Positions 1-64,000 of a DNA stretch of 64,000 bases are shown in pieces. Each line of letters starts with the position of its first letter. The first letter of the stretch is position 1. The notes beneath the pieces were generated by a model. The model saw only the letters and a list, made by a program, of their open reading frames with translations. It was not told the origin of the DNA and ran no database searches. Origin of the DNA: Gammaproteobacteria bacterium. Its GTDB lineage: Bacteria; Pseudomonadota; Gammaproteobacteria; Steroidobacterales; GCA-2729495. The translations under genes were made by a program, and so were the position numbers. The stretch lies in the NCBI GenBank assembly GCA_030583605.1, contig CP129466.1:1371001-1435000 (forward strand). Direction: 5' to 3'.

Positions 1-438
1 TACATCAGCGTGGCGGGTACCGACCCGAACTTCGACAAGTTCGATGATTTCACCTTCACGCTGTACTACGACTTCGACCCGGGCGTCGGGACGGCCTTCG
101 GCAGCCTCGGCAAGATCGACGTCAACAATTCGCTGATTGCAGCAAGCGTCGCGCCCTCGACGGTCACGCTCGTGCAGGATTCGCAGAACCTGATGTTCTC
201 GGGGTTTTCCACCCCGCTGCCCCTGACGGTCATGCCACCTGTGTACGGGCCGTTCAATCCCAACGCGACGGGTGAGTACAACTTCTACATCGGGTTCACG
301 TCGAACAACCTGCCGACCTTCAGCGGTGCGGTGGGTATCGACGTCAACGTCGTCCCGGTGCCGGCCGCAGTATGGCTGTTCGGCTCCGCCGTGGGCCTGC
401 TCGGCTGGGTGCGACGCCGCGCCGCGCATTCCGCCTGA
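1..438 (+). CDS. PEP-CTERM-type exported protein, C-terminal part
   Basis: The reading frame is open from base 1, so the 5' end lies outside the window; 145 residues are visible. The body is a soluble, Thr/Asn/Phe-rich beta-type sequence without a recognised catalytic motif. The last 30 residues read VPVPAAVWLFGSAVGLLGWV followed by RRRAAHSA: a VPxPAAxWLFGS motif, a short hydrophobic helix and an Arg-rich end. This is the VPLPAAVWLFGSGLLGL variant of the PEP-CTERM sorting signal, processed by an exosortase in the inner membrane and usually linked to exopolysaccharide or surface display. No exosortase is in the window. A strong terminator follows 40 bases later. Function of the N-terminal domain is unknown. 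Confidence 0.8.
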   Translation, partial: YISVAGTDPNFDKFDDFTFTLYYDFDPGVGTAFGSLGKIDVNNSLIAASVAPSTVTLVQDSQNLMFSGFSTPLPLTVMPPVYGPFNPNATGEYNFYIGFTSNNLPTFSGAVGIDVNVVPVPAAVWLFGSAVGLLGWVRRRAAHSA

Positions 439-477
439 GACAGCGGATGGCCGGGGATGACCCGGCCAGAGTTCTGG

Positions 478-512
478 ACGGGGACAGGCCTGAGCCTGTC
501 CCCGTTTTCATT
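478..512 (+). terminator. Rho-independent terminator after the PEP-CTERM gene
   Basis: A perfect 12-bp stem (478-489 pairing with 494-505) with a 4-base loop CTGA, followed by a T-rich run TTTTCATTT. Correct orientation for the upstream gene. Confidence 0.85.
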
Positions 513-684
513 TGGGTCTTCGCAGATCCGCGAAGAACCTTTGATTTGAGGAGCAAATTCGGCGGTCAGAACCAGGGCAACTGCCGACTTCCGTGCTGCA
601 CCCGTACTCCGGTGCCAATACAGGTGCCGGCGGGAACCGGGGGCCGTCTCAGGGAGTGCGTGTCACGCCCCGGCGCCTGGCCGG

Positions 685-1113
685 TCAGCCGGTAACGTAA
701 AGCTGCAGCTGGGTAATGGTGAATTCCTGCTCGGCGATCGTCGCCTTGACGAGGTCGCCGATCGAGACCAGGCCCACGATGCGCTTGTGATCGAGGACCG
801 GCAGGTGGCGGATGCGCTTGGCGGTCATCAGTGCCATGCATTCCTCGAGCGAGCGCTCCGGCGAGACGCACACGACGCTGTGGGTCATGATGGCGCTCAC
901 CGCGGAGTCCCGTGAGGCACGACCAATCAGCACCACTTTGCGGGCGTAATCGCGCTCCGTGAATATGCCCACGAGCTTCTCCCCGTCGAGCACGACCACG
1001 GCGCCGACGTCATGGTCGGCCATTACGCGTAACGCCTCGAGCACGGTGTCGGTCGGTTTCACCGACCAGACGGTCCGGCCCTTGTCGTTGAGAATTTCGG
1101 CGACGGTCTGCAT
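685..1113 (-). CDS. CBS-domain pair protein
   Basis: A 142-aa cytoplasmic protein made of two CBS motifs (about residues 8-62 and 72-130), for example the segment DHDVGAVVVLDGEKLVGIFT and the repeat ending RHLPVLDHKRIVGLVSIGDL. Stand-alone CBS pairs bind adenine nucleotides or SAM and sense energy state; the partner here is unknown. The ATG at 1113 is preceded by a good AGGGGG ribosome site; an upstream in-frame ATG at 1152 lacks one. It is transcribed away from corA's downstream end, which lies about 200 bases upstream, and probably is its own unit. Family assignment is firm, physiological role not. Confidence 0.85.
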   Translation of the reverse strand: MQTVAEILNDKGRTVWSVKPTDTVLEALRVMADHDVGAVVVLDGEKLVGIFTERDYARKVVLIGRASRDSAVSAIMTHSVVCVSPERSLEECMALMTAKRIRHLPVLDHKRIVGLVSIGDLVKATIAEQEFTITQLQLYVTG

Positions 1114-1315
1114 GGCGACACCCCCTGTTCGCCCGGATTGCGTTGTCTGCAACGTATACCACCCGGCGGGCCGGTCCGGGTAGGCCCGCGATCAAGAACA
1201 AGGTGTGACGGGGCTTGGTGCGCTGGCGGTGGCGGCCGTCCACGGGGCCGCGCCTGGAGCCCGTGTCCCGCAAGCCCGTGAGGGACAGCGGCCCGGTCGT
1301 CGATGCGAGGCGGGC

Positions 1316-2308
1316 CTACAGCCAGCCGCGGCGCTTGAAGTACAGGTAGGGCAGCACGGCCGAGACGATCATCAGCCCGATCGCGAAGGGGTAGCCGTAT
1401 TCCATCCGCAGTTCGGGCATGAGCTTGAAGTTCATCCCATATACCGATGCCACGAGCGTGGGCGGCAGGAACACCACGGCAGCCACCGAGAAGATCTTGA
1501 TGATCTGGTTCTGCTGGAGGTTGATCAGGCCGAGCGTCGCATCAAGCAGGAAGTTGACCTTGTTGGAGAGGAAGGTCACCTGGTCGCTGAGTGCCACGAC
1601 GTCCCGGTACAACAGCTTGGCGCGTGCGCGGGCGTCCTTCACCTTCTGCTTGTCGGGGCCATCGAGCGTCGTGTGATAGGTCAGCACGCGGTTGATGCTG
1701 ACGAGACTCTCGCGCACTTTCGTCAGCAGGTCGCCGTCCTGACCGATCCTCTCGATGGTGTTCTGCAGTTCCTGCGTGCTGACGGAGGCCTTCTCGCCCG
1801 GCTTGCGCCGGAAGATGCTCCGCGAAAGGACGTCGATGGCCCGGCCGACGCCCTCCAGGGCATCGGCCATGCGGTCGCACAGGCCCTCGACCAGTGCCAG
1901 CATTACCAGCTCCCCGCTGGCGCAGGGGATCGAGTTCGGTTTCCTTGCGCGCGCCAGCACGGTGTCGAAGGCCCGTGATGGGGCGTAGCGCAGCGTGACC
2001 AGGGTGTCGCCCTTCAGGACAAAGGTGATCGGCGTGGTCGCGGGCTCCTCGGTGTCGATCCGCGTCACCGCGGTCAGCGTCATGAATGAGCTGCCATCTT
2101 CCTGGTAGAGCCGGGCCGAGACCTCGATTTCCTCCATCTCCTCGCGTGTCGGCAGCGAGATGGACAGCTGCCGCTCAACCTGCCGGTCTTCCTCGACGGA
2201 CGGTGCCTGCAGGTCGATCCAGACAAGGCCGTCGGCGCCGGGGCGCTCCAGTTCGCCAGCGGACACCGGCTCGAGCCGGTTAACGACAAATCGGTAGGCC
2301 TGGATCAT
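1316..2308 (-). CDS. corA: CorA-family magnesium/divalent metal transporter
   Basis: 330 aa, close to the usual 310-330 of CorA. A long soluble N-terminal domain rich in charged helices is followed by two C-terminal transmembrane helices. The signature YGMNF, the selectivity motif of CorA pentamers, sits at the end of the first helix (about residue 289), and the protein ends KRRGWL after the second helix, as expected for the basic cytoplasmic tail. It should import Mg2+ (possibly Co2+ or Ni2+) across the inner membrane. CorA-like proteins also include ZntB-type Zn2+ exporters; the GMN motif does not separate them, so substrate is uncertain. Confidence 0.9.
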   Translation of the reverse strand: MIQAYRFVVNRLEPVSAGELERPGADGLVWIDLQAPSVEEDRQVERQLSISLPTREEMEEIEVSARLYQEDGSSFMTLTAVTRIDTEEPATTPITFVLKGDTLVTLRYAPSRAFDTVLARARKPNSIPCASGELVMLALVEGLCDRMADALEGVGRAIDVLSRSIFRRKPGEKASVSTQELQNTIERIGQDGDLLTKVRESLVSINRVLTYHTTLDGPDKQKVKDARARAKLLYRDVVALSDQVTFLSNKVNFLLDATLGLINLQQNQIIKIFSVAAVVFLPPTLVASVYGMNFKLMPELRMEYGYPFAIGLMIVSAVLPYLYFKRRGWL

Positions 2309-2741
2309 GCGGCCGGATTCTACATGCCCGGAGCAGCTTGGGGCCGGGCCTCGAGCCGCTTCATCAGCGCATCGAACCTGGCGAGGTGGTCCTGGCTCGA
2401 CGCGGGTGCTTCACCCGAAACGAAGACACCACACAGCGAGGAGCCGCTTGCGGCGCAGAATAGCACGCCGCCGCTCTGGCCGCCCTTCCCGGCGCATGTC
2501 ACGCGCGCAGTGGCGCTGTCGGGGGTAGCAGGTCCGCTCACCGCGGTGACCGCAGGAGTGCCGCCCCACCCGGCGATGATCCGCGCCTCGTATCGAGGCC
2601 TCGCCGGTCCCCCGCAAAGTGGATGAAATTCGGCGGCGTCGGATGTAACGTTACCGCAGGGAAGAGGGGGGTCGACCGGAGCGCCGGTCCATCGTTCCGG
2701 CAGGACGACTCCGCGGGCGGAAGTGCTTCAAGGGGGGAGTC
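2309..2741. other. 433-base intergenic region corA / TonB receptor, with possible coding remnant
   Basis: The right part is the receptor's leader. Between 2320 and about 2640 the minus strand is open and encodes a coding-looking peptide (ending RFDALMKRLEARPQAAPGM, with an internal stretch CAGKGGQSGGVLFCAASGSS) but has no credible ATG or ribosome site; the only start in the frame is a GTG at 2541, giving 73 aa. It may be the 3' remnant of a decayed gene. I do not recognise the family. Confidence 0.35.
2645..2654. promoter_or_regulatory. GTAACGTTAC palindrome, candidate LacI-family operator
   Basis: A perfect 10-bp palindrome with a central CG, within ATGTAACGTTACCG, 88 bases upstream of the TonB receptor start. 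LacI-family operators typically have this form. No LacI-type regulator is encoded in the window, so the assignment is by motif only. Confidence 0.4.
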
Positions 2742-5369
2742 ATGATCCGAAGCGGATTTTCTGCAGCTATGGCTGTCCTGACCTCGGCCGCATTGCTCGT
2801 GCCTGCGGTCGGCCAGGGCCAGATCGGGGAAATCGTCGTCACTGCGCGCAAGATCGAGGAGAACCTGAAAGAGGTTCCGCTCGCCATCACTGCCTTCGAC
2901 TCGGCCGCGATCGAATCGGCCGGCATCAGCAACCTCGCCGATGTCGCTGCCTTCACGCCGGGCCTGACCTTCTTCAACGCCATCGGCGAGTTCTTGCCGG
3001 TGCCGATCATCCGCGGCGTGGCGCCGACGGACATCTTCGGCGAGAACAACGCGGCGATCTTCGTCGACGGCGTGTTCATCTCGGGCCGTGAGGGCCTGAA
3101 CTTCAGCCAACTCGACCTCGAGCGCATCGAGGTCGTGAAGGGCCCGCAGAGCGCGCTCTACGGCCGCAACGCCTTCGCCGGTGCCATCAACTTCGTCACC
3201 CGCCGCCCGTCGGACGTGCTCGAACTGAAGAGCGAAGCGACAGCAGGCAACGAGGGCAAGCTCGAAGGCTCGGTGTCGGCAAGCGGCCCGCTGATCGGAG
3301 ACTGGCTCAAGGGCCGGGCGGCATTCGTCTACGACGAATGGGACGGTTCGTACGACAACCCGCTTGGCGACAACGATGTCGGCGGGTATCGCTACCGGAC
3401 CTGGCAGGCGAGCCTGGAGTTCGAGCCGAGCGACACCTTCAACGTCCTGCTCTCCGGGTACTACTCCAACGACGATATCGACGACTCGGCGACCACGTCG
3501 CAGGCGGCGAACTGCGAGGATTCGGCGCAGGTCGACTGGGCCCTGTGGAATGCGGCGACCAACGCGCCCTACGGCCCGCGTCTGGCGAACATCTGCGGCA
3601 AGGTCTGGGATCTCGAGCAGGTCAACCGTCAACTGAACCAGAACGGGTTCAATCTCGACGACGACGAGATCATGAAGATCCCGCGGGCGCTCGGCGAGGA
3701 TCGCGAGCTCAAGCGTGCCAACCTCAATATCGACTGGGATGTCGGTTTCGGTTCGGTGAGCCTGCTGACGGGCTATTCCTCCACCGAGCAGACGGCACTG
3801 GTCGACGCGACGCGCAACCTGGGCAATTCCCTGCCGTTCCTGTATCTCTACGAGAACGCCACCATCGAGCGCTTCACCACCGGGCTGCTGCAGGATCAAC
3901 CACCCACCGAAACCGACGAGGTCAGCCAGGAGATCCGGTTCACGAGTCCGCTCGATCGCCCGTTCCGGTACTCGATCGGCGGTTACTACTACAACGTGGA
4001 CATGGATGTGCGCGAGCGTGGCGTGGTTGCGATGCAGTCACTGCCCGTCGCAGCCACGTCGATGTCGTTCTGTCCGTGCCTGTCGACCGTCCTCGCGATC
4101 GGCGACGGTGCCTTCGGCCCCTGGTTCCAGCCCGGCGGCGACGTCGAGCGGCGCCTGTCCTACACCGAAGAAACCGACGCCTGGGCGGGATTCGGCTGGG
4201 TGGAACAGGATTTCTTCGATGCGCGTCTGACCGCAAGGGCGGAACTGCGCTATTCCGACGAGGAAAAAGAGGTTACCTACAATCCTGACGTCATCAATAC
4301 CGGATTTCCCGAGGCCCCCGCGAATCTCGGCCATGCGGAGGATAGCTGGGACTTCTGGACCGGCCGGCTCAGCCTCGAGTACAAGCTCAACACCGAGTGG
4401 ATGGTTTACAGCTCCGTCGCCAAGGGTGAGAAGAGCGGTGCCCTCGACAGCAGCCTCGTCACCCTCCGGCGGGCAGACACCAGCCAGATTACCGATGTGC
4501 CCGTCATCGTCGGGTCGGACACCGAGAGCATCGTCACGACGGAACTCGGCATCAAGGGCGTCAGTGCGGACGGCCGTGTCGGCATGGACTTCGCCGTGTT
4601 CCACAGCGACTGGAGCGACGTATTGCTCCCGCAGATCGTCGAGTCCGACCCTCTCACGGGCCTGGCGCTGAACCAGCCCACCGCATTCAACGCCAATGCC
4701 GGTGACGCCACCATCTGGGGCTGGGAACTGCTGACCGACCTCGCCTTCACGGAGCACCTCACGGGCCGGGTCGGCGTGTCCTGGACCGATGCGGAACTGG
4801 ATGACGGCCACCAGGAAAGCTTCAGCCGCTTCCCGAGCTACTACACCACCGACCCGACTTGTGCGCCGGAGGCGATCCTCGACCTGGCGACGGATCAGGA
4901 GCGCAGGGACAAGGGCGTGGCCTGTCGCGCCATCTCCGGCGATGTCTCCGGCAATTCGTTGCTGCGCCAGTCGGAGTGGCAGGGCAGCGCCAGCCTCACG
5001 TACCGGCGCCCGTTCCGGGACGGCTGGGATTGGTACAGCCGTGCCGATGCCACCTACCAGGGCCGCTGGTACGTCGGCAGCGACAACCAGGGGTACATCC
5101 CCAGCCACACTTACGTGAATCTGCGCCTCGGCGTGGAGTCAGGCCGTTACACGGTGGAGCTGTGGGGCGAAAACCTGTTCGAGAACAACGAGGCGATCGG
5201 CGCCTTCCGTGATGTGTACTTCAACAACACGCCGGACGTGCTGCAGCAGAATCCGCCGCAATCGAATTTCGTCGCCGATTTCTTCCCCTGGCGGCTCACG
5301 GTGTCGCACCCGAGGCTGCGTACCTACGGCGTCACCGCGCGGGTGCGTTTCGGCGGCGCCGAACGCTAG
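2742..5369 (+). CDS. TonB-dependent outer-membrane receptor
   Basis: 875 aa. A signal peptide (residues 1 to about 25) is followed by a TonB box-like GEIVVTARK, a plug domain with the typical IRGVAPTDIFGENNAAIFVD and LERIEVVKGPQSALYGRNAF motifs (about residues 45-150) and a long beta barrel ending TYGVTARVRFGG. Ribosome site GGGGGAG lies just before the ATG. Such receptors take up siderophores, cobalamin, carbohydrates or hydrophobic substrates with energy from TonB-ExbBD. The substrate cannot be read from sequence. It stands alone, flanked by corA and the convergent lysine-degradation genes; the LacI-type palindrome upstream hints at a carbohydrate or other catabolic control (inference). Cysteine pairs in extracellular loops are visible. 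Confidence 0.92.
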   Translation: MIRSGFSAAMAVLTSAALLVPAVGQGQIGEIVVTARKIEENLKEVPLAITAFDSAAIESAGISNLADVAAFTPGLTFFNAIGEFLPVPIIRGVAPTDIFGENNAAIFVDGVFISGREGLNFSQLDLERIEVVKGPQSALYGRNAFAGAINFVTRRPSDVLELKSEATAGNEGKLEGSVSASGPLIGDWLKGRAAFVYDEWDGSYDNPLGDNDVGGYRYRTWQASLEFEPSDTFNVLLSGYYSNDDIDDSATTSQAANCEDSAQVDWALWNAATNAPYGPRLANICGKVWDLEQVNRQLNQNGFNLDDDEIMKIPRALGEDRELKRANLNIDWDVGFGSVSLLTGYSSTEQTALVDATRNLGNSLPFLYLYENATIERFTTGLLQDQPPTETDEVSQEIRFTSPLDRPFRYSIGGYYYNVDMDVRERGVVAMQSLPVAATSMSFCPCLSTVLAIGDGAFGPWFQPGGDVERRLSYTEETDAWAGFGWVEQDFFDARLTARAELRYSDEEKEVTYNPDVINTGFPEAPANLGHAEDSWDFWTGRLSLEYKLNTEWMVYSSVAKGEKSGALDSSLVTLRRADTSQITDVPVIVGSDTESIVTTELGIKGVSADGRVGMDFAVFHSDWSDVLLPQIVESDPLTGLALNQPTAFNANAGDATIWGWELLTDLAFTEHLTGRVGVSWTDAELDDGHQESFSRFPSYYTTDPTCAPEAILDLATDQERRDKGVACRAISGDVSGNSLLRQSEWQGSASLTYRRPFRDGWDWYSRADATYQGRWYVGSDNQGYIPSHTYVNLRLGVESGRYTVELWGENLFENNEAIGAFRDVYFNNTPDVLQQNPPQSNFVADFFPWRLTVSHPRLRTYGVTARVRFGGAER

Positions 5370-5389
5370 CGCGTCGGCTGCAACCCGGC

Positions 5390-5415
5390 CTGCGCCGCGA
5401 AAAGTCGCGGCGCAG
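5390..5415. terminator. Strong GC hairpin between convergent genes
   Basis: An 11-bp perfect stem (5390-5400 with 5405-5415) and a 4-base loop, between the 3' ends of the TonB receptor and the aldehyde dehydrogenase. No clear T-run on the plus side, so function as terminator is likely but not certain. Confidence 0.5.
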
Positions 5416-5456
5416 CCGCGTTGACGGGGGGTTGCCTGCGGCTGGCAGCGATGCGG

Positions 5457-6986
5457 TCAGCGGCGCTTGCGCACCGCGAAATCGATGCCCTGCGCGAGCG
5501 GCAGCTCGTCGCCCCAGTTGATGGTCACCGTCTGCCGGCGCATATAGGCCTTCCAGGCATCCGAGCCGGCCTCGCGGCCGCCGCCGGTCTCCTTCTCGCC
5601 GCCGAAGGCTCCGCCGATTTCGGCGCCGGAGGTGCCGATATTGACGTTCGCGATGCCGCAGTCGCTGCCCGTGGCGCCGAGAAAGCGTTCGGCATGCTGC
5701 AGCCGGTCGGTGAAGATCGCCGATGAGAGGCCCTGTGGCACCGCGTTCTGCCGCATTACCGCCTCATCGAGATTACGGCAGGGAATCACGTAGAGGATCG
5801 GCGCGAAGGTCTCGCGCTGCACCACGGGCCAGTCGTTCTCCGCCATCACGATCGTCGGTTCGACGAAAAACCCCCGCCGTTTCAGGCGCCGCCCGCCGGT
5901 GAGGATCTTCGCGCCCAGGCTGCGCAGTTCGGCGATGGTTCCGAGATAGCGTTCGACTGCGGCCTCGTCGATCAGCGGCCCCATGAGCGTCGATTTTTTC
6001 AGCGGGTCGCCGATCTGCACCTGCCGGTAGGCGGCGACGAGCCGCGTGACCAGCGGCTGCAGCTTCGAGCGGTGTACCAGCAGGCGGCGGGTACTGGTAC
6101 AGCGCTGCCCGGCGGTGCCGACTGCGCCGAACAGAATCGCCGGAACTGCGAGGTCGAGGTTCGCATGTTCGTCGACGACGATGGCGTTGTTGCCGCCGAG
6201 TTCGAGCAGGTATCGGCCCAGGCGTGCTGCCACGCGCTGCGCGACCTTGCGCCCGACCGCGCTGGAACCGGTGAACGACAACAGGTCGATGCGCGGGTCC
6301 GCCACGAAGCGCTCGGCAAGCCTCGTGTCGGGGGTGTTGAGCAGGCTGAATACCCGGGGGTAGCCGCCGTCGGCCAGCGCGTCGTTGCAGATTTTCTGCA
6401 CCGCGATGCTCGCAAGCGGTGTCTTCGGCGAGGGCTTCCAGATGCAGGCGTTGCCGCAGACGGCCGCGATGAACGCGTTCCAGCTCCACACCGCCACCGG
6501 GAAGTTGAATGCGGTGACGATGCCGACCAGCCCGAGCGGATGCCACTGCTCGTAGAGACGGTGACGCGGCCGCTCCGACGGCATGGTCAGCCCGTATAGC
6601 TGGCGGGAGAGGCCCACCGCGAAATCCGCGATGTCGATCATCTCCTGCACCTCGCCGTCGCCCTCGGCCTTGATCTTGCCGGACTCGCGGCTCACCAGAG
6701 TACCGAGGGCGTCCTTGTGTGCGCGCAGCGCATCGGCGATGGCGCGGATGGCCTCGCCACGGCGCGGCGCCGGAATCTCGCGCCACTGCTGGCAGGCTTC
6801 CCGGGTGGCGCCCATGAGCTGCTCGTAGTCGCGCTCGGTCGCGCCGCGCACTTCGCCGAGGGGCCGGCCGGTCGCCGGCTCGATGGAGATGAAGCCCGGC
6901 GCGCGCGCGCTGCGGTGCCACCCGCCCGCGGAGGACACGCCGGGGTTGCTGCGCACGAGGCCGGGAGTTGCTGCCGGTCTGTTCAT
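5457..6986 (-). CDS. amaB: Alpha-aminoadipate semialdehyde dehydrogenase (ALDH7 / antiquitin family)
   Basis: 509 aa. Full aldehyde dehydrogenase architecture: AFNFPVAVWSWN with the oxyanion Asn about 161, NAD-binding FTGSSAVGR (about 239-246), general base Glu262 in LELGGNN and the nucleophile Cys296 in GTAGQRCTSTRR. ELGGNNAIVV and the GTAGQRCT block are characteristic of the ALDH7 (antiquitin, piperideine-6-carboxylate dehydrogenase) branch. It should oxidise aminoadipate semialdehyde to 2-aminoadipate with NAD+ in lysine breakdown. The adjoining upstream gene on the same strand (3 bases away) encodes saccharopine dehydrogenase, which would supply that semialdehyde; the pairing supports the assignment and suggests one operon. 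Confidence 0.88.
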   Translation of the reverse strand: MNRPAATPGLVRSNPGVSSAGGWHRSARAPGFISIEPATGRPLGEVRGATERDYEQLMGATREACQQWREIPAPRRGEAIRAIADALRAHKDALGTLVSRESGKIKAEGDGEVQEMIDIADFAVGLSRQLYGLTMPSERPRHRLYEQWHPLGLVGIVTAFNFPVAVWSWNAFIAAVCGNACIWKPSPKTPLASIAVQKICNDALADGGYPRVFSLLNTPDTRLAERFVADPRIDLLSFTGSSAVGRKVAQRVAARLGRYLLELGGNNAIVVDEHANLDLAVPAILFGAVGTAGQRCTSTRRLLVHRSKLQPLVTRLVAAYRQVQIGDPLKKSTLMGPLIDEAAVERYLGTIAELRSLGAKILTGGRRLKRRGFFVEPTIVMAENDWPVVQRETFAPILYVIPCRNLDEAVMRQNAVPQGLSSAIFTDRLQHAERFLGATGSDCGIANVNIGTSGAEIGGAFGGEKETGGGREAGSDAWKAYMRRQTVTINWGDELPLAQGIDFAVRKRR

Positions 6987-6989
6987 GAC

Positions 6990-8156
6990 TCAGGGCTTGC
7001 CGTGGCTGCGCTGGTGCCCGGCCTGGCCCGCAGTCACGACCCGCAGCGAGACGTCCTTGCCCGAGCTGCCGTCGAAGTAGCGCCCAAAGCGGTTGGCGAG
7101 CACCTCGGCGAGCGGCAGATCCTCCTGGCGAACGAAACCGCGGAAACGACCGGGTGTGCCGAACACGAGATCGATGACGGCGCACAGTCCGGCGGCGGTC
7201 GTGACCTGGATCGCCGACCAGAGACGGCCGGCGATCAGCTGCGGGTACACCTTGTTCACGTAGTTCTCCTCGCGGAACTCGCCATCCTGCATGCCCGTGA
7301 CGGCGACATAGATGATCACCACGTCCTGCAGGGTCTGAGGCACTGCGTTCTCCAGAATGCGCTTCAACGTCGCGCGGTCCTGGTTGAGCTTGAGGCCACT
7401 CATCAGGAGGTGCATCTGCGCGCAGTGCCCCGGGTAGCGGATGGTCTTGTAGTCCATGCTCTCGACCTGCGCGCCGAAGCTTGCGGCAAGTGAGCCCAGG
7501 CCACCCGAAGTATTGAAGGCCTCGTAGAGCTGGCCGTCGATCTCGATCTCCTCGCGGCCTTCAAGCGGCAGGACCTCGCGTTGCTGCTGGTCGACTACGG
7601 CAATGCAGGGGTTGCCGTACTCGTTGATCAGGCCGTCCGTGGACCAGGTCAGCGAGTACTTGAGCACGTTGTTCGGGTGTTGCGGCAGCGCGCCGACCCG
7701 CAGTTTCACCGTGCGCAGTGAGGCGAAATGACGAATCAATTCTGCTGCGGCGATGCTGACGAAGCCCGGGGCGAGCCCGCACTGCGGCGCAAACGCGGTA
7801 GCGGCACCGGCCGCGACCCGTTGCACGGTCGCGGCGACCGACAGGTCCTCCGTGAGGTCGAAGTAGTGGCAGTCGGTGGCACGGGCGGCCTCGGCCACGC
7901 CCTGGTTGCAGTGGTAGGGCAGTGCAGAGACCAGCGCGCCGATGCCGTGCGCCGCCGCGTGGCGCTCGAGTGCCTGGCGGTCGGTTGCATCGAGATCCAG
8001 CGGACGGATCGCAGGCAGGCCATGCGCCGTGGCGACTTCGCGGGCGGCGCCCGGACGGCTGTCGGCGAGATCTACCTCGTAGTCGCCGCTGCCCGCCAGG
8101 AGCCCTGAGATCAACGAGCCAATCTTGCCGGAACCGAGGACCAGGACACGGTGCAT
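6990..8156 (-). CDS. Saccharopine dehydrogenase (glutamate-forming type)
   Basis: 388 aa. The N-terminus MHRVLVLGSGKIGSLISGLL is a Rossmann NAD(P) fold, followed by the catalytic segment with SALPYHCNQGVAEAARAT and GLAPGFVSIAAAEL found in saccharopine dehydrogenase/carboxynorspermidine synthase proteins. The start at 8156 places the Rossmann motif at the extreme N-terminus, as is usual; longer in-frame starts upstream run into the divergent DUF1838 promoter. With amaB downstream it forms a saccharopine-type lysine degradation pair: saccharopine to aminoadipate semialdehyde plus glutamate. The lysine-ketoglutarate reductase needed to make saccharopine is not in the window. Carboxynorspermidine-type activity is a less likely alternative because of the neighbour. 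Confidence 0.85.
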   Translation of the reverse strand: MHRVLVLGSGKIGSLISGLLAGSGDYEVDLADSRPGAAREVATAHGLPAIRPLDLDATDRQALERHAAAHGIGALVSALPYHCNQGVAEAARATDCHYFDLTEDLSVAATVQRVAAGAATAFAPQCGLAPGFVSIAAAELIRHFASLRTVKLRVGALPQHPNNVLKYSLTWSTDGLINEYGNPCIAVVDQQQREVLPLEGREEIEIDGQLYEAFNTSGGLGSLAASFGAQVESMDYKTIRYPGHCAQMHLLMSGLKLNQDRATLKRILENAVPQTLQDVVIIYVAVTGMQDGEFREENYVNKVYPQLIAGRLWSAIQVTTAAGLCAVIDLVFGTPGRFRGFVRQEDLPLAEVLANRFGRYFDGSSGKDVSLRVVTAGQAGHQRSHGKP

Positions 8157-8293
8157 CGCTGGGTCTCTTGCGCTGTGAGCTGACGCCATTCTGCCAGCGG
8201 TCGTGGTACGGCGCGAGACGGCGCTTTGATTGGCCGGAGGCTTGTGGCAGAGTCCCTGACCATTCTTTGCGGACACCGACGGGAGGCAGGGTG

Positions 8294-9151
8294 GTGGAGC
8301 GCATGTCGCGTCGCGGTTTCGTGGGGGGCGTGGGACTGGTCGGCCTGGTAGCGCCAACAGCCGCATTGCCGGGTGTTGCGGGCACGCTGCCGCGGCGCGC
8401 ACCCGACCTCACGGCGCCGGACGTCAATCTGCGCGCGCTGGTGCGCATGACCGCGTCGCTGCGCGAGCGCGACGTACCGTGGTGGTACGACGGCACCATC
8501 TACGGCGTCGTCGCCGGTGAACAGCCGCGGGCGCTGGTCAGGTTTGAAGGGATGGAGCTCTACTGGATGCGCCACCTGTCCGGCGGCGACTACGAGATGG
8601 TGGGCAACACGGTGACCTTTTTCCGTGACCTCGAGACCGGCCGGATGCTCGAGCACTTCCGCAATCCCTACACCGGCAGGGAGAACACCGTGAATGCTGC
8701 CACCCAGGGCGGCGGCGCAGGGCGTGGCTTCACCTACTCGGTGAACGGCGTGCGACCGACTGCATTCATGGACCGGATGCCGGAAAAACCGCTGGTACTC
8801 GACTGGAGCTTCGTGCGCGACATGGTCTGGCTGCATAACCACACCGCCTATCCGCCAAGCATGGCGCCACCGCGTATGCAACGCCAGACCCTGTTCGCTC
8901 CGCTGAATGCCTTCCTCGACGAGGATTCGGACAGCATCCCGGCGGTTTTCAGCTCCACCGTGCTCATGCCGTGGCTGAAGTGGATGGAGATGGGCGACGC
9001 CCCGGGGCACGTGGTATGGCACGCGGCAGGCGCGAAGCTCGACTCGATCGACGGATTGCCCGACGAATTCCGCCGGCGCGCCGAGCGGGAGCACCCGCAT
9101 CTGATGACCGCCAATCCCGCGCGGCCGAAGGAAGTGCCCACCGACTTCTGA
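8294..9151 (+). CDS. DUF1838 family protein, Tat-exported
   Basis: About 285 aa. The N-terminus MSRRGFVGGVGLVGLVAPTA is a twin-arginine signal (SRRGFVG, then a hydrophobic stretch), so the folded protein is exported by Tat. The mature part carries the DUF1838 pattern: WWYDGTIYGVV near the N-terminus, NPYTGRENTV in the middle and a PWLKWMEMGDAPGHVVWH block near the C-terminus. Start is either GTG 8294, well spaced behind GGAGG at 8282, or ATG 8303. It is followed 49 bases later by a second DUF1838 gene, forming a paralogous pair. No biochemical function is established for the family; the pair is divergent from the lysine-degradation operon. Confidence 0.82.
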   Translation: MERMSRRGFVGGVGLVGLVAPTAALPGVAGTLPRRAPDLTAPDVNLRALVRMTASLRERDVPWWYDGTIYGVVAGEQPRALVRFEGMELYWMRHLSGGDYEMVGNTVTFFRDLETGRMLEHFRNPYTGRENTVNAATQGGGAGRGFTYSVNGVRPTAFMDRMPEKPLVLDWSFVRDMVWLHNHTAYPPSMAPPRMQRQTLFAPLNAFLDEDSDSIPAVFSSTVLMPWLKWMEMGDAPGHVVWHAAGAKLDSIDGLPDEFRRRAEREHPHLMTANPARPKEVPTDF

Positions 9152-9199
9152 GCGGTACGCGGTACCCGTTTCACTGACCAAGGACAGGAGCCAGACACC

Positions 9200-10168
9200 A
9201 TGTGGCAGAGCAGCCTGCTCAATGCGATTGCCGACCGACGCCAGGCGTTACGGACCTTCTTTTCACTGGGAGCGGCGGCCACTGGCATGGCGCTGGCGGG
9301 CTGCGCACCACCGGCGGGTGAGCAGCGCACTGCGAAACGCGTGCCGATCGATTTCAATGACCCGGCGCAGAACCTGCGGGCATTCATCAAGCTGACCGGG
9401 GATCTCGATCCGAAGGCGGAAACCGTCGGCTGGTTCGGCGGCACGGTGTTCGCGGTGACCACGCCCGATCAGCCGCTGCGGCCGCTGTTCGGCGTGGAGG
9501 GTTTCGGTGTGCTGCGGGTCACCGCCCAGCCGAATGGCGCCTGGCGCATGTTCAATCGCGAAATTGCCTTCTACAAGGATGTGCAGAGCGGCGAGTTCAT
9601 CGACCAGTGGACCAATCCCTTTACCAGCGAGACAGTCGAGGTGAGCCCCATCCACAACAAGGTCGTGAACGCGGAAATCGCTCCGGTCATGAAGATGGAT
9701 TTCGACGGCACGATGGTGGAAGTGCCTTTCCGGCCGCCATGGGTTCTTATGCGGGACAAGGCGTTCTCGCTGTTCGAGGTGCATACGGCCTTTCCAAGCC
9801 CCATGCAGCCGGCGCAGTGGCCGCGCGAGTCGGCTGGCAGCACGCTGCGCATCAGCGAAATGTTCCAGCGATTTACGACGCTGGCCGAACTCGAGGATCC
9901 GGATCGCAGTTGGAGCGACTACTCCGGCACCTGGACGCGCATTGGCCCGTGGCTGCCATGGATGCTGCAGGGACAGACACCCGGGCACCTTTTCTATCGC
10001 TGCTTCATGGACCGCACCGGCACGATCGAGCGCCTGCCGGCGCCGCTGCGCGCCCGCACGGAGCGGGATTACCCGGAATTCTTCCGCGCTCCCGGGGACG
10101 AGACCTGGGGCGGCCAGAACGACTCGAGCTTCAGTGTCTACATGGCCGAGCACGCGCCGAAGCGGTAG
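9200..10168 (+). CDS. DUF1838 family lipoprotein, second paralogue
   Basis: 322 aa. N-terminus has a hydrophobic stretch ending LAGC (Cys about 35) preceded by DRRQALRTFF, which could be a Tat-type lipoprotein signal. The rest is collinear with the preceding protein: VGWFGGTVFAVTT, NPFTSETVEVSP and PWLPWMLQGQTPGHLFYRC match the three blocks of the first copy, so they are diverged duplicates. Good AGGAG site 12 bases before the ATG. The first copy is soluble-periplasmic and this one lipid-anchored, which suggests two positions for related activities. Function unknown. Confidence 0.82.
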   Translation: MWQSSLLNAIADRRQALRTFFSLGAAATGMALAGCAPPAGEQRTAKRVPIDFNDPAQNLRAFIKLTGDLDPKAETVGWFGGTVFAVTTPDQPLRPLFGVEGFGVLRVTAQPNGAWRMFNREIAFYKDVQSGEFIDQWTNPFTSETVEVSPIHNKVVNAEIAPVMKMDFDGTMVEVPFRPPWVLMRDKAFSLFEVHTAFPSPMQPAQWPRESAGSTLRISEMFQRFTTLAELEDPDRSWSDYSGTWTRIGPWLPWMLQGQTPGHLFYRCFMDRTGTIERLPAPLRARTERDYPEFFRAPGDETWGGQNDSSFSVYMAEHAPKR

Positions 10169-10315
10169 CGCCGCGGTTTTCGCGCGCCAGGCGCTGGCAT
10201 GCGGCTGCAGCATTCCGCGCTTCTGGTGCCTGCGGTCAGGGCGAGCGGCTGCAGTGCACATCGGCCCGGCGAAACGGAATTTTTTCCGGGCGGCTTTCGG
10301 CGCTAAACTACGCAC

Positions 10316-10780
10316 ATGGTGAAGTTTCGCCTCAATGGCAAGGACGTCAGCGCGGACGTGCCGGACGAGATGCCGCTGCTCTGGGTCCTGCGCGATACGC
10401 TCGGGTTTACCGGCACGAAGTATGGCTGCGGCATCGCCGTCTGCGGCGCGTGCACCGTGCACATCGACGGCCAGGCGGTGCGCTCCTGCGTGGTGCCCGT
10501 TGCCGGCATCGCCGGGCGCGAGATCACGACGATCGAAGGTATCGGGAGCCTCGAGAACCTGCACCCGGTCCAGCAGGCCTGGATCGACGAGCAGGTGCCG
10601 CAGTGCGGTTACTGCCAGCCGGGCATGATCATGGCAGTCGCGGCGTTTCTCGATGAGCACCCCGAGCCTGACGACGAGACGATCAACCGCTCGATTACCA
10701 ACATCTGTCGCTGCGGCACCTATCCACGGATCCGCCGCGCCATTCACCGCGCTGCCGGGCTGAGGCGCGGTTTGCCCTGA
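10316..10780 (+). CDS. [2Fe-2S] subunit of a xanthine oxidase-family (isoquinoline oxidoreductase-like) enzyme
   Basis: 154 aa with both expected clusters: a plant-type ferredoxin motif CGIAVCGACTVHIDG followed by a fourth Cys in VRSC, and the C-terminal four-helix cluster domain with CGYCQPGMIM and CRCGTYPRIRRAI. This is the small subunit (IorA/CoxS/QorS type) that passes electrons from a molybdopterin subunit. The large molybdenum subunit, normally next to it, is not here; the next gene is a cytochrome c. Two-subunit membrane-associated enzymes of this family do use a cytochrome c acceptor, so the remaining subunit may be encoded elsewhere. moaC and mobA at 34.5-35.6 kb show the organism makes the cofactor. 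Confidence 0.88.
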   Translation: MVKFRLNGKDVSADVPDEMPLLWVLRDTLGFTGTKYGCGIAVCGACTVHIDGQAVRSCVVPVAGIAGREITTIEGIGSLENLHPVQQAWIDEQVPQCGYCQPGMIMAVAAFLDEHPEPDDETINRSITNICRCGTYPRIRRAIHRAAGLRRGLP

Positions 10781-10821
10781 TCCAGTCAACCCTCAGTCAA
10801 CTCCACGCGAAAGGACCTGAC

Positions 10822-11370
10822 ATGCGTCTTGGACGACTTTTCATTGCTCTTGCAGCGGCATCGCTGTTCGGTGTGACGGGCTGCGGTGGCGGCGGCAAGC
10901 CGCCGGCCGCCGGGAGCGCGGCACCTGCCGCAAGCCCGCCGCCGGCCGCACCGGCAGAGGCGCCGGCGGGCGCGCCGGCAGCCGCACCGGCGGAGACCGC
11001 GGCGGCGCAGCCGGCCGCTGGCGATCTCGCCGGGATGATCGCAGCCGCTGACCTGAAGAAAGGCAAGACGCTGTTCCTGCAGTGCCGCGCCTGCCATAGC
11101 CTTGCGCCAAAGTCAGAGCCGGGCAAGATCGGCCCGACGCTGTATGGCGTCGTCGGCCGCAAAGCCGGCAGCGTCGAAGGCTTCGATTACTCCGATGCCG
11201 TCAGGAACTCCGGCAAGGTCTGGACGGTCGAGGACATCGACCATTGGCTGGAGAAGCCGAGCGAGTTCCTGCCGGGCAACAAGATGGTATTCATGGGCAT
11301 CAAGAACCCGCAGGATCGCGCCAACGTCATCGCGTTCATCCAGCAGGAATCGACGACCGCCGCACAGTGA
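10822..11370 (+). CDS. Class I c-type cytochrome, lipoprotein
   Basis: 182 aa. A lipoprotein signal ends in VTGC (Cys21), then an Ala/Pro-rich linker (about residues 25-68) leads to a single haem domain with CRACH (Cys88, Cys91, His92) and a probable axial Met in NKMVFMGI. The domain resembles cytochrome c2/c550 with KIGPTLYGVVGRKAGSVEGF and ends in NVIAFIQQ. It would be tethered to a membrane on the periplasmic side and shuttle electrons. Its position 41 bases after the orphan [2Fe-2S] subunit suggests it may be the acceptor for that enzyme (inference). Confidence 0.9.
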   Translation: MRLGRLFIALAAASLFGVTGCGGGGKPPAAGSAAPAASPPPAAPAEAPAGAPAAAPAETAAAQPAAGDLAGMIAAADLKKGKTLFLQCRACHSLAPKSEPGKIGPTLYGVVGRKAGSVEGFDYSDAVRNSGKVWTVEDIDHWLEKPSEFLPGNKMVFMGIKNPQDRANVIAFIQQESTTAAQ

Positions 11371-11404
11371 TTCCCCCGCGCGGTGCCTGGCGCGGATCCA
11401 CGCG

Positions 11405-12124
11405 TCAGGTACCGCCGCGGCCGGCGGCCACGCTGAAGTGGGCGCGAAAGCCGCTCGCACGCCAACCCCACCAGCTCAGCAGGTAGTAGCTGCACATCAC
11501 GAGGGCGAACAGCCACTCGATCACGTTCTGCGCGCGGTCGCGGTCCGGCGCGAAATTGTTCACGGGAATGCTGAGCAGCCCGACGCCGAGCAGGATGGCA
11601 ACGACCAGCAGCTTGCCGCGGATGACCCGGCGCGGCAGCAGGCGTATGGCCGGGAGCCCGGGCCGGGTCAGTTCGCGCAGCAGGACCATCTGCGCCAGCG
11701 CGCTGAACGAGAAATACACGGTGACTCCGTAGCGGCGCATCAGGTCATAGGCCTCTCCCTTCGAGCCCAGGAATACCGCGTACAGGATCAGGAACCCGGC
11801 GGCGATCACGCCGAGCGCGGCCATGGCGCGCATCGCGGTCGAATCCGCGTGCCCGATGGCGAGCAACCAGCGCCGGCAAAGTGCCCAGTAGGCTGCGAGC
11901 ACCACGGCGGCGGGAATCATCCCGGCCTTGAACAGGAAATAGGCGATCCCGTGCCGGCCCGCTGCGCTGATCGAGGTGCAGCCGCTGAAGTAGGGGATGC
12001 AGCCGGGAACGATGTCGGCCTGCACCGAGATGAAGTAACACAGGTGCACGACGGCGAACGGCAGCAGCCCCGCGGCCAGCGCGATCCAGGCGAGCGACAC
12101 ACCGCGGCCGGCCGTGGCGCTCAC
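11405..12124 (-). CDS. Polytopic membrane protein, FRAG1/DRAM-like
   Basis: 239 aa with about six predicted transmembrane helices. The first extramembrane loop has GCIPYFSGCTSISAAGRHG, resembling the PYISD-containing loop of the FRAG1/DRAM/Sfk1 (CWH43 N-terminal) family; a late helix carries VIEWLFALVMCSYYLLSWWGWR. Start is a GTG at 12124 without a strong ribosome site. Convergent with the cytochrome gene. Role unknown; the family link is by loop pattern only. Confidence 0.6.
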   Translation of the reverse strand: MSATAGRGVSLAWIALAAGLLPFAVVHLCYFISVQADIVPGCIPYFSGCTSISAAGRHGIAYFLFKAGMIPAAVVLAAYWALCRRWLLAIGHADSTAMRAMAALGVIAAGFLILYAVFLGSKGEAYDLMRRYGVTVYFSFSALAQMVLLRELTRPGLPAIRLLPRRVIRGKLLVVAILLGVGLLSIPVNNFAPDRDRAQNVIEWLFALVMCSYYLLSWWGWRASGFRAHFSVAAGRGGT

Positions 12125-12535
12125 AGGATTGCCGCAAGAATGTCAGGCGGGATGGACAACCGCTGCGCCGCCACCGGGCGCGAGCCCCGCCACGACGCAA
12201 CGCACGCGCGCCCTCGGCAGCCGGCGGCCTGCCGGTGGGGCAGGCCGTTGCGTAGTGAAGATATGGTTGAAAAAATATAATAAATAACAATGTGATACAG
12301 AATTTTTCTCATTTTATATCTGCCAGACTGCCGGACCGGTGCTGCATGGCTGACCGGCGGTGCCGGGGCGACGCCGATGGCAAGCCGGTAATCTAGCCGC
12401 AGCGGCAGCCGACATGCGAGCCGGTTTGTTGCTGTGGATTCCGCGGCCGGTTGCGGCAGCGGCGTGGGGCGGCGGTGCGGTTCGCCGCTGGCCGGATCGC
12501 GCGGACCGGCACCGGTCGATTGCAGCGAGGTACTG
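12125..12535. other. 411-base divergent intergenic region with AT-rich island
   Basis: Bases about 12262-12325 are strikingly AT-rich (TTGAAAAAATATAATAAATA in part) in an otherwise GC-rich region. This is the likely place for promoters of the membrane protein (left) and the CHAD gene (right), but no clean -35/-10 pair with 17-bp spacing is seen. No gene is supported. Confidence 0.4.
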
Positions 12536-13429
12536 ATGGCATACCTGATCAGGCGCAAGGAACCTGTCGATGCGGAATTGCGCCGCATTCTCGCCGAGCA
12601 GAACCGGCGCGCGCTCGGTCTGCTGCGTGACTGGCAGGAGCATCCCCGCGAGAGCGTTCACCAGGCACGCCAGGTTTTCAAGCGTATTCGCGCCCTGTTG
12701 CGGTTGCTGCGCCCGGGTGCTCCGTACGTCTATCGTGTCGAAAACTCCTTCTACCGCGACCTCGGCCGCAGCCTCGCCTGTGCACGCGATTCCGAGGCGG
12801 TGATCGACGCATTGGGACTGCTGGAAGGACGCGTTTCCGGCCCGCTGGCGCAGGACTCCCTCCGCATGATGCGCAGCGGGCTGGAGCAGCGTGCTGTGCG
12901 CGAGCGCGAGTGCGAAGCGCACGACCTCGGCGGGCGTATCGAGGCGGCGTGCGCGGCGCTCGGTATCGCAGCCAAACGCATTCGCGACCTGCCGCTCGGC
13001 CAGATCCGCCGCAAACACCTCCGGCGCGGTGCCGACGCCAGTATCGCGAGCTGTGTCGCCGCGCTCGATCGCGTCCGGCGCAGCGGCGCGGATGGGGATT
13101 TCCACGCCTGGCGCAAACAGGTCAAGTACGTTCTGCACCAGGCGCGGCTGCAGCGCGATGTGCGGCCACGCCGGGCATCGGACAGCAGCGCACGACTCGA
13201 TGCGCTGGCTGGCAGCCTCGGCCGCCATCACGATCTCGTCGTCCTGGAGGATCTCCTGCGCCGCCAGCACGACGCACTGAACATTGACCTACACCTGCGC
13301 TCGATGCGCAACGCCGTTCGCCTCGCCAAGGGGCACTTCGCGGATGAGGCGCTCGCGATGGGAGCGCAGATCTTCCGCCGGCGCCTGCCGGGTGGCGCGA
13401 ACCTGACCGGGTTCGGTTCCCGTGCCTGA
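12536..13429 (+). CDS. CHAD domain protein
   Basis: 297 aa, all-helical and rich in Arg/Lys and His. ESVHQARQVFKRIRALLRLL and FHAWRKQVKYVLHQAR are the two halves of the CHAD fold, in which conserved His and basic residues line a channel that binds polyphosphate. The start at 12536 has GCGAGG just upstream and gives the family's usual N-terminus. It lies directly in front of phoB and the rest of the phosphate regulon, 132 bases away with a PHO box between; this fits a polyphosphate-related role, perhaps docking to polyphosphate granules. No CYTH triphosphatase domain is fused or adjacent. Confidence 0.85.
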   Translation: MAYLIRRKEPVDAELRRILAEQNRRALGLLRDWQEHPRESVHQARQVFKRIRALLRLLRPGAPYVYRVENSFYRDLGRSLACARDSEAVIDALGLLEGRVSGPLAQDSLRMMRSGLEQRAVRERECEAHDLGGRIEAACAALGIAAKRIRDLPLGQIRRKHLRRGADASIASCVAALDRVRRSGADGDFHAWRKQVKYVLHQARLQRDVRPRRASDSSARLDALAGSLGRHHDLVVLEDLLRRQHDALNIDLHLRSMRNAVRLAKGHFADEALAMGAQIFRRRLPGGANLTGFGSRA

Positions 13430-13519
13430 ATCGCAGCCGCATTGGGGGCGTCCGTGATCGCAGTCGCCGCGCTGCGCCTGACCTTGCGGCGTCCCGATTC
13501 ACGCCGGGCGGCGTTGTGT

Positions 13520-13548
13520 GCGTAACTTGTTTGTAATGAAAGCCTGTT
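13520..13548 (+). promoter_or_regulatory. PHO box upstream of phoB
   Basis: Half-sites GCGTAAC (13520-13526) and TTGTAAT (13531-13537) lie 11 bases apart, the helical period of PhoB half-sites, with a weaker third at 13542-13548. It indicates autoregulation of phoB. The same GCGTAAC half-site occurs in the porin box. Confidence 0.65.
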
Positions 13549-13561
13549 CCAATCTGCCCGC

Positions 13562-14269
13562 ATGGTGGTGAATCGGCAGTTGACGGCCGCGCGAAAGGTT
13601 CTGATCGTTGAAGACGAGGCGCCGATCCGCCAGATGATTGCCTTCAATCTCACGCGCGCCGGATTCGAGATCGAAGAGGCTGAGGACAGCGCGACTGCGC
13701 GCAGCCGCATTGCCGACAGCCCGCCGGACCTGGTGCTGGTCGACTGGATGCTGCCGGATGCCAGCGGCCTGGAGCTCACGCGCGCCCTGCGCCGGGAGAA
13801 GAGCAGCCGCGAACTGCCGATCATCATGCTGACTGCGCGTGCCGAGGAACGCGACAAGGTCACGGGTCTGGAGGGTGGCGCAGACGATTACATCACCAAG
13901 CCGTTCGCGGCGCGTGAACTGCTGGCACGGATCAATGCCCTGTTGCGCCGCGCGTCGCCGCCCGATGACGGCGTGCTTTCTGTCGGGCCGTTGCGCCTTG
14001 ATCCGGCTGGCCATCGAGTCTGGGCCGGCGGGACGGAAGTGGCGCTAGGGCCGACCGAATACCGGCTGCTGAAGTTCCTGATGACGCACCCGGAACGCGT
14101 ATTCAGCCGCGGCCAGCTCCTCGATCAGGTCTGGGGCCGCAACGTCTATGTCGAGGAACGCACGGTGGACGTGCAGGTTCGCCGCTTGCGGCAGGCGCTC
14201 GAGCCACACGGCTCGGATGGCTGCGTGCAGACCGTCAGAGGCGCCGGTTATCGCCTCTCCGTGCGCTAG
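13562..14269 (+). CDS. phoB: Phosphate regulon response regulator PhoB
   Basis: 235 aa. Receiver domain with acidic pair ED (18-19), phosphoacceptor Asp61 in LVDWMLPD, Thr91 and Lys113 in ITKPF; then an OmpR-type winged helix (about 135-232) with VEERTVDVQVRRLRQAL as recognition region. Paired 20 bases upstream of a PhoR-type kinase and followed by phoU-pstSCAB, so the PhoB identity is secure. On phosphate limitation it should activate the PHO boxes seen at 13520, 16361 and 21311. Confidence 0.95.
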   Translation: MVVNRQLTAARKVLIVEDEAPIRQMIAFNLTRAGFEIEEAEDSATARSRIADSPPDLVLVDWMLPDASGLELTRALRREKSSRELPIIMLTARAEERDKVTGLEGGADDYITKPFAARELLARINALLRRASPPDDGVLSVGPLRLDPAGHRVWAGGTEVALGPTEYRLLKFLMTHPERVFSRGQLLDQVWGRNVYVEERTVDVQVRRLRQALEPHGSDGCVQTVRGAGYRLSVR

Positions 14270-14289
14270 CGCCGGGTGCGGGATCGCTG

Positions 14290-15579
14290 ATGCCCAGCGC
14301 CTGGACGACCGCACTGCTGCGTCTCGCCATTCTGCTCGGCGCGGGGGCGCTGGTTGGCTGGGTATACGACAACGTCTTCCTCGGCACGCTGCTCGCCTCG
14401 CTCGGGGCGCTTGGCTGGCATCTGTTCAATCTCTATCGGCTGGATCGCTGGCTGCAGACCGGCAGGATCGATGTCATCCCGGATGGGGTCGGCATCTGGC
14501 CACCGGTGTTCGCCCGCATCGAGTACCTGCGCGAGAAATCGCGTCGTCGCCGGCGGCGCTGGCGGCAGCTGGTGCGCGAGATCCGCGCCTCGGCGAGCGC
14601 GTTCCCCGATGGCGGCGTCCTGCTCGACGAGAGCCACGAGATCGTGACCTTCAACACGGCCGCCCAGCGCCTGCTGGGGCTGCGCCGCAGGCGGGATCGG
14701 GGTCAGCGCATCGAGAACCTGCTGCGACATCCGGATTTCGTGGCGTATCTGCGGCAGGGCGAGTACGGCCGGTCGATCGAGTTGCCCGCACCCGTCGGGG
14801 ACGACACCTGGATCAGCTGCCTGATGATCCCGTATGGACCGAAGCAACAGCTGCTGCTCGTCCGCGACATCACACCGAACATGCGTCTCGAGCGAATACG
14901 CCGGGATTTCGTGGCGAATGCCTCGCACGAGTTACGCACGCCGCTGACCGTGATCAACGGCTATCTGGAGACGCTAGCCGACGACGGAACCGCTCCGGCG
15001 GACTGGCGCCAGCCGCTCGCCGAGATGCGGACGCAGTCTCAACGCATGCGCAAGCTGCTCGACGACCTGCTGGAATTGTCGCGACTGGAGTCCGCGCTGC
15101 CGTGCCCGCTTGATCGTCCGGTGGACATGGCGGCGCTGGCGCATGCGGCGCGCAAGGAGGCACTGGCGATGCCGCAACACCCGCAGCAGGTGGAAGTGGC
15201 AATTCACAGCACCGCCCGTGTGCTTGGTGACGAGGGCGACATCCATTCAGTCGTTTCGAACCTGGTCTCGAACGCGGTGCGCTACACGCCCGTGGAAGGC
15301 GCCATCCGCATCGAGTGGAGCGCCGACGCGCAGGGGGGGCACCTGGCGGTTTGCGACACCGGTATCGGCATCGTCGAGGAGGAGATTCCGCGCCTGGCCG
15401 AGCGCTTCTACCGCACAGCTCGCGGGCGGGCGCGACAGCAGGGCGGCACCGGCCTCGGCCTGGCGATCGTCAAGTACGCTCTGCGCCGCCATGAAGGCGA
15501 GCTCGAAATCCGCAGCCGGCCGGGCGAGGGCAGCACCTTCATCTGTCATTTCCCGCCGCACCGGCTTGCCGTATCCTGA
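14290..15579 (+). CDS. phoR: Phosphate regulon sensor histidine kinase PhoR
   Basis: 429 aa. Two N-terminal membrane helices (about 8-45) with a very short periplasmic part, an Arg-rich linker (RRRRRRW at 85-91), a PAS domain (about 95-195), the H-box NASHELRTPLTVINGYLE with His213, and a HATPase domain with DTGIGI and GGTGLGLAIVKYAL. The lack of a real periplasmic sensor domain is typical of PhoR, which senses phosphate through PstSCAB-PhoU. Forms an operon with phoB. Confidence 0.95.
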   Translation: MPSAWTTALLRLAILLGAGALVGWVYDNVFLGTLLASLGALGWHLFNLYRLDRWLQTGRIDVIPDGVGIWPPVFARIEYLREKSRRRRRRWRQLVREIRASASAFPDGGVLLDESHEIVTFNTAAQRLLGLRRRRDRGQRIENLLRHPDFVAYLRQGEYGRSIELPAPVGDDTWISCLMIPYGPKQQLLLVRDITPNMRLERIRRDFVANASHELRTPLTVINGYLETLADDGTAPADWRQPLAEMRTQSQRMRKLLDDLLELSRLESALPCPLDRPVDMAALAHAARKEALAMPQHPQQVEVAIHSTARVLGDEGDIHSVVSNLVSNAVRYTPVEGAIRIEWSADAQGGHLAVCDTGIGIVEEEIPRLAERFYRTARGRARQQGGTGLGLAIVKYALRRHEGELEIRSRPGEGSTFICHFPPHRLAVS

Positions 15580-15621
15580 ACCGGGCACGACCGCACGAGC
15601 TCGTGCCCACGCGAGGCAGCA

Positions 15622-16377
15622 ATGGAAACCGAGCATTTCAGCCACCACATTTCGCGGCGTTTCAACGAGGAGCTCGAGCGCCTGCGCAGCGAGGTCCTGC
15701 GCATGGGCGGGCTGGTAGAGCAGCACCTCGGCGTGGCCGTCGAGGCGATCGTCTCGGGCGACAGCGAAATGGGCCTGCGCATCGCGGCGGAGGACTACAA
15801 GATCAATCAGCTCGAGGTGTCCATCGACGAGGAGTGCACCCGCATTCTCGCGACCCGCGGGCCGACGGCCGGAGATTTGCGGCTCGTCATTGCGGTGATC
15901 AAGACCATCACCGATCTCGAGCGCATCGGCGACGAGGCCCGCAAGATCGCCATGCTTGCCGCCCACATGGCGACGGAACGGCGCCAGCACGAGGAGTATC
16001 ACGAGCTGGAGTCGCTCGCCGGGCACGTGCAGGAGATGGTTCGTGACACCCTCGATGCATTCTCGCGCATGGATGCCCAGGATGCGCTCGGCGTGGTCGA
16101 GGAGGACAAGCTCGTGGACGAGCAGTACGACATGATCACGCGCCAGTGCATCAGCCTGATGATGGAGGACCCGCGGACCATCCGCAGGTTTCTGGACATC
16201 ACTTGGGCCGCGCGCGCGCTCGAGCGGATCGGGGACCATGCGAAGAATATTTCCGAGTACGTCGTGTACCTCGTGCATGGACGTGATATCCGGCACGTGG
16301 GCATCGAGACGGTGAAACACGAAATGGGTGTCGGTCGGACCCCGCAGATCGGCGATGAACCTGAAATAAACCCGTAA
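15622..16377 (+). CDS. phoU: Phosphate transport regulator PhoU
   Basis: 251 aa containing two three-helix PhoU repeats, with metal-site motifs ITDLERIGDEARKIA (about 95-109) and ALERIGDHAKNISEYVVYL (about 200-218). PhoU links the Pst transporter to PhoR and keeps the kinase silent when phosphate is plentiful. Here it precedes rather than follows pstSCAB, an order different from Escherichia coli pstSCAB-phoU. Its stop codon overlaps the PHO box of pstS. Confidence 0.95.
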   Translation: METEHFSHHISRRFNEELERLRSEVLRMGGLVEQHLGVAVEAIVSGDSEMGLRIAAEDYKINQLEVSIDEECTRILATRGPTAGDLRLVIAVIKTITDLERIGDEARKIAMLAAHMATERRQHEEYHELESLAGHVQEMVRDTLDAFSRMDAQDALGVVEEDKLVDEQYDMITRQCISLMMEDPRTIRRFLDITWAARALERIGDHAKNISEYVVYLVHGRDIRHVGIETVKHEMGVGRTPQIGDEPEINP

Positions 16378-16378
16378 C
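16361..16378 (+). promoter_or_regulatory. PHO box upstream of pstS
   Basis: CTGAAAT (16361-16367) and CCGTAAC (16372-16378) spaced by 11 bases, overlapping the last codons of phoU and 54 bases before the pstS start. It suggests the pst genes have their own PhoB-dependent promoter. Confidence 0.6.
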
Positions 16379-16431
16379 AATGCCCCGCCAGACTGCGCGC
16401 GTTTCCAGACAACACCCAGCGCGAGGGCATC

Positions 16432-17484
16432 GTGGATAAATCGGCAAGCATTGCCGCCATCATCGGCGGCACGGTCCTGGTGGCGGCGGCCTGGGGCCAG
16501 GCGGCACGTGACTACATCAATGTGGTTGGCTCGTCCACGGTCTACCCGTTCGCCACGGTGGCGGCGGAACGGTTTGGCCGGGCCAGCGGGTTCAAGACCC
16601 CCAAGATCGAGGCCACCGGATCGGGCGGCGGCATCAAGTTGTTCTGCGCCGGCATCGGCGTGCAGTATCCCGACATTGCCAACAGCTCGCGTCGCATCAA
16701 GACCTCGGAGCTGACCGAATGCGGCGGCAACGGCGTGAAGCAGATCGTCGAGGTCAAGATCGGCTACGACGGCATCGTGCTGGCGAACTCGCGTTCCGCG
16801 CCGCGTCTCACGCTGACGCGCCGGGCGATCTTCCTGGCGCTGGCGAAGCAGGTGCCGGACCCGAAGGGGGGCGAGGCGCTCATCCCGAACCCCTACCAGA
16901 GCTGGCAGGACATCGACGCCACGCTGCCCGCCGTGCGCATCGAGGTGCTCGGTCCGCCGCCGACCTCGGGCACCCGCGATGCCTTCGTGGAACTCGCCAT
17001 GGAGGGCGGCTGCCAGGCGTTCCCCCGGATCGCGGCACTCAAGGCGAGGGACGAGGGGCAATTCAAGGCAGTCTGCCACACGGTCCGCGAGGACGGCCGC
17101 TTCATCGAAGCGGGCGAAAATGACAATCTCATCGTGCACAAGTTGAAGACGAATCCCAATGCGGTCGGCGTGTTCGGCTACAGCTTCCTCGAGCAGAACG
17201 AGGACTCGGTGCAGGGGTCGAGTGTCGATGGTGAGTTGCCGACCTTCGAGGCGATCTCCTCCGGCGCCTACCCGGTGTCCCGCCCGCTGTTCGTCTACGT
17301 GAAGAAGGCGCACATCGGCTCCATTCCCGGCCTGCGCGAGTTCGTGCAGGAGTTCACCAGTGCCAAGGCAATCGGCGCCGATGGATATCTTGCCGACAGG
17401 GGCCTGATTCCACTGCCGGCTTCCGAACTGGCGGCCGTGCAGGCGGCGGTGTCCGGGATGAAGCCGATGGACGCGGTGCATTGA
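16432..17484 (+). CDS. pstS: Phosphate ABC transporter substrate-binding protein PstS
   Basis: 350 aa, GTG start behind GCGAGGG. Short signal peptide (MDKSASIAAIIGGTVLVAAA) then NVVGSSTVYPFATVAAERFG, TGSGGGIKLFC and NSSRRIKTSEL, which are the phosphate-binding loops of the PstS/SphX group, and PPPTSGTRDAFVELAM in the second lobe. It captures periplasmic phosphate and hands it to PstC/PstA. Four cysteines suggest disulfides. First gene of pstSCAB. Confidence 0.93.
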   Translation: MDKSASIAAIIGGTVLVAAAWGQAARDYINVVGSSTVYPFATVAAERFGRASGFKTPKIEATGSGGGIKLFCAGIGVQYPDIANSSRRIKTSELTECGGNGVKQIVEVKIGYDGIVLANSRSAPRLTLTRRAIFLALAKQVPDPKGGEALIPNPYQSWQDIDATLPAVRIEVLGPPPTSGTRDAFVELAMEGGCQAFPRIAALKARDEGQFKAVCHTVREDGRFIEAGENDNLIVHKLKTNPNAVGVFGYSFLEQNEDSVQGSSVDGELPTFEAISSGAYPVSRPLFVYVKKAHIGSIPGLREFVQEFTSAKAIGADGYLADRGLIPLPASELAAVQAAVSGMKPMDAVH

Positions 17485-17571
17485 CGGATGGTCTGCCGGG
17501 CCGAGCGACCGCCGCGCCGATCCGCTGCCGTCGCCTTGCCGCGCGGCACTGATCGCTGAGTGCATCCGGCC

Positions 17572-18960
17572 ATGCGGCTGCCCACCCTGCTGATCGTTCT
17601 CGCCGCCCTGGTGGCGGCGGCATTCCTGCTCGGACGGCGACGGGCAGTTACCGTGGCGGGCGGCTATCGGGCTATCCGCCGGCTGCATTCCCTGCCGCAG
17701 TACCACGGTTATCGTGCGGCCTTGTGGGCCGCCACTCCGGCTCTGCTGCTGCTCGGCGTGTGGCTGGCGGCGGGCGAGAGCCTGATCATGGCCCGGGTCG
17801 CGGCGGCATTGCCGGCTCCCTATGACGGCCTCAAGGGGCCGGAACTCGGCCTGGTTCTGAACGACGTGCGCGGCATCGCGACCGGCCAGAACACGATTGG
17901 CGGGCAGCAGGGCGAGCTCCAGCCGGCGGCGGATCTGCTGGTCGAGCTGCGACAGGCTTCCCTGTGGGTGCTCTCCACTCTTGCCATTGCGCTGAGCCTG
18001 GCCGGCGGGCTGATCGCGTATCGCACCATCCAGCCGCAATTGCAGGCGCGCAATCAGGTCGAGGCTGCCCTCAAATGGGCGCTGATTGCTGCCTCGACCC
18101 TGGCGATTTTCACGACCATCGGCATCCTGCTCTCGGTGGCGTTCGAGGCCTTCCGGTTCTTCCGGCAGGTGCCGCTGACGGATTTCCTGTTCGGCCTGGA
18201 GTGGAGTCCGCAGACGGCGATGCGTGCCGACCAGGTCGGCTCTTCCGGCGCATTCGGTGCGGTGCCGTTGTTTGCGGGGACGCTGCTCGTATCCGGCATC
18301 GCCATGGCGGTGGCGGCGCCGCTAGGGCTGATGATCGCGATCTATCTGTCGGAGTACGCGCGGCCGGCGGTGCGTGCCGTCGTCAAGCCTGCTGTGGAGG
18401 TGCTGGCTGGCATCCCGACCGTCGTGTACGGCTACTTTGCGGTGCTGACCATGGCACCGCTGCTGCGCACCGCCGGGGAGGCGCTTGGGCTGAGCGTTGC
18501 CTCCGAGAGCGCGCTCGGTGCCGGGCTCGTCATGGGCGTGATGATCATCCCCTTTGTGTCGTCGCTGGCCGATGACGTAATCAACGCCGTGCCGCAGGCG
18601 ATGCGTGACGGCTCGCTCGCGCTCGGTGCGACGACCTCCGAGACCATCAAGCGCGTGGTGTTTCCGGCGGCACTGCCCGGGATCGTCGGCGCGCTGCTAC
18701 TGGCGGTTTCCCGTGCCATTGGCGAGACGATGATCGTCGTCATGGCGGCGGGCTTGTCGGCCAACCTGACCGCCAATCCGCTGGAGGCGGTGACCACGGT
18801 CACCGTGCAGATCGTGACGCTGCTGGTCGGCGACCAGGAGTTCGACAGCCCGAAAACGCTGGCCGCCTTTGCGCTCGGACTGGTGCTGTTCCTGGTGACG
18901 CTGGCGTTGAACGTGATTGCACTGCATGTGGTGCGCCGCTACCGGGAGCAGTACGAATGA
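17572..18960 (+). CDS. pstC: Phosphate ABC transporter permease PstC
   Basis: 462 aa from ATG 17572; a GTG at 17560 would add four residues. The C-terminal 300 residues are a standard six-helix permease with the EAA-type loop MRDGSLALGATTSETIKRVV. The N-terminal 160 residues add two or three membrane helices and a periplasmic section (ALPAPYDGLKGPELGL), longer than in E. coli PstC but usual for a group of proteobacterial homologues. It pairs with PstA and overlaps it by four bases. Confidence 0.93.
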   Translation: MRLPTLLIVLAALVAAAFLLGRRRAVTVAGGYRAIRRLHSLPQYHGYRAALWAATPALLLLGVWLAAGESLIMARVAAALPAPYDGLKGPELGLVLNDVRGIATGQNTIGGQQGELQPAADLLVELRQASLWVLSTLAIALSLAGGLIAYRTIQPQLQARNQVEAALKWALIAASTLAIFTTIGILLSVAFEAFRFFRQVPLTDFLFGLEWSPQTAMRADQVGSSGAFGAVPLFAGTLLVSGIAMAVAAPLGLMIAIYLSEYARPAVRAVVKPAVEVLAGIPTVVYGYFAVLTMAPLLRTAGEALGLSVASESALGAGLVMGVMIIPFVSSLADDVINAVPQAMRDGSLALGATTSETIKRVVFPAALPGIVGALLLAVSRAIGETMIVVMAAGLSANLTANPLEAVTTVTVQIVTLLVGDQEFDSPKTLAAFALGLVLFLVTLALNVIALHVVRRYREQYE

Positions 18961-20276
18961 GCGACGACCGGGACCTGTCCGACACGCAGACGGCGCGGGT
19001 CTGGTCGGCGACGCGCCAGACGGTGCAGGCGGGCCTGCGCCGGCGCTATGCCCGGGAGCGGCGCTTCCGGTGGTGCGGATTGCTGTCGGTGGTGTTCGGC
19101 GTCCTGTTCCTCGGCTTCCTGCTGGCCACTGTCGTCGCCAATGGCTACACGGCCTTTCGCCAGACCCATGTGCGCCTGGACATTTTTTTCGATCCGTCAT
19201 TGCTGGCCCCGACAAGGCGGACGGATCCGGACACCCTGGCGACGGCGGACTACGAGGCGCTCATCAAGGCTGCTCTCGGCGAGCTGTTCCCGGAGGTGGT
19301 CGAGCGTGGGCAGCGACGCGCGCTTGCCGCACTCGCGAGTTCGGGCGCCGCGTTCGAGTTGCGCGAGCGGGTCGTCGCGGCACCGGAACTCGTCGGGCAA
19401 CGACGCAGCCTGTGGCTGCTCGCGGACGACGAGGTGGACATGCTGGTCAAGGGGCACGTCGGACGGGTGCCGGAGGACGGCGGGCGCCTGACGCCGCAGC
19501 AACTTGCCTGGTTCGACCGGCTCATGGCGGACGGGCGCGTCGCGCTGCGCTTCAACCGGGCGTTCTTCACCGCAGGCGACTCGCGCGAGCCGGAGCTTGC
19601 CGGCATCTGGGCTGCAACCAAGGGCTCGTTTTTCATGCTGATGGTGACGCTGTTCCTGTCGTTTCCGCTAGGTGTGGCGGCCGCGATCTATCTCGAAGAG
19701 TTCGCCCCGCGCAACCGCTGGGTGGATCTCATCGAAGTCAACATCAACAATCTCGCAGCGGTGCCATCGATCGTCTTTGGCCTGCTCGGACTTGCGGTAT
19801 TCATCAACTTCTTTGGCCTGCCGCGCTCCGCGCCACTGGTGGGTGGCCTGGTACTGACGCTGATGACCCTGCCGGTGATCATCATCGCCTCGCGCGCGGC
19901 CATCAAGGCCGTGCCCCCATCGGTGCGGGAGGCCGCGCTCGGTGTGGGAGCCTCGTCGATGCAGACGGTGTTTCACCACGTGCTGCCGCTGGCGCTGCCC
20001 GGGATGCTCACCGGAGCGATCATCGGCATGGCGAGGGCGCTGGGAGAGTCCGCGCCGCTGCTGATGATCGGCATGGTTGCGTTTGTGGTGGACGTGCCGC
20101 AGACACCGCTGGATCCGGCGACCGCGTTGCCGGTCCAGGTATACCTCTGGGCGGACAGTCCGGAACGGGCGTTCGTGGAGCGGACGTCGGCCGCGATCAT
20201 CGTCCTGCTCGTGTTCCTCCTGATCATGAACATGGTGGCGGTGTGGCTGCGGAATCGTTTCGAGCGACGCTGGTGA
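18957..20276 (+). CDS. pstA: Phosphate ABC transporter permease PstA
   Basis: 439 aa, starting in an ATGA overlap with pstC. After a first membrane helix (about residues 38-63) there is a periplasmic insertion of about 150 residues (to about 215) not present in short PstA proteins, then five helices with the EAA loop [20 protein letters not shown]. The insertion contains charged helices ([20 protein letters not shown]) and may contact PstS. Translational coupling with pstC is likely. Confidence 0.93.
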
Positions 20277-20316
20277 CGCGTGCCGGCGCCAACACCGTGA
20301 CCCGGGGGGCGGGCCT

Positions 20317-21219
20317 GTGGTAACAATGGAGCGAGAACGCACCTTGCCGCACACTGGAGCTGCCGTGGCGAATGAGGACGGAACCGGGTCGGGCCGGATC
20401 GATCTGGCGGCCAGTGCGCCGGCCGGCACGTCGTTCCATACCGTCGGCAACATAGCGGCGCGCGATCCGGTCATGACGGTGCGGCGGAGCAACGTCTGGT
20501 ACGGCGACACTCACGCGCTCAAGGAAGTGAGCCTCGACATCGGTCGAGGCGAGGTGGTGGCGCTGATCGGGCCCTCCGGTTGCGGCAAGTCCACTTTCAT
20601 CCGCTGCCTGAACCGCATGAACGACACCATCGAGTCGGCGCGGGTCAGCGGTGACTTCCGGCTCGACGGCCAGGACATCTATGCCAGGGAAATGGACGTG
20701 GTGCTGCTGCGTGCCCGTGTCGGGATGGTGTTCCAGAAGCCGAACCCGTTTCCGAAGTCCATCTACGAGAACGTCGCCTACGGACCGCGGATCCACGGTC
20801 TGGCGGGCAGCCGCAACGAGCTCGACGACATCGTTTACCGCAGCCTCGACAAGGCCGGCTTGCTGGGCGAGGTGAAAAATCGCATGGACGAGCCCGGCAC
20901 GGGGCTTTCCGGCGGTCAGCAGCAGCGGTTGTGCATCGCGCGCGCCATTGCGGTCAATCCGGAGGTGATCCTGATGGACGAGCCGTGCTCGGCGCTGGAC
21001 CCCATTGCCACCGCGCGGATCGAGGACCTCATCGACGAGCTGCGCGAGAAGTACGCGATCGCCATCGTCACCCATTCCATGCAGCAGGCGGCGCGCGTGT
21101 CGCAGCGCACCGCGTACTTCCATCTCGGCCACCTGATCGAGGTCGGCCCGACCGACAAGATCTTCACCAACCCGGGCCACAAGCTCACCGAGGACTACGT
21201 CACCGGCCGATTCGGTTGA
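20317..21219 (+). CDS. pstB: Phosphate ABC transporter ATP-binding protein PstB
   Basis: Up to 300 aa. Walker [10 protein letters not shown], PstB-specific [36 protein letters not shown], signature [14 protein letters not shown] and Walker [14 protein letters not shown] are all present. Three starts compete: GTG 20317, ATG 20326, and GTG 20365, the last with GGAG five bases upstream. The residues before the ABC domain are poorly conserved, so a shorter start is quite possible. Completes pstSCAB. Confidence 0.93.
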
Positions 21220-21310
21220 GGTCTGCGGCGTAGCGCCCGACAGTACCGCTTGCCGGATCGCCCCAGCCGCAGCCTCGCGTCCACGTCGATGGCAGTCGAC
21301 CCATACGCTG

Positions 21311-21339
21311 CTGTCACATTCGCGTAACTTTCGCAAAAC
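21311..21339 (+). promoter_or_regulatory. PHO box upstream of the porin gene
   Basis: Three half-sites in an exact 11-base period: CTGTCAC (21311), GCGTAAC (21322), GCAAAAC (21333). The first is a perfect match to the classical PhoB half-site. Located 36 bases before the porin ATG. Confidence 0.75.
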
Positions 21340-21374
21340 ACACTGCGCCTCGAACACCGACCCAAGGAGAAGCC

Positions 21375-22598
21375 ATGAAGAAGTGCAAGCAGCTCGCGCT
21401 GGCGGCCGGGCTCGCGCTCGCGAGCCCCATGAGCCCGGCAGCGGTCAGCGACGCCGAGTTCCAGGCGCTCAAGGACAGTGTCGCCGTGCTCGTCCAGAAG
21501 CTGAGCGCCATCGAGCAGGAACTCGCGACTGAGAAGGCGAAGTCCGCACAACTGGCGGCGACACCTGCGCCTGTAGTGTCCGCGCCGACTACGGCGTCGG
21601 CCGACAAGGTCAGTTTTCGTGGCGACCTGCGTGGCCGATACGAGAACATCGACAAAGAGAATGTGGATGACCGCAACCGCAACCGCATCCGGGCCCGCGC
21701 GGCCATCATCGCCACGCCGCAGGAAGGCCTCGAGCTGGGGTTCGGCCTGGCGACCAGCGAAGATGGCGATCCCGTGTCGAGCAACCAGACCATCGGCAAC
21801 GGCGGATCGCGCAAGGACATTTTCCTCGATCTCGCTTACTTCAACTGGCAGGCGGCCGAGGGCCTCAATGCCATCGGCGGCAAGTTCAAGAACAACCTGT
21901 ATAGGCCGGGCAAACATCACCTCATGTGGGACAGTGATCTCAACCCGGAGGGGCTGGCGCTGAGCTACGGGAACGGTGTCTTCTTTGCGAATGCGATGGG
22001 TACCTGGGTGGAGAGCGACAGTGCCAGCACGCGCTCCAAGGCTTACGGTGCCGGCGGCCAGATGGGCGTGGCGTGGCCTTTCGATGACGACCTGAAGCTC
22101 ACCGCGGGGACCGGATACTTTTCGATCAACAGCGCGGGCAAGGGTCCGTTCTTCGACGCCGACTTTCTCGGCAATACGGTGGTGGACGGGCGCTACGCGT
22201 ACGACTACGACACCATTCAGGGCTTTGCCGAACTTGCGCTACGCTTGCTCGGGCAGCCGGCGATGCTGTTTGTCGACTACGTGAAGAATACCGACGCCGG
22301 CGATTTCGACACTGGCTGGGCGGCCGGCGCGCAGTTCGGCAGCGCCGGGCCGAGAGGGACCTGGGAGGCGGTCTACACCTACCAGGACCTGGAGGCGGAC
22401 GCGGTGTTCGGCCTGTGGACTGACTCGGACTTCGGCGGCGGCGGCACCGACAATAGCGGGCACGTCTTCCGCGGAGCTTATGCCCTGACCGACAAGGTCA
22501 ACATGGCAGTCACGTACTTCGTCAACGAGGTCGGTGCGAGCACCGGCAACGAACTGGACTACAACCGCCTGCAGCTCGATATGAACTTCAAGTACTGA
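21375..22598 (+). CDS. Putative outer-membrane porin, phosphate-regulated
   Basis: 407 aa. Signal peptide (to about Ala23), a short coiled-coil (EFQALKDSVAVLVQKLSAIE), an Ala/Pro linker, then a beta barrel with alternating aromatic strands (FRGDLRGRYENIDKEN onward) ending LQLDMNFKY, the aromatic terminal residue needed by the BAM complex. N-terminal coiled coils of this kind occur in trimeric OprP/OprO-like and Porin_10 proteins. AAGGAG precedes the ATG. The PHO box and position behind pstB suggest phosphate or polyphosphate uptake; selectivity itself is not readable. Confidence 0.85.
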   Translation: MKKCKQLALAAGLALASPMSPAAVSDAEFQALKDSVAVLVQKLSAIEQELATEKAKSAQLAATPAPVVSAPTTASADKVSFRGDLRGRYENIDKENVDDRNRNRIRARAAIIATPQEGLELGFGLATSEDGDPVSSNQTIGNGGSRKDIFLDLAYFNWQAAEGLNAIGGKFKNNLYRPGKHHLMWDSDLNPEGLALSYGNGVFFANAMGTWVESDSASTRSKAYGAGGQMGVAWPFDDDLKLTAGTGYFSINSAGKGPFFDADFLGNTVVDGRYAYDYDTIQGFAELALRLLGQPAMLFVDYVKNTDAGDFDTGWAAGAQFGSAGPRGTWEAVYTYQDLEADAVFGLWTDSDFGGGGTDNSGHVFRGAYALTDKVNMAVTYFVNEVGASTGNELDYNRLQLDMNFKY

Positions 22599-22635
22599 GC
22601 CGGGTGGCAGCGGCGGTCGGGGCTGATGCGCGACG

Positions 22636-22956
22636 GTCGGGGCTAAAACCCCTCCTGCAGGGCTTCGTTTGGCGCTGCGGCGTTATCTGTCGCGGCTGGC
22701 GCCGCTCCTACACGGCCTCGTTCGGCGCTGCGGTTGGTCAGCGCTGATGCGCGACGGTCGGGGCTAAAGCCCCTCCTGCAGGGCTTCGTTCGGCGCCGCG
22801 GCGTCATCTGTCGCGGCTGGCGCCGCTCCTACACGGCTTCGTTCGGCGCTGTGGCGTCATCTGTCGCGGCTGGCGCCGCTCCTACACGGCTTCGTTCAGC
22901 GCTTCGTTCAGCGCCGCGGTCGGACAGCGCCCTGTAGGAGCGACGTGAGTCGCGAC
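22636..22956. repeat. Cluster of six REP units
   Basis: Six 23-base units share the plan GTCGsGGCTnnnGCCsCTCCTnC: 22636-22658, 22689-22711, 22757-22779, 22810-22832, 22863-22885 and an inverted one at 22934-22956. Units 1-2 and 3-4 form a duplicated 121-base module; unit 5 is a further partial copy. Each unit is an imperfect palindrome. They fill the 385-base gap between the porin and the HMG-CoA lyase-type gene and may act as mRNA-stabilising or terminating hairpins. This repeat type (GTAGGAGCG...) is common in Pseudomonas and Xanthomonas relatives. No gene is supported in the gap. Confidence 0.85.
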
Positions 22957-22983
22957 CACCGCAACACCCATCGCAACCCGACG

Positions 22984-23946
22984 CTACGCCGCCGCGCCAA
23001 CGCCCCAGCCGCCGGCCGAGTAGCCCTTCGGCAGCCCGGCCTCCGGGGTAAACCCGTAGAGCGACTCCCCGGGCAGGGCATCGCGCAGGATGGTTCGCAC
23101 TTCGAGCAGCTTCGCCAGGTCGATGCCGGTGCGCAGCCCCATCGAGTCCAGCATGAACACGAGGTCCTCGGTGACGATGTTGCCGCTCGCGCCAGGCGCA
23201 TAGGGGCAGCCGCCAAGCCCGCCGAGCGAGCTGTCGAGGGTCGTGATGCCTTCCTCCAGCGCGGCGAGTGCGTTGGCGAGGCCGAGGCCGCGGGTATTGT
23301 GCAGGTGAATGCTGGCCAGCCGGTCCACGCCGATCTCCGCACGTACCAGCCGGATCAGGCGGCGCAACTGCTGCGGGTTGGCGTACCCGGTCGTGTCGGA
23401 GAGCCCGACCTCGTCCACGCCGGCGTCGAGCAGCCGGCGCGCGAGTTCCACCACCTTCTGCTCGGGAACGGCGCCCTCGAGCGTGCAGCCGAAGGCCGTG
23501 GCGACGTTGCCCTCGAAGCCGGGGCGTTCGCCGGGCGGCAGCGAGCGGATGTGCTCAGCAATCTGGCGCACCTCGTCAATCACCTGGGCGTGACTGCGGC
23601 GCAGGTTGGCCTGGCTGTGTGTCTCGCTGGCCGACAGCGGCAAGGCGATCTTGTGGGCGCCGGCCGCGATGGCGTTCTGCGCTCCCTTGAAATTGGGCAC
23701 CAGCGCGACGACCGTGAGCCCGGGCAGGGTGCGCGCGTAGCGCACCACTTCAGCCGCGTCCGCCATCTGCGGCAGAAGTTTCGCCGGCACGAAAGAGCAG
23801 ACTTCGATCTCGCGCACGCCGGCGGCAGCTTCCGCGGCGATCCAGGCCTTCTTTGCAGCCGTCGGCATGATGGCCTTGATGCTCTGCAGGCCGTCGCGCG
23901 GGCCTACTTCACTCACCAGGACGTCGCGGTCATTGGATTCCGGCAT
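22984..23946 (-). CDS. Hydroxymethylglutaryl-CoA lyase family protein
   Basis: 320 aa TIM-barrel of the HMGL group: VSEVGPRDGLQSIK at the N-terminus with catalytic Arg-Asp, ASETHSQANLRRSHAQ, IHLHNTRGLGLANALAALEEG metal-site histidines and GLGGCPYAPGASGNIVTEDL with the catalytic Cys loop. It should cleave HMG-CoA or a close analogue to acetyl-CoA and acetoacetate (leucine degradation) or act as a citramalyl/hydroxymethylglutaryl lyase on another CoA ester. The start at 23946 has GAAGGAACG upstream. It is divergent from a CaiB/BaiF CoA-transferase; such pairs handle CoA activation and cleavage of dicarboxylates, so the natural substrate may be one of those. Confidence 0.88.
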   Translation of the reverse strand: MPESNDRDVLVSEVGPRDGLQSIKAIMPTAAKKAWIAAEAAAGVREIEVCSFVPAKLLPQMADAAEVVRYARTLPGLTVVALVPNFKGAQNAIAAGAHKIALPLSASETHSQANLRRSHAQVIDEVRQIAEHIRSLPPGERPGFEGNVATAFGCTLEGAVPEQKVVELARRLLDAGVDEVGLSDTTGYANPQQLRRLIRLVRAEIGVDRLASIHLHNTRGLGLANALAALEEGITTLDSSLGGLGGCPYAPGASGNIVTEDLVFMLDSMGLRTGIDLAKLLEVRTILRDALPGESLYGFTPEAGLPKGYSAGGWGVGAAA

Positions 23947-24086
23947 AACTCGTTCCTTCGGGTCGCAGCACTCTATTCTATATGGGGCTGGGTGGGCGAT
24001 AATCCACGGCCCCGCGCGGGGCCGGCCGGGCGGGACGGGCGCCGGCCACGGCATCCGGCGGCACCGTGCAGCGACAGAGGCATCTC

Positions 24087-25289
24087 ATGGCAGGACAGCA
24101 GCATCTACCCCTCGCCGGCGTGCGGGTCATCGAGTTCACGCACATGGTCATGGGCCCGGCGGCCGGACTGATGCTGGCCGACCTCGGCGCGGATGTCGTC
24201 AAGATCGAACCGGCGGAAGGCGACAGCACCCGGCGACTGCCCGGCTCCGGTGCCGGGTACTTTCCGATGTACAACCGCAACAAGCGCAGCCTCTGCGTGG
24301 ATCTCAAGGCCGAGGCGGGCCGCGCGGCCGTGCTGCGCCTCATCGACCAGGCGGATGTCGTCATCGAGAACTTTCGACCGGGCACGATGGACCGGCTCGG
24401 CTTCGGCTACGAGACGCTCAGCCGCCGCAATCCGCGCCTGATCTACTGCTCCGAGAAGGGTTTCCTGAGCGGTCCCTACGAGGAGCGCACCGCACTCGAC
24501 GAGGTCGCGCAGATGATGGGCGGCCTCGCGTACATGACCGGGCCACCGGGCAAGCCGCTGCGGGCCGGCACGTCGGTGATCGACGTGCAGGGGGGCATGT
24601 TCGGCGCGCTCGGCGTGATTGCCGCGCTGTTCCAGCGGGCGACGACGGGCCGGGGGCAGTACGTGGTCGCCTCGCTGTTCGAGAGCACGGCATTCCTGGT
24701 GGGCCAGCACATGGCGCAGTTCGCCGTCACCGGCCAGCCCGCCGCGCCGATGCCGGTGCGCGTGTCGGCCTGGGCGATCTACCAGGTGTTCGACACCAGT
24801 GACGGCGAGCAGGTGTTCGTCGGCGTCGTCAGCGACAAACAATGGAAGCTATTGTGCGACGCGTTCGATCTCAAGGCATTCGCGGCCGATCGCTCGCTCG
24901 ACACCAACACCGATCGGGTGACGCACAAGGAGCGGATCCTGCCGGTCATCCGTGACACGTTCCGCCAGCTCACCAAGCAGCAGCTGATGGACAAGCTCGA
25001 GAAAACCGGCCTGCCGTTCGCGCCGATCACCAAGCCGGAACAATTGTTCGAGGATCCGCATCTGGCAGCCGGTGGCGGCCTGCTGCCCATCACCGTGACC
25101 GACGGGGAGCGCAAGGGCGCGAAGACCAAGCTGCCGGCGCTGCCGCTGGCCATGGACGGGCAGCGTTTCGGTGTGCGCCTCGACGTGCCGCGGGCCGGAC
25201 AACACTCGCGCGAGATCCTGGCGCAGGCTGGTTATTCGACGAGCGAGATCAGCGCGCTGATCAGCGCCGGCGTGGTCGGGGCCGAGTGA
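24087..25289 (+). CDS. CaiB/BaiF family (class III) CoA-transferase
   Basis: 400 aa. The typical opening LPLAGVRVIEFTHMVMGPAA, GADVVKIEPAEGD, NKRSLCVDLK and VVIENFRPGTMDRLGFGYE identify the family; the catalytic Asp lies in the ALDEVAQMMGG segment around residue 140. It should transfer CoA between carboxylates without a free acid intermediate. The start ATG 24087 has AGAGGC in front; a CTG/ATG further up (24066) is weaker. Substrate unknown; the divergent HMG-CoA lyase-type neighbour suggests a branched or dicarboxylic CoA ester. Confidence 0.9.
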   Translation: MAGQQHLPLAGVRVIEFTHMVMGPAAGLMLADLGADVVKIEPAEGDSTRRLPGSGAGYFPMYNRNKRSLCVDLKAEAGRAAVLRLIDQADVVIENFRPGTMDRLGFGYETLSRRNPRLIYCSEKGFLSGPYEERTALDEVAQMMGGLAYMTGPPGKPLRAGTSVIDVQGGMFGALGVIAALFQRATTGRGQYVVASLFESTAFLVGQHMAQFAVTGQPAAPMPVRVSAWAIYQVFDTSDGEQVFVGVVSDKQWKLLCDAFDLKAFAADRSLDTNTDRVTHKERILPVIRDTFRQLTKQQLMDKLEKTGLPFAPITKPEQLFEDPHLAAGGGLLPITVTDGERKGAKTKLPALPLAMDGQRFGVRLDVPRAGQHSREILAQAGYSTSEISALISAGVVGAE

Positions 25290-25332
25290 GTATGGCTAAC
25301 AATAAAAACGAATGAATACGGGGGGTTATCTC

Positions 25333-25920
25333 ATGCGTTTAACGTCAATTCATGCACTGTGGCTGATTCTTTTGGCCATCGTTGCAGCCGGGTGTGCCTC
25401 CGGGCCGGATGTGCGCGTGGACGCGGACCCCGCCGTACGCATCACGGACTACGGCAGCTTCGCGTTCTTCAGCCCGCTCGCCACGGACAAGGCAGGGTAT
25501 TCGACCCTCGTGACCAGCCGCCTGAAAGAGGCGGCCCGGCGGGAGATGGAGCAGCGCGGCTACCGCTACGATGAGACGAACCCCGATCTGCTGTTGAACT
25601 TCCAGCTGAATATCGAGGAGCGGACGGAAATCCGCAGTACGCCGTCGGCCGGAGTGGGCTACGGCTATTACGGCTACCGCTCTTATGGGGTGTGGGGCGG
25701 CTACCCGCAGGAAATCCAGACGACGAATTACCGGCAGGGCACGCTGAACATTGATGTGGTGGACACGAAGCGCAAGGCGCTGGTCTGGCAGTCGGTGGGC
25801 GAGGGGCGCATCAAGAAGGAATCCATGAAGAACCCTGGGCCGGCGATCGACCGGGCAGTGACGCTGCTGATGGCGGACTTCCCGAGCCGCCTGCCGGCGC
25901 CTGCGACCGGCGCCGACTGA
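25333..25920 (+). CDS. DUF4136 lipoprotein
   Basis: 195 aa. Lipoprotein signal ending IVAAGC, then the DUF4136 pattern: FAFFSP, SRLKEAARREMEQRGYRYDETNPDLL and GTLNIDVVDTKRKALVWQSVGEGRI. A Tyr/Gly-rich loop (GYGYYGYRSYG) is typical. Probably anchored in the outer or inner membrane; function unknown. ATG 25333 is chosen because it gives a normal signal length and follows GGGGG; ATG 25312 is possible. Confidence 0.85.
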   Translation: MRLTSIHALWLILLAIVAAGCASGPDVRVDADPAVRITDYGSFAFFSPLATDKAGYSTLVTSRLKEAARREMEQRGYRYDETNPDLLLNFQLNIEERTEIRSTPSAGVGYGYYGYRSYGVWGGYPQEIQTTNYRQGTLNIDVVDTKRKALVWQSVGEGRIKKESMKNPGPAIDRAVTLLMADFPSRLPAPATGAD

Positions 25921-25938
25921 AGCGCTGCGCCGCGACGG

Positions 25939-26622
25939 TTACGGTTGGTGCGTGGGACTCTGCCCCTTCCCGGGTCTCGCCGCCGGCTGGCCCTGCGCGG
26001 GCTGCAGATAAACCCAGGGACGGCGCAGGCGGTCGCGGGCCTGAAAGGCCAGGATCTCGTCGTCGCGCTTCATCGTCAGTGCGATCGCGTCCAGACCCTC
26101 GAGCAGCATCTCGCGATCGGCCGGCGGGATGTCGAACGCATGCGCTGTGCCGCCGGGTGGGGTCACGGTGCAGGCCTCGAGGTTGACGGTGAGCAGGTGG
26201 CGCGCCGGGTCGCTTTGCACCGCGGCGGCCAGTGACTCCACCACGCTGTTGTCCAGCACCACCGGGAGAATCCCGTTGCGGACGCAGTTGCCCTGGAAGA
26301 TTGCGCCGAAGCTCGGTGCGATGATCGCGCGTATGCCCCACTCGTGCAGCGCCCACACCGCATGCTCGCGCGAGGAGCCGCAACCGAAATTCGTGCCCGT
26401 CAGCAGAATCTGCGCCCGGCGGTAGGGCTCCTGGTTGAGCACGAATTCCGGGTTCTCGTCGCGGCTGCCCGGCGTGCGGTAGCGCCAGCCCGCGAACAGC
26501 CCGTCGGCAAGACCGGTTTTCGCGACCTTCTTCATCTCGCGGCTCGGGATGATCGCATCGGTATCGACGTTGATCCGCAGCAGCGGCGCGGCGATGGCGG
26601 TGAGGGTCGTGAATTTGTCCAT
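25939..26622 (-). CDS. leuD: 3-isopropylmalate dehydratase small subunit LeuD
   Basis: 227 aa. Aconitase swivel domain with NVDTDAIIPSREMK near the N-terminus and FGCGSSREHAVWAL (about residues 79-92), the substrate-recognising loop; IFQGNCVRNGILPVVL is also standard. Forms the isomerase with LeuC in leucine synthesis (2-isopropylmalate to 3-isopropylmalate). The C-terminus has an extra Gln/Pro/Arg tail. Its partner leuC lies on the same strand 5.8 kb upstream, separated by mobile and Rhs DNA, so leuD may now depend on its own promoter. Confidence 0.93.
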   Translation of the reverse strand: MDKFTTLTAIAAPLLRINVDTDAIIPSREMKKVAKTGLADGLFAGWRYRTPGSRDENPEFVLNQEPYRRAQILLTGTNFGCGSSREHAVWALHEWGIRAIIAPSFGAIFQGNCVRNGILPVVLDNSVVESLAAAVQSDPARHLLTVNLEACTVTPPGGTAHAFDIPPADREMLLEGLDAIALTMKRDDEILAFQARDRLRRPWVYLQPAQGQPAARPGKGQSPTHQP

Positions 26623-26928
26623 ATCCGTCCTGTTCAGCGTCAGGAAGCCTCGCGAAAACCGGTGCTGAGGCCGGAAGCCAGGGGCCGCCTGGCGCTACCA
26701 CGATGGGAAAAGCGCGTTTCCGCGGAAACGTCGCAAGCGAGCGCAGCAAGCCGGGGCCGTCGGCACGCTCCGAAAAATGCCGAGCCTGCGCAGGCAGCAG
26801 CCGCTGCCGGTACATTAGCAGAATCAGCCGTATGGGCATCGCCTTGGCCCGGTGCAGGCTCTTCTGGGTAAACGGTGCCGGGTTTGGCTTATTGGCTTTT
26901 CGGGTAGAGCGGCGGCATCCTGGAGAAG
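26623..26928. other. 306-base junction between leuD and the Rhs region
   Basis: Holds the leuD start region and, from 26867, the first copy of the 64-bp repeat. No supported gene. This is the left edge of the insert that separates leuC and leuD. Confidence 0.5.
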
Positions 26929-26930
26929 GT
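26867..26930 (+). repeat. 64-bp repeat, copy 1
   Basis: Begins GGTAAACGGTGCCGGGTTTG and ends GGAGAAGGT. Matches 30120-30183 throughout and 32191-32254 with only two visible base differences. Copies 1 and 2 continue beyond it into Rhs core sequence, copy 3 does not. Confidence 0.9.
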
Positions 26931-28188
26931 GACACGAGGCGGCGTCACGGAGTACAAGCACTACATTCCGGCTGGATCGAGCGCTCTGGCGCTCCACGCC
27001 CGGCGGACGAATGCGACGAACGCGACCTATTACGTGACCGGCGATCAGCTCGGCTCGGCGACGGCGGTGATGGCAGCGGCGGGCAATCGGGTGGCGAACT
27101 GGAGTTTCAGTGCCTTCGGCAGCCGGCGTGGCTCGGCCTGGCAGGACGTGCCGTCGAACGATGACTGGAACCAGATCACTGCCACCACGCGCCGCGGCTT
27201 CACCGGGCACGAGCACCTCGACAACCTCTCGCTCGTGCACATGAACGGGCGGGTGTATGACCCGAAGATCGGGCGGTTCATGTCGGCCGATCCGGTGTAC
27301 GTCGGGAACCTGGCGAGGCCACAGAGCCTGAACCCGTACAGCTACGTGACGAACAACCCGCTGACCTTCACGGATCCGAGCGGGTTCACTGTTGAGCTGT
27401 GCGGCGACAATCGAGACTGCATCGACGTCATCTGGAGAAAGCCGCTCTCGGACATTACGGGTGCCGATCGCCGGCAATATGCCGATGCGTTTGGGCTCTT
27501 CGGGCGATACGCGGGCTGGTATGAGGGCATGGCCATCGACAATTCTCTGGGGACAGTCTTGGCTGCAGCGGATCGCATTGGCAATGCTGGCGGGCAGCTC
27601 GGCGCAATTCTCCGGAGTATGCTCATGCCGGGCGCAGGATCACCAGCGCAGCCCGTGACGCCACGGCCGGGGTCGACGCCCTCAAGCGGTTCATCGAACG
27701 GGCCGCTGGCCCCGGAGCCGTCGCAAGACGATTCGCTCAGGACGGACATAGACGGGGGTAGTTTGGGAGGAGGGCTTCTTCTTTTCCAAGTCGGATGGGC
27801 AAGAGATGACCTTGGCGGCGGCGCGGGGTACATCGGATTCGGCATCGATGTGACCGTAAATTCATACCTGCAGCTCGATATTGGAGCGTATACCACCATA
27901 ACCTATCAGGAATCTGGAGGTGCCTACCTTGGATTGCTGCAGGCAACCGCCAGTGGAGGTCTTCAAGGCGGCCCCAGTCGGTCGGGGCTGTACTGGGGTG
28001 AGACCGCGTGGTATCGGGAATTAAACATTGGGGTTGGCCAGTCAGTGGGAGGCTCAGTATCTGGCCGAAATGACCCATTTTCGATTGCTGTTGGTAGTGG
28101 CCGACGTGGTTTAGGAATTGGATACATGAATGCAGAAGGGCGAATCACTCGCTGGGGATATGTGACGCCACCGCTGCACGTGCCCTAG
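26929..28188 (+). CDS. Rhs-family fragment 1: core end plus unique C-terminal tail
   Basis: 419 aa from GTG 26929. Residues 1-153 are the last part of an Rhs/YD-repeat shell (RGGVTEYKHYIPAG, YYVTGDQLGSATAV, GRVYDPKIGRFMSADP, NPYSYVTNNPLTFTDPSGF). The upstream frame has a TAG eight codons before, so the large N-terminal shell is missing and this is a displaced tip. Residues 154-419 form a unique tail: a Cys-containing helix region, a Pro/Ser linker (GSTPSSGSSNGP) and a Gly-rich beta-like domain ending ITRWGYVTPPL. In Rhs proteins this tail is the toxin. Catalytic residues are not recognisable. Base composition falls in the tail, as for acquired modules. Followed by a small membrane protein, possibly immunity. 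Confidence 0.75.
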   Translation: MTRGGVTEYKHYIPAGSSALALHARRTNATNATYYVTGDQLGSATAVMAAAGNRVANWSFSAFGSRRGSAWQDVPSNDDWNQITATTRRGFTGHEHLDNLSLVHMNGRVYDPKIGRFMSADPVYVGNLARPQSLNPYSYVTNNPLTFTDPSGFTVELCGDNRDCIDVIWRKPLSDITGADRRQYADAFGLFGRYAGWYEGMAIDNSLGTVLAAADRIGNAGGQLGAILRSMLMPGAGSPAQPVTPRPGSTPSSGSSNGPLAPEPSQDDSLRTDIDGGSLGGGLLLFQVGWARDDLGGGAGYIGFGIDVTVNSYLQLDIGAYTTITYQESGGAYLGLLQATASGGLQGGPSRSGLYWGETAWYRELNIGVGQSVGGSVSGRNDPFSIAVGSGRRGLGIGYMNAEGRITRWGYVTPPLHVP

Positions 28189-28290
28189 AGTCAAGACGGC
28201 CACAAACCTAAGGTGATCCGTGTTGGTTGGCGATGACGCATTTCGTCCAGTAGCAGCAATGCACGTTAGTCTCGCAATTGAGAAGACAGT

Positions 28291-28587
28291 ATGAAGACGT
28301 CGCATGGCATCGTGGACATAGCATCCCGTGCTTTTCGGAGTGTCTTCTACGGATACGGCGCATGGCTCGTGGTCGTAGGTTGGTTATTTGTCTGTCTCTC
28401 GCCGATAGGACTCTTAGCGATGATAGTCGACCTGTCGGGGAAGGGTGGCATAGCCTACCTTGAGAATCTGCCGCCGGACGAACTCTCCCAATGGGCCGCT
28501 GTACTTTTTCTGCCTATAACGTTGGCATCAGTCGGTTTTATGTTGGTTACGCTTGGGCGTTGGCTTCGGAAACGAACCAGAGCATAG
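28291..28587 (+). CDS. Small two-helix membrane protein, candidate immunity protein
   Basis: 98 aa with two hydrophobic helices (about 20-48 and 68-90) and a basic C-terminal end (RWLRKRTRA). GAGAAGA lies before the ATG. It sits 100 bases behind the Rhs tip 1 tail and is AT-richer than the chromosome around it, the arrangement of immunity genes in polymorphic toxin loci. No family recognised; immunity role is inferred from position only. Confidence 0.55.
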
Positions 28588-29584
28588 GTGTCATGAGAGG
28601 TGGCCCGGGCACGAGCACCTGGACAACCTCTCGCTCGTGCACATGAATGGGCGGGTGTACGATCCGAAGCTCGGGCGGTTTCTCTCCGCCGATCCGCTGC
28701 TCGGGGATCCCGGAAACCCGCAGTCCCTGAATCCGTACAGTTATGTCGGGAATAAGCCGTTGTCGTTGACCGATCCGACTGGATTTGAAGCCTGGTCGCT
28801 GGCGCCGGACGCGGCAATCGCGGACATGGACCAGGCGATCGCCCATTGGCAGAGCGATTTCTCGGCGTGGCGCAGCACCTGCCTGTCCGCGTCGGCGTTG
28901 TGTGATACGGGCGGAATTCCGAGCGCCGTGGGCATCAGAGACGCTGCCCTGGCGGTCGTCAGCGCTGCGACCGGCCAGATGTGGGCGGACACGGGGAGTC
29001 AACTGCGGTCGGATCTCATCACGGGATCCTTCGACAAGTGCACGAGCGGTGGCGGTTGTCAGATCGTCGAGAAGGGTGCGTACAACACCAATCAGCATCG
29101 AGTTGCGGTGTTTGATGCGGGATTTGCGGATTTTCTGACGACGTTTCTGAGCGATCACGGTGCGTTCGTGATCGGCGACCTGGCGCAGGTGCGGGCCTTC
29201 TGGGCTGCAAATGGCATCTACAAGGCGCCGGTCGGTAATCTGGAGCCAGGAGAATTTGGCGGTTTGTTAATGGCGAGTAACGTCCAGTACGACTTGTCTG
29301 TTCCCCTTAACTATTCAGCAGGCACGACTGTTAGCGGCGCTGTTATTGGTGGCGCTACAGGGGCAAAGATGGGACTCCACGGTTTACGGGCACTATCCGC
29401 GGTGTCGTCGGCAACGAACCTAATGCTGATCGGCGGTGCAGCTCACGAGGTCGGCGGCCTTGCTCTTACTGGGGCGGCGGTAGGAGCAGCTGGCGGCGTG
29501 TTACTAGGTGTGAGTTTCACGGGTGGGTATGTGTTTGGAACCTATATTTACGAAAACCACATTCAATATTATTTAGGCCAGTAG
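28553..29584 (+). CDS. Rhs-family fragment 2: orphan tip with hydrophobic tail
   Basis: Rhs homology begins abruptly at codon 28607 with [20 protein letters not shown] and ends with [19 protein letters not shown], nearly the same as tip 1 at the DNA level. The only start codon is a TTG at 28553 inside the previous gene, so this is a tip lacking its own start: a reserve module that could recombine onto a full-length Rhs gene. The unique tail (about residues 79-343) has a soluble part, then three Gly/Ala-rich hydrophobic stretches such as [20 protein letters not shown] and [20 protein letters not shown], resembling membrane-inserting segments. A membrane-acting toxin is a reasonable guess. Immediately followed by a membrane-protein gene. 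Confidence 0.7.
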
Positions 29585-29586
29585 CA

Positions 29587-30102
29587 TTGAACAGCAATCA
29601 CGAGAACGCGCCGCAGGGTGTTTCGATGTCTATGCGCATTATTGCCGGGCTGCTTGCCATCGGAGTGGCAATTGCCGCATTTGATGTCTTGCGGCACAGC
29701 ACGATGCATGACGAAATCGGTGTGTCAGTATTCCTGGTAGTTGCTTGTGTCGTATGCATCTCACTTTTTTCATATGTCAGCATTCGGGGGAGGCAGCCCA
29801 GATGGCTTAATCAGCTGACAAACACAGTTGATCGTAAATTGGCGGATGACGCTGCCATCGGAAGCCGTAGTTGGGTGTCGGATGTGAGCGTAATCGTCAC
29901 GTTCAGCGGGACCGTGGGCATTTTGTTTTTTCTGCTGGCGAGCAACTATGTTTTTGAGAGAAGCGTTGATCGAGGATGGTTCGTGTACGGCGTGTTTTTG
30001 TTGGCGTGGTTCGTTGTGGCCGCTTCCTTCTTTTGGTACAGCAGGTACAGCTTCAAGAGACGGCGAGATAACCCGGAAAGCAATTCCGATGGAAAGGCGT
30101 GA
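29587..30102 (+). CDS. Membrane protein, candidate immunity to Rhs tip 2
   Basis: Up to 171 aa from TTG 29587; ATG 29626 gives 158 aa and may be the real start. Four hydrophobic helices in two pairs (about 15-33, 43-64, 100-120, 130-150) and a basic tail. It starts 2 bases after tip 2 stops, and its AT-rich composition matches the tail. Immunity proteins against pore-forming toxins are commonly multi-pass membrane proteins, which fits the hydrophobic tail of tip 2. No family recognised. Confidence 0.6.
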   Translation: MNSNHENAPQGVSMSMRIIAGLLAIGVAIAAFDVLRHSTMHDEIGVSVFLVVACVVCISLFSYVSIRGRQPRWLNQLTNTVDRKLADDAAIGSRSWVSDVSVIVTFSGTVGILFFLLASNYVFERSVDRGWFVYGVFLLAWFVVAASFFWYSRYSFKRRRDNPESNSDGKA

Positions 30103-30119
30103 TAAGGGGTCGGACGTTT

Positions 30120-30183
30120 GGTAAACGGTGCCGGGTTTGGCTTATTGGCTTTTCGGGTAGAGCGGCGGCATCCTGGAGAAGGT
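30120..30183 (+). repeat. 64-bp repeat, copy 2
   Basis: Same as the copy at 26867-26930 over its full length; continues on the right into Rhs core sequence. Confidence 0.9.
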
Positions 30184-30370
30184 GACACGAGGCGGCGTCA
30201 CGGAGTACAAGCACTACATCCCTGCCGGGGCGGGCAACCTGATGGTGAACCTGAGTTTCAGTGCCTTCGGCAGCCGGCGTGGCTCGGCCTGGCAGGACGT
30301 GCCGTCGAACGATGACTGGAACCAGATCACTGCCACCACGCGCCGCGGCTTCACCGCTCCATTGGTCTAG
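30182..30370 (+). pseudogene. Rhs-family fragment 3, truncated by the IS element
   Basis: 62 codons matching tip 1: RGGVTEYKHYIPAG, then an internal deletion of about 93 bases relative to copy 1, then FSAFGSRRGSAWQDVPSNDD to RRGFT, where the IS end cuts the frame. The remaining tip and tail of this copy are absent. Confidence 0.8.
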
Positions 30371-30424
30371 GATTTCTCTGGACACTTGATTGGGGCAGGA
30401 TAGCTGCCCGAAGGAGTGTTCCGG

Positions 30425-30769
30425 ATGAGCAAAGCGAATCGACGAAACGGTGACATCGGCGGCGCCGGCCGCTGGTCGGCAAAGCGCAAGGCCGATGCGG
30501 TGCTGCGCTTGTTGAAGGGGGAAGACCTTGACACGCTGTCGCGGCAGTTGCGGGTGACGGCAGCGACACTGTCGGAATGGCGCGAGGTGTTCCTCGCCAA
30601 TGGCCTGGCGGGGCTGAAGAGCCGCGAGGTCGATGGCCGGGATGAGCAGATCGCCGCGCTGAAGAAGGCGCTCGGTGAGAACGCGCTGGATCTGGCGATC
30701 TCCCGCGAGATCATTCGGGTATACGAGAGGAAGGCCGGCCCTTTGGCCCCCGGGAAATCGACGTCGTGA
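30425..30769 (+). CDS. IS3-family transposase OrfA
   Basis: 114 aa: helix-turn-helix (RWSAKRKADAVLRLLKGEDL, LSEWREVFLANG) and a leucine-zipper-like helix (ALKKALGENALDLAI), the usual OrfA plan for DNA end binding. GGAG eight bases before ATG 30425. Its TGA overlaps the GTG of orfB, which is in the -1 frame, compatible with programmed frameshifting to a fused OrfAB. Confidence 0.85.
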   Translation: MSKANRRNGDIGGAGRWSAKRKADAVLRLLKGEDLDTLSRQLRVTAATLSEWREVFLANGLAGLKSREVDGRDEQIAALKKALGENALDLAISREIIRVYERKAGPLAPGKSTS

Positions 30770-31665
30770 AGCACGAGACGTCGGTTTCCCTGGGTCGGAT
30801 CGTGCCGCTGGTGCGGGTGTGCGAGTTCGCCGGCGTGGCGCGCTCGAGTGTATATGCGCAGCGCGCCGCCACGGTGAGGGCCTTGCCATGCCGGCGCGGA
30901 CCCAAGACCACTCACAGCGACGCCGAGCTGACGGCGAAAATCCGCGCCGTGCTCGCCGCCTCGCCGTTTGTCGGCGAGGGTTATCGCAAAGTGTGGGCCA
31001 GGCTGCGCTGCAATGAAGGCATCCGCACCAGCAAGGCCCGCGTGCTGCGGCTGATGCGGGAAGCCGGGCTGTTGGCCCCGAGCCGACTCGGCAAACCGCG
31101 TGGCCCGCACCCGCATGACGGCACCATCATCCCGACGGCACCAGACACGGTATGGGGGACCGATCTCACCACCACCATGACGTCTGAGGAGGGCCAGGCG
31201 GCGGTGTTCATCGCCATCGACCATGCCACGGCGGAACTGGTCGGCATCCACGCCGCGGCGCGGGCCACCCGCTATGAGGCGCTCGAGCCGCTGCGCCAGG
31301 GGGTGCGGCGCTGCTTTGCTGCCATCGCCGAGAACATCGCCCAGGGGCTCACCGTGCGGCACGATCATGGCAGCCAGTACCTGAGCGCGGCTTTCCAGGA
31401 CGAACTGCGGTTCCTCGGCATCGAGTCGAGTCCAGCATTCATCCGTGCCCCGGAAGGCAACGGCTGTGCGGAGCGCGTGATCCGCACGCTCAAGGAACAG
31501 CTGCTCTGGACCAAGAGCTTCGCGACCGTCGAGGAATTGCGCGTGGCGCTGCTCGCCTGGGCGGAGCTCTACAACCGCGAATGGCTGATCGAGCGCCACG
31601 GCTTCAAGTCTCCTGCCGAGGCGCGGCGGGCGTTCTACGACAACAGCGAGAAACTTGCGGCGTGA
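30766..31665 (+). CDS. IS3-family transposase OrfB (DDE integrase)
   Basis: 299 aa. N-terminal HTH_21 region (FVGEGYRKVWARLR), then an rve catalytic core with Asp in VWGTDLTT, Asp in VRHDHGSQYLS and Glu in PEGNGCAERVIRTLKEQ, a complete DDE triad, and the C-terminal YNREWLIERHGFKSPAEAR typical of the family. Intact, so the element may still move. Confidence 0.9.
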   Translation: MKHETSVSLGRIVPLVRVCEFAGVARSSVYAQRAATVRALPCRRGPKTTHSDAELTAKIRAVLAASPFVGEGYRKVWARLRCNEGIRTSKARVLRLMREAGLLAPSRLGKPRGPHPHDGTIIPTAPDTVWGTDLTTTMTSEEGQAAVFIAIDHATAELVGIHAAARATRYEALEPLRQGVRRCFAAIAENIAQGLTVRHDHGSQYLSAAFQDELRFLGIESSPAFIRAPEGNGCAERVIRTLKEQLLWTKSFATVEELRVALLAWAELYNREWLIERHGFKSPAEARRAFYDNSEKLAA

Positions 31666-31710
31666 CGAACCGAGTGACCATCAACCCACTGTCCAGAAAA
31701 TCCTTGACCG

Positions 31711-32190
31711 CTACAGCTGTTCGTAGCTCGCGGCGGCGGTCACCACCCAGAACGGCGCGTTGGTGAGTCGCCGGCCACGCAGCGCCGCCGGTGTTTCCGC
31801 ATCGTTGCTGTACGAGGCGTTGGTGTAGGTGGCGCCGCCGTTCAGCGTCAGCCCGTCGGCGATCGCGGCCGCCCACTCGAGTTCCACGCCCTTGGAAGTC
31901 ACTTCGGGCAGGTTGCTGACGGTAAAGCCGGTGCCGGTGAAGCTGTTCAACTGGAAGTCGTCGAACTCCTGGTAGAAGGCCGCGACGTTGACCGTGATGA
32001 TTTCCCGGAGCGTGGTCTTGCTGCCGATCTCGTAGGCGTCCACGGTTTCCTCGTCGAAATCGAGGTCGGCGGCGGTCGGCACGATCACCGGTCGCGGCGG
32101 CGGCACCGCGAGTGCCAGCAGCGGGTTGGCGAACCCGGCGCGGTCGAGATTGAAGCCGCCCGCCTTGTAGCCGCGGCCGTAGGACACGTA
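31711..32190 (-). pseudogene. TonB-dependent receptor fragment
   Basis: About 160 codons from the barrel of a TonB receptor: TYVSYGRGYKAGGFNLDRAG, DEETVDAYEIGSKTTL, VAAFYQEFDDFQLNSFTG and VTSKGVELEWAA. Plug, early barrel and C-terminal strand are missing. It stops at the border of copy 3 of the 64-bp repeat on its 5' side and at the IS end on its 3' side. A scrap of a gene carried in from elsewhere; it is not derived from the receptor at 2742 as far as can be seen. Confidence 0.8.
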
Positions 32191-32254
32191 GGTAAATGGT
32201 GCCGGGTTTGGCTTATTGGCTTTTCGGGTAGAGCGGCGGCATCCTGGAAAAGGT
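32191..32254 (+). repeat. 64-bp repeat, copy 3
   Basis: Same as copies 1 and 2 except T for C at base 7 and A for G near the end (GGAAAAGGT). Here it is not followed by Rhs sequence, so the 64 bases are the minimal shared unit, forming the right edge of the insert beside leuC. Confidence 0.9.
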
Positions 32255-32397
32255 CAGGGTATGGGCGGCCACGGTCCGAAGGACAACTTTGGTCTCTTTG
32301 GGGCTGCGACCTGCTCAGACACGTGAGCGTTTACAAGCCTCGTCGGACCAATCGGCCCCAAGCGACAGCCGGAGTGAGCGCTTTGCGCCCGACCGCA

Positions 32398-33804
32398 TCA
32401 GCGCGCGAACTCGCGGGCATCCGCGAGCCGTCCGGCGATCGCGGAGGCCGCGACGGTCGCGGGGCTGGCGAGGTGCGTGCGGGTGCGCGGGCCCTGGCGG
32501 TTCTCGAAGTTGCGGTTGGTGCTCGACACGACGCGTTGCTCGTGCCCGAAGCTTTCGCCACCGGCGTAAAAGCACATGGAGCAGCCGGATTCGCGCCATT
32601 CGAAGCCGGCGTCGGTGAACGCTTTGTCGATACCTTCGCGCTCGGCGGCAAGTTTCACCTGGGTCGAGCCGGGTACGCAGATCGCCCGGATGCCGGGGGC
32701 GACATGGCGGCCGCGGAGTATGCCCGCGGCGAGGCGCAGGTCGGAGAGCCGGCTGTTGGTGCAGGAGCCGATGAAGGCGGCCTGGATGGGGATGGTGTCG
32801 AGCCGCGTGCCGGGCTCGAGCGCCATGTACTCCAGTGCCCGTTCCATGGACTGGCGCCGGTTGGCGTCCGGTTCCCGGGCCGGATCGGGCACGACGCCGT
32901 CGATGTCGGCCCCGTGTTGCGGGCTGGTGCCCCAGGTGACCTGCGGCGCGAGACTCGCGCAGGGGATGGCGATCTCGCGATCGAAGCGGGCGTTGTCGTC
33001 GGTGCGCAGCGTGCGCCAGTGCTCGATGGCCTGCTCGAGCACGGCGCCCTGCGGCGCGAACGGCCGGCCCCGCACGTAGTCGAAGACCTGGTCGTCCGGG
33101 GCGACGATCACGGTCCAGGCGCCGAACTCGACGCCCATGTTGCACAAGGTCAGGCGTGCCTCGACGGCGAGCGCCTGCACGGCGCTGCCCGCAAACTCGA
33201 TTGCGTAGCCGACGCCGCCGGACGCTGAATGCTCGCCGATGAGACGCAGGATCATGTCCTTTGCGCTGACGCCCGCGGGCAATAATCCGTCGAAGCTCAC
33301 GCGCATGGACTTCGGCCGCCTGACCACCAGGGTCTTGGTGGCGAGCGCGTGCTCGGCCTCGGTGGAGCCGATGCCCCAGGCGAGCGCGCCGATGCCGCCG
33401 AGCGTGCAGGTGTGGCTGTCCGGGCACACCAGGGTCACGCCGGGCAGCGCAATGCCCTGCTCGGGGGAGACGACGTGCACGATGCCCTGCCGGTCGTCGC
33501 CGAGGTCGAAGAGGTTGATGCCGGCAGCGCGGGCGGCTTCGCGGGTCTGGGTGATGAACTCGATTCCGCCCGGCACGCGGGTGTGGTCGTTGCGCCCCCG
33601 GAAGGTGTCGACGATGTGATCCATCGTGCAGAAGACCTGCTCCGGGTTGCGCACGCGGCGGTGCGCGGCGGCCAGCTCCTTGAGCGCGACGCTGCCGGTG
33701 CGCTCGTGCAGGAATACGCGATCCACGTACAGCAGGCTGCTGCCGTCGCCCAGGTCGGCGACCTCGTGTTCGGCCCAGATCTTGTCGATGACGCTGCGTC
33801 GCAT
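32398..33804 (-). CDS. leuC: 3-isopropylmalate dehydratase large subunit LeuC
   Basis: 468 aa, usual length. TMDHIVDTF, PGVTLVCPDSHTCTLGGIGA, and the three [4Fe-4S] cysteines in FIGSCTNSRLSDLR and GCSMC are present, as is SSTNRNFENRQG. The segment following GCSMC (FYAGGESFGHEQRVV) departs from the common LAMNPD...GERCAS, so a related hydro-lyase such as dimethylmalate dehydratase cannot be excluded. LeuD on the same strand downstream supports LeuC. The 3' end is 143 bases from the 64-bp repeat that marks the insert. Confidence 0.88.
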   Translation of the reverse strand: MRRSVIDKIWAEHEVADLGDGSSLLYVDRVFLHERTGSVALKELAAAHRRVRNPEQVFCTMDHIVDTFRGRNDHTRVPGGIEFITQTREAARAAGINLFDLGDDRQGIVHVVSPEQGIALPGVTLVCPDSHTCTLGGIGALAWGIGSTEAEHALATKTLVVRRPKSMRVSFDGLLPAGVSAKDMILRLIGEHSASGGVGYAIEFAGSAVQALAVEARLTLCNMGVEFGAWTVIVAPDDQVFDYVRGRPFAPQGAVLEQAIEHWRTLRTDDNARFDREIAIPCASLAPQVTWGTSPQHGADIDGVVPDPAREPDANRRQSMERALEYMALEPGTRLDTIPIQAAFIGSCTNSRLSDLRLAAGILRGRHVAPGIRAICVPGSTQVKLAAEREGIDKAFTDAGFEWRESGCSMCFYAGGESFGHEQRVVSSTNRNFENRQGPRTRTHLASPATVAASAIAGRLADAREFAR

Positions 33805-34108
33805 GGCTGCCCTGCTACGTGACGCGTCGATGATAGCTCAGCGCGTGCTGGCCGGAACCGATCGTTGCCACCGGATCTGGCGGCCAGACGCACGACCGCA
33901 CGCCGTCAAGGCCACGTATCGTGGCCGCAGTGCCGGGCATCGGTGACTGGCCCGGGTTTGTAATCGGTGCTGCGCCGATCTGCGGGGGCGCCTGCGAAGT
34001 CGAAACGTTGGTCCCTTGCGGAATCCACTGGCGGAGCTGTCCGCACCCGGCTCGCGCGAGTGGTGGTGGCCCGCTGTCCGGCGAGCGCCGCTCCTCGCAC
34101 GTCCCTGT

Positions 34109-34515
34109 GCTCGTCGCTACGGGTTACGCCGGCTGCTGCCTTCCTGGCAGCCGGCTCCACACGTGCTCTCGCCGGACAGCGGGCCACCCCCTGACCGCAA
34201 ACCGCGGGCGGCGTGCCGCCGCTGATCCGGACTCACCCGGGCGGTTGGCGGTGAGGTCACGACAGGCGTGTCGGAAGCAGGCGTCGGAGCCGGACGGCCT
34301 GTAACGGGCGTGTGAGGCCGGCGCAGCAGGAGCGCCGCCGCAGCCGAACCCGAGCGAGCGCAGCACAGGGAAGTGCGAAGCGAGCGTCCCGGCGCAGGCC
34401 GTCCGGCTCCGACGCCCGCGCCTGTGCCCCGGAGCAGCGTCCCCGCCAGCCGCCACCGTGCGCAGTCAACGCTTCGACTCCGTAGCGACGGCGCCCCGTC
34501 CCCGCGGATCGGCGA
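34109..34515 (-). repeat. Two-part dispersed repeat, copy 1 (long form)
   Basis: Outer segment 34109-34133 (25 bases) is identical, reverse-complemented, to 49384-49408; outer segment 34466-34515 (50 bases) matches 49289-49338 at 45 of 50 positions, also inverted. The order of the two parts is the same in both copies, but the middle is about 330 bases here and 45 bases in copy 2. Confidence 0.75.
34281..34415. repeat. 21-bp perfect inverted repeat
   Basis: 34281-34301 (GCGTCGGAGCCGGACGGCCT plus G) and 34395-34415 are exact reverse complements, 93 bases apart. It could form a cruciform or long hairpin inside the dispersed repeat. Confidence 0.8.
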
Positions 34516-34522
34516 TGAACCT

Positions 34523-34528
34523 TATAAT
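34523..34528 (+). promoter_or_regulatory. TATAAT -10 element just before moaC
   Basis: Perfect TATAAT ending 7 bases before the moaC ATG at 34536. No ribosome site lies between, so transcription starting near 34535 would yield a leaderless moaC mRNA. No good -35 is seen. Confidence 0.45.
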
Positions 34529-34535
34529 CGTGCCG

Positions 34536-35021
34536 ATGTTCTCGCATCTCGACGACCAGAATCAGCCCACCATGGTCGATGTGGGTGGCAAGCCCGTGAC
34601 GGCCCGTGCTGCCCACGCGCGCGCGCGGGTATGGCTGCCCGAGGTCATCCGGCGCGGGCTCGCTCAGGGTGAGCTGCGATCGCCGAAAGGGCCGGTGTTC
34701 CAGACGGCGATCATCGCCGGCACCATGGCCGCCAAGAAGACCCATGAACTGATTCCGTTCTGCCATCCGCTCGGCCTCGATGCCTGCCGCATCGAGATCG
34801 CCGTGGATGATTCAGGCCATGCAGTCATCGACTGTGTTGCCCGCGTCGAACACCGCACCGGTGTCGAGATGGAGGCGCTCACCGGAGCGGCCGTTGCGGC
34901 GCTCACCATCTACGACATGTGCAAGGGTCTTTCGCACGAGATGGTGATCGCGGATGTCCGCCTCGTCAGCAAGACCGGTGGCAAGAGCGATTTTCACGCG
35001 CCCGTGGGCGAGACGCCCTGA
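34536..35021 (+). CDS. moaC: Cyclic pyranopterin monophosphate synthase MoaC
   Basis: 161 aa. [47 protein letters not shown] (in two parts) and [23 protein letters not shown] are the MoaC hallmarks, including the active-site Lys and His. Catalyses the second half of precursor Z formation in molybdenum cofactor synthesis with MoaA, which is not here. Start 34536 fits the E. coli N-terminus; an upstream in-frame ATG at 34515 is possible. First of a row moaC-mobA-folE-maoC-amidase on one strand. Confidence 0.95.
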
Positions 35022-35027
35022 GCGCGC

Positions 35028-35615
35028 ATGAGCGGGCGACCAGAACCGCTGCGCGGGCTCGTGCTGGCGGGTGGCCGCAGCGAACGGCTCGGGTGCGACA
35101 AGGCCGCGCTGCAGATCGCTGGCCGCAGCCTGCTCGAGCGCGCGGTTACGCTGCTGTCACGCGTGGTTGCAGACGTGCAGGTGGCGGTGCGCGAGGAGCA
35201 ACTGTCCGATGAGTTGCGACGGCGCTTCGTCCTGCTGCCCGATGAGTATCACGACATCGGACCGGCGGCCGGATTGCTCGCGGCTCATCGTCTTGATCCC
35301 GGGAGCGCCTGGCTGGCGCTCGCCTGCGACATGCCGGGCGTGAGCGAGCCGCTGCTCGCCGCCCTGATTGCCGCGCGCGATCCGCGTCGCGGCGCCACGG
35401 CCTATCGCGGGTCGTCCGGATCGCCCGAGCCGTTGTGCGCGATCTATGAACCGGCTACCCTGAGCCGGCTGCGGAGTGAGGTCGATGCAGGCGGCAGTTC
35501 TGGTCTGCGTGCGGCCCTATCCGCCGCTCACCCGGTGTTGCTGGATCCGCCGGACCCGGGTGAGCTGGGGAGCATCAACACGCCCGAGGACATGCGACGC
35601 CTGATCCGGTCATGA
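35028..35615 (+). CDS. mobA: Molybdenum cofactor guanylyltransferase MobA
   Basis: 195 aa. N-terminal nucleotide site LVLAGGRSERLGCDKAALQI, DEYHDIGPAAGLLAAH and the metal-binding ALACDMPGV are standard for MobA. Transfers GMP from GTP to the molybdopterin cofactor to make the dinucleotide form used by DMSO-reductase-type enzymes (or, as MocA, CMP for xanthine oxidase-type enzymes). It ends with INTPEDMRRL, usual for the family. Six bases after moaC, so co-transcribed. Confidence 0.9.
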   Translation: MSGRPEPLRGLVLAGGRSERLGCDKAALQIAGRSLLERAVTLLSRVVADVQVAVREEQLSDELRRRFVLLPDEYHDIGPAAGLLAAHRLDPGSAWLALACDMPGVSEPLLAALIAARDPRRGATAYRGSSGSPEPLCAIYEPATLSRLRSEVDAGGSSGLRAALSAAHPVLLDPPDPGELGSINTPEDMRRLIRS

Positions 35616-35667
35616 CGGCCGATGCGGGCTGCGGACCGCGCGCAACGAGACGTCGAGGTTTGTCACG

Positions 35668-36255
35668 ATGGCCCGAAGAAAATCCGTACGCCGTCCTGCT
35701 CGCGCCGAGGTTGAGGCCGCCATACGGGTGTTGTTGCGCTGGACGGGTGACGACGCTGACCGGCCCGGCCTGCGCCGGACACCGGCGCGGGTCGCGGGCG
35801 CGTTCGAGGACTGGTTCTGCGGTTATGCGACTGACCCTTACGAGCTGCTCGGCGCATCGTTCCAGCAGGTCAATCAGTACGACCGGACCGTGACTTTGCG
35901 TGATATCGATTTCGAGTCCCACTGTGAGCATCACCTGGCGCCGATCATCGGTCGTGTGCACCTGGCCTACCTGCCGAACCGCCGGCTGGCCGGAATCAGC
36001 AAGCTGGCACGTGTCGTGGAAGCCTATGCGAAGCGCCTGCAGGTGCAGGAACGATTCACCGCGGAAATCGCCCGCTGCATTAACGACGTGCTGGAGCCCC
36101 GCGGCGTGGCGGTGGTGGTCGAGGCGCAGCACCAGTGCATGACGACGCGGGGCGTGCATCGCACAAACGTGAAGATGATCACATCGGAGATGCTGGGTGC
36201 ATTTCAGGATGACGACCGGATACGCGCGGAGTTCTTCACCGCGATTCGTGCCTGA
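35668..36255 (+). CDS. folE: GTP cyclohydrolase I FolE
   Basis: 195 aa. Zn ligands Cys86 and His in ESHCEHHLAPI and Cys157 in HQCMTTRGVHR, and LAGISKLARVVEAYAKRLQVQE, the oligomer core, are all present. Converts GTP to dihydroneopterin triphosphate, first step of folate synthesis. Close behind mobA; the two share GTP-derived pterin chemistry with moaC. Confidence 0.95.
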   Translation: MARRKSVRRPARAEVEAAIRVLLRWTGDDADRPGLRRTPARVAGAFEDWFCGYATDPYELLGASFQQVNQYDRTVTLRDIDFESHCEHHLAPIIGRVHLAYLPNRRLAGISKLARVVEAYAKRLQVQERFTAEIARCINDVLEPRGVAVVVEAQHQCMTTRGVHRTNVKMITSEMLGAFQDDDRIRAEFFTAIRA

Positions 36256-36267
36256 TCGGGTAGCAAC

Positions 36268-36732
36268 ATGCCTCGCATAGTCAGGACCATCGACGACGCC
36301 AAGGCGCTGATCGGCCAGGAGGTTGGCGTTTCCGACTGGGTGACGGTGGACCAGGCCCGCATCAATCAGTTCGCGGCCGCCACCGACGATCACCAGTGGA
36401 TCCACACCGATACCGCGCGCGCGGCACAGGAGATGCCGGGCGGGCAGACGATTGCCCACGGCTATCTGCTCCTGTCGCTGTTGCCGGCGCTGATGGACAA
36501 ACTCGTCGAGATGCCGACCCTGCAGCGCGCGATCAACTACGGCTTGAACAAGGTGCGTTTCAAGAACCCGGTCCCTGCGGGCAGCCGGGTCCGCCTGCGC
36601 AGTGTGCTGTTGCAGGCGCAGAAGCGCGCCGGCGCATTGCAGGTGATCCTGGAGAACACTCTCGAGATTGAGGGCCAGCCGAAGCCGGCCTGCGTCGCAG
36701 AAGTCATCGCCCTGTATTTTCTCGGCGAGTGA
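36268..36732 (+). CDS. MaoC/NodN-type (R)-hydratase
   Basis: 154 aa hot-dog fold. The hydratase motif DDHQWIHTDTARA with the catalytic Asp/His pair, then PGGQTIAHGYLLLSLLP, identify the MaoC-like/NodN group. Probably hydrates enoyl-CoA esters. 12 bases after folE; the metabolic link to folE is unclear. Confidence 0.88.
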   Translation: MPRIVRTIDDAKALIGQEVGVSDWVTVDQARINQFAAATDDHQWIHTDTARAAQEMPGGQTIAHGYLLLSLLPALMDKLVEMPTLQRAINYGLNKVRFKNPVPAGSRVRLRSVLLQAQKRAGALQVILENTLEIEGQPKPACVAEVIALYFLGE

Positions 36733-36795
36733 CGCGCAACCGCCGCGGCTACCTTGGCGTGGCCGGGTTGCGTGCTTCCGGCCGGAGCAGTTCTG

Positions 36796-38277
36796 TTGCC
36801 AGACACCGCGGTTTTCGCGCCTGCCCATGAACTCATTGCCAGGCTGCGCGCCGGCACCCTGAGCAGCTTTGAGTTGACCCGGGCCGCGATCGCGCGGGTG
36901 CGCGAGATCAATCGCAATCTGAATCCCGTCGTGGCGCTCGATGAGGGTGCGGCGCTCGGGCGTGCACGCGAGGCCGATGCGGCACTGCGCACGGGGCGTG
37001 CACCCGGCTTACTGCATGGCCTGCCGGTCACCATCAAGGACTGCTTCGAGGTGGCCGGCTTCCCCGCGGTCAACGGCGCGCCCGAGCTGCGCGGGTATCG
37101 GCCGGTGCATCATGCGCCGGCGATCGCGCGCATGGTGGAGGCGGGCGCGATCGTCATTGGCAAGACGAACGTGCCGCGTTACTCGCTCGACCTGCAGACC
37201 TTCAACGACGTCTTCGGTGTGACACGCAACCCCTGGAATGCGGATCGCACGCCGGGAGGATCGAGTGGCGGGGCCGCGGTCGCGCTCGCCACGGGGGTGA
37301 CCAGTCTCGAGATCGGCAGCGATCTGGCCGGTTCGCTGCGGGGGCCGGCGCATGCCACCGGCGTCTGTGCGTTGAAACCGAGTTTCGGTGTCGTGCCGAC
37401 CGCGGGCGCATTGTCCTCGCTGCCCGGGGCGTTGCGCACGCCCGATATGGTCGTGGCCGGGCCGATGGCGCGCACGGTGGCCGACCTCGGCTTGTTGTTC
37501 GGCGTGCTTGCCGGGCCGGCCGGGCGCGAGGCCGCTGGCTGGCGCCTGGGACTACCGGCGCCACGCGCGCCGGCGAACCGGTTACGGGTTGCCGCCTGGC
37601 TCGACGACGACAACTGTCCGGTTGCGTCTGATGTGGGCGCGCTGCTTGCCGGTACCTGTCGTGCGCTGGCGGGCGCCGGCGTGGCCGTCGACGAGCAGGC
37701 GCGGCCCGGGTTCGACCCGGGCGAGTACTTCCGCACCTTCCTGGAACTCATGTACGCGGAGATGAGTGCGGGGTTTCCAGAGAACGTGTTTCGGGCATTC
37801 ACCGCGGCCGCACGCCGGCAGGACGGGCATGCGGAGCGGGCTGCGCTGACCCTGATGCCGGGAGCGGTCGCGCAGCGGCATCGTGACTGGCTTCGGACTT
37901 GTGAGCGTCGCGAGGCCTATCGGGCCGCCTGGGACGAATTCTTCACGCGCTACGACGTGCTCCTCACGCCGGCCATGCCCACGACCGCGCTGCCACACGA
38001 CCACCGCCCCTTCGAGGCACGCAGCGTGAGGCTCGGCGGCCGCGAGTTTGCGTACATGCAGCAGTCCTTCTGGTGCGGACTGGCCACGCTGTCGCTCCTT
38101 CCTGCTGCCGTGGTTCCGGCCGGGCTCGCCGCGGACGGGATGCCGGTCGGGGTGCAGTTGATCGGCCCCTACCTCGCGGACTACACCGTGCTCGAGCTGG
38201 CTCGTCTGGTCGAAGCATTGACCGGAGGATTCCGGCGTCCACCCGAGGGGCAGTGGGCAGAACCCGGCGCGAGCTGA
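36796..38277 (+). CDS. Amidase signature family protein
   Basis: About 493 aa. The Ser-cisSer-Lys triad is visible: Lys in LPVTIKDCFEV, cis-Ser in TPGGSSGGAAVALA and the nucleophile Ser in EIGSDLAGSLRGPAHATG. The variant SDLAGSLR is found in a subset of the family. No ATG is available at the N-terminus: TTG 36796, eight bases behind GGAG, is the best start; TTG 36754 is an alternative. Hydrolyses an unknown amide. Not GatA, which has different length and neighbours. Confidence 0.87.
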   Translation: MPDTAVFAPAHELIARLRAGTLSSFELTRAAIARVREINRNLNPVVALDEGAALGRAREADAALRTGRAPGLLHGLPVTIKDCFEVAGFPAVNGAPELRGYRPVHHAPAIARMVEAGAIVIGKTNVPRYSLDLQTFNDVFGVTRNPWNADRTPGGSSGGAAVALATGVTSLEIGSDLAGSLRGPAHATGVCALKPSFGVVPTAGALSSLPGALRTPDMVVAGPMARTVADLGLLFGVLAGPAGREAAGWRLGLPAPRAPANRLRVAAWLDDDNCPVASDVGALLAGTCRALAGAGVAVDEQARPGFDPGEYFRTFLELMYAEMSAGFPENVFRAFTAAARRQDGHAERAALTLMPGAVAQRHRDWLRTCERREAYRAAWDEFFTRYDVLLTPAMPTTALPHDHRPFEARSVRLGGREFAYMQQSFWCGLATLSLLPAAVVPAGLAADGMPVGVQLIGPYLADYTVLELARLVEALTGGFRRPPEGQWAEPGAS

Positions 38278-38293
38278 GCGGGCGAGAGCACTG

Positions 38294-38316
38294 GCGCGGT
38301 CGCGTGTGGACCGCGC
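38294..38316. terminator. Hairpin between convergent amidase and hemerythrin genes
   Basis: Perfect 8-bp stem GCGCGGTC / GACCGCGC with a 7-base loop, in the 53-base gap between two converging genes. No T-run. Confidence 0.4.
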
Positions 38317-38330
38317 GGTGATGACCAGCG

Positions 38331-38723
38331 TCAGCCGTCGAGTGCACGCAGCGGCGGCGTTCCGGCGAGGTGGTCGTCCAGCCAGTCGGAGAGGCATTCC
38401 GCCAGCGACTTGTCGCAGGCGTCGCACGCGCCGTCATCGAAGGCATCCATCATGGTGCGCATGCGTTCGAGCAGCATTTCGTCGCGCGCCTTGTGTGCGG
38501 CGTATACCTCGGGGCCACGCTCACGCAGCATGGTTTCCTCGAGGGCGAAATGCGCGCAACTGCGCACGTACAGGACTCCGAGCGCGTCGCTGATGGAGGG
38601 TCGCGCTGAACTGCTCCGCAGGCTGGCACAGGTCTCATCGATTGCCGCCTGCAGCCAGTGGTGATCGTGATGCGCGGTGCCGCTGCCGGACACGGCGGTC
38701 AATGGTGACTGGAGCTTCGTCAT
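38331..38723 (-). CDS. Hemerythrin-like protein
   Basis: 130 aa. Four-helix bundle with the di-iron ligands in order: HHDHHWLQAA (His about 19-22), HFALEETML (His58, Glu62), HKARDEML (His77) and DWLDDHL (His118), as in bacteriohemerythrins. Binds O2 or NO reversibly in the cytoplasm. It lies at the edge of a block with NifJ, ferredoxin and a Nod-like enzyme, where O2 or NO handling would make sense. Confidence 0.85.
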   Translation of the reverse strand: MTKLQSPLTAVSGSGTAHHDHHWLQAAIDETCASLRSSSARPSISDALGVLYVRSCAHFALEETMLRERGPEVYAAHKARDEMLLERMRTMMDAFDDGACDACDKSLAECLSDWLDDHLAGTPPLRALDG

Positions 38724-38910
38724 TGGCCTGCCTCCCGTCGTTTCGTACGGTAAACCCTACTCCCGGCATGCGGGTAACGGCAGTGTGGTTTTCCACGCGG
38801 CAGCTTGTCACAAGGCCGCGCTGTTCTCTTGCGCTGCACGAGCAGGTCTGATCGGGGCGCGGGATCCCCGGCACGCACGCAGTAAACCGGACGACACGCC
38901 TGGGAATGCA

Positions 38911-39921
38911 TCAACGCCAGACGGATTTGGGCGGTTCGTAATTGGACAAAAGCTGGAGATAGTTGCCCCGCTCGAACGCAGCCGGGTCGGGCGAGTTGAG
39001 CTGCGACAGGCTGCCGCGGAGCTGGTCGACCGAGGCGTATTCGTGCGTGTCCATCCATCGCAGGACTCCCTCGCGGATGCTGCGCAGGCGCTCGGGGCCG
39101 TTGAGTAGCAGCGTGCTGCAGAGATAGGTCACATCGGCGCCGCACAGGAGCATCTTGAGGGCGTCCTCGGCCGTGTGTACGCCGCTGGTCGCCGCCAGCG
39201 ACAGCCCGACGCGGCCGTGCAGAAGAGCCATCCAGCGCATGGTTAGCAGCGAGTCGTGGGAACTCGAGAGGTTGATCACCTGGGATATCTCCAGGCTGTC
39301 GAGGTCGAGGTCGGGCTGATAGTAACGGTTGAACAGCGCGACGCCGGCGGCACCGGCGGCCTCGATCCGCTGCACGAGGTTGCCGAGGGCGCTGTAATGA
39401 GGCGACAGCTTTACGCCGATCGGCAACGAGACGTGGCCGATGGTTTCGCTCAGTATGTCGACCACGCGCTGCTCCACCGCGGCAGGCGACTCGGCGAAGT
39501 CGGCGGCAATGTAGTAGATGTTCAGTTCGAGCGCATCGGCGCCGGCCTCCTGGATCGCCCGGGCGTGCCGCACCCAGCCGCCGCGCGTCGTGCCATTCAG
39601 GCTGCCGATGATCGGGATGTCGAGGGCATCCTTCAGCCGGCGCAGCTGGTTCAGGTACTCGTCACGCTTGCCCGGATACTCCGTGTGCATCGGCAGGTAG
39701 CTCGAGGCCTCCGTATGCCCGATGTCCTGGTACTGGCTGAGCTGCAGCGCGAGTCGCTCATCTGCCTCGATGTCTTCCTCGAAGAGCGAGTACATCACGA
39801 TTGCTGCGGCACCGGCATCCTCCAGCTGCCGCGCGCTGTCGAGGCGCTTGGACAACGGTGAGGAGGAGGGCACGAACGGGTTCTTCAGGCGCAGCCCGAG
39901 ATAGCTGGTGGCGAGGTCCAT
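38911..39921 (-). CDS. Dihydroorotate dehydrogenase-like flavoprotein linked to NifJ
   Basis: 336 aa TIM barrel: MDLATSYLGLRLKNPFVPSS, IIGSLNGTTRGGWVRHARAI, PIGVKLSPHYSALGNLVQRI and VALFNRYYQPDLDLD are DHOD-type FMN and substrate segments. It differs from PyrD in overall motifs and is a known companion of pyruvate:ferredoxin oxidoreductase genes. It starts 4 bases after nifJ ends, with GGAGG 10 bases before ATG 39921, so the two are an operon. Possibly passes electrons to or from ferredoxin; the substrate is not known. Confidence 0.85.
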   Translation of the reverse strand: MDLATSYLGLRLKNPFVPSSSPLSKRLDSARQLEDAGAAAIVMYSLFEEDIEADERLALQLSQYQDIGHTEASSYLPMHTEYPGKRDEYLNQLRRLKDALDIPIIGSLNGTTRGGWVRHARAIQEAGADALELNIYYIAADFAESPAAVEQRVVDILSETIGHVSLPIGVKLSPHYSALGNLVQRIEAAGAAGVALFNRYYQPDLDLDSLEISQVINLSSSHDSLLTMRWMALLHGRVGLSLAATSGVHTAEDALKMLLCGADVTYLCSTLLLNGPERLRSIREGVLRWMDTHEYASVDQLRGSLSQLNSPDPAAFERGNYLQLLSNYEPPKSVWR

Positions 39922-39925
39922 GGAT

Positions 39926-43558
<3,633 letters not shown>

Positions 43559-43691
43559 CGGGTCCCGTACCGCTGGCCGAGGTGCCGTCCATTGTCACAT
43601 GTTGCGCGGGCGGCCATGTATGATTAGCCGCGCTCAACGGCCCGGCTGAACGACATGGTCGGGCGCGGTCGCGTTACGGAAGGAAGCAGGC

Positions 43692-44015
43692 GTGCCATTT
43701 GTCGTCACCGGAAACTGCATCAACTGCAAACATACCGAATGTGCCGTGGTTTGCCCGGCTGATTGCTTTCACGAAGGCCCGAATTTTCTGGTCATCGATC
43801 CCGAGACCTGTATCGACTGCGTGTTCTGCGTCCCAGCCTGCCCGGTTGGCGCAATAATGGAAATACGGGATGTACCGAAGGATCAGCGGGTGTTCGTGCG
43901 GCTGAACGAGGAACTGGCGGCCATCTGGCCCACGATCAAGACCCGGAAGCCGCCCCCGCCCGATGCGGAGGAGTGGGACGGCGTGCCGGACAAGCTCAAG
44001 CTGCTCGAGCGGTAA
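43692..44015 (+). CDS. 7Fe ferredoxin (FdxA-type), NifJ-linked
   Basis: 107 aa, GTG start behind [29 protein letters not shown] gives a [3Fe-4S]/[4Fe-4S] Azotobacter-type motif and [13 protein letters not shown] the second cluster; the tail [20 protein letters not shown] is as in FdxA. A paralogue is at 60727. Its place opposite nifJ suggests it is the electron acceptor of that enzyme. Confidence 0.92.
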
Positions 44016-44114
44016 CCCCGCGTGGTGAAGCCGGGGTAACCGGCCGGAATCGGCGGCCGGCGTCTCAAGCGACCCAGATAGCCGGAGCCCGGCGGGCGCC
44101 GACGGGCCGGCTGC

Positions 44115-44495
44115 TCAGGGCCGCCGCCCGGCAAATATCGCCCGTGACATCAGCAGTCCGAGCCCGGCGCCGAGCGTGGCCGCGACCGCGACGATGACAA
44201 ATGTACCGACGGCCAGGGCCACACCCACCACCGTCGGTACGGCCAGGTCCTGCATTCCCATCACGTTGCCGATCGTGCCACCGGGGCGTTGTCCCATGTA
44301 GCCCGCGAAGATCACTCCGGCGAATATCGCAGGCGCGAGCGCCAGCGCGCCGAGCACTCCGCCGACCGTTCTGATCCAGCGTCGCGGCTCCTCGCCGGTG
44401 GCCATCCGCTGCGCCAACGCCCGCAGCAACTGCCGCGTCAGGAAGAATGTGACCGGCACGCCGATCAGGTAGCCGAGAATGATCGATAGCAACAT
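44115..44495 (-). CDS. Three-helix membrane protein
   Basis: 126 aa with helices at about 2-22, 42-68 and 86-116; Gly-rich loop GYMGQRPGGTIGNVMG between helices two and three. GGAG lies 11 bases before the ATG. No family recognised. Convergent with the ferredoxin and followed on the same strand by no close gene. Confidence 0.6.
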   Translation of the reverse strand: MLLSIILGYLIGVPVTFFLTRQLLRALAQRMATGEEPRRWIRTVGGVLGALALAPAIFAGVIFAGYMGQRPGGTIGNVMGMQDLAVPTVVGVALAVGTFVIVAVAATLGAGLGLLMSRAIFAGRRP

Positions 44496-44566
44496 GTCCT
44501 GATGATCTCCGGGTTTGTTCCCGCGGTGCCCTCCTGGTCAGCCAGGATCGGACCGGCCCGACGGCT

Positions 44567-44992
44567 TCACTGCCCGGCCTGTGGCCCCTTGCGTCCGACG
44601 AGCACCTTCTTTGCGCCTACGCCTGCGACACCGAGCACATAGATCGATCCCATGAAGCCGGCCCAGATGGCAAGGAATGTCAGACTTTTTCTCACGCCGA
44701 CCCTGAAGCGAGCGCGGTCATAGTCGCTTTCGGAGCGGACGACGGTCCGCTCATGAAAGAGAAACTGGCCCAGTGCATAGCACGGCTGGCCGGGTTCCGG
44801 CTGAAATACCGGGATTTGTCCTTCTTCGATTTCCCGCCAGCTGCTGCATTCCGGGGCGCGCAGATCGGCGACGACGTCCGGGTCGCGGCGTGGCCATGTC
44901 GAAACGGCCAGGACCAGGGTTGATATCAGGAACACGATTGCGAAGAGCCCCCAGAATTTCTGCCAGGCATTGAGTCGCTGGAACATGTGCAT
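44567..44992 (-). CDS. Membrane protein with two helices
   Basis: 141 aa. An N-terminal helix (about 12-31), a soluble section of about 75 residues with two cysteines (APECSSWREI and GQPCYALGQF) likely outside the cytoplasm, and a second helix (about 104-124) ending in a basic tail. Unknown family; 71 bases upstream of the preceding membrane-protein gene on the same strand, so possibly one transcript. Confidence 0.6.
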   Translation of the reverse strand: MHMFQRLNAWQKFWGLFAIVFLISTLVLAVSTWPRRDPDVVADLRAPECSSWREIEEGQIPVFQPEPGQPCYALGQFLFHERTVVRSESDYDRARFRVGVRKSLTFLAIWAGFMGSIYVLGVAGVGAKKVLVGRKGPQAGQ

Positions 44993-45102
44993 TCACCGGG
45001 CCGCGTAGCGGCGCTGAAAAGATTTTAGTTCAAGTGGCCAGCGGACGATGACGTCGGTCGCCAGGCTGCGCCATCCGCAATTATGCGCAGTGGCCGGTGC
45101 GC

Positions 45103-45663
45103 TCAGTCGGGGAAGACGCGCTGCGCCTGCAACTGGCCGTGCTCATCGAAGATTTCCCACAGCCCGTCTTTCCTGCGGTCCCGGAAGTGCCCGCGCTTGC
45201 GCAGCTGGCCGCTTGGGTAGAAATACTCCCAGAAACCATCCGGCCGGCCTTCCAGGTAGCTGCCACGTTCATTGAGCCGGCCGTTCTCGAAGTATGTCTC
45301 ATATGGCCCGTCGAGCTCGCCGTCGCGATAGTTCAGGCGTTCCCAGATGCGGCCATTCTCGTAGCGTCGCTCGAACGCGCCTTCCGGGCGGCCTTCGCGT
45401 GAGTTGCCTTTCAGTTTCAGGCGGCCGTTGTCGTAATGGATCTCCCACGGGCCGTCGCGTTCGCCGTTCTTGAACGTGCCGCGGAACTCCAGGCGACCGT
45501 TCTCGTGGAAGAACTCCCACAGGCCTTCCTGTTTGCCGTTGTGGTAGCTTCCGCGGAACTCGGGCTGGCCGTTGCGGTAGAAATACTCGGTTGGGCCTTC
45601 AGGGCGGCTGAAGCGTGATGCGAGCCCGACCTTTCGCAGAATGGCATGGAAGAGATTGAGCAC
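45103..45663 (-). CDS. MORN-type (YwqK-like) repeat protein, short paralogue
   Basis: 186 aa made of about seven 23-residue repeats of the pattern NGxxxxRGxYxNGxxDGxWExYx, for example YFYRNGQPEFRGSYHNGKQE and EYFYPSGQLRKRGHFRDRRK. MORN-like sheets bind lipids or partners; bacterial YwqK proteins are linked to toxin-antitoxin systems only in annotation. No signal peptide. Lies 17 bases behind the larger paralogue. Confidence 0.8.
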   Translation of the reverse strand: MLNLFHAILRKVGLASRFSRPEGPTEYFYRNGQPEFRGSYHNGKQEGLWEFFHENGRLEFRGTFKNGERDGPWEIHYDNGRLKLKGNSREGRPEGAFERRYENGRIWERLNYRDGELDGPYETYFENGRLNERGSYLEGRPDGFWEYFYPSGQLRKRGHFRDRRKDGLWEIFDEHGQLQAQRVFPD

Positions 45664-45680
45664 GCTGGTTACCCCGCCTG

Positions 45681-46460
45681 CTATTGGAGCACGCCGTCCT
45701 GGTACGTGCCTTTCTCCCTGATCCTGCCGTCGTCATCGTACAGCTCGTAGGCGCCATCGAGGACACCGTCGCGGAACGTGCCGCGGGCCATGAGTCGGCC
45801 GTCGGCGGCCAAGGTCTCGAACGGCCCGTTCTTGGCGCCATCGACGTAGGTTTCGCGCGATTTCAAACTGCCATTGGGGTGAAAGGTTTCGAGGACGCCG
45901 TCGGCCCCGTCGTTGCGGAAGACGCCTTTCTGCGCGAGTTGGCCGTTGCTGTGAAACCACTCCCAGACGCCATCCTTCCGGCCGTCGTGGAAGCTGCCCC
46001 GCGCATCGACCTGCCCGTTCTCGTGATACGCGACGTATGGTCCGTCCCGCCGGTCGTTCCTGTGCGTGCCCTCCGATCGAGGCGCGCCGTTCGGAAAGCC
46101 GGTCCGGAATGGTCCATTGCGTACGCCGTCGACGTACTGGCCCTTTGAACGCCATTGCCCGTTCGGGTACAGCAGCTCCCACGGGCCTTCCTTCCTGCCG
46201 TTGTGGTACGCCTGCCGCTCCCGCAATTGCCCGTTACGGTGAAACCACTCCTGCGGCCCATCGAGCTGGCCTTCGCGGAAGCAGCCCTTGTGTTCGGCCT
46301 GCCCATCCTCGAAATAGGACTCGTATGCGCCGTCGAGCTGGCCGTTACGGTAGCTGCCCCGGCCGCGAATTTCGCCGGCCTCGCCCTGCATCTCGAAAGG
46401 CCCGTCGGCGGGGGCTTCGTCGGTCGCCGATCTGAACCAGGAAAGAATCGACTTCTTCAT
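45681..46460 (-). CDS. MORN-type (YwqK-like) repeat protein, long paralogue
   Basis: 259 aa, about ten 23-residue repeats of the same type, e.g. ESYFEDGQAEHKGCFREGQL and ELLYPNGQWRSKGQYVDGVR, after a short N-terminal segment MKKSILSWFRSATDEAP. Repeats differ enough at DNA level to show the array is old. Divergent from the Nod-like gene, sharing a 314-base control region with it. Confidence 0.8.
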   Translation of the reverse strand: MKKSILSWFRSATDEAPADGPFEMQGEAGEIRGRGSYRNGQLDGAYESYFEDGQAEHKGCFREGQLDGPQEWFHRNGQLRERQAYHNGRKEGPWELLYPNGQWRSKGQYVDGVRNGPFRTGFPNGAPRSEGTHRNDRRDGPYVAYHENGQVDARGSFHDGRKDGVWEWFHSNGQLAQKGVFRNDGADGVLETFHPNGSLKSRETYVDGAKNGPFETLAADGRLMARGTFRDGVLDGAYELYDDDGRIREKGTYQDGVLQ

Positions 46461-46774
46461 GCTGCCCGAGCGTAACCAAATTCCAGCGGTAAGGGCTTCA
46501 CGAAAAGATAGGTACTATCCGTATCATCGTGACGGTCAATTTTGCCGCGAAAGCGTGTAAAAAAAATACCGCAGTCGTCGTGTGCGGTCGCGGCGGGCAT
46601 GACGGGGTCCACCGGTGAACAGATGGAGCGAGACGCGAGGCAAACGGCCATTTTACGTATAATTACCTACCGGTGATTGATCCAGGTCATTTACTCAGGG
46701 GTCGAAACTATCAAGCTAGCGCCCGACGGTGGTGTATACCGGATGACGGCGGGACGTTTTAAGGAGCTTTAACC
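46461..46774. other. 314-base divergent control region, MORN gene / nod
   Basis: AT-richer than the surroundings, with an A-run near 46558-46567, a TATAAT at 46658-46663, and an FNR/Dnr-like box at 46677-46690. TATCAA at 46709-46714 could be the -10 of a class II FNR-type promoter. The nod leader carries AAGGAG 9 bases before its ATG. No gene is supported. Confidence 0.6.
46677..46690 (+). promoter_or_regulatory. FNR/Dnr-like box upstream of nod
   Basis: TTGATCCAGGTCAT matches the FNR/ANR/Dnr consensus TTGAT-N4-ATCAA with two mismatches in the right half. Centre is about 39 bases before the expected start of transcription downstream of TATCAA, near the -41.5 position of class II activation. 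Confidence 0.6.
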
Positions 46775-49180
46775 ATGACTACGAAGACGGTCGCGAGCTC
46801 GGGCGACAGCAACCTGGCGATGTGGTTGCTCAATAAGAAGAACTGGTTCGTGCATTTCATGATCGTGACGCTGATCAGCGTCGTTGGCCTGTTGTACCTC
46901 GGCCAGCAGACGTATTCCGGCGCACCACCGTTGGTGAAATTCGTGACCCCGGACGGGGAAACGTTCATCAGCAAGGAGCAGATCTCGCGCGGCCAGGAGA
47001 TTTTCCAGCTGCGGGGGCTCATGCTCTACGGCTCGTTCTGGGGTGACGGTGCCGACCGCGGTCCGGACTTTACCGCCGATGCCCTGCACCGCATGGTCGT
47101 GACGATGCGGCAGTTCTATGCCGACGAGATGAAGGCACGCAACGGGGTCAGCGAACTGACGCCGTTCGAGCAGGACGCCATTGCCCAGCGGGTCATCCGG
47201 GAACTGCACAACAACGCCTACGACGCGAACGCACAGCAGATCGTCCTGACCGCCGGTCAGGTCTATGCATTTGAGCGCCTGGTCGAGCACTACACCCGGA
47301 TGTTCACCGACCCGACCTACCGGGACCGCATGGAGCCGATCAACCAGGTGTCCGGAGCGGACAACCTCCGTGCGCTCAGCTCATTCTTCTTCTGGGGCGG
47401 CTGGGTAGCCGCTGCCAACCGGCCGGGTCAGGAGTACAGCTATACGCATAACTGGCCTTACGATCCGGAGGCAGGCAACCACGCTACCAGCGCGACGTTC
47501 ATCTGGACCTTCATATCCATCTTTGCGCTGTGGGTAGGCATCAGCGTCGTGCTGTATGTCTACGGCCAGATGAAGATGCAGCCGATCGACCTGTTCGAGT
47601 CACAGGGCAGCGGTAACGGGCACTGGCTGACGACGACGGACCTGGAAAACGGGTACGTGCGTCCGACGCAGCGTTCGACCTACAAGTTCTTCGCCCTGGC
47701 CATCATCGTGTTCGGCCTGCAGGTGCTGGCCGGCATCATCAGTGCGACGGACTTCATTCGTCCGTTCGGCATCAACCTCCAGGAGCTCATTCCGTTCACG
47801 GTTTCGCGCAGCTATCACGCGCTGTTGCAGATCTTCTGGTTCTTCATGTGCTGGGTGGGCTATACGATCTTCTTCCTGCCCAGGCTGGCCAAGGTGCCGA
47901 AGGGCCAGAAGTTCCTGATCAACCTGCTGTTCGGTTTGGCCGTGATCGTGGCCGTCGGGGCCCTCGGCGGCATCTACACCGGCCAGCGCGGCTGGATGAG
48001 CGACAAGATGTCGTACTGGTTCGGCAGCCAGGGTTGGGAGTTCATCGAGCTTGGGCGCTTCTTCCAGCTCCTGCTGCTCGGTGCCTTCACGCTGTGGATC
48101 TACATCATCTATCGCGGCATCAAGCCCTGGATCAGCATGAAGAACGTCTGGTCCGTGCCGGCGTGGCTGCTCTGGGGCAGCGGCGTGATGGTGCTGTTCC
48201 TGTTCTTCAGCGTCCTCATGGTGCCGAGCTCCAACTGGGCCGTCGCCGACTACTGGCGCTGGATGACGGTGCACATGTGGGTCGAGGTCACCTTCGAGGT
48301 GTTCACGACCGTCATCGTCGCCTACCTGCTGGTCCAGATGGGCCTGGTGACCAGGCTGATGGCCGAGCGTGTCATCTTCCTGGCGGTGATGTTGTTCTTC
48401 GTGACTGCGCTGAACGGCATCTCTCATAACTTCTACTGGATCGCCAAGCCGACGGGCATCATTGCGGTCGGCAGCGTGTTCTCCACCCTGCAGGTGTTGC
48501 CACTGCTGCTGCTCACGCTCGATGCCTGGCAGATGCGCCAGGAGGGCATCAAGGCCAATGAGTTCCGCGTCCAGGGCAAGCAGGCGTTCGTGATGGAGAG
48601 TGTCTGGCTGTTCATCCTCGCGGTGAACTTCTGGAACATCTTCGGCGCCGGTGTCTTCGGTTCGCTGATCACTCTGCCGCTGGTGAACTACTACGAGCAT
48701 GCGACCTACATGACGCAGAACCACGCTCACGCGGCGATGTTCGGCGTCAAGGGCAACGTCGCACTGGCAGGCCTGCTGTTCTGCTGCCAGCACCTGTTCG
48801 AGAAGTCTGCCTGGAGCGAGAAGCTGGTGCGAACCGCCTTCTGGTCGCTGCAGATCGGCCTGGCGCTCATGATGTTCCTCGACCTGTTCCCGGTCGGCCT
48901 GTACCAGATCTATGTGGTACTGACGGACGGCTTCTGGCACGCGCGGTCGGCGGACATCATCCAGGGGCCAGTGTTCGTGACGTTGACCTACCTGCGCATG
49001 ATCGGCGGGTCGATCTTCGTCGTCGGAGGCCTGTTGCCGCTGATCTGGTTCGTGCTCTCGCGGGGTGCGCGTCTGCGTCGCGAGACGGACGTCGAGACCG
49101 ACGAGTGGGCGGCCTACCAGAAGGAGTACGGCCACGAGAGCGGCAAGGAGTGGGCCGCGCAGCCGGAAACCCGACTCTGA
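46775..49180 (+). CDS. nod: Putative nitric oxide dismutase (qNOR-like, Nod type)
   Basis: 801 aa, with the quinol-NOR plan: N-terminal helix, a periplasmic cytochrome c-like fold without haem motif (about 45-235), and a 12-helix haem-copper oxidase core. FeB ligand His500 and Glu504 are in VHMWVEVTFEVF; haem ligands are in NHAHAAMFG (His650, His652). Three departures from qNOR stand out: GTGHHYYW becomes GISHNFYW (second FeB His replaced by Asn552), SALE becomes STLQ (Glu replaced by Gln573), and the quinol site looks broken (HxxxE becomes His348-xxx-Gln352; GD becomes Gly744-Gly745). This is the pattern reported for Nod of Methylomirabilis and strain HdN1, proposed to turn 2 NO into N2 and O2. 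A database would call it norB. AAGGAG precedes the ATG. No other denitrification gene is in the window. Confidence 0.85.
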   Translation: MTTKTVASSGDSNLAMWLLNKKNWFVHFMIVTLISVVGLLYLGQQTYSGAPPLVKFVTPDGETFISKEQISRGQEIFQLRGLMLYGSFWGDGADRGPDFTADALHRMVVTMRQFYADEMKARNGVSELTPFEQDAIAQRVIRELHNNAYDANAQQIVLTAGQVYAFERLVEHYTRMFTDPTYRDRMEPINQVSGADNLRALSSFFFWGGWVAAANRPGQEYSYTHNWPYDPEAGNHATSATFIWTFISIFALWVGISVVLYVYGQMKMQPIDLFESQGSGNGHWLTTTDLENGYVRPTQRSTYKFFALAIIVFGLQVLAGIISATDFIRPFGINLQELIPFTVSRSYHALLQIFWFFMCWVGYTIFFLPRLAKVPKGQKFLINLLFGLAVIVAVGALGGIYTGQRGWMSDKMSYWFGSQGWEFIELGRFFQLLLLGAFTLWIYIIYRGIKPWISMKNVWSVPAWLLWGSGVMVLFLFFSVLMVPSSNWAVADYWRWMTVHMWVEVTFEVFTTVIVAYLLVQMGLVTRLMAERVIFLAVMLFFVTALNGISHNFYWIAKPTGIIAVGSVFSTLQVLPLLLLTLDAWQMRQEGIKANEFRVQGKQAFVMESVWLFILAVNFWNIFGAGVFGSLITLPLVNYYEHATYMTQNHAHAAMFGVKGNVALAGLLFCCQHLFEKSAWSEKLVRTAFWSLQIGLALMMFLDLFPVGLYQIYVVLTDGFWHARSADIIQGPVFVTLTYLRMIGGSIFVVGGLLPLIWFVLSRGARLRRETDVETDEWAAYQKEYGHESGKEWAAQPETRL

Positions 49181-49210
49181 GGTTGCTCCAGAGACAGGCG
49201 TAAGTAGCCA

Positions 49211-49266
49211 GGGCCCCGCGGGCGTCGTTCAAACGATCGAACGACACCGCGGGGCCCGATCTTTTT
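49211..49266 (+). terminator. Rho-independent terminator after nod
   Basis: Long hairpin: GGGCCCCGCGG...GTCGTTC pairs with GAACGAC...CCGCGGGGCCC around an 8-base loop, followed by GATCTTTTT. Confidence 0.85.
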
Positions 49267-49288
49267 CCGGATCGATTTTTCAGGTTCC

Positions 49289-49408
49289 TCGCCGATCTGC
49301 GGGGACGGGGCGCCGTTGCGACCGAGTCGATGCGTTGATGCCGCGCGGTGCCTGCTGGCGGGCGCTGCGCCGGGACGCACGGCGCCGGCGTAACCCGTAG
49401 CGACGAGC
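49289..49408 (+). repeat. Two-part dispersed repeat, copy 2 (short form)
   Basis: Segments 49289-49338 and 49384-49408 are the inverted counterparts of 34466-34515 and 34109-34133. Lies between the nod terminator and the 3' end of the IMPase-like gene. Both copies are intergenic. Confidence 0.75.
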
Positions 49409-49436
49409 GCCGGAGCGAGCCGGAAGGCCGACACCC

Positions 49437-50276
49437 TCAGGTGCCCAGCCGGTTCATGATGGCCGCATGGGTGAGCGCGTCAGCCGCCACGACCATGTCC
49501 ACGGATTCCTCCGGGTCGAAGTCCTCGAAGATCCGCAACGGACTGCCGTCGAGATGGGATGCCTTGCCGCCCGCCTGGACCGCGATGAATGCCGCAGCGC
49601 CCCAGTCGAGGCACTCCCCGCTGCGACAGGCGAAGGCCGCAAGCCTGCCGCTGTAGAACTCGTTCAGGTTGTCCAGGCCGCGTGCGGGGTCGTCGTCCGT
49701 GACGATATCGAAGCACTCGAACTCACCGCGTAAGCGGGCGTTGATCTCGGGTGTCTGGTAGGTCAGGCATCGACGACCGCCGGGACGGGTGTGTAGCGGC
49801 ACCATGTCGGCCAGGCGGGGCTGGCTGCGCTGCCCGGTCAGGGCGCCACCTTTGCGCAATCCGAGGTAAAAACGGCCGCTCGATGGCACGTAGCTGATGG
49901 CCGCCACGAGCCGACGCTGTTCGGCAATGCTGATGATGATGTCCCAGTTTGGCCGCTGGTGCTTGAAGAGATAGGTGCCATTGATCGGGTCGAGATGAAC
50001 CGAGACGGGTGCCTCCGTCGGGAAATACTTCTTATTCAGTGACTCGGAGTGCTCTTCGCCGAAGAATGCCACGTCGGGGAAGCGGGCGAGCGTGGCGACC
50101 TCGATGAAATTCTGGACCGACAGGTCAGCGTCGGTAAGGGCGCTGACCCAGGCATTGTGGCCGTCCTTCTGGTCGGGTCCGGCAATGCGCGGCTGTATCG
50201 TCAGCGCGTAGTCGCCGGCGGACACCAGCAGACCGAGGTAGAAATCGACCAGTTCCACAGCGGTTGCCAGCGCCAT
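49437..50276 (-). CDS. Inositol monophosphatase-family protein with altered metal site
   Basis: 279 aa with the IMPase fold: GEEHSES (Glu-Glu metal site, about 73-75) and LDPINGTYLF (95-104). Canonical members have DPxDGT; here the second Asp is Asn99. The later WDxAAG motif is replaced by CLDWGAAAF, so the third metal Asp is also displaced. Either a changed specificity or loss of phosphatase activity is likely. It may form an operon with the DUF1499 gene 11 bases upstream. Confidence 0.8.
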   Translation of the reverse strand: MALATAVELVDFYLGLLVSAGDYALTIQPRIAGPDQKDGHNAWVSALTDADLSVQNFIEVATLARFPDVAFFGEEHSESLNKKYFPTEAPVSVHLDPINGTYLFKHQRPNWDIIISIAEQRRLVAAISYVPSSGRFYLGLRKGGALTGQRSQPRLADMVPLHTRPGGRRCLTYQTPEINARLRGEFECFDIVTDDDPARGLDNLNEFYSGRLAAFACRSGECLDWGAAAFIAVQAGGKASHLDGSPLRIFEDFDPEESVDMVVAADALTHAAIMNRLGT

Positions 50277-50287
50277 GGCCGGTGCAC

Positions 50288-51031
50288 TCAGCCGCTCGCC
50301 AGCCGTTCGCGGAAGGCGCGGATACGCTGCGCGTTGAACCCCGCGTCGCCGCGTCCGACGCGGGACTTCGAGCGCAGGTCCACACGAGTCTGCGTGCCGG
50401 AAGCGCGAACACGGATGACCACGTCGTCCTTGAAGCCGATCCAGGGGGTGGTAGCGACGGCCTCGATGCGCCCTTCTTCCGGTGCGACGTCGACCAGTTC
50501 CCAGCCGAGTTCGGTGGCAACGGTTCTGGCCCGCGCAAAGGCCGCCTCGGCGGGCATGTCGACCACGATCGTGCGGATGTCCGGATAAGCCTGAGCCTGC
50601 AAGGCAGCGCTTTGCTCGGGAAAATACGCCGGTGGGTTCGCCGCCCCGGCCGCCTCGCGCAGCGGCACGACTGCGACAAACGCCGGAGGGTCGTCGAGGT
50701 CGGTGCTGATGTCGTGAATCGGCGGTCCACCCATCGCGCTGATGCGACTGACGTTGAACCCCGTGATGAGCAGCGCGGTGAGGAAGGCCAGCCAGGTCGC
50801 CGGTCGCGAGGCCGCACCGGCACGGCCGCCGCTGCGCACCAGCCCGAGACCGGCCGTAATCAGCGCGACAAACATCGCCAGGCCACCCAGGGCCAGCGCG
50901 CCAAAGGCCAGTTGCCAGCTGTCGATGAATCCCGGCTTGTGGCCGGCCGATACGGCGATCAGCAGCAGTCCGATGGCGGCTGACCCGCAGCCGATGCGAC
51001 TCAGGCGCGTGCCCTTAGGTTGGGTTTGCAT
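50288..51031 (-). CDS. DUF1499 membrane protein
   Basis: 247 aa. Three N-terminal membrane helices (about 12-30, 38-65, 80-97) are followed by a DUF1499 domain with DDVVIRVRASGTQTRVDLRS and the terminal SRVGRGDAGFNAQRIRAF, the family's signature. Domain likely faces the periplasm. Function unknown. Confidence 0.85.
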   Translation of the reverse strand: MQTQPKGTRLSRIGCGSAAIGLLLIAVSAGHKPGFIDSWQLAFGALALGGLAMFVALITAGLGLVRSGGRAGAASRPATWLAFLTALLITGFNVSRISAMGGPPIHDISTDLDDPPAFVAVVPLREAAGAANPPAYFPEQSAALQAQAYPDIRTIVVDMPAEAAFARARTVATELGWELVDVAPEEGRIEAVATTPWIGFKDDVVIRVRASGTQTRVDLRSKSRVGRGDAGFNAQRIRAFRERLASG

Positions 51032-51137
51032 TTGCCCCGTCCTCCTGCAGATGCCGGCCGGCCCGACGTTAGCACAGCCTCAGTCCGCGCCGCAGGCCGG
51101 CGTACAATACGCCCCGGTTTTTGGGGCGATGGGGAAT

Positions 51138-52013
51138 ATGGACCGGGCGCTGCAGGATCTGCTCACGCTCCTCGAACTCGAGCCACTGGAGGAGAACATC
51201 TTCCGCGGCCAGAGTCATGACACCGGGCTGCCGCAGGTCTTCGGCGGCCAGGTGCTCGGCCAGGCGCTCGCGGCCGCCAGTCGCACCGTGGAGCGCCGCC
51301 AGGTGCACTCGTTGCACGCGTATTTCCTGAAGCGCGGCGACGTCAATGCCCCGATCGTCTACGAAGTGGACCGTGCCCGCGACGGCGGCAGTTTCTCAGC
51401 GCGCCGGGTGGTCGCGATCCAGCACGGCGCACAGATTTTCAACATGGCCGCATCGTTCCAGGCGCCCGAGGAGGGGCTCGAACACCAGGCGAAAATGCCG
51501 GCGGTACCCGGTCCGGATGAACTCGAGGATATCGTGGAACTCGCCCGCAACAACGGCGCGGACCTGCCGCCGCGCATGCAGCGCTTCCTGACGTATCGGC
51601 GACCGTTCATCGTCAAGCCCGTGCAGCCCGGACAGTTTCTCACGCCGGGCAAGATCGAGCCCGTCAAGCAGGTGTGGATGAAGGCCATCGACCGGCTGCC
51701 GGACGACGAATTCCTCCATCACGTGCTGTTGGCCTACGTCTCTGACTACGAACTCATTGGTACCGCGACGCTGCCGCATGGCTTGCATGCCGCCCGCGGC
51801 GGCCTGCAGATGGCGAGCCTGGATCACGCCATGTGGTTTCACCGGCCGTTACGGGTCGACGAGTGGTTGTTGTTCGACCTGGAGAGTCCCAGCGCATCCG
51901 GTGCCCGCGGACTCGCACGCGGCCAGGTGTTTACCCGCGACGGCACGCTGGTGGGATCCCTGGCGCAGGAAGGGCTGATACGGTTGCGCGAAAGCAAGCC
52001 TGCGCCGCAGTGA
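51138..52013 (+). CDS. tesB: Acyl-CoA thioesterase II TesB
   Basis: 291 aa double hot-dog. MDRALQDLLTLLELEPLEEN aligns with E. coli TesB from its first residue, which selects ATG 51138 over 51129. FRGQSHDTGLPQVFGGQVLG, SLHAYFLKRGD, DHAMWFHRPLRVDEWLLF and the final VGSLAQEGLIR carry the Asp/Gln/Thr catalytic network. Hydrolyses medium- and long-chain acyl-CoA. Confidence 0.93.
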   Translation: MDRALQDLLTLLELEPLEENIFRGQSHDTGLPQVFGGQVLGQALAAASRTVERRQVHSLHAYFLKRGDVNAPIVYEVDRARDGGSFSARRVVAIQHGAQIFNMAASFQAPEEGLEHQAKMPAVPGPDELEDIVELARNNGADLPPRMQRFLTYRRPFIVKPVQPGQFLTPGKIEPVKQVWMKAIDRLPDDEFLHHVLLAYVSDYELIGTATLPHGLHAARGGLQMASLDHAMWFHRPLRVDEWLLFDLESPSASGARGLARGQVFTRDGTLVGSLAQEGLIRLRESKPAPQ

Positions 52014-52031
52014 ACGACCGGCGCCCGGTGC

Positions 52032-52553
52032 TCAGGCCAGCGGGCGCAGTGCCTGTCGGTAGAGTCCGCCGCGAGCGACGTAGCGCCGCGCCGCGGCCGC
52101 CACACGGGCCAGTTCCTCGGCCGTCAGGCTACGGGCGACTCGTGCCGGCGAGCCGATGATCAGCACACCCTCGGGGAACTGCTTGCCCTCGGTGACCAGC
52201 GCTCCGGCGCCGACGATGCAGCGTGGGCCGATACGGGCGTGATTCATGACGACGGCACCGATGCCGATCAGGGCTTCGTCACCGATCTCGCATCCGTGCA
52301 GGGTCACGAGATGGCCGACGGTCACCAGCGAGCCGAGAACCAGCGGCGCCCCCGGGTCGGAATGCAGGACCGAGTTGTCCTGGATGTTGGTGCCGCGCCC
52401 GATGCTGAGCCGTTCAACGTCCCCGCGCAGTACCGCGCCGAACCAGACGCTCGATTCTGCGGCCAGGTGCACGTCGCCGATCACGGTCGCGCCCGGAGCC
52501 ACGTAGGCGTCATCGGCAATCTGCGGACGTCGACCGTCCAGTTCGTAGATCAC
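52032..52553 (-). CDS. Gamma carbonic anhydrase family protein
   Basis: 173 aa left-handed beta helix (hexapeptide repeats [17 protein letters not shown]). Zn-type His are in [20 protein letters not shown] and in [11 protein letters not shown]. coli homologues are YrdA/CaiE/PaaY. Carbonic anhydrase activity is uncertain. The ATG overlaps the stop of gpmA by 4 bases, so the two are translationally coupled. Confidence 0.9.
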
Positions 52554-53293
52554 CTGGCCTTGCCCTGTGCGGCGACTGCGGCTGCGGCTTTCTGCACGGT
52601 GTCCGGATCGCCGATGTAGCGACGATCGCGGGGCTTCAGCGCCGCATCGAGTTCGTACAGCAGCGGGATCCCGGTCGGAATGTTCAGTTCGGTGATCTCG
52701 CTATCGGAGATGCCATCGAGCATTTTCACCAGGGCCCGCAAGCTGTTGCCGTGCGCGGCCACCAGCACGTTCTCACCGGCGCGCAACCGCGGCGCGATGC
52801 TGCTGTCCCAGTAGGGGAGCACACGCACCAGCGTGTCTTTCAGCGACTCAGTGGCCGGGAGGGGCGCAGCTCCACGGTAGCGGCGGTCGAAGCGCGGGTG
52901 CCGCTGGTCGTCTGGTGCCAGCGCGGGCGGGGGGATATCGAAGCTGCGGCGCCAGATCTTCACCTGGTCCTCGCCGTGCTGCGCCGCGGTCTCGGCCTTG
53001 TTCAGTCCCTGCAACGAGCCGTAATGGCGCTCGTTGAGGCGCCAGCTACGTTCCACCGGGACCCACATCAGGTCCATCTGATCCAGGATCAGCCATAACG
53101 TGCGGATCGCGCGCTTCAGCACGGAAGTAAACGCGTAGTCGAACTGCAGGCCGAGGGCGGTCAACTGCCGGCCGGCCTCGATGGCCTCCGCGCGACCCTG
53201 CTCGGTCAGGTCCACGTCGACCCAGCCGGTGAACCGGTTTTCGAGATTCCAGGTGCTCTGGCCATGGCGGCACAGGACCAGCTTGCCGGGCAT
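52550..53293 (-). CDS. gpmA: 2,3-bisphosphoglycerate-dependent phosphoglycerate mutase
   Basis: 247 aa. Catalytic His in [18 protein letters not shown], the Glu in [16 protein letters not shown] and the second His in [17 protein letters not shown] are present. Glycolysis/gluconeogenesis: interconverts 2- and 3-phosphoglycerate. Confidence 0.96.
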
Positions 53294-53435
53294 GCGCGGG
53301 ATCCTTTTTGTGAATCTGGGTGGGCGCCTAGTCTAACGCGGCCCGCCTGCTGTCGACGACTCTCCGGCAGGGCCGCACCCGCGGTGGTGTGTCCGCAGCT
53401 TGCGGTTGCGGGTACGCTGCCGGTGGCCGCAGGAA

Positions 53436-54530
53436 CTACGGCACGTGCGCGGCCGCAAGGTAGTCGTGCGACTGCATTTCCAGCAGTCGGCTGCGGGTGC
53501 GCTCGAACTCGCGCTTCAGGCGCGTACCCTGGTAGAGACGGTCGACCGGCACGGCCGCCGAGAGGATGAGCTTGACCCGGCGGTCATAGAACTCGTCCAC
53601 CAGCGCAATGAATCGCCGCGCCTGGTTCTCGAGGGTCTCGTCCATGAGCGGCACGCTGGAGACGATCACGGCCTGGAATGCGCGCGCGATTTCGATGTAG
53701 TCGTCCTGGCTGCGCGGGCCGTCACAGAGAGCCGAGAACTCAAACCAGGCGATGCCGTCTGCGCGCCGTTGCGTCGGGATGTCACGCCCGTTGATTTCGA
53801 TCGGCTGGCCGGAGGTCCCCTCGCCGGGCGCGATCTCGTCGAACCAGCGTTGCAACCCGGCCGTCGCCGAGTCGTTCAGCGGAGTGTGGAAAATCTTCGC
53901 ACGCTCGAGTACGCGCAGCCGGTAGTCCGTGCCGGAATCGACCCGGAGCACCTCGGTGTGCTCCCTGATGAGGCTGATCGCCGGCAGGAAACGCGAGCGC
54001 TGCAGCCCGTCGCGGTAAAGCTCCTCGGGTGCCACATTGGATGTGGCGACGAGCGTGACGCCGCGGCGAAACAGGCCGTCGAGCAACCCTGCGAGGATCA
54101 TCGCATCGGCAATGTCGCTGACGTAGAACTCGTCGAAGCAGATGACCCGTGCCTGGGCGGCAAATTCGTCGGCCACGATCTCCAGCGGCGCGGGCTCGTT
54201 GTGCAGGGTCCGCAGCCGCCCGTGCACACGGTACATGAGGCGATGGAAGTGGTAGCGCAGGCGATCCTGAAAGGGCAGTCCATCGAAGAACAGGTCCATG
54301 AGGAGCGTCTTGCCACGCCCGACGCCGCCCCACAGATACGCGCCACGCACTGGGGGTGCCCGGCCCGGAACCATGAGGCGCCACAGCCGCGACACCAGGC
54401 CGGCAGTCGCTGGTCCTCGTACCAGGTCCTCACCGATCCGCTGCAGCGTATCGATTGCCCGCAGTTGCGCGGCATCGTGATCGAGAGATTTCTGTGCGCG
54501 GACTGCTGCGTAACGAGCGTGTAGGTCCAT
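53436..54530 (-). CDS. zapE: Cell division ATPase ZapE (AFG1 family)
   Basis: 364 aa. Walker A GGVGRGKTLLMDLFFD, YHFHRLMYRVH, Walker B VICFDEFYVSDIADAM and sensor-like VATSNVAPEELYRDGLQRSR are typical of ZapE/AFG1, a five-domain AAA-like ATPase acting at the Z ring during growth stress. ATG 54530 starts with MDLHARYAAV; an in-frame start at 54584 adds 18 unlikely residues. No good ribosome site is visible. Confidence 0.92.
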   Translation of the reverse strand: MDLHARYAAVRAQKSLDHDAAQLRAIDTLQRIGEDLVRGPATAGLVSRLWRLMVPGRAPPVRGAYLWGGVGRGKTLLMDLFFDGLPFQDRLRYHFHRLMYRVHGRLRTLHNEPAPLEIVADEFAAQARVICFDEFYVSDIADAMILAGLLDGLFRRGVTLVATSNVAPEELYRDGLQRSRFLPAISLIREHTEVLRVDSGTDYRLRVLERAKIFHTPLNDSATAGLQRWFDEIAPGEGTSGQPIEINGRDIPTQRRADGIAWFEFSALCDGPRSQDDYIEIARAFQAVIVSSVPLMDETLENQARRFIALVDEFYDRRVKLILSAAVPVDRLYQGTRLKREFERTRSRLLEMQSHDYLAAAHVP

Positions 54531-54655
54531 AGGACGAGGATGAACGGGGGCGTTTAGCGTAGCCGCCGGGCGCGGGGGAGGCAAAGCAGGCGCGGTGCTG
54601 TCCGCATTTCCTTAGAATGCCATCCGGCGTGACCAGAATCCGGAGTCAGGGTCCG

Positions 54656-56311
54656 ATGAGCGAGCGCGAATCCATGGAGTTCGACGTAGTAATCGTCGGT
54701 GGCGGGCCATGTGGTCTCGCGGCGGCCTGCCGGCTGATGCAGCTTGCGGCCGAGGCGGGTCGCGAGATCGGCGTTGCGCTGGTGGAGAAGGGCGCGGAAA
54801 TCGGTGCGCATGTCATGTCGGGGGCGGTGCTCGAGCCGACAGCGCTCGATGAGCTGTTTCCTGACTGGCGCGCCGGCGACGCGCCTGTAACGACCGCTGT
54901 CACGGAGGACGATTTTTTCCTCCTGAGCGGCGCAACGGCGAGCTGGCCGATTCCGGAACTGTTTGTCCCGCGGCCGGCGCGAAACGAGGGCAACTTCATC
55001 ATCAGCCTCGGCGAACTCTGCCGCTGGCTGGCTCGGCAGGCGGAGGCGCTGGGTGTGAACCTGTTTCCCGGTTTTGCCGCAACGGATGTGATCTACGACG
55101 GTGAGCGTGTCGCCGGTATTGCAACCGGCGACATGGGTCGTGACCGCGCCGGAACGCCGAAGGATTCGTTCCAGCCCGGTTACGAACTGCGTGCGCGACA
55201 GACGATCTTCGCCGAGGGTTGCCGAGGCAGTCTCGGCAAGCAACTGATGCGCCGCTTCGATCTGCGCCGCGATTGCGATCCGCAACATTTCGGCATCGGC
55301 CTGAAAGAAGTATGGACCATTGATGCCGCGAACCACCGGGAGGGCGCGGTGGTGCACACGCTCGGCTGGCCGCTGGCGAATGATACCGAAGGGGGCGGCT
55401 TTCTCTACCACGCAGCGGGAAACCAGGTGTATCTCGGGTTCATCGTCGCATTGAGTTACAGCAACCCGTGGCTCGATCCCTTCCAGGAGTTCCAGCGCTG
55501 GAAGCAGCATCCGCGCATCAGGGCGGTGCTCGCCAACGGCAAGCGGGTGTCCTACGGAGCGCGGGCGGTCAACAAGGGCGGGTTGCAGTCGCTGCCGCGT
55601 CTCGGATTTCCGGGTGGCGTGCTGGCCGGTTGTGAGGCCGGGTTCCTCAATGGCGCGAAGATCAAGGGAATTCACACCGCCATGAAGACGGGCATGATTG
55701 CGGCCGAGGCGGTTTTCGCTGGGCTTGAGGCGGGTGGCACGGATGCGCAGGACCGGCTGGCCGAGGACTTCGAGCGCCGGGTGCGCGAATCATGGGTTTA
55801 CCGTGAGCTCGAGAACACCCGCAATTTCGGCCCGGCGCAGCACCGGTTTGGCACGTTGCTCGGCGCCGCATTTGTCTGGTTCGACCAGAACATCGCGTTC
55901 GGGCGCCTGCCGTTCACGCTGCACAACCCGGTTCCCGACCACATCGGGCTCAGGCGGGCGGCGGATTGCGAGCCGATTCGCTATCCGAAACCCGATGGCG
56001 TGGTGAGCTTCGACCGCCTGTCGTCGGTGTTTCTCTCGAGCACCAATCACGAAGAGAACCAGCCCTGTCACCTGCGACTCGGCGATCCGCAGATACCGGT
56101 GCGCCACAATCTGCCGCTCTACGCGGAACCGGCACAGCGCTACTGCCCGGCGGGTGTCTACGAGATCGTGGAGGAGCAAAGTGGGCCGCGCTTGCAGATC
56201 AACGCGCAGAACTGCGTGCACTGCAAGACCTGCGACATCAAGGATCCGGCGCAGAACATTGATTGGGTGCCGCCTGAGGGCGGTGGCGGCCCGAACTACA
56301 CCGCCATGTAA
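54656..56311 (+). CDS. Electron transfer flavoprotein-ubiquinone oxidoreductase
   Basis: 551 aa. FAD Rossmann motif VVIVGGGPCGLAAACRL, quinone-site region with GWPLANDTEGGGFLYH and LPRLGFPGGVLAGCEAGFLN, and a C-terminal [4Fe-4S] motif YCPAGVYE / CVHCKTCDIKDP. Membrane-attached; accepts electrons from ETF during fatty acid and amino-acid oxidation and reduces ubiquinone. Fits the CoA-ester catabolism genes nearby. GGAG precedes ATG 54656. Confidence 0.95.
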   Translation: MSERESMEFDVVIVGGGPCGLAAACRLMQLAAEAGREIGVALVEKGAEIGAHVMSGAVLEPTALDELFPDWRAGDAPVTTAVTEDDFFLLSGATASWPIPELFVPRPARNEGNFIISLGELCRWLARQAEALGVNLFPGFAATDVIYDGERVAGIATGDMGRDRAGTPKDSFQPGYELRARQTIFAEGCRGSLGKQLMRRFDLRRDCDPQHFGIGLKEVWTIDAANHREGAVVHTLGWPLANDTEGGGFLYHAAGNQVYLGFIVALSYSNPWLDPFQEFQRWKQHPRIRAVLANGKRVSYGARAVNKGGLQSLPRLGFPGGVLAGCEAGFLNGAKIKGIHTAMKTGMIAAEAVFAGLEAGGTDAQDRLAEDFERRVRESWVYRELENTRNFGPAQHRFGTLLGAAFVWFDQNIAFGRLPFTLHNPVPDHIGLRRAADCEPIRYPKPDGVVSFDRLSSVFLSSTNHEENQPCHLRLGDPQIPVRHNLPLYAEPAQRYCPAGVYEIVEEQSGPRLQINAQNCVHCKTCDIKDPAQNIDWVPPEGGGGPNYTAM

Positions 56312-56489
56312 CCGGAGCTGCTGCGGAATCCGTCTGCTTCGTTGCCGCTCCCTCGAAGGCTCGCCGTACTCTGTGTACTGTCTCGCCTTCTCGCTCGCGA
56401 ACGCCTCGCATCCGGGCTTCCTCGCGACGCTCCGGAGCTGCTGCGGAATCCGTCTGCTTCGTTGCCGCTCCCTCGAAGGCTCGCCGTAC
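56312..56489 (+). repeat. 58-bp direct repeat, two copies
   Basis: 56312-56369 and 56432-56489 are identical over 58 bases (starting CCGGAGCTGCTGCGGAATCC), 120 bases apart. They fill the gap between the ETF-QO gene and the convergent thiolase. No gene is supported between them. Confidence 0.9.
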
Positions 56490-56496
56490 GACGCGC

Positions 56497-57678
56497 TCAG
56501 CCGGCTTCCACTGCCAGCGCCAGTGCCTCGCCACCGCCGATGCAGAGCGCGGCGACGCCGCGTCGTGCGCCACGCTGCCGCAGCGCGTGAACCAGTGAGA
56601 CGATCAGTCGCGCCCCGGTGGCGCCGATCGGATGGCCGAGCGCACATGCACCACCATTGACGTTGACGCGAGTGGCATCGATGCCGAGTTCACGTATGGC
56701 GGCCAGCGCCACGCAGGCGAATGCCTCGTTGATCTCGAACAAATCCACGTCACTTGCGCGCCAGCCGATACGCGCGAGCAGCGACTTGATGGCCTGGGGC
56801 GGCGCGGTTGTAAACCACTCCGGCTCCTGCGCATGGGCTGCGAAGCCAGCAATCCGCCCGAGGGGCGCAATACGCCGCCGCGAGGCTTCGTGCTCTCCCA
56901 TGAGGATCAATGCGGCGGCCCCGTCGGATATCGATGACGAGCTGGCGGCGGTCACCGTGCCGTCTTTGGCGAATGCGGGCTTCATCGTCGGGATGCGCTC
57001 GAGGTCCGCCCGGAACGGTTCCTCGTCCTGGCTGACGACGGTTTCGCCCTTGCGGCTGCTCACCGTGACCGGAACGATTTCCGCTCGGAAGTGCCCGTTC
57101 TCGCAGGCCACGCGGGCGCGGCGTACGGATTCCGCGGCGTACTGGTCCTGGTCCTGGCGGCTCAGCTGGTAACGCCGTGCCGTCTGCTCGGCGAAGTGGC
57201 CCATCATGTTGCTGTCGTAGGGGTTCTGCAGGCCGTCAAAGAACATGTGGTCGAGTATGTCCTGGTGCCCCATGCGCAATCCTGCGCGTGCCTTGGGCAG
57301 CAGGTAGGGTGCGTTACTCATCGACTCCATGCCACCGGCCAACACGGTGCGGGCTGTTCCGCTGCGGATCATGTCGTGGCCCATGATGATGCTGGCCATG
57401 CCGGAGCCACAGACCTTGTTCACGGTGGTGGTGGTCACCGAGGGCGCCAGTCCGGCAGCGAGCACTGCCTGACGGGCGGGTGCCTGGCCGACGCCCGCCT
57501 GCAGGACGCAACCGATCATGGCCTGGTCGATCTCGGTACCGGCCATTTGTGAGTCGTCCATGCAGGCCTTGGTGGCGGCCGCGGCGAGTTGGGGGCCGCT
57601 CAATGGAGCCAGGGATCCCTGAAAGGCACCGATGGGGGTGCGCCGGGCAGCTACGATGACGATGTCTTCGGTGCTCAT
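56497..57678 (-). CDS. Acetyl-CoA acetyltransferase (thiolase)
   Basis: 393 aa. Nucleophile Cys in VNKVCGSGMASI, His in NGGACALGHPIGATGAR and second Cys in ALCIGGGEALALAVE complete the thiolase II set. Condenses or cleaves acetoacetyl-CoA. ATG 57678 has AAGGACC upstream. Could serve leucine/fatty acid degradation together with the HMG-CoA lyase-type gene. Confidence 0.95.
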   Translation of the reverse strand: MSTEDIVIVAARRTPIGAFQGSLAPLSGPQLAAAATKACMDDSQMAGTEIDQAMIGCVLQAGVGQAPARQAVLAAGLAPSVTTTTVNKVCGSGMASIIMGHDMIRSGTARTVLAGGMESMSNAPYLLPKARAGLRMGHQDILDHMFFDGLQNPYDSNMMGHFAEQTARRYQLSRQDQDQYAAESVRRARVACENGHFRAEIVPVTVSSRKGETVVSQDEEPFRADLERIPTMKPAFAKDGTVTAASSSSISDGAAALILMGEHEASRRRIAPLGRIAGFAAHAQEPEWFTTAPPQAIKSLLARIGWRASDVDLFEINEAFACVALAAIRELGIDATRVNVNGGACALGHPIGATGARLIVSLVHALRQRGARRGVAALCIGGGEALALAVEAG

Positions 57679-57822
57679 GCAGGTCCTTTTTGCAGTGCTC
57701 ACTCGACGCATAGCCCGTAAGGCTTGGCATTCAGCCTGCCGGACGAGTTCGATTATGCAACGCAAAAAAAACGCTGCCAATGTGGACAGTCCACAATTGC
57801 CGTGCAGTGGATGCGGGGCCGA

Positions 57823-58548
57823 TTAGCCCCCGTCGGCGAGCAGGTCCGGCTCCGGGAAGTCTTCCAGGATGGAGCGCCGGCATTCGGCCAGCAAAGCGGC
57901 GACCGCATCCTCGGCCCCGTTAGGGTGAACCGGCGGCTTGACAATAACCTCGAGCGCCCCCCGCCTCGGGAGTCGCTGGCCGGCGGCGAGCATGTGGCGC
58001 GAACCGCGGATCACGACCGGCACCAGCGGCAGGTTTCCGCGCACGGCAGCGGCAAATGCGCCGCTCTGGAAGCGGCGCAGCCCGGGCTCGGGCCGGAACG
58101 TGCCCTCGGGAAAAAAGGCGAGACTGTGTCGCAGTTCAGCCAGTCCGAAAATTCTCCGTGCGTCCGATGCGCCCCGGCGCGTGTCGAATCGGTCCACGAA
58201 CTGTGATCCAAGTCGCCGCAGGACAAAGTGCGCGAGTGGCACACGAGTCATCTCGCGCTTGATGACGAAGGCGAATCGTGGCGGCAACACTGCAGTGAGG
58301 ATCAGACCGTCGAGGTAGCTCGCGTGATTGGCCGCAACGATGCAAGGCGCTGCTGGCAGGTGTTCGATTCCTTGTACCACCGGACGCATGGCGGTCAGCG
58401 TCAGGAACAGGCGTGCCGCGTGCCGCGCCGCAGCCCGCCGGTATCGCTCACCGGGCAGAACCGCAAGCGTTGCCGCGAGGACCAGGGCGACCGGAACGAA
58501 AATCAACCAGCCGGCGACGCCAAACAGCACACGCGATGCAGCAGACAT
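57823..58548 (-). CDS. 1-acyl-glycerol-3-phosphate acyltransferase (PlsC-like)
   Basis: 241 aa. Two N-terminal hydrophobic stretches, then the HX4D motif ANHASYLDGLI and FPEGTFRPEPG of PlsC-type acyltransferases. Inner membrane phospholipid synthesis or remodelling. ATG 58548 gives a normal length; a GTG at 58623 would add 25 residues. Not co-transcribed with the thiolase beyond doubt (144 bases). Confidence 0.87.
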   Translation of the reverse strand: MSAASRVLFGVAGWLIFVPVALVLAATLAVLPGERYRRAAARHAARLFLTLTAMRPVVQGIEHLPAAPCIVAANHASYLDGLILTAVLPPRFAFVIKREMTRVPLAHFVLRRLGSQFVDRFDTRRGASDARRIFGLAELRHSLAFFPEGTFRPEPGLRRFQSGAFAAAVRGNLPLVPVVIRGSRHMLAAGQRLPRRGALEVIVKPPVHPNGAEDAVAALLAECRRSILEDFPEPDLLADGG

Positions 58549-58851
58549 GAATCGCCCTGGCTGCTGCGTTTTGTCAAAACTGGAATTTATGTAACCCATT
58601 GAGGGATTTGTGAGTACCGTCACGCCGGGGCAAATACTTGCCGCGCATACTCAAATGTAGATGCCGCCATCAGCATGGGCACCGGAGGCATCTGGCTTAT
58701 CGGCAGGTGCAACTGATCTCCGTAGGGCCAGGCGCGCGGCTCGCTGCCAGTATCGGCAGTAGAGTCCACGGTGTTGAATCGACCGGCAACGGTCGCTGGC
58801 AAGGCTGGTTCATGGCTGCAACGGGTTTGCTGAGCGGAGCGAAGTTAAGTA
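58549..58851. other. 303-base divergent intergenic region, plsC-like / xerD
   Basis: Holds both promoters; no gene, repeat or clear operator seen. Confidence 0.4.
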
Positions 58852-59790
58852 ATGTCCCCGACATCAGTCAATACGGTCGCCGGCGCGAGTTCGCCGCCCA
58901 ATTCTACCGAGGCAGTCATCGACAAGTTCCTCGATTCCATCTGGATGGAGCGTGGTCTTTCGGCGAACACGCTCGGCGCCTACCGCGCCGATCTGCTCGC
59001 CCTGCAGCGCTGGCTCACACAGCGCGACAAAAGTCTCATCTTCGCTACCCGTGCTGACCTGCTGGCATTCATTGCCTGGCGGGCGAAAGAGGGCGCCAAG
59101 CCGCGCTCGACTGCGCGGCAGTTGTCCAGTTTCAGGCGCTTCTACCGGTTCCTGCTGCGCGAGGGGATGATCGCCGAGGATCCGACGCTGAAGATCGAGA
59201 TGCCGAAGATCGGCCGCGCGCTGCCGCAGTCGCTGACGGAATCGGAGGTCGAATCACTGCTCGGTGCGCCGGATGTCGGCGACCCGATCGGGCATCGCGA
59301 TCGCACCATGCTGGAGGTGCTCTACGCCACCGGTTTGCGCGTCTCCGAACTGATCAACCTGCGCCAGGGGCAGATCAACCTGAACCAGGGCGTGCTCCGC
59401 GTGCGCGGCAAGGGTGATCGCGAGCGACTGATCCCGCTTGGCGAGGAGGCGCAGCGCTGGCTGCGCGAGTTCGTGGCCGGGCCGCGTGTCGAGATTCTCC
59501 TCGAGCGGCAGACCGAGTATCTGTTCCCGACCCGGCGCGGTGATCGAATGACCCGCCAGGCGTTCTGGCACATCATCAAGCGCTATGCGAAGAAGGCCGA
59601 TATTCTCGGCAAGCTGTCGCCGCACACCTTGCGGCACGCGTTCGCCACGCATCTGCTGAACAACGGCGCCGACCTGCGCGTGGTGCAGATGTTGCTGGGT
59701 CACAGCGATCTTTCCACCACGCAGATCTACACGCATGTCGCGCGCGAGAGAATGAAAGAGATGCACGCGCAGCATCACCCGCGCGGCTGA
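58852..59790 (+). CDS. xerD: Site-specific tyrosine recombinase XerD
   Basis: 312 aa. N-terminal SAM-like domain (IDKFLDSIWMERGLSANTLG) and catalytic domain with Arg163 (ATGLRVSEL), Lys187, His258 and Arg261 (HTLRHAFATH), His284 and the nucleophile Tyr293 (STTQIYTHV). Resolves chromosome dimers at dif with XerC. Followed by dsbC as in E. coli, which supports XerD over XerC. Confidence 0.95.
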   Translation: MSPTSVNTVAGASSPPNSTEAVIDKFLDSIWMERGLSANTLGAYRADLLALQRWLTQRDKSLIFATRADLLAFIAWRAKEGAKPRSTARQLSSFRRFYRFLLREGMIAEDPTLKIEMPKIGRALPQSLTESEVESLLGAPDVGDPIGHRDRTMLEVLYATGLRVSELINLRQGQINLNQGVLRVRGKGDRERLIPLGEEAQRWLREFVAGPRVEILLERQTEYLFPTRRGDRMTRQAFWHIIKRYAKKADILGKLSPHTLRHAFATHLLNNGADLRVVQMLLGHSDLSTTQIYTHVARERMKEMHAQHHPRG

Positions 59791-59966
59791 GTTCCTGCCC
59801 CGACGCGAAACGACAGGCCCGCCGGGCCGAGACGCCCGTGCTCGCCAATGATGCCGTCGATGGCCGCTGTGCTAGACTCGCGCCGTCTTCAACGGGTCCC
59901 GGTTCCGGTCGCCGTACGGCGAGGTGTATGCGGCCGGGCGCGACTTTCACCGGAGCTTCGTGCGCA

Positions 59967-60701
59967 ATGATCACGACCAACCTGCGACGCTCGATCGTCG
60001 TTCTCCTCGGCATCCTGTCTCTCCCGGCGTTCGGCGAAGGTGACGCCGAAGCCGTACAGAAGCGCCTGGCCGAAAGATTCCCCGATGTACGTGTGGAGCA
60101 GATCCGCCCATCGCCGATCCCCGGCTTGTTCGAGTTGCGCATCGGCCCGCAGATCGCATACGTATCGGCCGATGGCCGTTACATTGTGCGTGGCGACCTC
60201 ATCGAGGTCAGCACCGACACTAACGTAACCGAAGCGCAACGCAACAGCGCGCGCCTTGCGGCAATCGACGATGTCGGCGAGGACCGGATGATCATCTTTT
60301 CACCCGCGAAGGTGAAACACACCATCAGCGTGTTCACCGATATCGACTGCGGCTATTGCCGCAGGCTGCACCGCGAGATCGACCAGTACCTCGCCCAGGG
60401 GATCCGCGTTCGTTACCTCTTCTTCCCGCGCAGCGGACCCAATACGGAAAGCTGGGCGAAGGCCGAAGCGGTGTGGTGCTCGCCGGATCGCAATGCCGCG
60501 CTGACCAAGGCGAAACTCGGTGAAGTCATCAAGGTGCCCGGCTGCAAATCCACGCCGGTGCAGGAGCATTATTCACTCGGGCTGGCCCTGGGCGTGCAGG
60601 GCACGCCGGCGATCGTCACCGATACCGGAGAGCTGGTGCCGGGTTACGTGCCGTCGGACGAACTGGCCCAGTACCTGCGAGGGGAGCAGACGACCGGCTG
60701 A
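59967..60701 (+). CDS. dsbC: Thiol:disulfide interchange protein DsbC
   Basis: 244 aa. Signal peptide (to about Ala21), an N-terminal dimerisation domain, a thioredoxin fold with CGYC in DIDCGYCRRLHREID, a second Cys pair, and the cis-Pro in VQGTPAIVTD. Periplasmic disulfide isomerase. A long upstream in-frame extension lacks a start with ribosome site; ATG 59967 is best. Confidence 0.93.
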   Translation: MITTNLRRSIVVLLGILSLPAFGEGDAEAVQKRLAERFPDVRVEQIRPSPIPGLFELRIGPQIAYVSADGRYIVRGDLIEVSTDTNVTEAQRNSARLAAIDDVGEDRMIIFSPAKVKHTISVFTDIDCGYCRRLHREIDQYLAQGIRVRYLFFPRSGPNTESWAKAEAVWCSPDRNAALTKAKLGEVIKVPGCKSTPVQEHYSLGLALGVQGTPAIVTDTGELVPGYVPSDELAQYLRGEQTTG

Positions 60702-60726
60702 CGGCTGCCGCCGGCGCGAAGCGCGC

Positions 60727-61050
60727 TCAGCGCTGCAGGTGCTTGAGCTTGTCGTCGACCTTGGCCCACTCGTCGGCGTCTGCCGGCGGCGTACCGGCCT
60801 CGGTGATCACCGGCCAGAGCTTGGACAGCTCTGCGTTCAGCTGCTTGAACTGCCCCTGGCTCTCCGGGACTTCGTCCTCGGACATGATGGCCTCGACCGG
60901 GCACTCGGGCTCGCAGAGCGTGCAATCGATGCACTCGTCAGGGTCGATGACCAGCATGTTGGGCCCCTCGTGGAAACAGTCGACCGGGCAGACCTCCACG
61001 CAGTCCATGTACTTGCACTTGATGCATTTCTCGGTGACGACGAACGTCAT
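60727..61050 (-). CDS. fdxA: Ferredoxin FdxA
   Basis: 107 aa. [20 protein letters not shown] and [16 protein letters not shown], 7Fe ferredoxin, with the standard FdxA tail [20 protein letters not shown]. About 55 % similar by eye to the NifJ-linked copy at 43692; this one keeps the canonical sequence and is probably the housekeeping copy. Convergent with dsbC. Confidence 0.95.
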
Positions 61051-61223
61051 GCTGTTCTCCTGGGGCGCTCGCTCCGGCGAAACCGGGTGAGGCGCGCTAA
61101 TTTAGGCGTTTCCCAGAGGAAATCAACGGATTCGGCATTGCGGTTTGCCGAATTGCGACGATTCGCCGCGTTTGCCGATCCCCGATCCGTCGTCTGTCGC
61201 AGCATCGCACGCCATCCGATGAC

Positions 61224-61763
61224 CTAAATCAATCTAAAGCGCGGGGCGGCAGCGAGATGCACCGGGCTGTCATCGCGCGGGCTGGCAAGATAGCGCTCGA
61301 GGGCGATGGTGACGCTCGGGAACGCAATGTCCCGCCACGGTATCTCGGCGGGCGAAAACAGCCGGGTCTCGATGGTCTCGTGACCGGCTCCGAATACCGG
61401 TTCGGCGAGCGTCCCACGAAAGAACACGTGGACCTGCCGTGCGTGAACGACATCCACCAGCACAAACAGGGATCCCAGTTCGACCCGGGCCTCTGCTTCC
61501 TCCCAGGTTTCCCGCAAGGCCGCGTCAGCCAGCGTTTCGCCGAGTTCCATGAAACCGGCCGGTACCGTCCAGAACCCGTGACGGGGCTCGATCGCGCGCC
61601 GGCACAGGAGGATCGCGTCCCGGTGCGCAACGACGCAGCCCACGACGAGGCGCGGGTTTTCATAGTGAATCTGGCCGCAATGGCCGCAGACGTAGCGCGG
61701 CCGGTTATCGCCGTCGGGTACCTGCACGGTGACTGGATGGCCGCATTGGGTACAGAAATTCAT
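61224..61763 (-). CDS. Nudix hydrolase with zinc ribbon
   Basis: 179 aa. N-terminal Zn ribbon (CTQCGHPV / CGHCGQIHYENPR) and a Nudix box GFMELGETLADAALRETWEE. Related to NudC-like or ADP-ribose/NADH-type pyrophosphatases; exact substrate unknown. Confidence 0.88.
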   Translation of the reverse strand: MNFCTQCGHPVTVQVPDGDNRPRYVCGHCGQIHYENPRLVVGCVVAHRDAILLCRRAIEPRHGFWTVPAGFMELGETLADAALRETWEEAEARVELGSLFVLVDVVHARQVHVFFRGTLAEPVFGAGHETIETRLFSPAEIPWRDIAFPSVTIALERYLASPRDDSPVHLAAAPRFRLI

Positions 61764-61901
61764 GGTTCGGGCACGGGTTCATTCCAGGCCGAGGCATTGT
61801 ACGGCCATGCAAGGCTGGACACCGCTGCGCCGGATCGGAGACGATCCGGGCGTAGGAATCAGCCCTCGCGCCAGCCTGAACAACGCCTGCACGGAACAGT
61901 C

Positions 61902-62360
61902 ATGAGACATGTACTCGTTTGCACGACCGAATACGCGGATCACTGGGCCGGCACCCTCGCGAAGAAGCGGGCCCAGACCGCAGCGATGAGCGACGCCGAG
62001 CGCCAACGCATCCGTGACGCGGTGCCCGAAGACCACGCCGACGGACACCGTGGCCAGCACTGCGGCCAGACCATGGGCGGACCGATTTATGAGCTGTACC
62101 AGCGCCGGCTGCGCGAGGCGGGCGTGGCCGACGTCGTGATCAGCCCGAACGCCTGCATCGCCCAGCATGCCTGGGGCTGCGTGGTCATGGTGTACCCCGA
62201 CGGAATCTGGTACCGGATCCAGACCATGGCGGATGCCGAACGCATTCTCGAAGAGCATCTCATCGGCGGACGGCCGGTAATGGATCTCATCCATCGTCGG
62301 CTGAGAACGGGCGAGCCGCCGGGCGTACGCAGCACTCCGGCAGTAGCAACTTCAGGCTGA
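61902..62360 (+). CDS. Thioredoxin-like [2Fe-2S] ferredoxin-fold protein, copy 1
   Basis: 152 aa. The end VVMVYPDGIWYRIQTMADAE and ILEEHLIGGRPV is the conserved C-terminal part of thioredoxin-like ferredoxins. Cysteines lie in LVCTTE, GQHCGQT, PNACIAQ and WGCVVM, but the spacing (Cys-x7-Cys) is not the usual CxxxC pair, so the cluster may be altered. Followed 9 bases later by a paralogue. Confidence 0.65.
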   Translation: MRHVLVCTTEYADHWAGTLAKKRAQTAAMSDAERQRIRDAVPEDHADGHRGQHCGQTMGGPIYELYQRRLREAGVADVVISPNACIAQHAWGCVVMVYPDGIWYRIQTMADAERILEEHLIGGRPVMDLIHRRLRTGEPPGVRSTPAVATSG

Positions 62361-62369
62361 GGCAGCACG

Positions 62370-62780
62370 ATGAGCGACGACCACGAGCATTGCACGGCGC
62401 AGCCGTTCGAAAAGTCCGAGTTCCGGACGCTCGCCCAGCTGCGCTATCACCTGTTCGTCTGCGCCGACGGCAGGGACTTCTGCGGCTGCCAGGCCAATGG
62501 CGGACCGGCGCTGCTCGCAGCGCTACGTCAGGAACTGGCGCGCCGGCGGCTGGCCGCGCAGGTCAAGGTGACGCTCATGCAATGCCGCCAGCAGGGCGCC
62601 ACCGGTCCCGTCCTGGTCGTCCATCCGGAGGGCATCTGGTATGCGGGTCTCGCGGCAGAGCACGCCGCGGAGTTCGTCGAGCGCCAGATTCTGCGCGGCG
62701 AACCGATGGCGCAATACGTCATGCGGGAAGGACCGAGGCCGGTCACCCGCGTAGCGATGCATCTGGCGACTACAGGCTAA
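62370..62780 (+). CDS. Thioredoxin-like [2Fe-2S] ferredoxin-fold protein, copy 2
   Basis: 136 aa, N-terminal HLFVCADGRDFCGCQANGG, then VTLMQCRQQGATGPVLVVHP and EGIWYAGLAAEHAAEFVERQ, matching the same fold. The fourth cluster Cys appears replaced (CRQQG instead of CLGxC). Operon with copy 1. Role unknown. Confidence 0.7.
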   Translation: MSDDHEHCTAQPFEKSEFRTLAQLRYHLFVCADGRDFCGCQANGGPALLAALRQELARRRLAAQVKVTLMQCRQQGATGPVLVVHPEGIWYAGLAAEHAAEFVERQILRGEPMAQYVMREGPRPVTRVAMHLATTG

Positions 62781-62799
62781 GCGGGCGCTGCGGCGGATC

Positions 62800-62886
62800 T
62801 GGTGCCGGGAGAGGGACTTGAACCCACACGGTGTCGCCACCAACGGATTTTGAGTCCGCCGCGTCTACCAATTCCGCCATCCCGGC
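62800..62886 (-). tRNA. tRNA-Leu (anticodon CAA)
   Basis: Reads on the minus strand from GCCGGGATGGCGGAATTGGT to TCCCGGCACCA: acceptor GCCGGGA/TCCCGGC, a long variable arm as in class II tRNAs, GGTTCAAGTCC T-arm, and anticodon loop CTCAAAA giving CAA. CCA is encoded. Confidence 0.95.
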
Positions 62887-63004
62887 GCGGGCGCCAAGGA
62901 TACACGCCGCCTCCGGGGCGTCCAAGGCGCATTGGGGCGATGCCCGGTGATCGCCACCCCGCTTCGGGCGGCATCGCGGCCGCGGGACCGTACAATCCGC
63001 TGCC

Positions 63005-64000
63005 GTGGAACCTGCCGATTTCGACTTCGAGCTGCCGGAAGCACTGATCGCGCAGCGGCCCCTCGCGGAGCGCAGTGCCAGCCGGCTGCTGGTGCTCGGC
63101 ACCGCGGGTACGCCTGCAGACCGGTATTTTCACGAGCTGGCGTGCGAATTGCGCCCGGGCGACCTGCTCGTCGCCAATGACTCGCGCGTCGTGCCGGCGC
63201 GCCTGTTCGGTCGCAAGGCCAGCGGTGGCAGCGTCGAAATGCTGCTCGAGTGTCTCCTCGACGAGCATTCCGTGCTCGCGCAGCTTCGCTGCAGTCATGC
63301 CCCGAAGCCAGGCGACGCACTCGGTTTCGAAGGGAGCGCGGGCGCGGTAGTGACCGGCCGGCGCGGGCAGTTCTTCGTGCTCCGCTTCAACCAGCCGGTA
63401 ATGGCGGTGCTGGAGCAGGTTGGCCACATGCCGCTGCCGCCGTACATCAGGCGCCCGGACGAGCCGGCCGATCGCGAGCGCTACCAGACGCTGTTCGCCC
63501 GCGCGCCGGGTTCGGTCGCGGCGCCCACTGCAGGCCTGCATTTCGATGCGGCGCTGCTCGCGCGCCTCGCCGCAAGGAATGTTGCACTGGCATGCGTGAC
63601 CCTGCATGTCGGGGCCGGCACGTTTTCCCCGGTGCGTGAGCCGCAACTCGCCAGCGGCCGCCTGCATGCCGAGCGGGTCCGGGTCGGGGCCGATCTGGTG
63701 GCCGCCGTCGCCGCGACGCGCCGGGCTGGTGGCCGGGTGATCGCGGTCGGGACCACCGTGGTGCGCGCGCTCGAGACGGCCGCCGCTGCGGGTGAGCTGG
63801 CGCCGTTCGAGGGGGAAACGGACCTGTTCATCCGCCCGGGCTATGGTTTTCGGGTGGTCGATGCCCTGGTCACGAATTTTCACCTCCCGCGTTCCTCACT
63901 GCTGATGCTGGTGTGCGCATTTGCAGGACGCGAGCGGGTGCTCGATGCCTATCGTCACGCGGTGGCGCGCGGCTACCGGTTTTTCAGTTATGGTGACGCG
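63005..64000 (+). CDS. queA: tRNA preQ1(34) S-adenosylmethionine ribosyltransferase-isomerase QueA (partial)
   Basis: 332 codons, 3' end outside the window. GTG start: VEPADFDFELPEALIAQRPL is the QueA N-terminus; DLLVANDSRVVPARLFG, PLPPYIRRPDEPADRERYQT, GSVAAPTAGLHFD and TNFHLPRSSLLMLVCAFAG follow in order. Adds the cyclopentane precursor to tRNA position 34 in queuosine synthesis. tgt is expected downstream, beyond the window. Confidence 0.95.
   Translation, partial: MEPADFDFELPEALIAQRPLAERSASRLLVLGTAGTPADRYFHELACELRPGDLLVANDSRVVPARLFGRKASGGSVEMLLECLLDEHSVLAQLRCSHAPKPGDALGFEGSAGAVVTGRRGQFFVLRFNQPVMAVLEQVGHMPLPPYIRRPDEPADRERYQTLFARAPGSVAAPTAGLHFDAALLARLAARNVALACVTLHVGAGTFSPVREPQLASGRLHAERVRVGADLVAAVAATRRAGGRVIAVGTTVVRALETAAAAGELAPFEGETDLFIRPGYGFRVVDALVTNFHLPRSSLLMLVCAFAGRERVLDAYRHAVARGYRFFSYGDA

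What the first reader, a model, noticed from the sequence alone, without database searches (positions are those of the whole stretch)
46775..49180. qNOR homologue with the residue pattern of nitric oxide dismutase (Nod)
Seen: in the core of an otherwise complete quinol-NOR, the FeB His-His pair is His551-Asn552 (SHNFYW), the conserved Glu of SALE is Gln573 (STLQ), and two expected quinol-site acids are Gln352 and Gly745. Known: putative NO dismutases of Ca. Methylomirabilis oxyfera and strain HdN1 carry these His-to-Asn and quinol-site changes and are proposed to make O2 and N2 from NO. Inference: this organism may produce its own oxygen from NO. Few cultured bacteria are known to carry nod.
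Basis: partly seen in the sequence, partly recalled or inferred. Interest (0 to 1): 0.95.

Follow-up and report, generated by a model that had tools for sequence, protein, structure and literature searches.

The report
NO dismutase with linked partner genes
A bacterial genome carries an intact gene of the Nod family, an enzyme predicted to split nitric oxide into nitrogen and oxygen in the dark, and beside it stand a ferredoxin gene and two MORN-repeat genes that recur with it in relatives and are likely its partners.

Summary
The ORF at 46775-49180 (+, 801 aa) is intact and has the published Nod pattern: Asn552 for an FeB His, Gln573 for the catalytic Glu, and a lost quinol site (Thr325 for His328, Arg329 for Glu332, Gly745 for Asp746, Geobacillus numbering). 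With these columns removed, trees still place the protein in the Nod clade (100/99), close to strain HdN1 (99/95). The genome also has NarG, a cytochrome cd1 nitrite reductase, a normal qNOR and an eNOR-like reductase, and no NosZ match. So the protein is a Nod by sequence and phylogeny; O2 production remains inferred.

New here is a conserved gene module. fdxA and MORN-repeat genes sit beside nod in 17 of 62 Nod loci, HdN1 included. In the family, MORN_2 matches occur in 15 of 16 nod-positive and 0 of 18 nod-negative genomes searched; a small membrane protein (B) occurs in 10 of those 16 and in none of the 18. A search of held papers for nod with MORN found none. In some relatives an eNOR-like NO reductase lies directly downstream of nod.

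The parts
46775..49180 (+). nod: Nod-family heme-copper protein, 801 aa
   Evidence: ORF; Pfam NorB_cytochrome_c-like and COX1; Nod clade in trees; model like 3ayf qNOR, TM 0.85
48425..48430 (+). codons of His551-Asn552, FeB-site pair; the second His is Asn
   Evidence: canonical rows have His-His
48491..48493 (+). codon of Gln573, in place of the catalytic Glu
47747..47761 (+). codons 325-329: Thr325 and Arg329 in place of quinol-site His328 and Glu332
   Evidence: alignment to 3ayf and residue tables
49007..49009 (+). codon of Gly745 in place of quinol-site Asp746
43692..44015 (+). fdxA: 7Fe-type ferredoxin, 107 aa, nod-linked (the 7Fe label is from recall of the family)
   Evidence: Fer4 and DUF3470; beside nod in the same 17 of 62 Nod loci as MORN
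44115..44495 (-). protein A: small protein, membrane-like by eye, no Pfam family
44567..44992 (-). protein B: small protein, membrane-like by eye, two Cys invariant in 8 of 8 rows, no Pfam family
   Evidence: in 10 of 34 family genomes searched, all nod-positive
45103..45663 (-). MORN-repeat protein 2, 186 aa
   Evidence: MORN_2, E 9.8e-27
45681..46460 (-). MORN-repeat protein 1, 259 aa, divergent from nod
   Evidence: MORN_2, E 1.8e-33; family-wide link with nod
46677..46690 (+). FNR/DNR-like palindrome, 2 mismatches, about 98 b before nod (weak)
   Evidence: only slightly above chance over 61 loci
49211..49266 (+). G+C-rich inverted repeat followed by T run, probable terminator of nod
   Evidence: read by eye in the sequence; the pattern scan names a shorter stem at 49257-49274, and its count is at chance
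39926..43558 (-). pyruvate:ferredoxin/flavodoxin oxidoreductase-like protein, 1210 aa, neighbour of fdxA in some close relatives
   Evidence: 4 of 62 Nod loci and the window

Best explanation
The gene at 46775-49180 encodes a Nod-family heme-copper protein that is predicted to dismutate nitric oxide (2 NO to N2 + O2), likely as an O2-yielding end of the denitrification that this genome's NarG and cytochrome cd1 nitrite reductase would begin. Shown: the intact frame, the Nod residue pattern, the place in the Nod clade, the qNOR-like fold of the model, and the presence of narG and a cd1 nitrite reductase gene with no NosZ match. Inferred: with the quinol site lost, the protein does not draw two electrons per turnover from the quinol pool, so two NO react at the heme b3-metal site, whose third His is Asn, and leave as N2 and O2. 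Also inferred: the adjacent ferredoxin, the two MORN-repeat proteins and proteins A and B serve Nod. The role proposed is that the ferredoxin supplies the few electrons needed to reduce the site before, or to rescue it during, turnover, while the MORN and membrane proteins help assembly or docking. The O2 would be respired by the genome's aa3 and cbb3 oxidases.
For: Residue pattern: Asn552 and Gln573 in the window and in 0 of 18 canonical qNOR rows; quinol His kept in 0 of 74 Nod-type rows, matching the published criteria (PMC3413370, passages; PMC10286720, passages). Trees without the six diagnostic columns: the 38 Nod-type rows among 64 form one clade, SH-aLRT 100; 18 among 29 rows, 100/99, and the window's relatives join HdN1 with 99/95. 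Fold: 3ayf, E 2.7e-41, TM 0.85. NO supply: NarG at 2178 bits against a cut-off of 1084; cd1 nitrite reductase, 720 aa with two cytochrome c domains. No NosZ match in this complete genome and none over the cut-off in the 9 genomes of the genus. A separate ordinary qNOR in the same genome leaves no need for nod to be a second qNOR. Oxidases: aa3 and cbb3 subunit I over their cut-offs. Partners: fdxA and MORN beside nod in the same 17 of 62 Nod loci; MORN_2 in 15 of 16 nod-positive and 0 of 18 nod-negative family genomes, Fisher p 8.6e-9 (not corrected for kinship).
Against: No activity is tested here, and no Nod has been isolated or characterised (PMC13386854, which also says that opposing results exist). 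Nor sequences with Nod features were reported from foraminifera that nevertheless made N2O (PMC6636425 citing Woehle 2018; passages). The genome keeps a qNOR and an eNOR-like reductase, so NO could leave as N2O. In some close relatives an eNOR-like NO reductase, not an oxygen user, follows nod. No P450 was found; there is one FA_desaturase match (60.9 bits, over its cut-off of 29.7) that I did not identify further; the search for diiron monooxygenases was uninformative because its control was silent. So no dedicated O2-consuming pathway was found. A ferredoxin partner could also mean an electron-consuming reaction. Most Nod loci (45 of 62) lack the fdxA-MORN pair in the stretch held, so the pair cannot be needed by every Nod.
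Confidence: 0.6

Rival explanations
1. The protein is an NO reductase or NO scavenger that makes N2O with electrons from a donor other than quinol, for example the adjacent ferredoxin or, in relatives, a b561 cytochrome.
For: Electron-transfer genes cluster with nod: a ferredoxin-type match within 5 kb in 24 of 62 loci and cytochrome b561 in 7 of 62. In relatives an eNOR-like NO reductase lies 1.1-2.1 kb downstream on the same strand (L007, L009, L018 of the 62, and G007; residue read in L007, L018 and G007). Others have raised NO detoxification because LuxR and NsrR regulators stand near nod (PMC13386854).
Against: The catalytic Glu and an FeB His that all 18 canonical qNOR rows keep are replaced. 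The genome already has a qNOR and an eNOR-like gene.
Confidence: 0.27
2. The protein serves mainly in NO sensing or in protection of the respiratory chain, with no bulk turnover.
For: Relatives of a LuxR-type/PAS regulator within 5 kb of nod in 11 of 62 loci; a weak FNR/DNR-like site upstream.
Against: The other His ligands and Glu504 are kept in 74 of 74 Nod-type rows, and the model keeps the whole fold of a catalytic qNOR.
Confidence: 0.11
3. It is a decaying qNOR copy.
For: Active-site substitutions.
Against: Intact frame; no amino-acid change against a near relative; one clade spanning several phyla with the same substitutions.
Confidence: 0.02

Closest known systems
Nod of gammaproteobacterium HdN1 (P0101, L039)
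   Same: 64-65% identity; same Asn, Gln and lost quinol His; joins the window's group in trees; same fdxA-MORN-MORN-nod neighbourhood
   Different: Trp and Lys at positions 325 and 329 and Ile at 745; HdN1 has a b561 gene directly after nod, its fdxA points the other way, and no match to proteins A and B was found within the stretch held
Nod of Candidatus Methylomirabilis (L041; stands in for DAMO_2434/2437, which were not fetched)
   Same: Asn552, Gln573, Gln352 and Gly745; same clade
   Different: 59% identity; Glu and Gly at 325 and 329; a different branch of the clade; no fdxA or MORN match in the stretch held, which has only about 2.1 kb upstream
Bacteroidota Nod-like proteins (Algoriphagus, Indibacter, Hydrotalea and others)
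   Same: Asn552 and Gln573; sister clade in the careful tree
   Different: 18 of 18 rows of this type (one of them Myxococcales) keep the quinol-site His and have Ser at 352; 43-46% identity
Canonical qNOR (3ayf; the genome's own copy at C1:3331917)
   Same: Fold, 32% identity; the other His ligands
   Different: The window's protein lacks one FeB His, the catalytic Glu and the quinol-site His, Glu and Asp that qNORs have; separate clades with 100/100 support

Membership tests
Nod (putative NO dismutase) | FeB His replaced by Asn | tested here: met
   Asn552
Nod (putative NO dismutase) | Catalytic-site Glu replaced by Gln | tested here: met
   Gln573
Nod (putative NO dismutase) | Quinol-site residues His328, Glu332, Asp746 lost | tested here: met
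   Thr325, Arg329, Gly745
Nod (putative NO dismutase) | Phylogenetic place with HdN1 and Methylomirabilis Nod, apart from qNOR | tested here: met
   with diagnostic columns left out; L041 used for Methylomirabilis
Nod (putative NO dismutase) | qNOR-like fold, cytochrome-c-like domain without heme c | tested here: met
   AlphaFold2 pLDDT 83, pTM 0.85; Foldseek to 3ayf; Pfam NorB_cytochrome_c-like; no CxxCH motif. Transmembrane helices were not counted
Nod (putative NO dismutase) | Makes N2 and O2 from NO | not testable with these tools
   needs biochemistry; not shown for any isolated Nod (PMC13386854)
canonical qNOR | His-His FeB pair, catalytic Glu and quinol-binding residues | tested here: not met
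canonical qNOR | Groups with qNORs in a tree | tested here: not met

The most novel reading that the evidence does not exclude
In a broad group of Gammaproteobacteria, HdN1 included, Nod is not a lone enzyme but the core of a dedicated module: a 7Fe ferredoxin and two MORN-repeat proteins (plus membrane proteins A and B in this genus) are obligate partners of NO dismutation, with the ferredoxin priming or rescuing the active site that the lost quinol site can no longer reduce.
Probability: 0.3. Interest if true: 0.8.

Novelty: new member of a known kind. Interest (0 to 1): 0.62.

Why it matters
How, and whether, Nod makes O2 from NO is still open, and a 2026 paper says the enzyme has not been isolated (PMC13386854). 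If Nod needs partners, that would help to explain this. A closed genome with one nod, a nitrite reductase, no NosZ match and a compact set of co-occurring genes gives a concrete list of proteins to co-express, and strain HdN1 carries the same fdxA-MORN-nod set. If the module proves necessary, dark oxygen production becomes directly testable, and the MORN gene would serve as a second genomic marker for it in this group.

Tried and rejected
Gln352 as a quinol-site acid: rejected, since canonical qNOR rows have Gly, Ala or Val there.

An oxidase next to nod as evidence of O2 use: I first read the heme-copper gene downstream of nod in L007, L009, L018 and G007 as an oxygen reductase. In those read in frame (G007, L007, L018 and the genome's own copy) it has GHSSQQ where the genome's aa3 oxidase has GHPEVY. 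The own cbb3 oxidase also lacks Tyr there, so missing Tyr alone proves little; but a Gln at that place, with a cupredoxin subunit upstream, is the published mark of eNOR (PMC8756737, passages), so I count it as an NO reductase and not as support for O2 use. L009 was cut out of frame in that script and not read.

Monooxygenases: no P450; one FA_desaturase match of 60.9 bits, over its cut-off, not identified further; PF02332 gave nothing, but its control was silent too.

NirK: matches in 19 of 21 genomes, none over the cut-off.

Regulation: the FNR/DNR-like site at 46677 is weak; 14 of 61 loci (2 more were too short) have a site with at most 2 mismatches against about 7.9 expected. In the window as a whole 18 such sites were found against 8.1 expected. 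The promoter and terminator scan gave counts at or below chance.

Papers on Nod activity: one search listing gave nothing relevant. Two wanted papers are not held. On earlier mention of the module: 0 held papers with both 'nitric oxide dismutase' and 'MORN repeat'; 0 mentions of ferredoxin or MORN in the paper closest to this question. One search, which also asked for ferredoxin, listed 15 of 2,056 papers, and only that listing was seen. So a printed mention of the ferredoxin link is not excluded.

Full report
WHAT IS THERE. The finding's coordinates hold one uninterrupted frame of 801 codons from ATG to stop on the + strand. Pfam sees the NorB cytochrome-c-like domain and the COX1 domain. The best solved relative is the qNOR of Geobacillus stearothermophilus, 3ayf (E 3.8e-131), and an AlphaFold2 model (pLDDT 83, pTM 0.85, 53-row alignment) matches it at TM 0.85.

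THE RESIDUES. I aligned 114 rows: the protein, loci, and qNOR and cNOR genes from plasmid records, after dropping one duplicate and four fragments of 119. I sorted them by residues 325, 352, 552 and 573 into four types; counts are. 74 rows (63 distinct sequences, since overlap) are Nod-type: Asn552, Gln573, Gln352. None of them has the quinol-site His; 72 have Gly745, with Ala in L020 and Ile in HdN1. 18 rows, Bacteroidota and one Myxococcales, have Asn552 and Gln573 but keep the quinol His and have Ser352. 18 rows are canonical qNORs with His at 325, Glu (17) or Asp (1) at 329, His552, Glu573 and Asp745. 4 are cNORs. The window's protein is Nod-type with Thr325 and Arg329, the Thr/Arg pair that others report as common in environmental nod (PMC10286720, passages). 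The published Nod criteria are His to Asn, Glu to Gln and loss of the quinol site (PMC3413370, passages).

THE TREE. With six diagnostic columns removed, so that the pattern could not drive the result, 64 of the 114 rows gave one clade of the 38 Nod-type rows (SH-aLRT 100). In that tree the window's relatives join HdN1 with 97; the qNOR rows needed two changes and the Bacteroidota type had support 56, so the deeper order is unsure there. A careful tree of 29 rows, chosen without the rows flagged as long, gave Nod 100/99, the Bacteroidota type 99/96, qNOR 100/100, and the window's relatives with HdN1 99/95; it still warns of one long qNOR row, L083.

THE ORGANISM. The window lies in a one-contig genome of 3,370,111 bases, 100% complete. 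The nearest named record is WYBE01000071.1, titled as a MAG of Nevskiales bacterium PRO7, with 97.8% DNA identity over 22.4 kb. Nothing shows that this organism has been cultured. Of the 9 genomes of its genus searched (own included), 6 have a full nod, G004 a 315-residue and G001 a 79-residue piece, and G008 none.

THE PATHWAY AROUND IT. The genome has NarG (2178 bits), a cytochrome cd1 nitrite reductase with two extra cytochrome c domains, an ordinary qNOR followed by a regulator-like ORF (Rrf2-type by recall only), an eNOR-like reductase, and aa3 and cbb3 oxidases. It has no NosZ match, no NirK over the cut-off and no P450. NO can thus be made; it could leave as N2O by two routes, or by Nod as proposed.

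THE MODULE. The new observation is what stands beside nod. In the window the order is fdxA (+), A (-), B (-), MORN (-), MORN (-), nod (+). One search kept 80 of 136 relatives; 62 of these 80 are Nod-type. A strong FdxA match (E below 1e-40) within 5 kb of nod occurs in 17 of 62, and a MORN protein in exactly the same 17, HdN1 among them; 7 further loci have a weaker ferredoxin match within 0.5 kb. The other 38 have neither within 5 kb. Upstream sequence is shorter than 3.5 kb in 10 of the 62, so these are lower bounds. Of the 18 Bacteroidota-type loci, none has MORN and one has a weak ferredoxin-domain match inside a long protein. HdN1's two MORN proteins, ferredoxin, b561 and LuxR-type regulator were confirmed by Pfam. 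No MORN-like ORF was found in 122 kb of other stretches of the window's own genome. The window holds a second fdxA at 60727-61050 that is not nod-linked.

CO-OCCURRENCE. I gave 34 of the 37 family genomes, leaving out G018, G026 and G032, in which one search found no nod. MORN_2 matches (E up to 0.001) occur in 15 of 16 nod-positive and 0 of 18 nod-negative genomes. The repeat is 22 positions long and only 5 of 34 genomes reach the family's curated cut-off; the tool's control genomes were silent. The exception, G020, has only the 3' part of nod, at a contig start. In G025 some matches lie on other contigs, and in G004 MORN and B share a contig while the nod piece is on another. In the window's genome the only two MORN_2 matches are the two beside nod. 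Fisher's test gives 8.6e-9, but genomes are related, so this is not a corrected probability. G001 counts as nod-positive on a 79-residue piece. Protein B occurs in 10 of 34: G000-G007, G034 and G036, all nod-positive; it is missing from the 6 other nod-positive genomes and from the 18 nod-negative ones. B lies before nod in some genomes and directly after it in others, so the link survives rearrangement. B has two Cys invariant in 8 of 8 rows and two hydrophobic stretches (by eye).

HOW IT MAY WORK. With the quinol site gone, Nod should not draw quinol electrons; dismutation needs none in balance, but the metal site probably has to be reduced to start. A dedicated ferredoxin next to nod suggests where such electrons come from. 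This step is inferred, and the topology is a difficulty: FdxA should be cytoplasmic, while heme b of this superfamily lies towards the outer face (both recalled). A membrane partner such as B, or in other families the b561 cytochrome near nod (7 of 62 loci), would have to bridge it.

RESULTS AGAINST. The eNOR-like gene that follows nod in L007, L009, L018 and G007 speaks for NO metabolism, not for O2 use. Most Nod loci lack the fdxA-MORN pair, so it is a lineage's solution and not a need of every Nod. A 2026 study of 66 nod MAGs found no clear O2-consuming system next to nod, mentions neither ferredoxin nor MORN in its main text, and states that Nod has not been isolated (PMC13386854; section 21 read whole; word search). 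Nod-like Nor of foraminifera went with N2O (PMC6636425, passages). Nod in Bacteroidota is known (PMC10264387, passages), so the breadth of nod seen here is not itself new.

VERDICT. Ordinary in kind, since it is a further Nod, but well placed: it comes from a closed genome and shows a conserved partner set, shared with strain HdN1, that I did not find described. Confidence is about 0.97 that it is a Nod-family protein, 0.6 that it makes O2, and 0.3 that the partner set is obligate in the way proposed.

Noticed in passing
36778-59177 against L003: DNA divergence from the Nevskiales PRO7 MAG steps sharply: about 0.45% from 36778 to about 49277 and about 4.6% from there to 58777, with the step just after nod; nod itself differs at 2 of 2406 bases. 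This looks like a recent exchange of a block that holds nod, though a chimeric MAG contig is not excluded.
   Followed up: partly
L143:5713-7949 (own genome C1:1213712-1215948): An eNOR-like NO reductase (Gln for the oxidase Tyr) with a cupredoxin-type subunit; its relative lies directly downstream of nod in L007, L009, L018 and G007. Family models match it only below their oxidase cut-offs.
   Followed up: partly
L138:10982-13141 (own genome): Cytochrome cd1 nitrite reductase with two cytochrome c domains fused at its N-terminal side, 720 aa.
   Followed up: no
L010, L013, L014, L018, L019, L022, L025, L036, L057, near nod: A conserved protein downstream of nod in 9 of 62 Nod loci; the L013 copy has no Pfam match.
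   Followed up: no
39926-43558: A pyruvate:ferredoxin oxidoreductase-like gene, a kind of enzyme usually O2-sensitive (recalled), near fdxA and nod in 4 of 62 loci and the window.
   Followed up: no
60727-61050: A second fdxA, not linked to nod.
   Followed up: no
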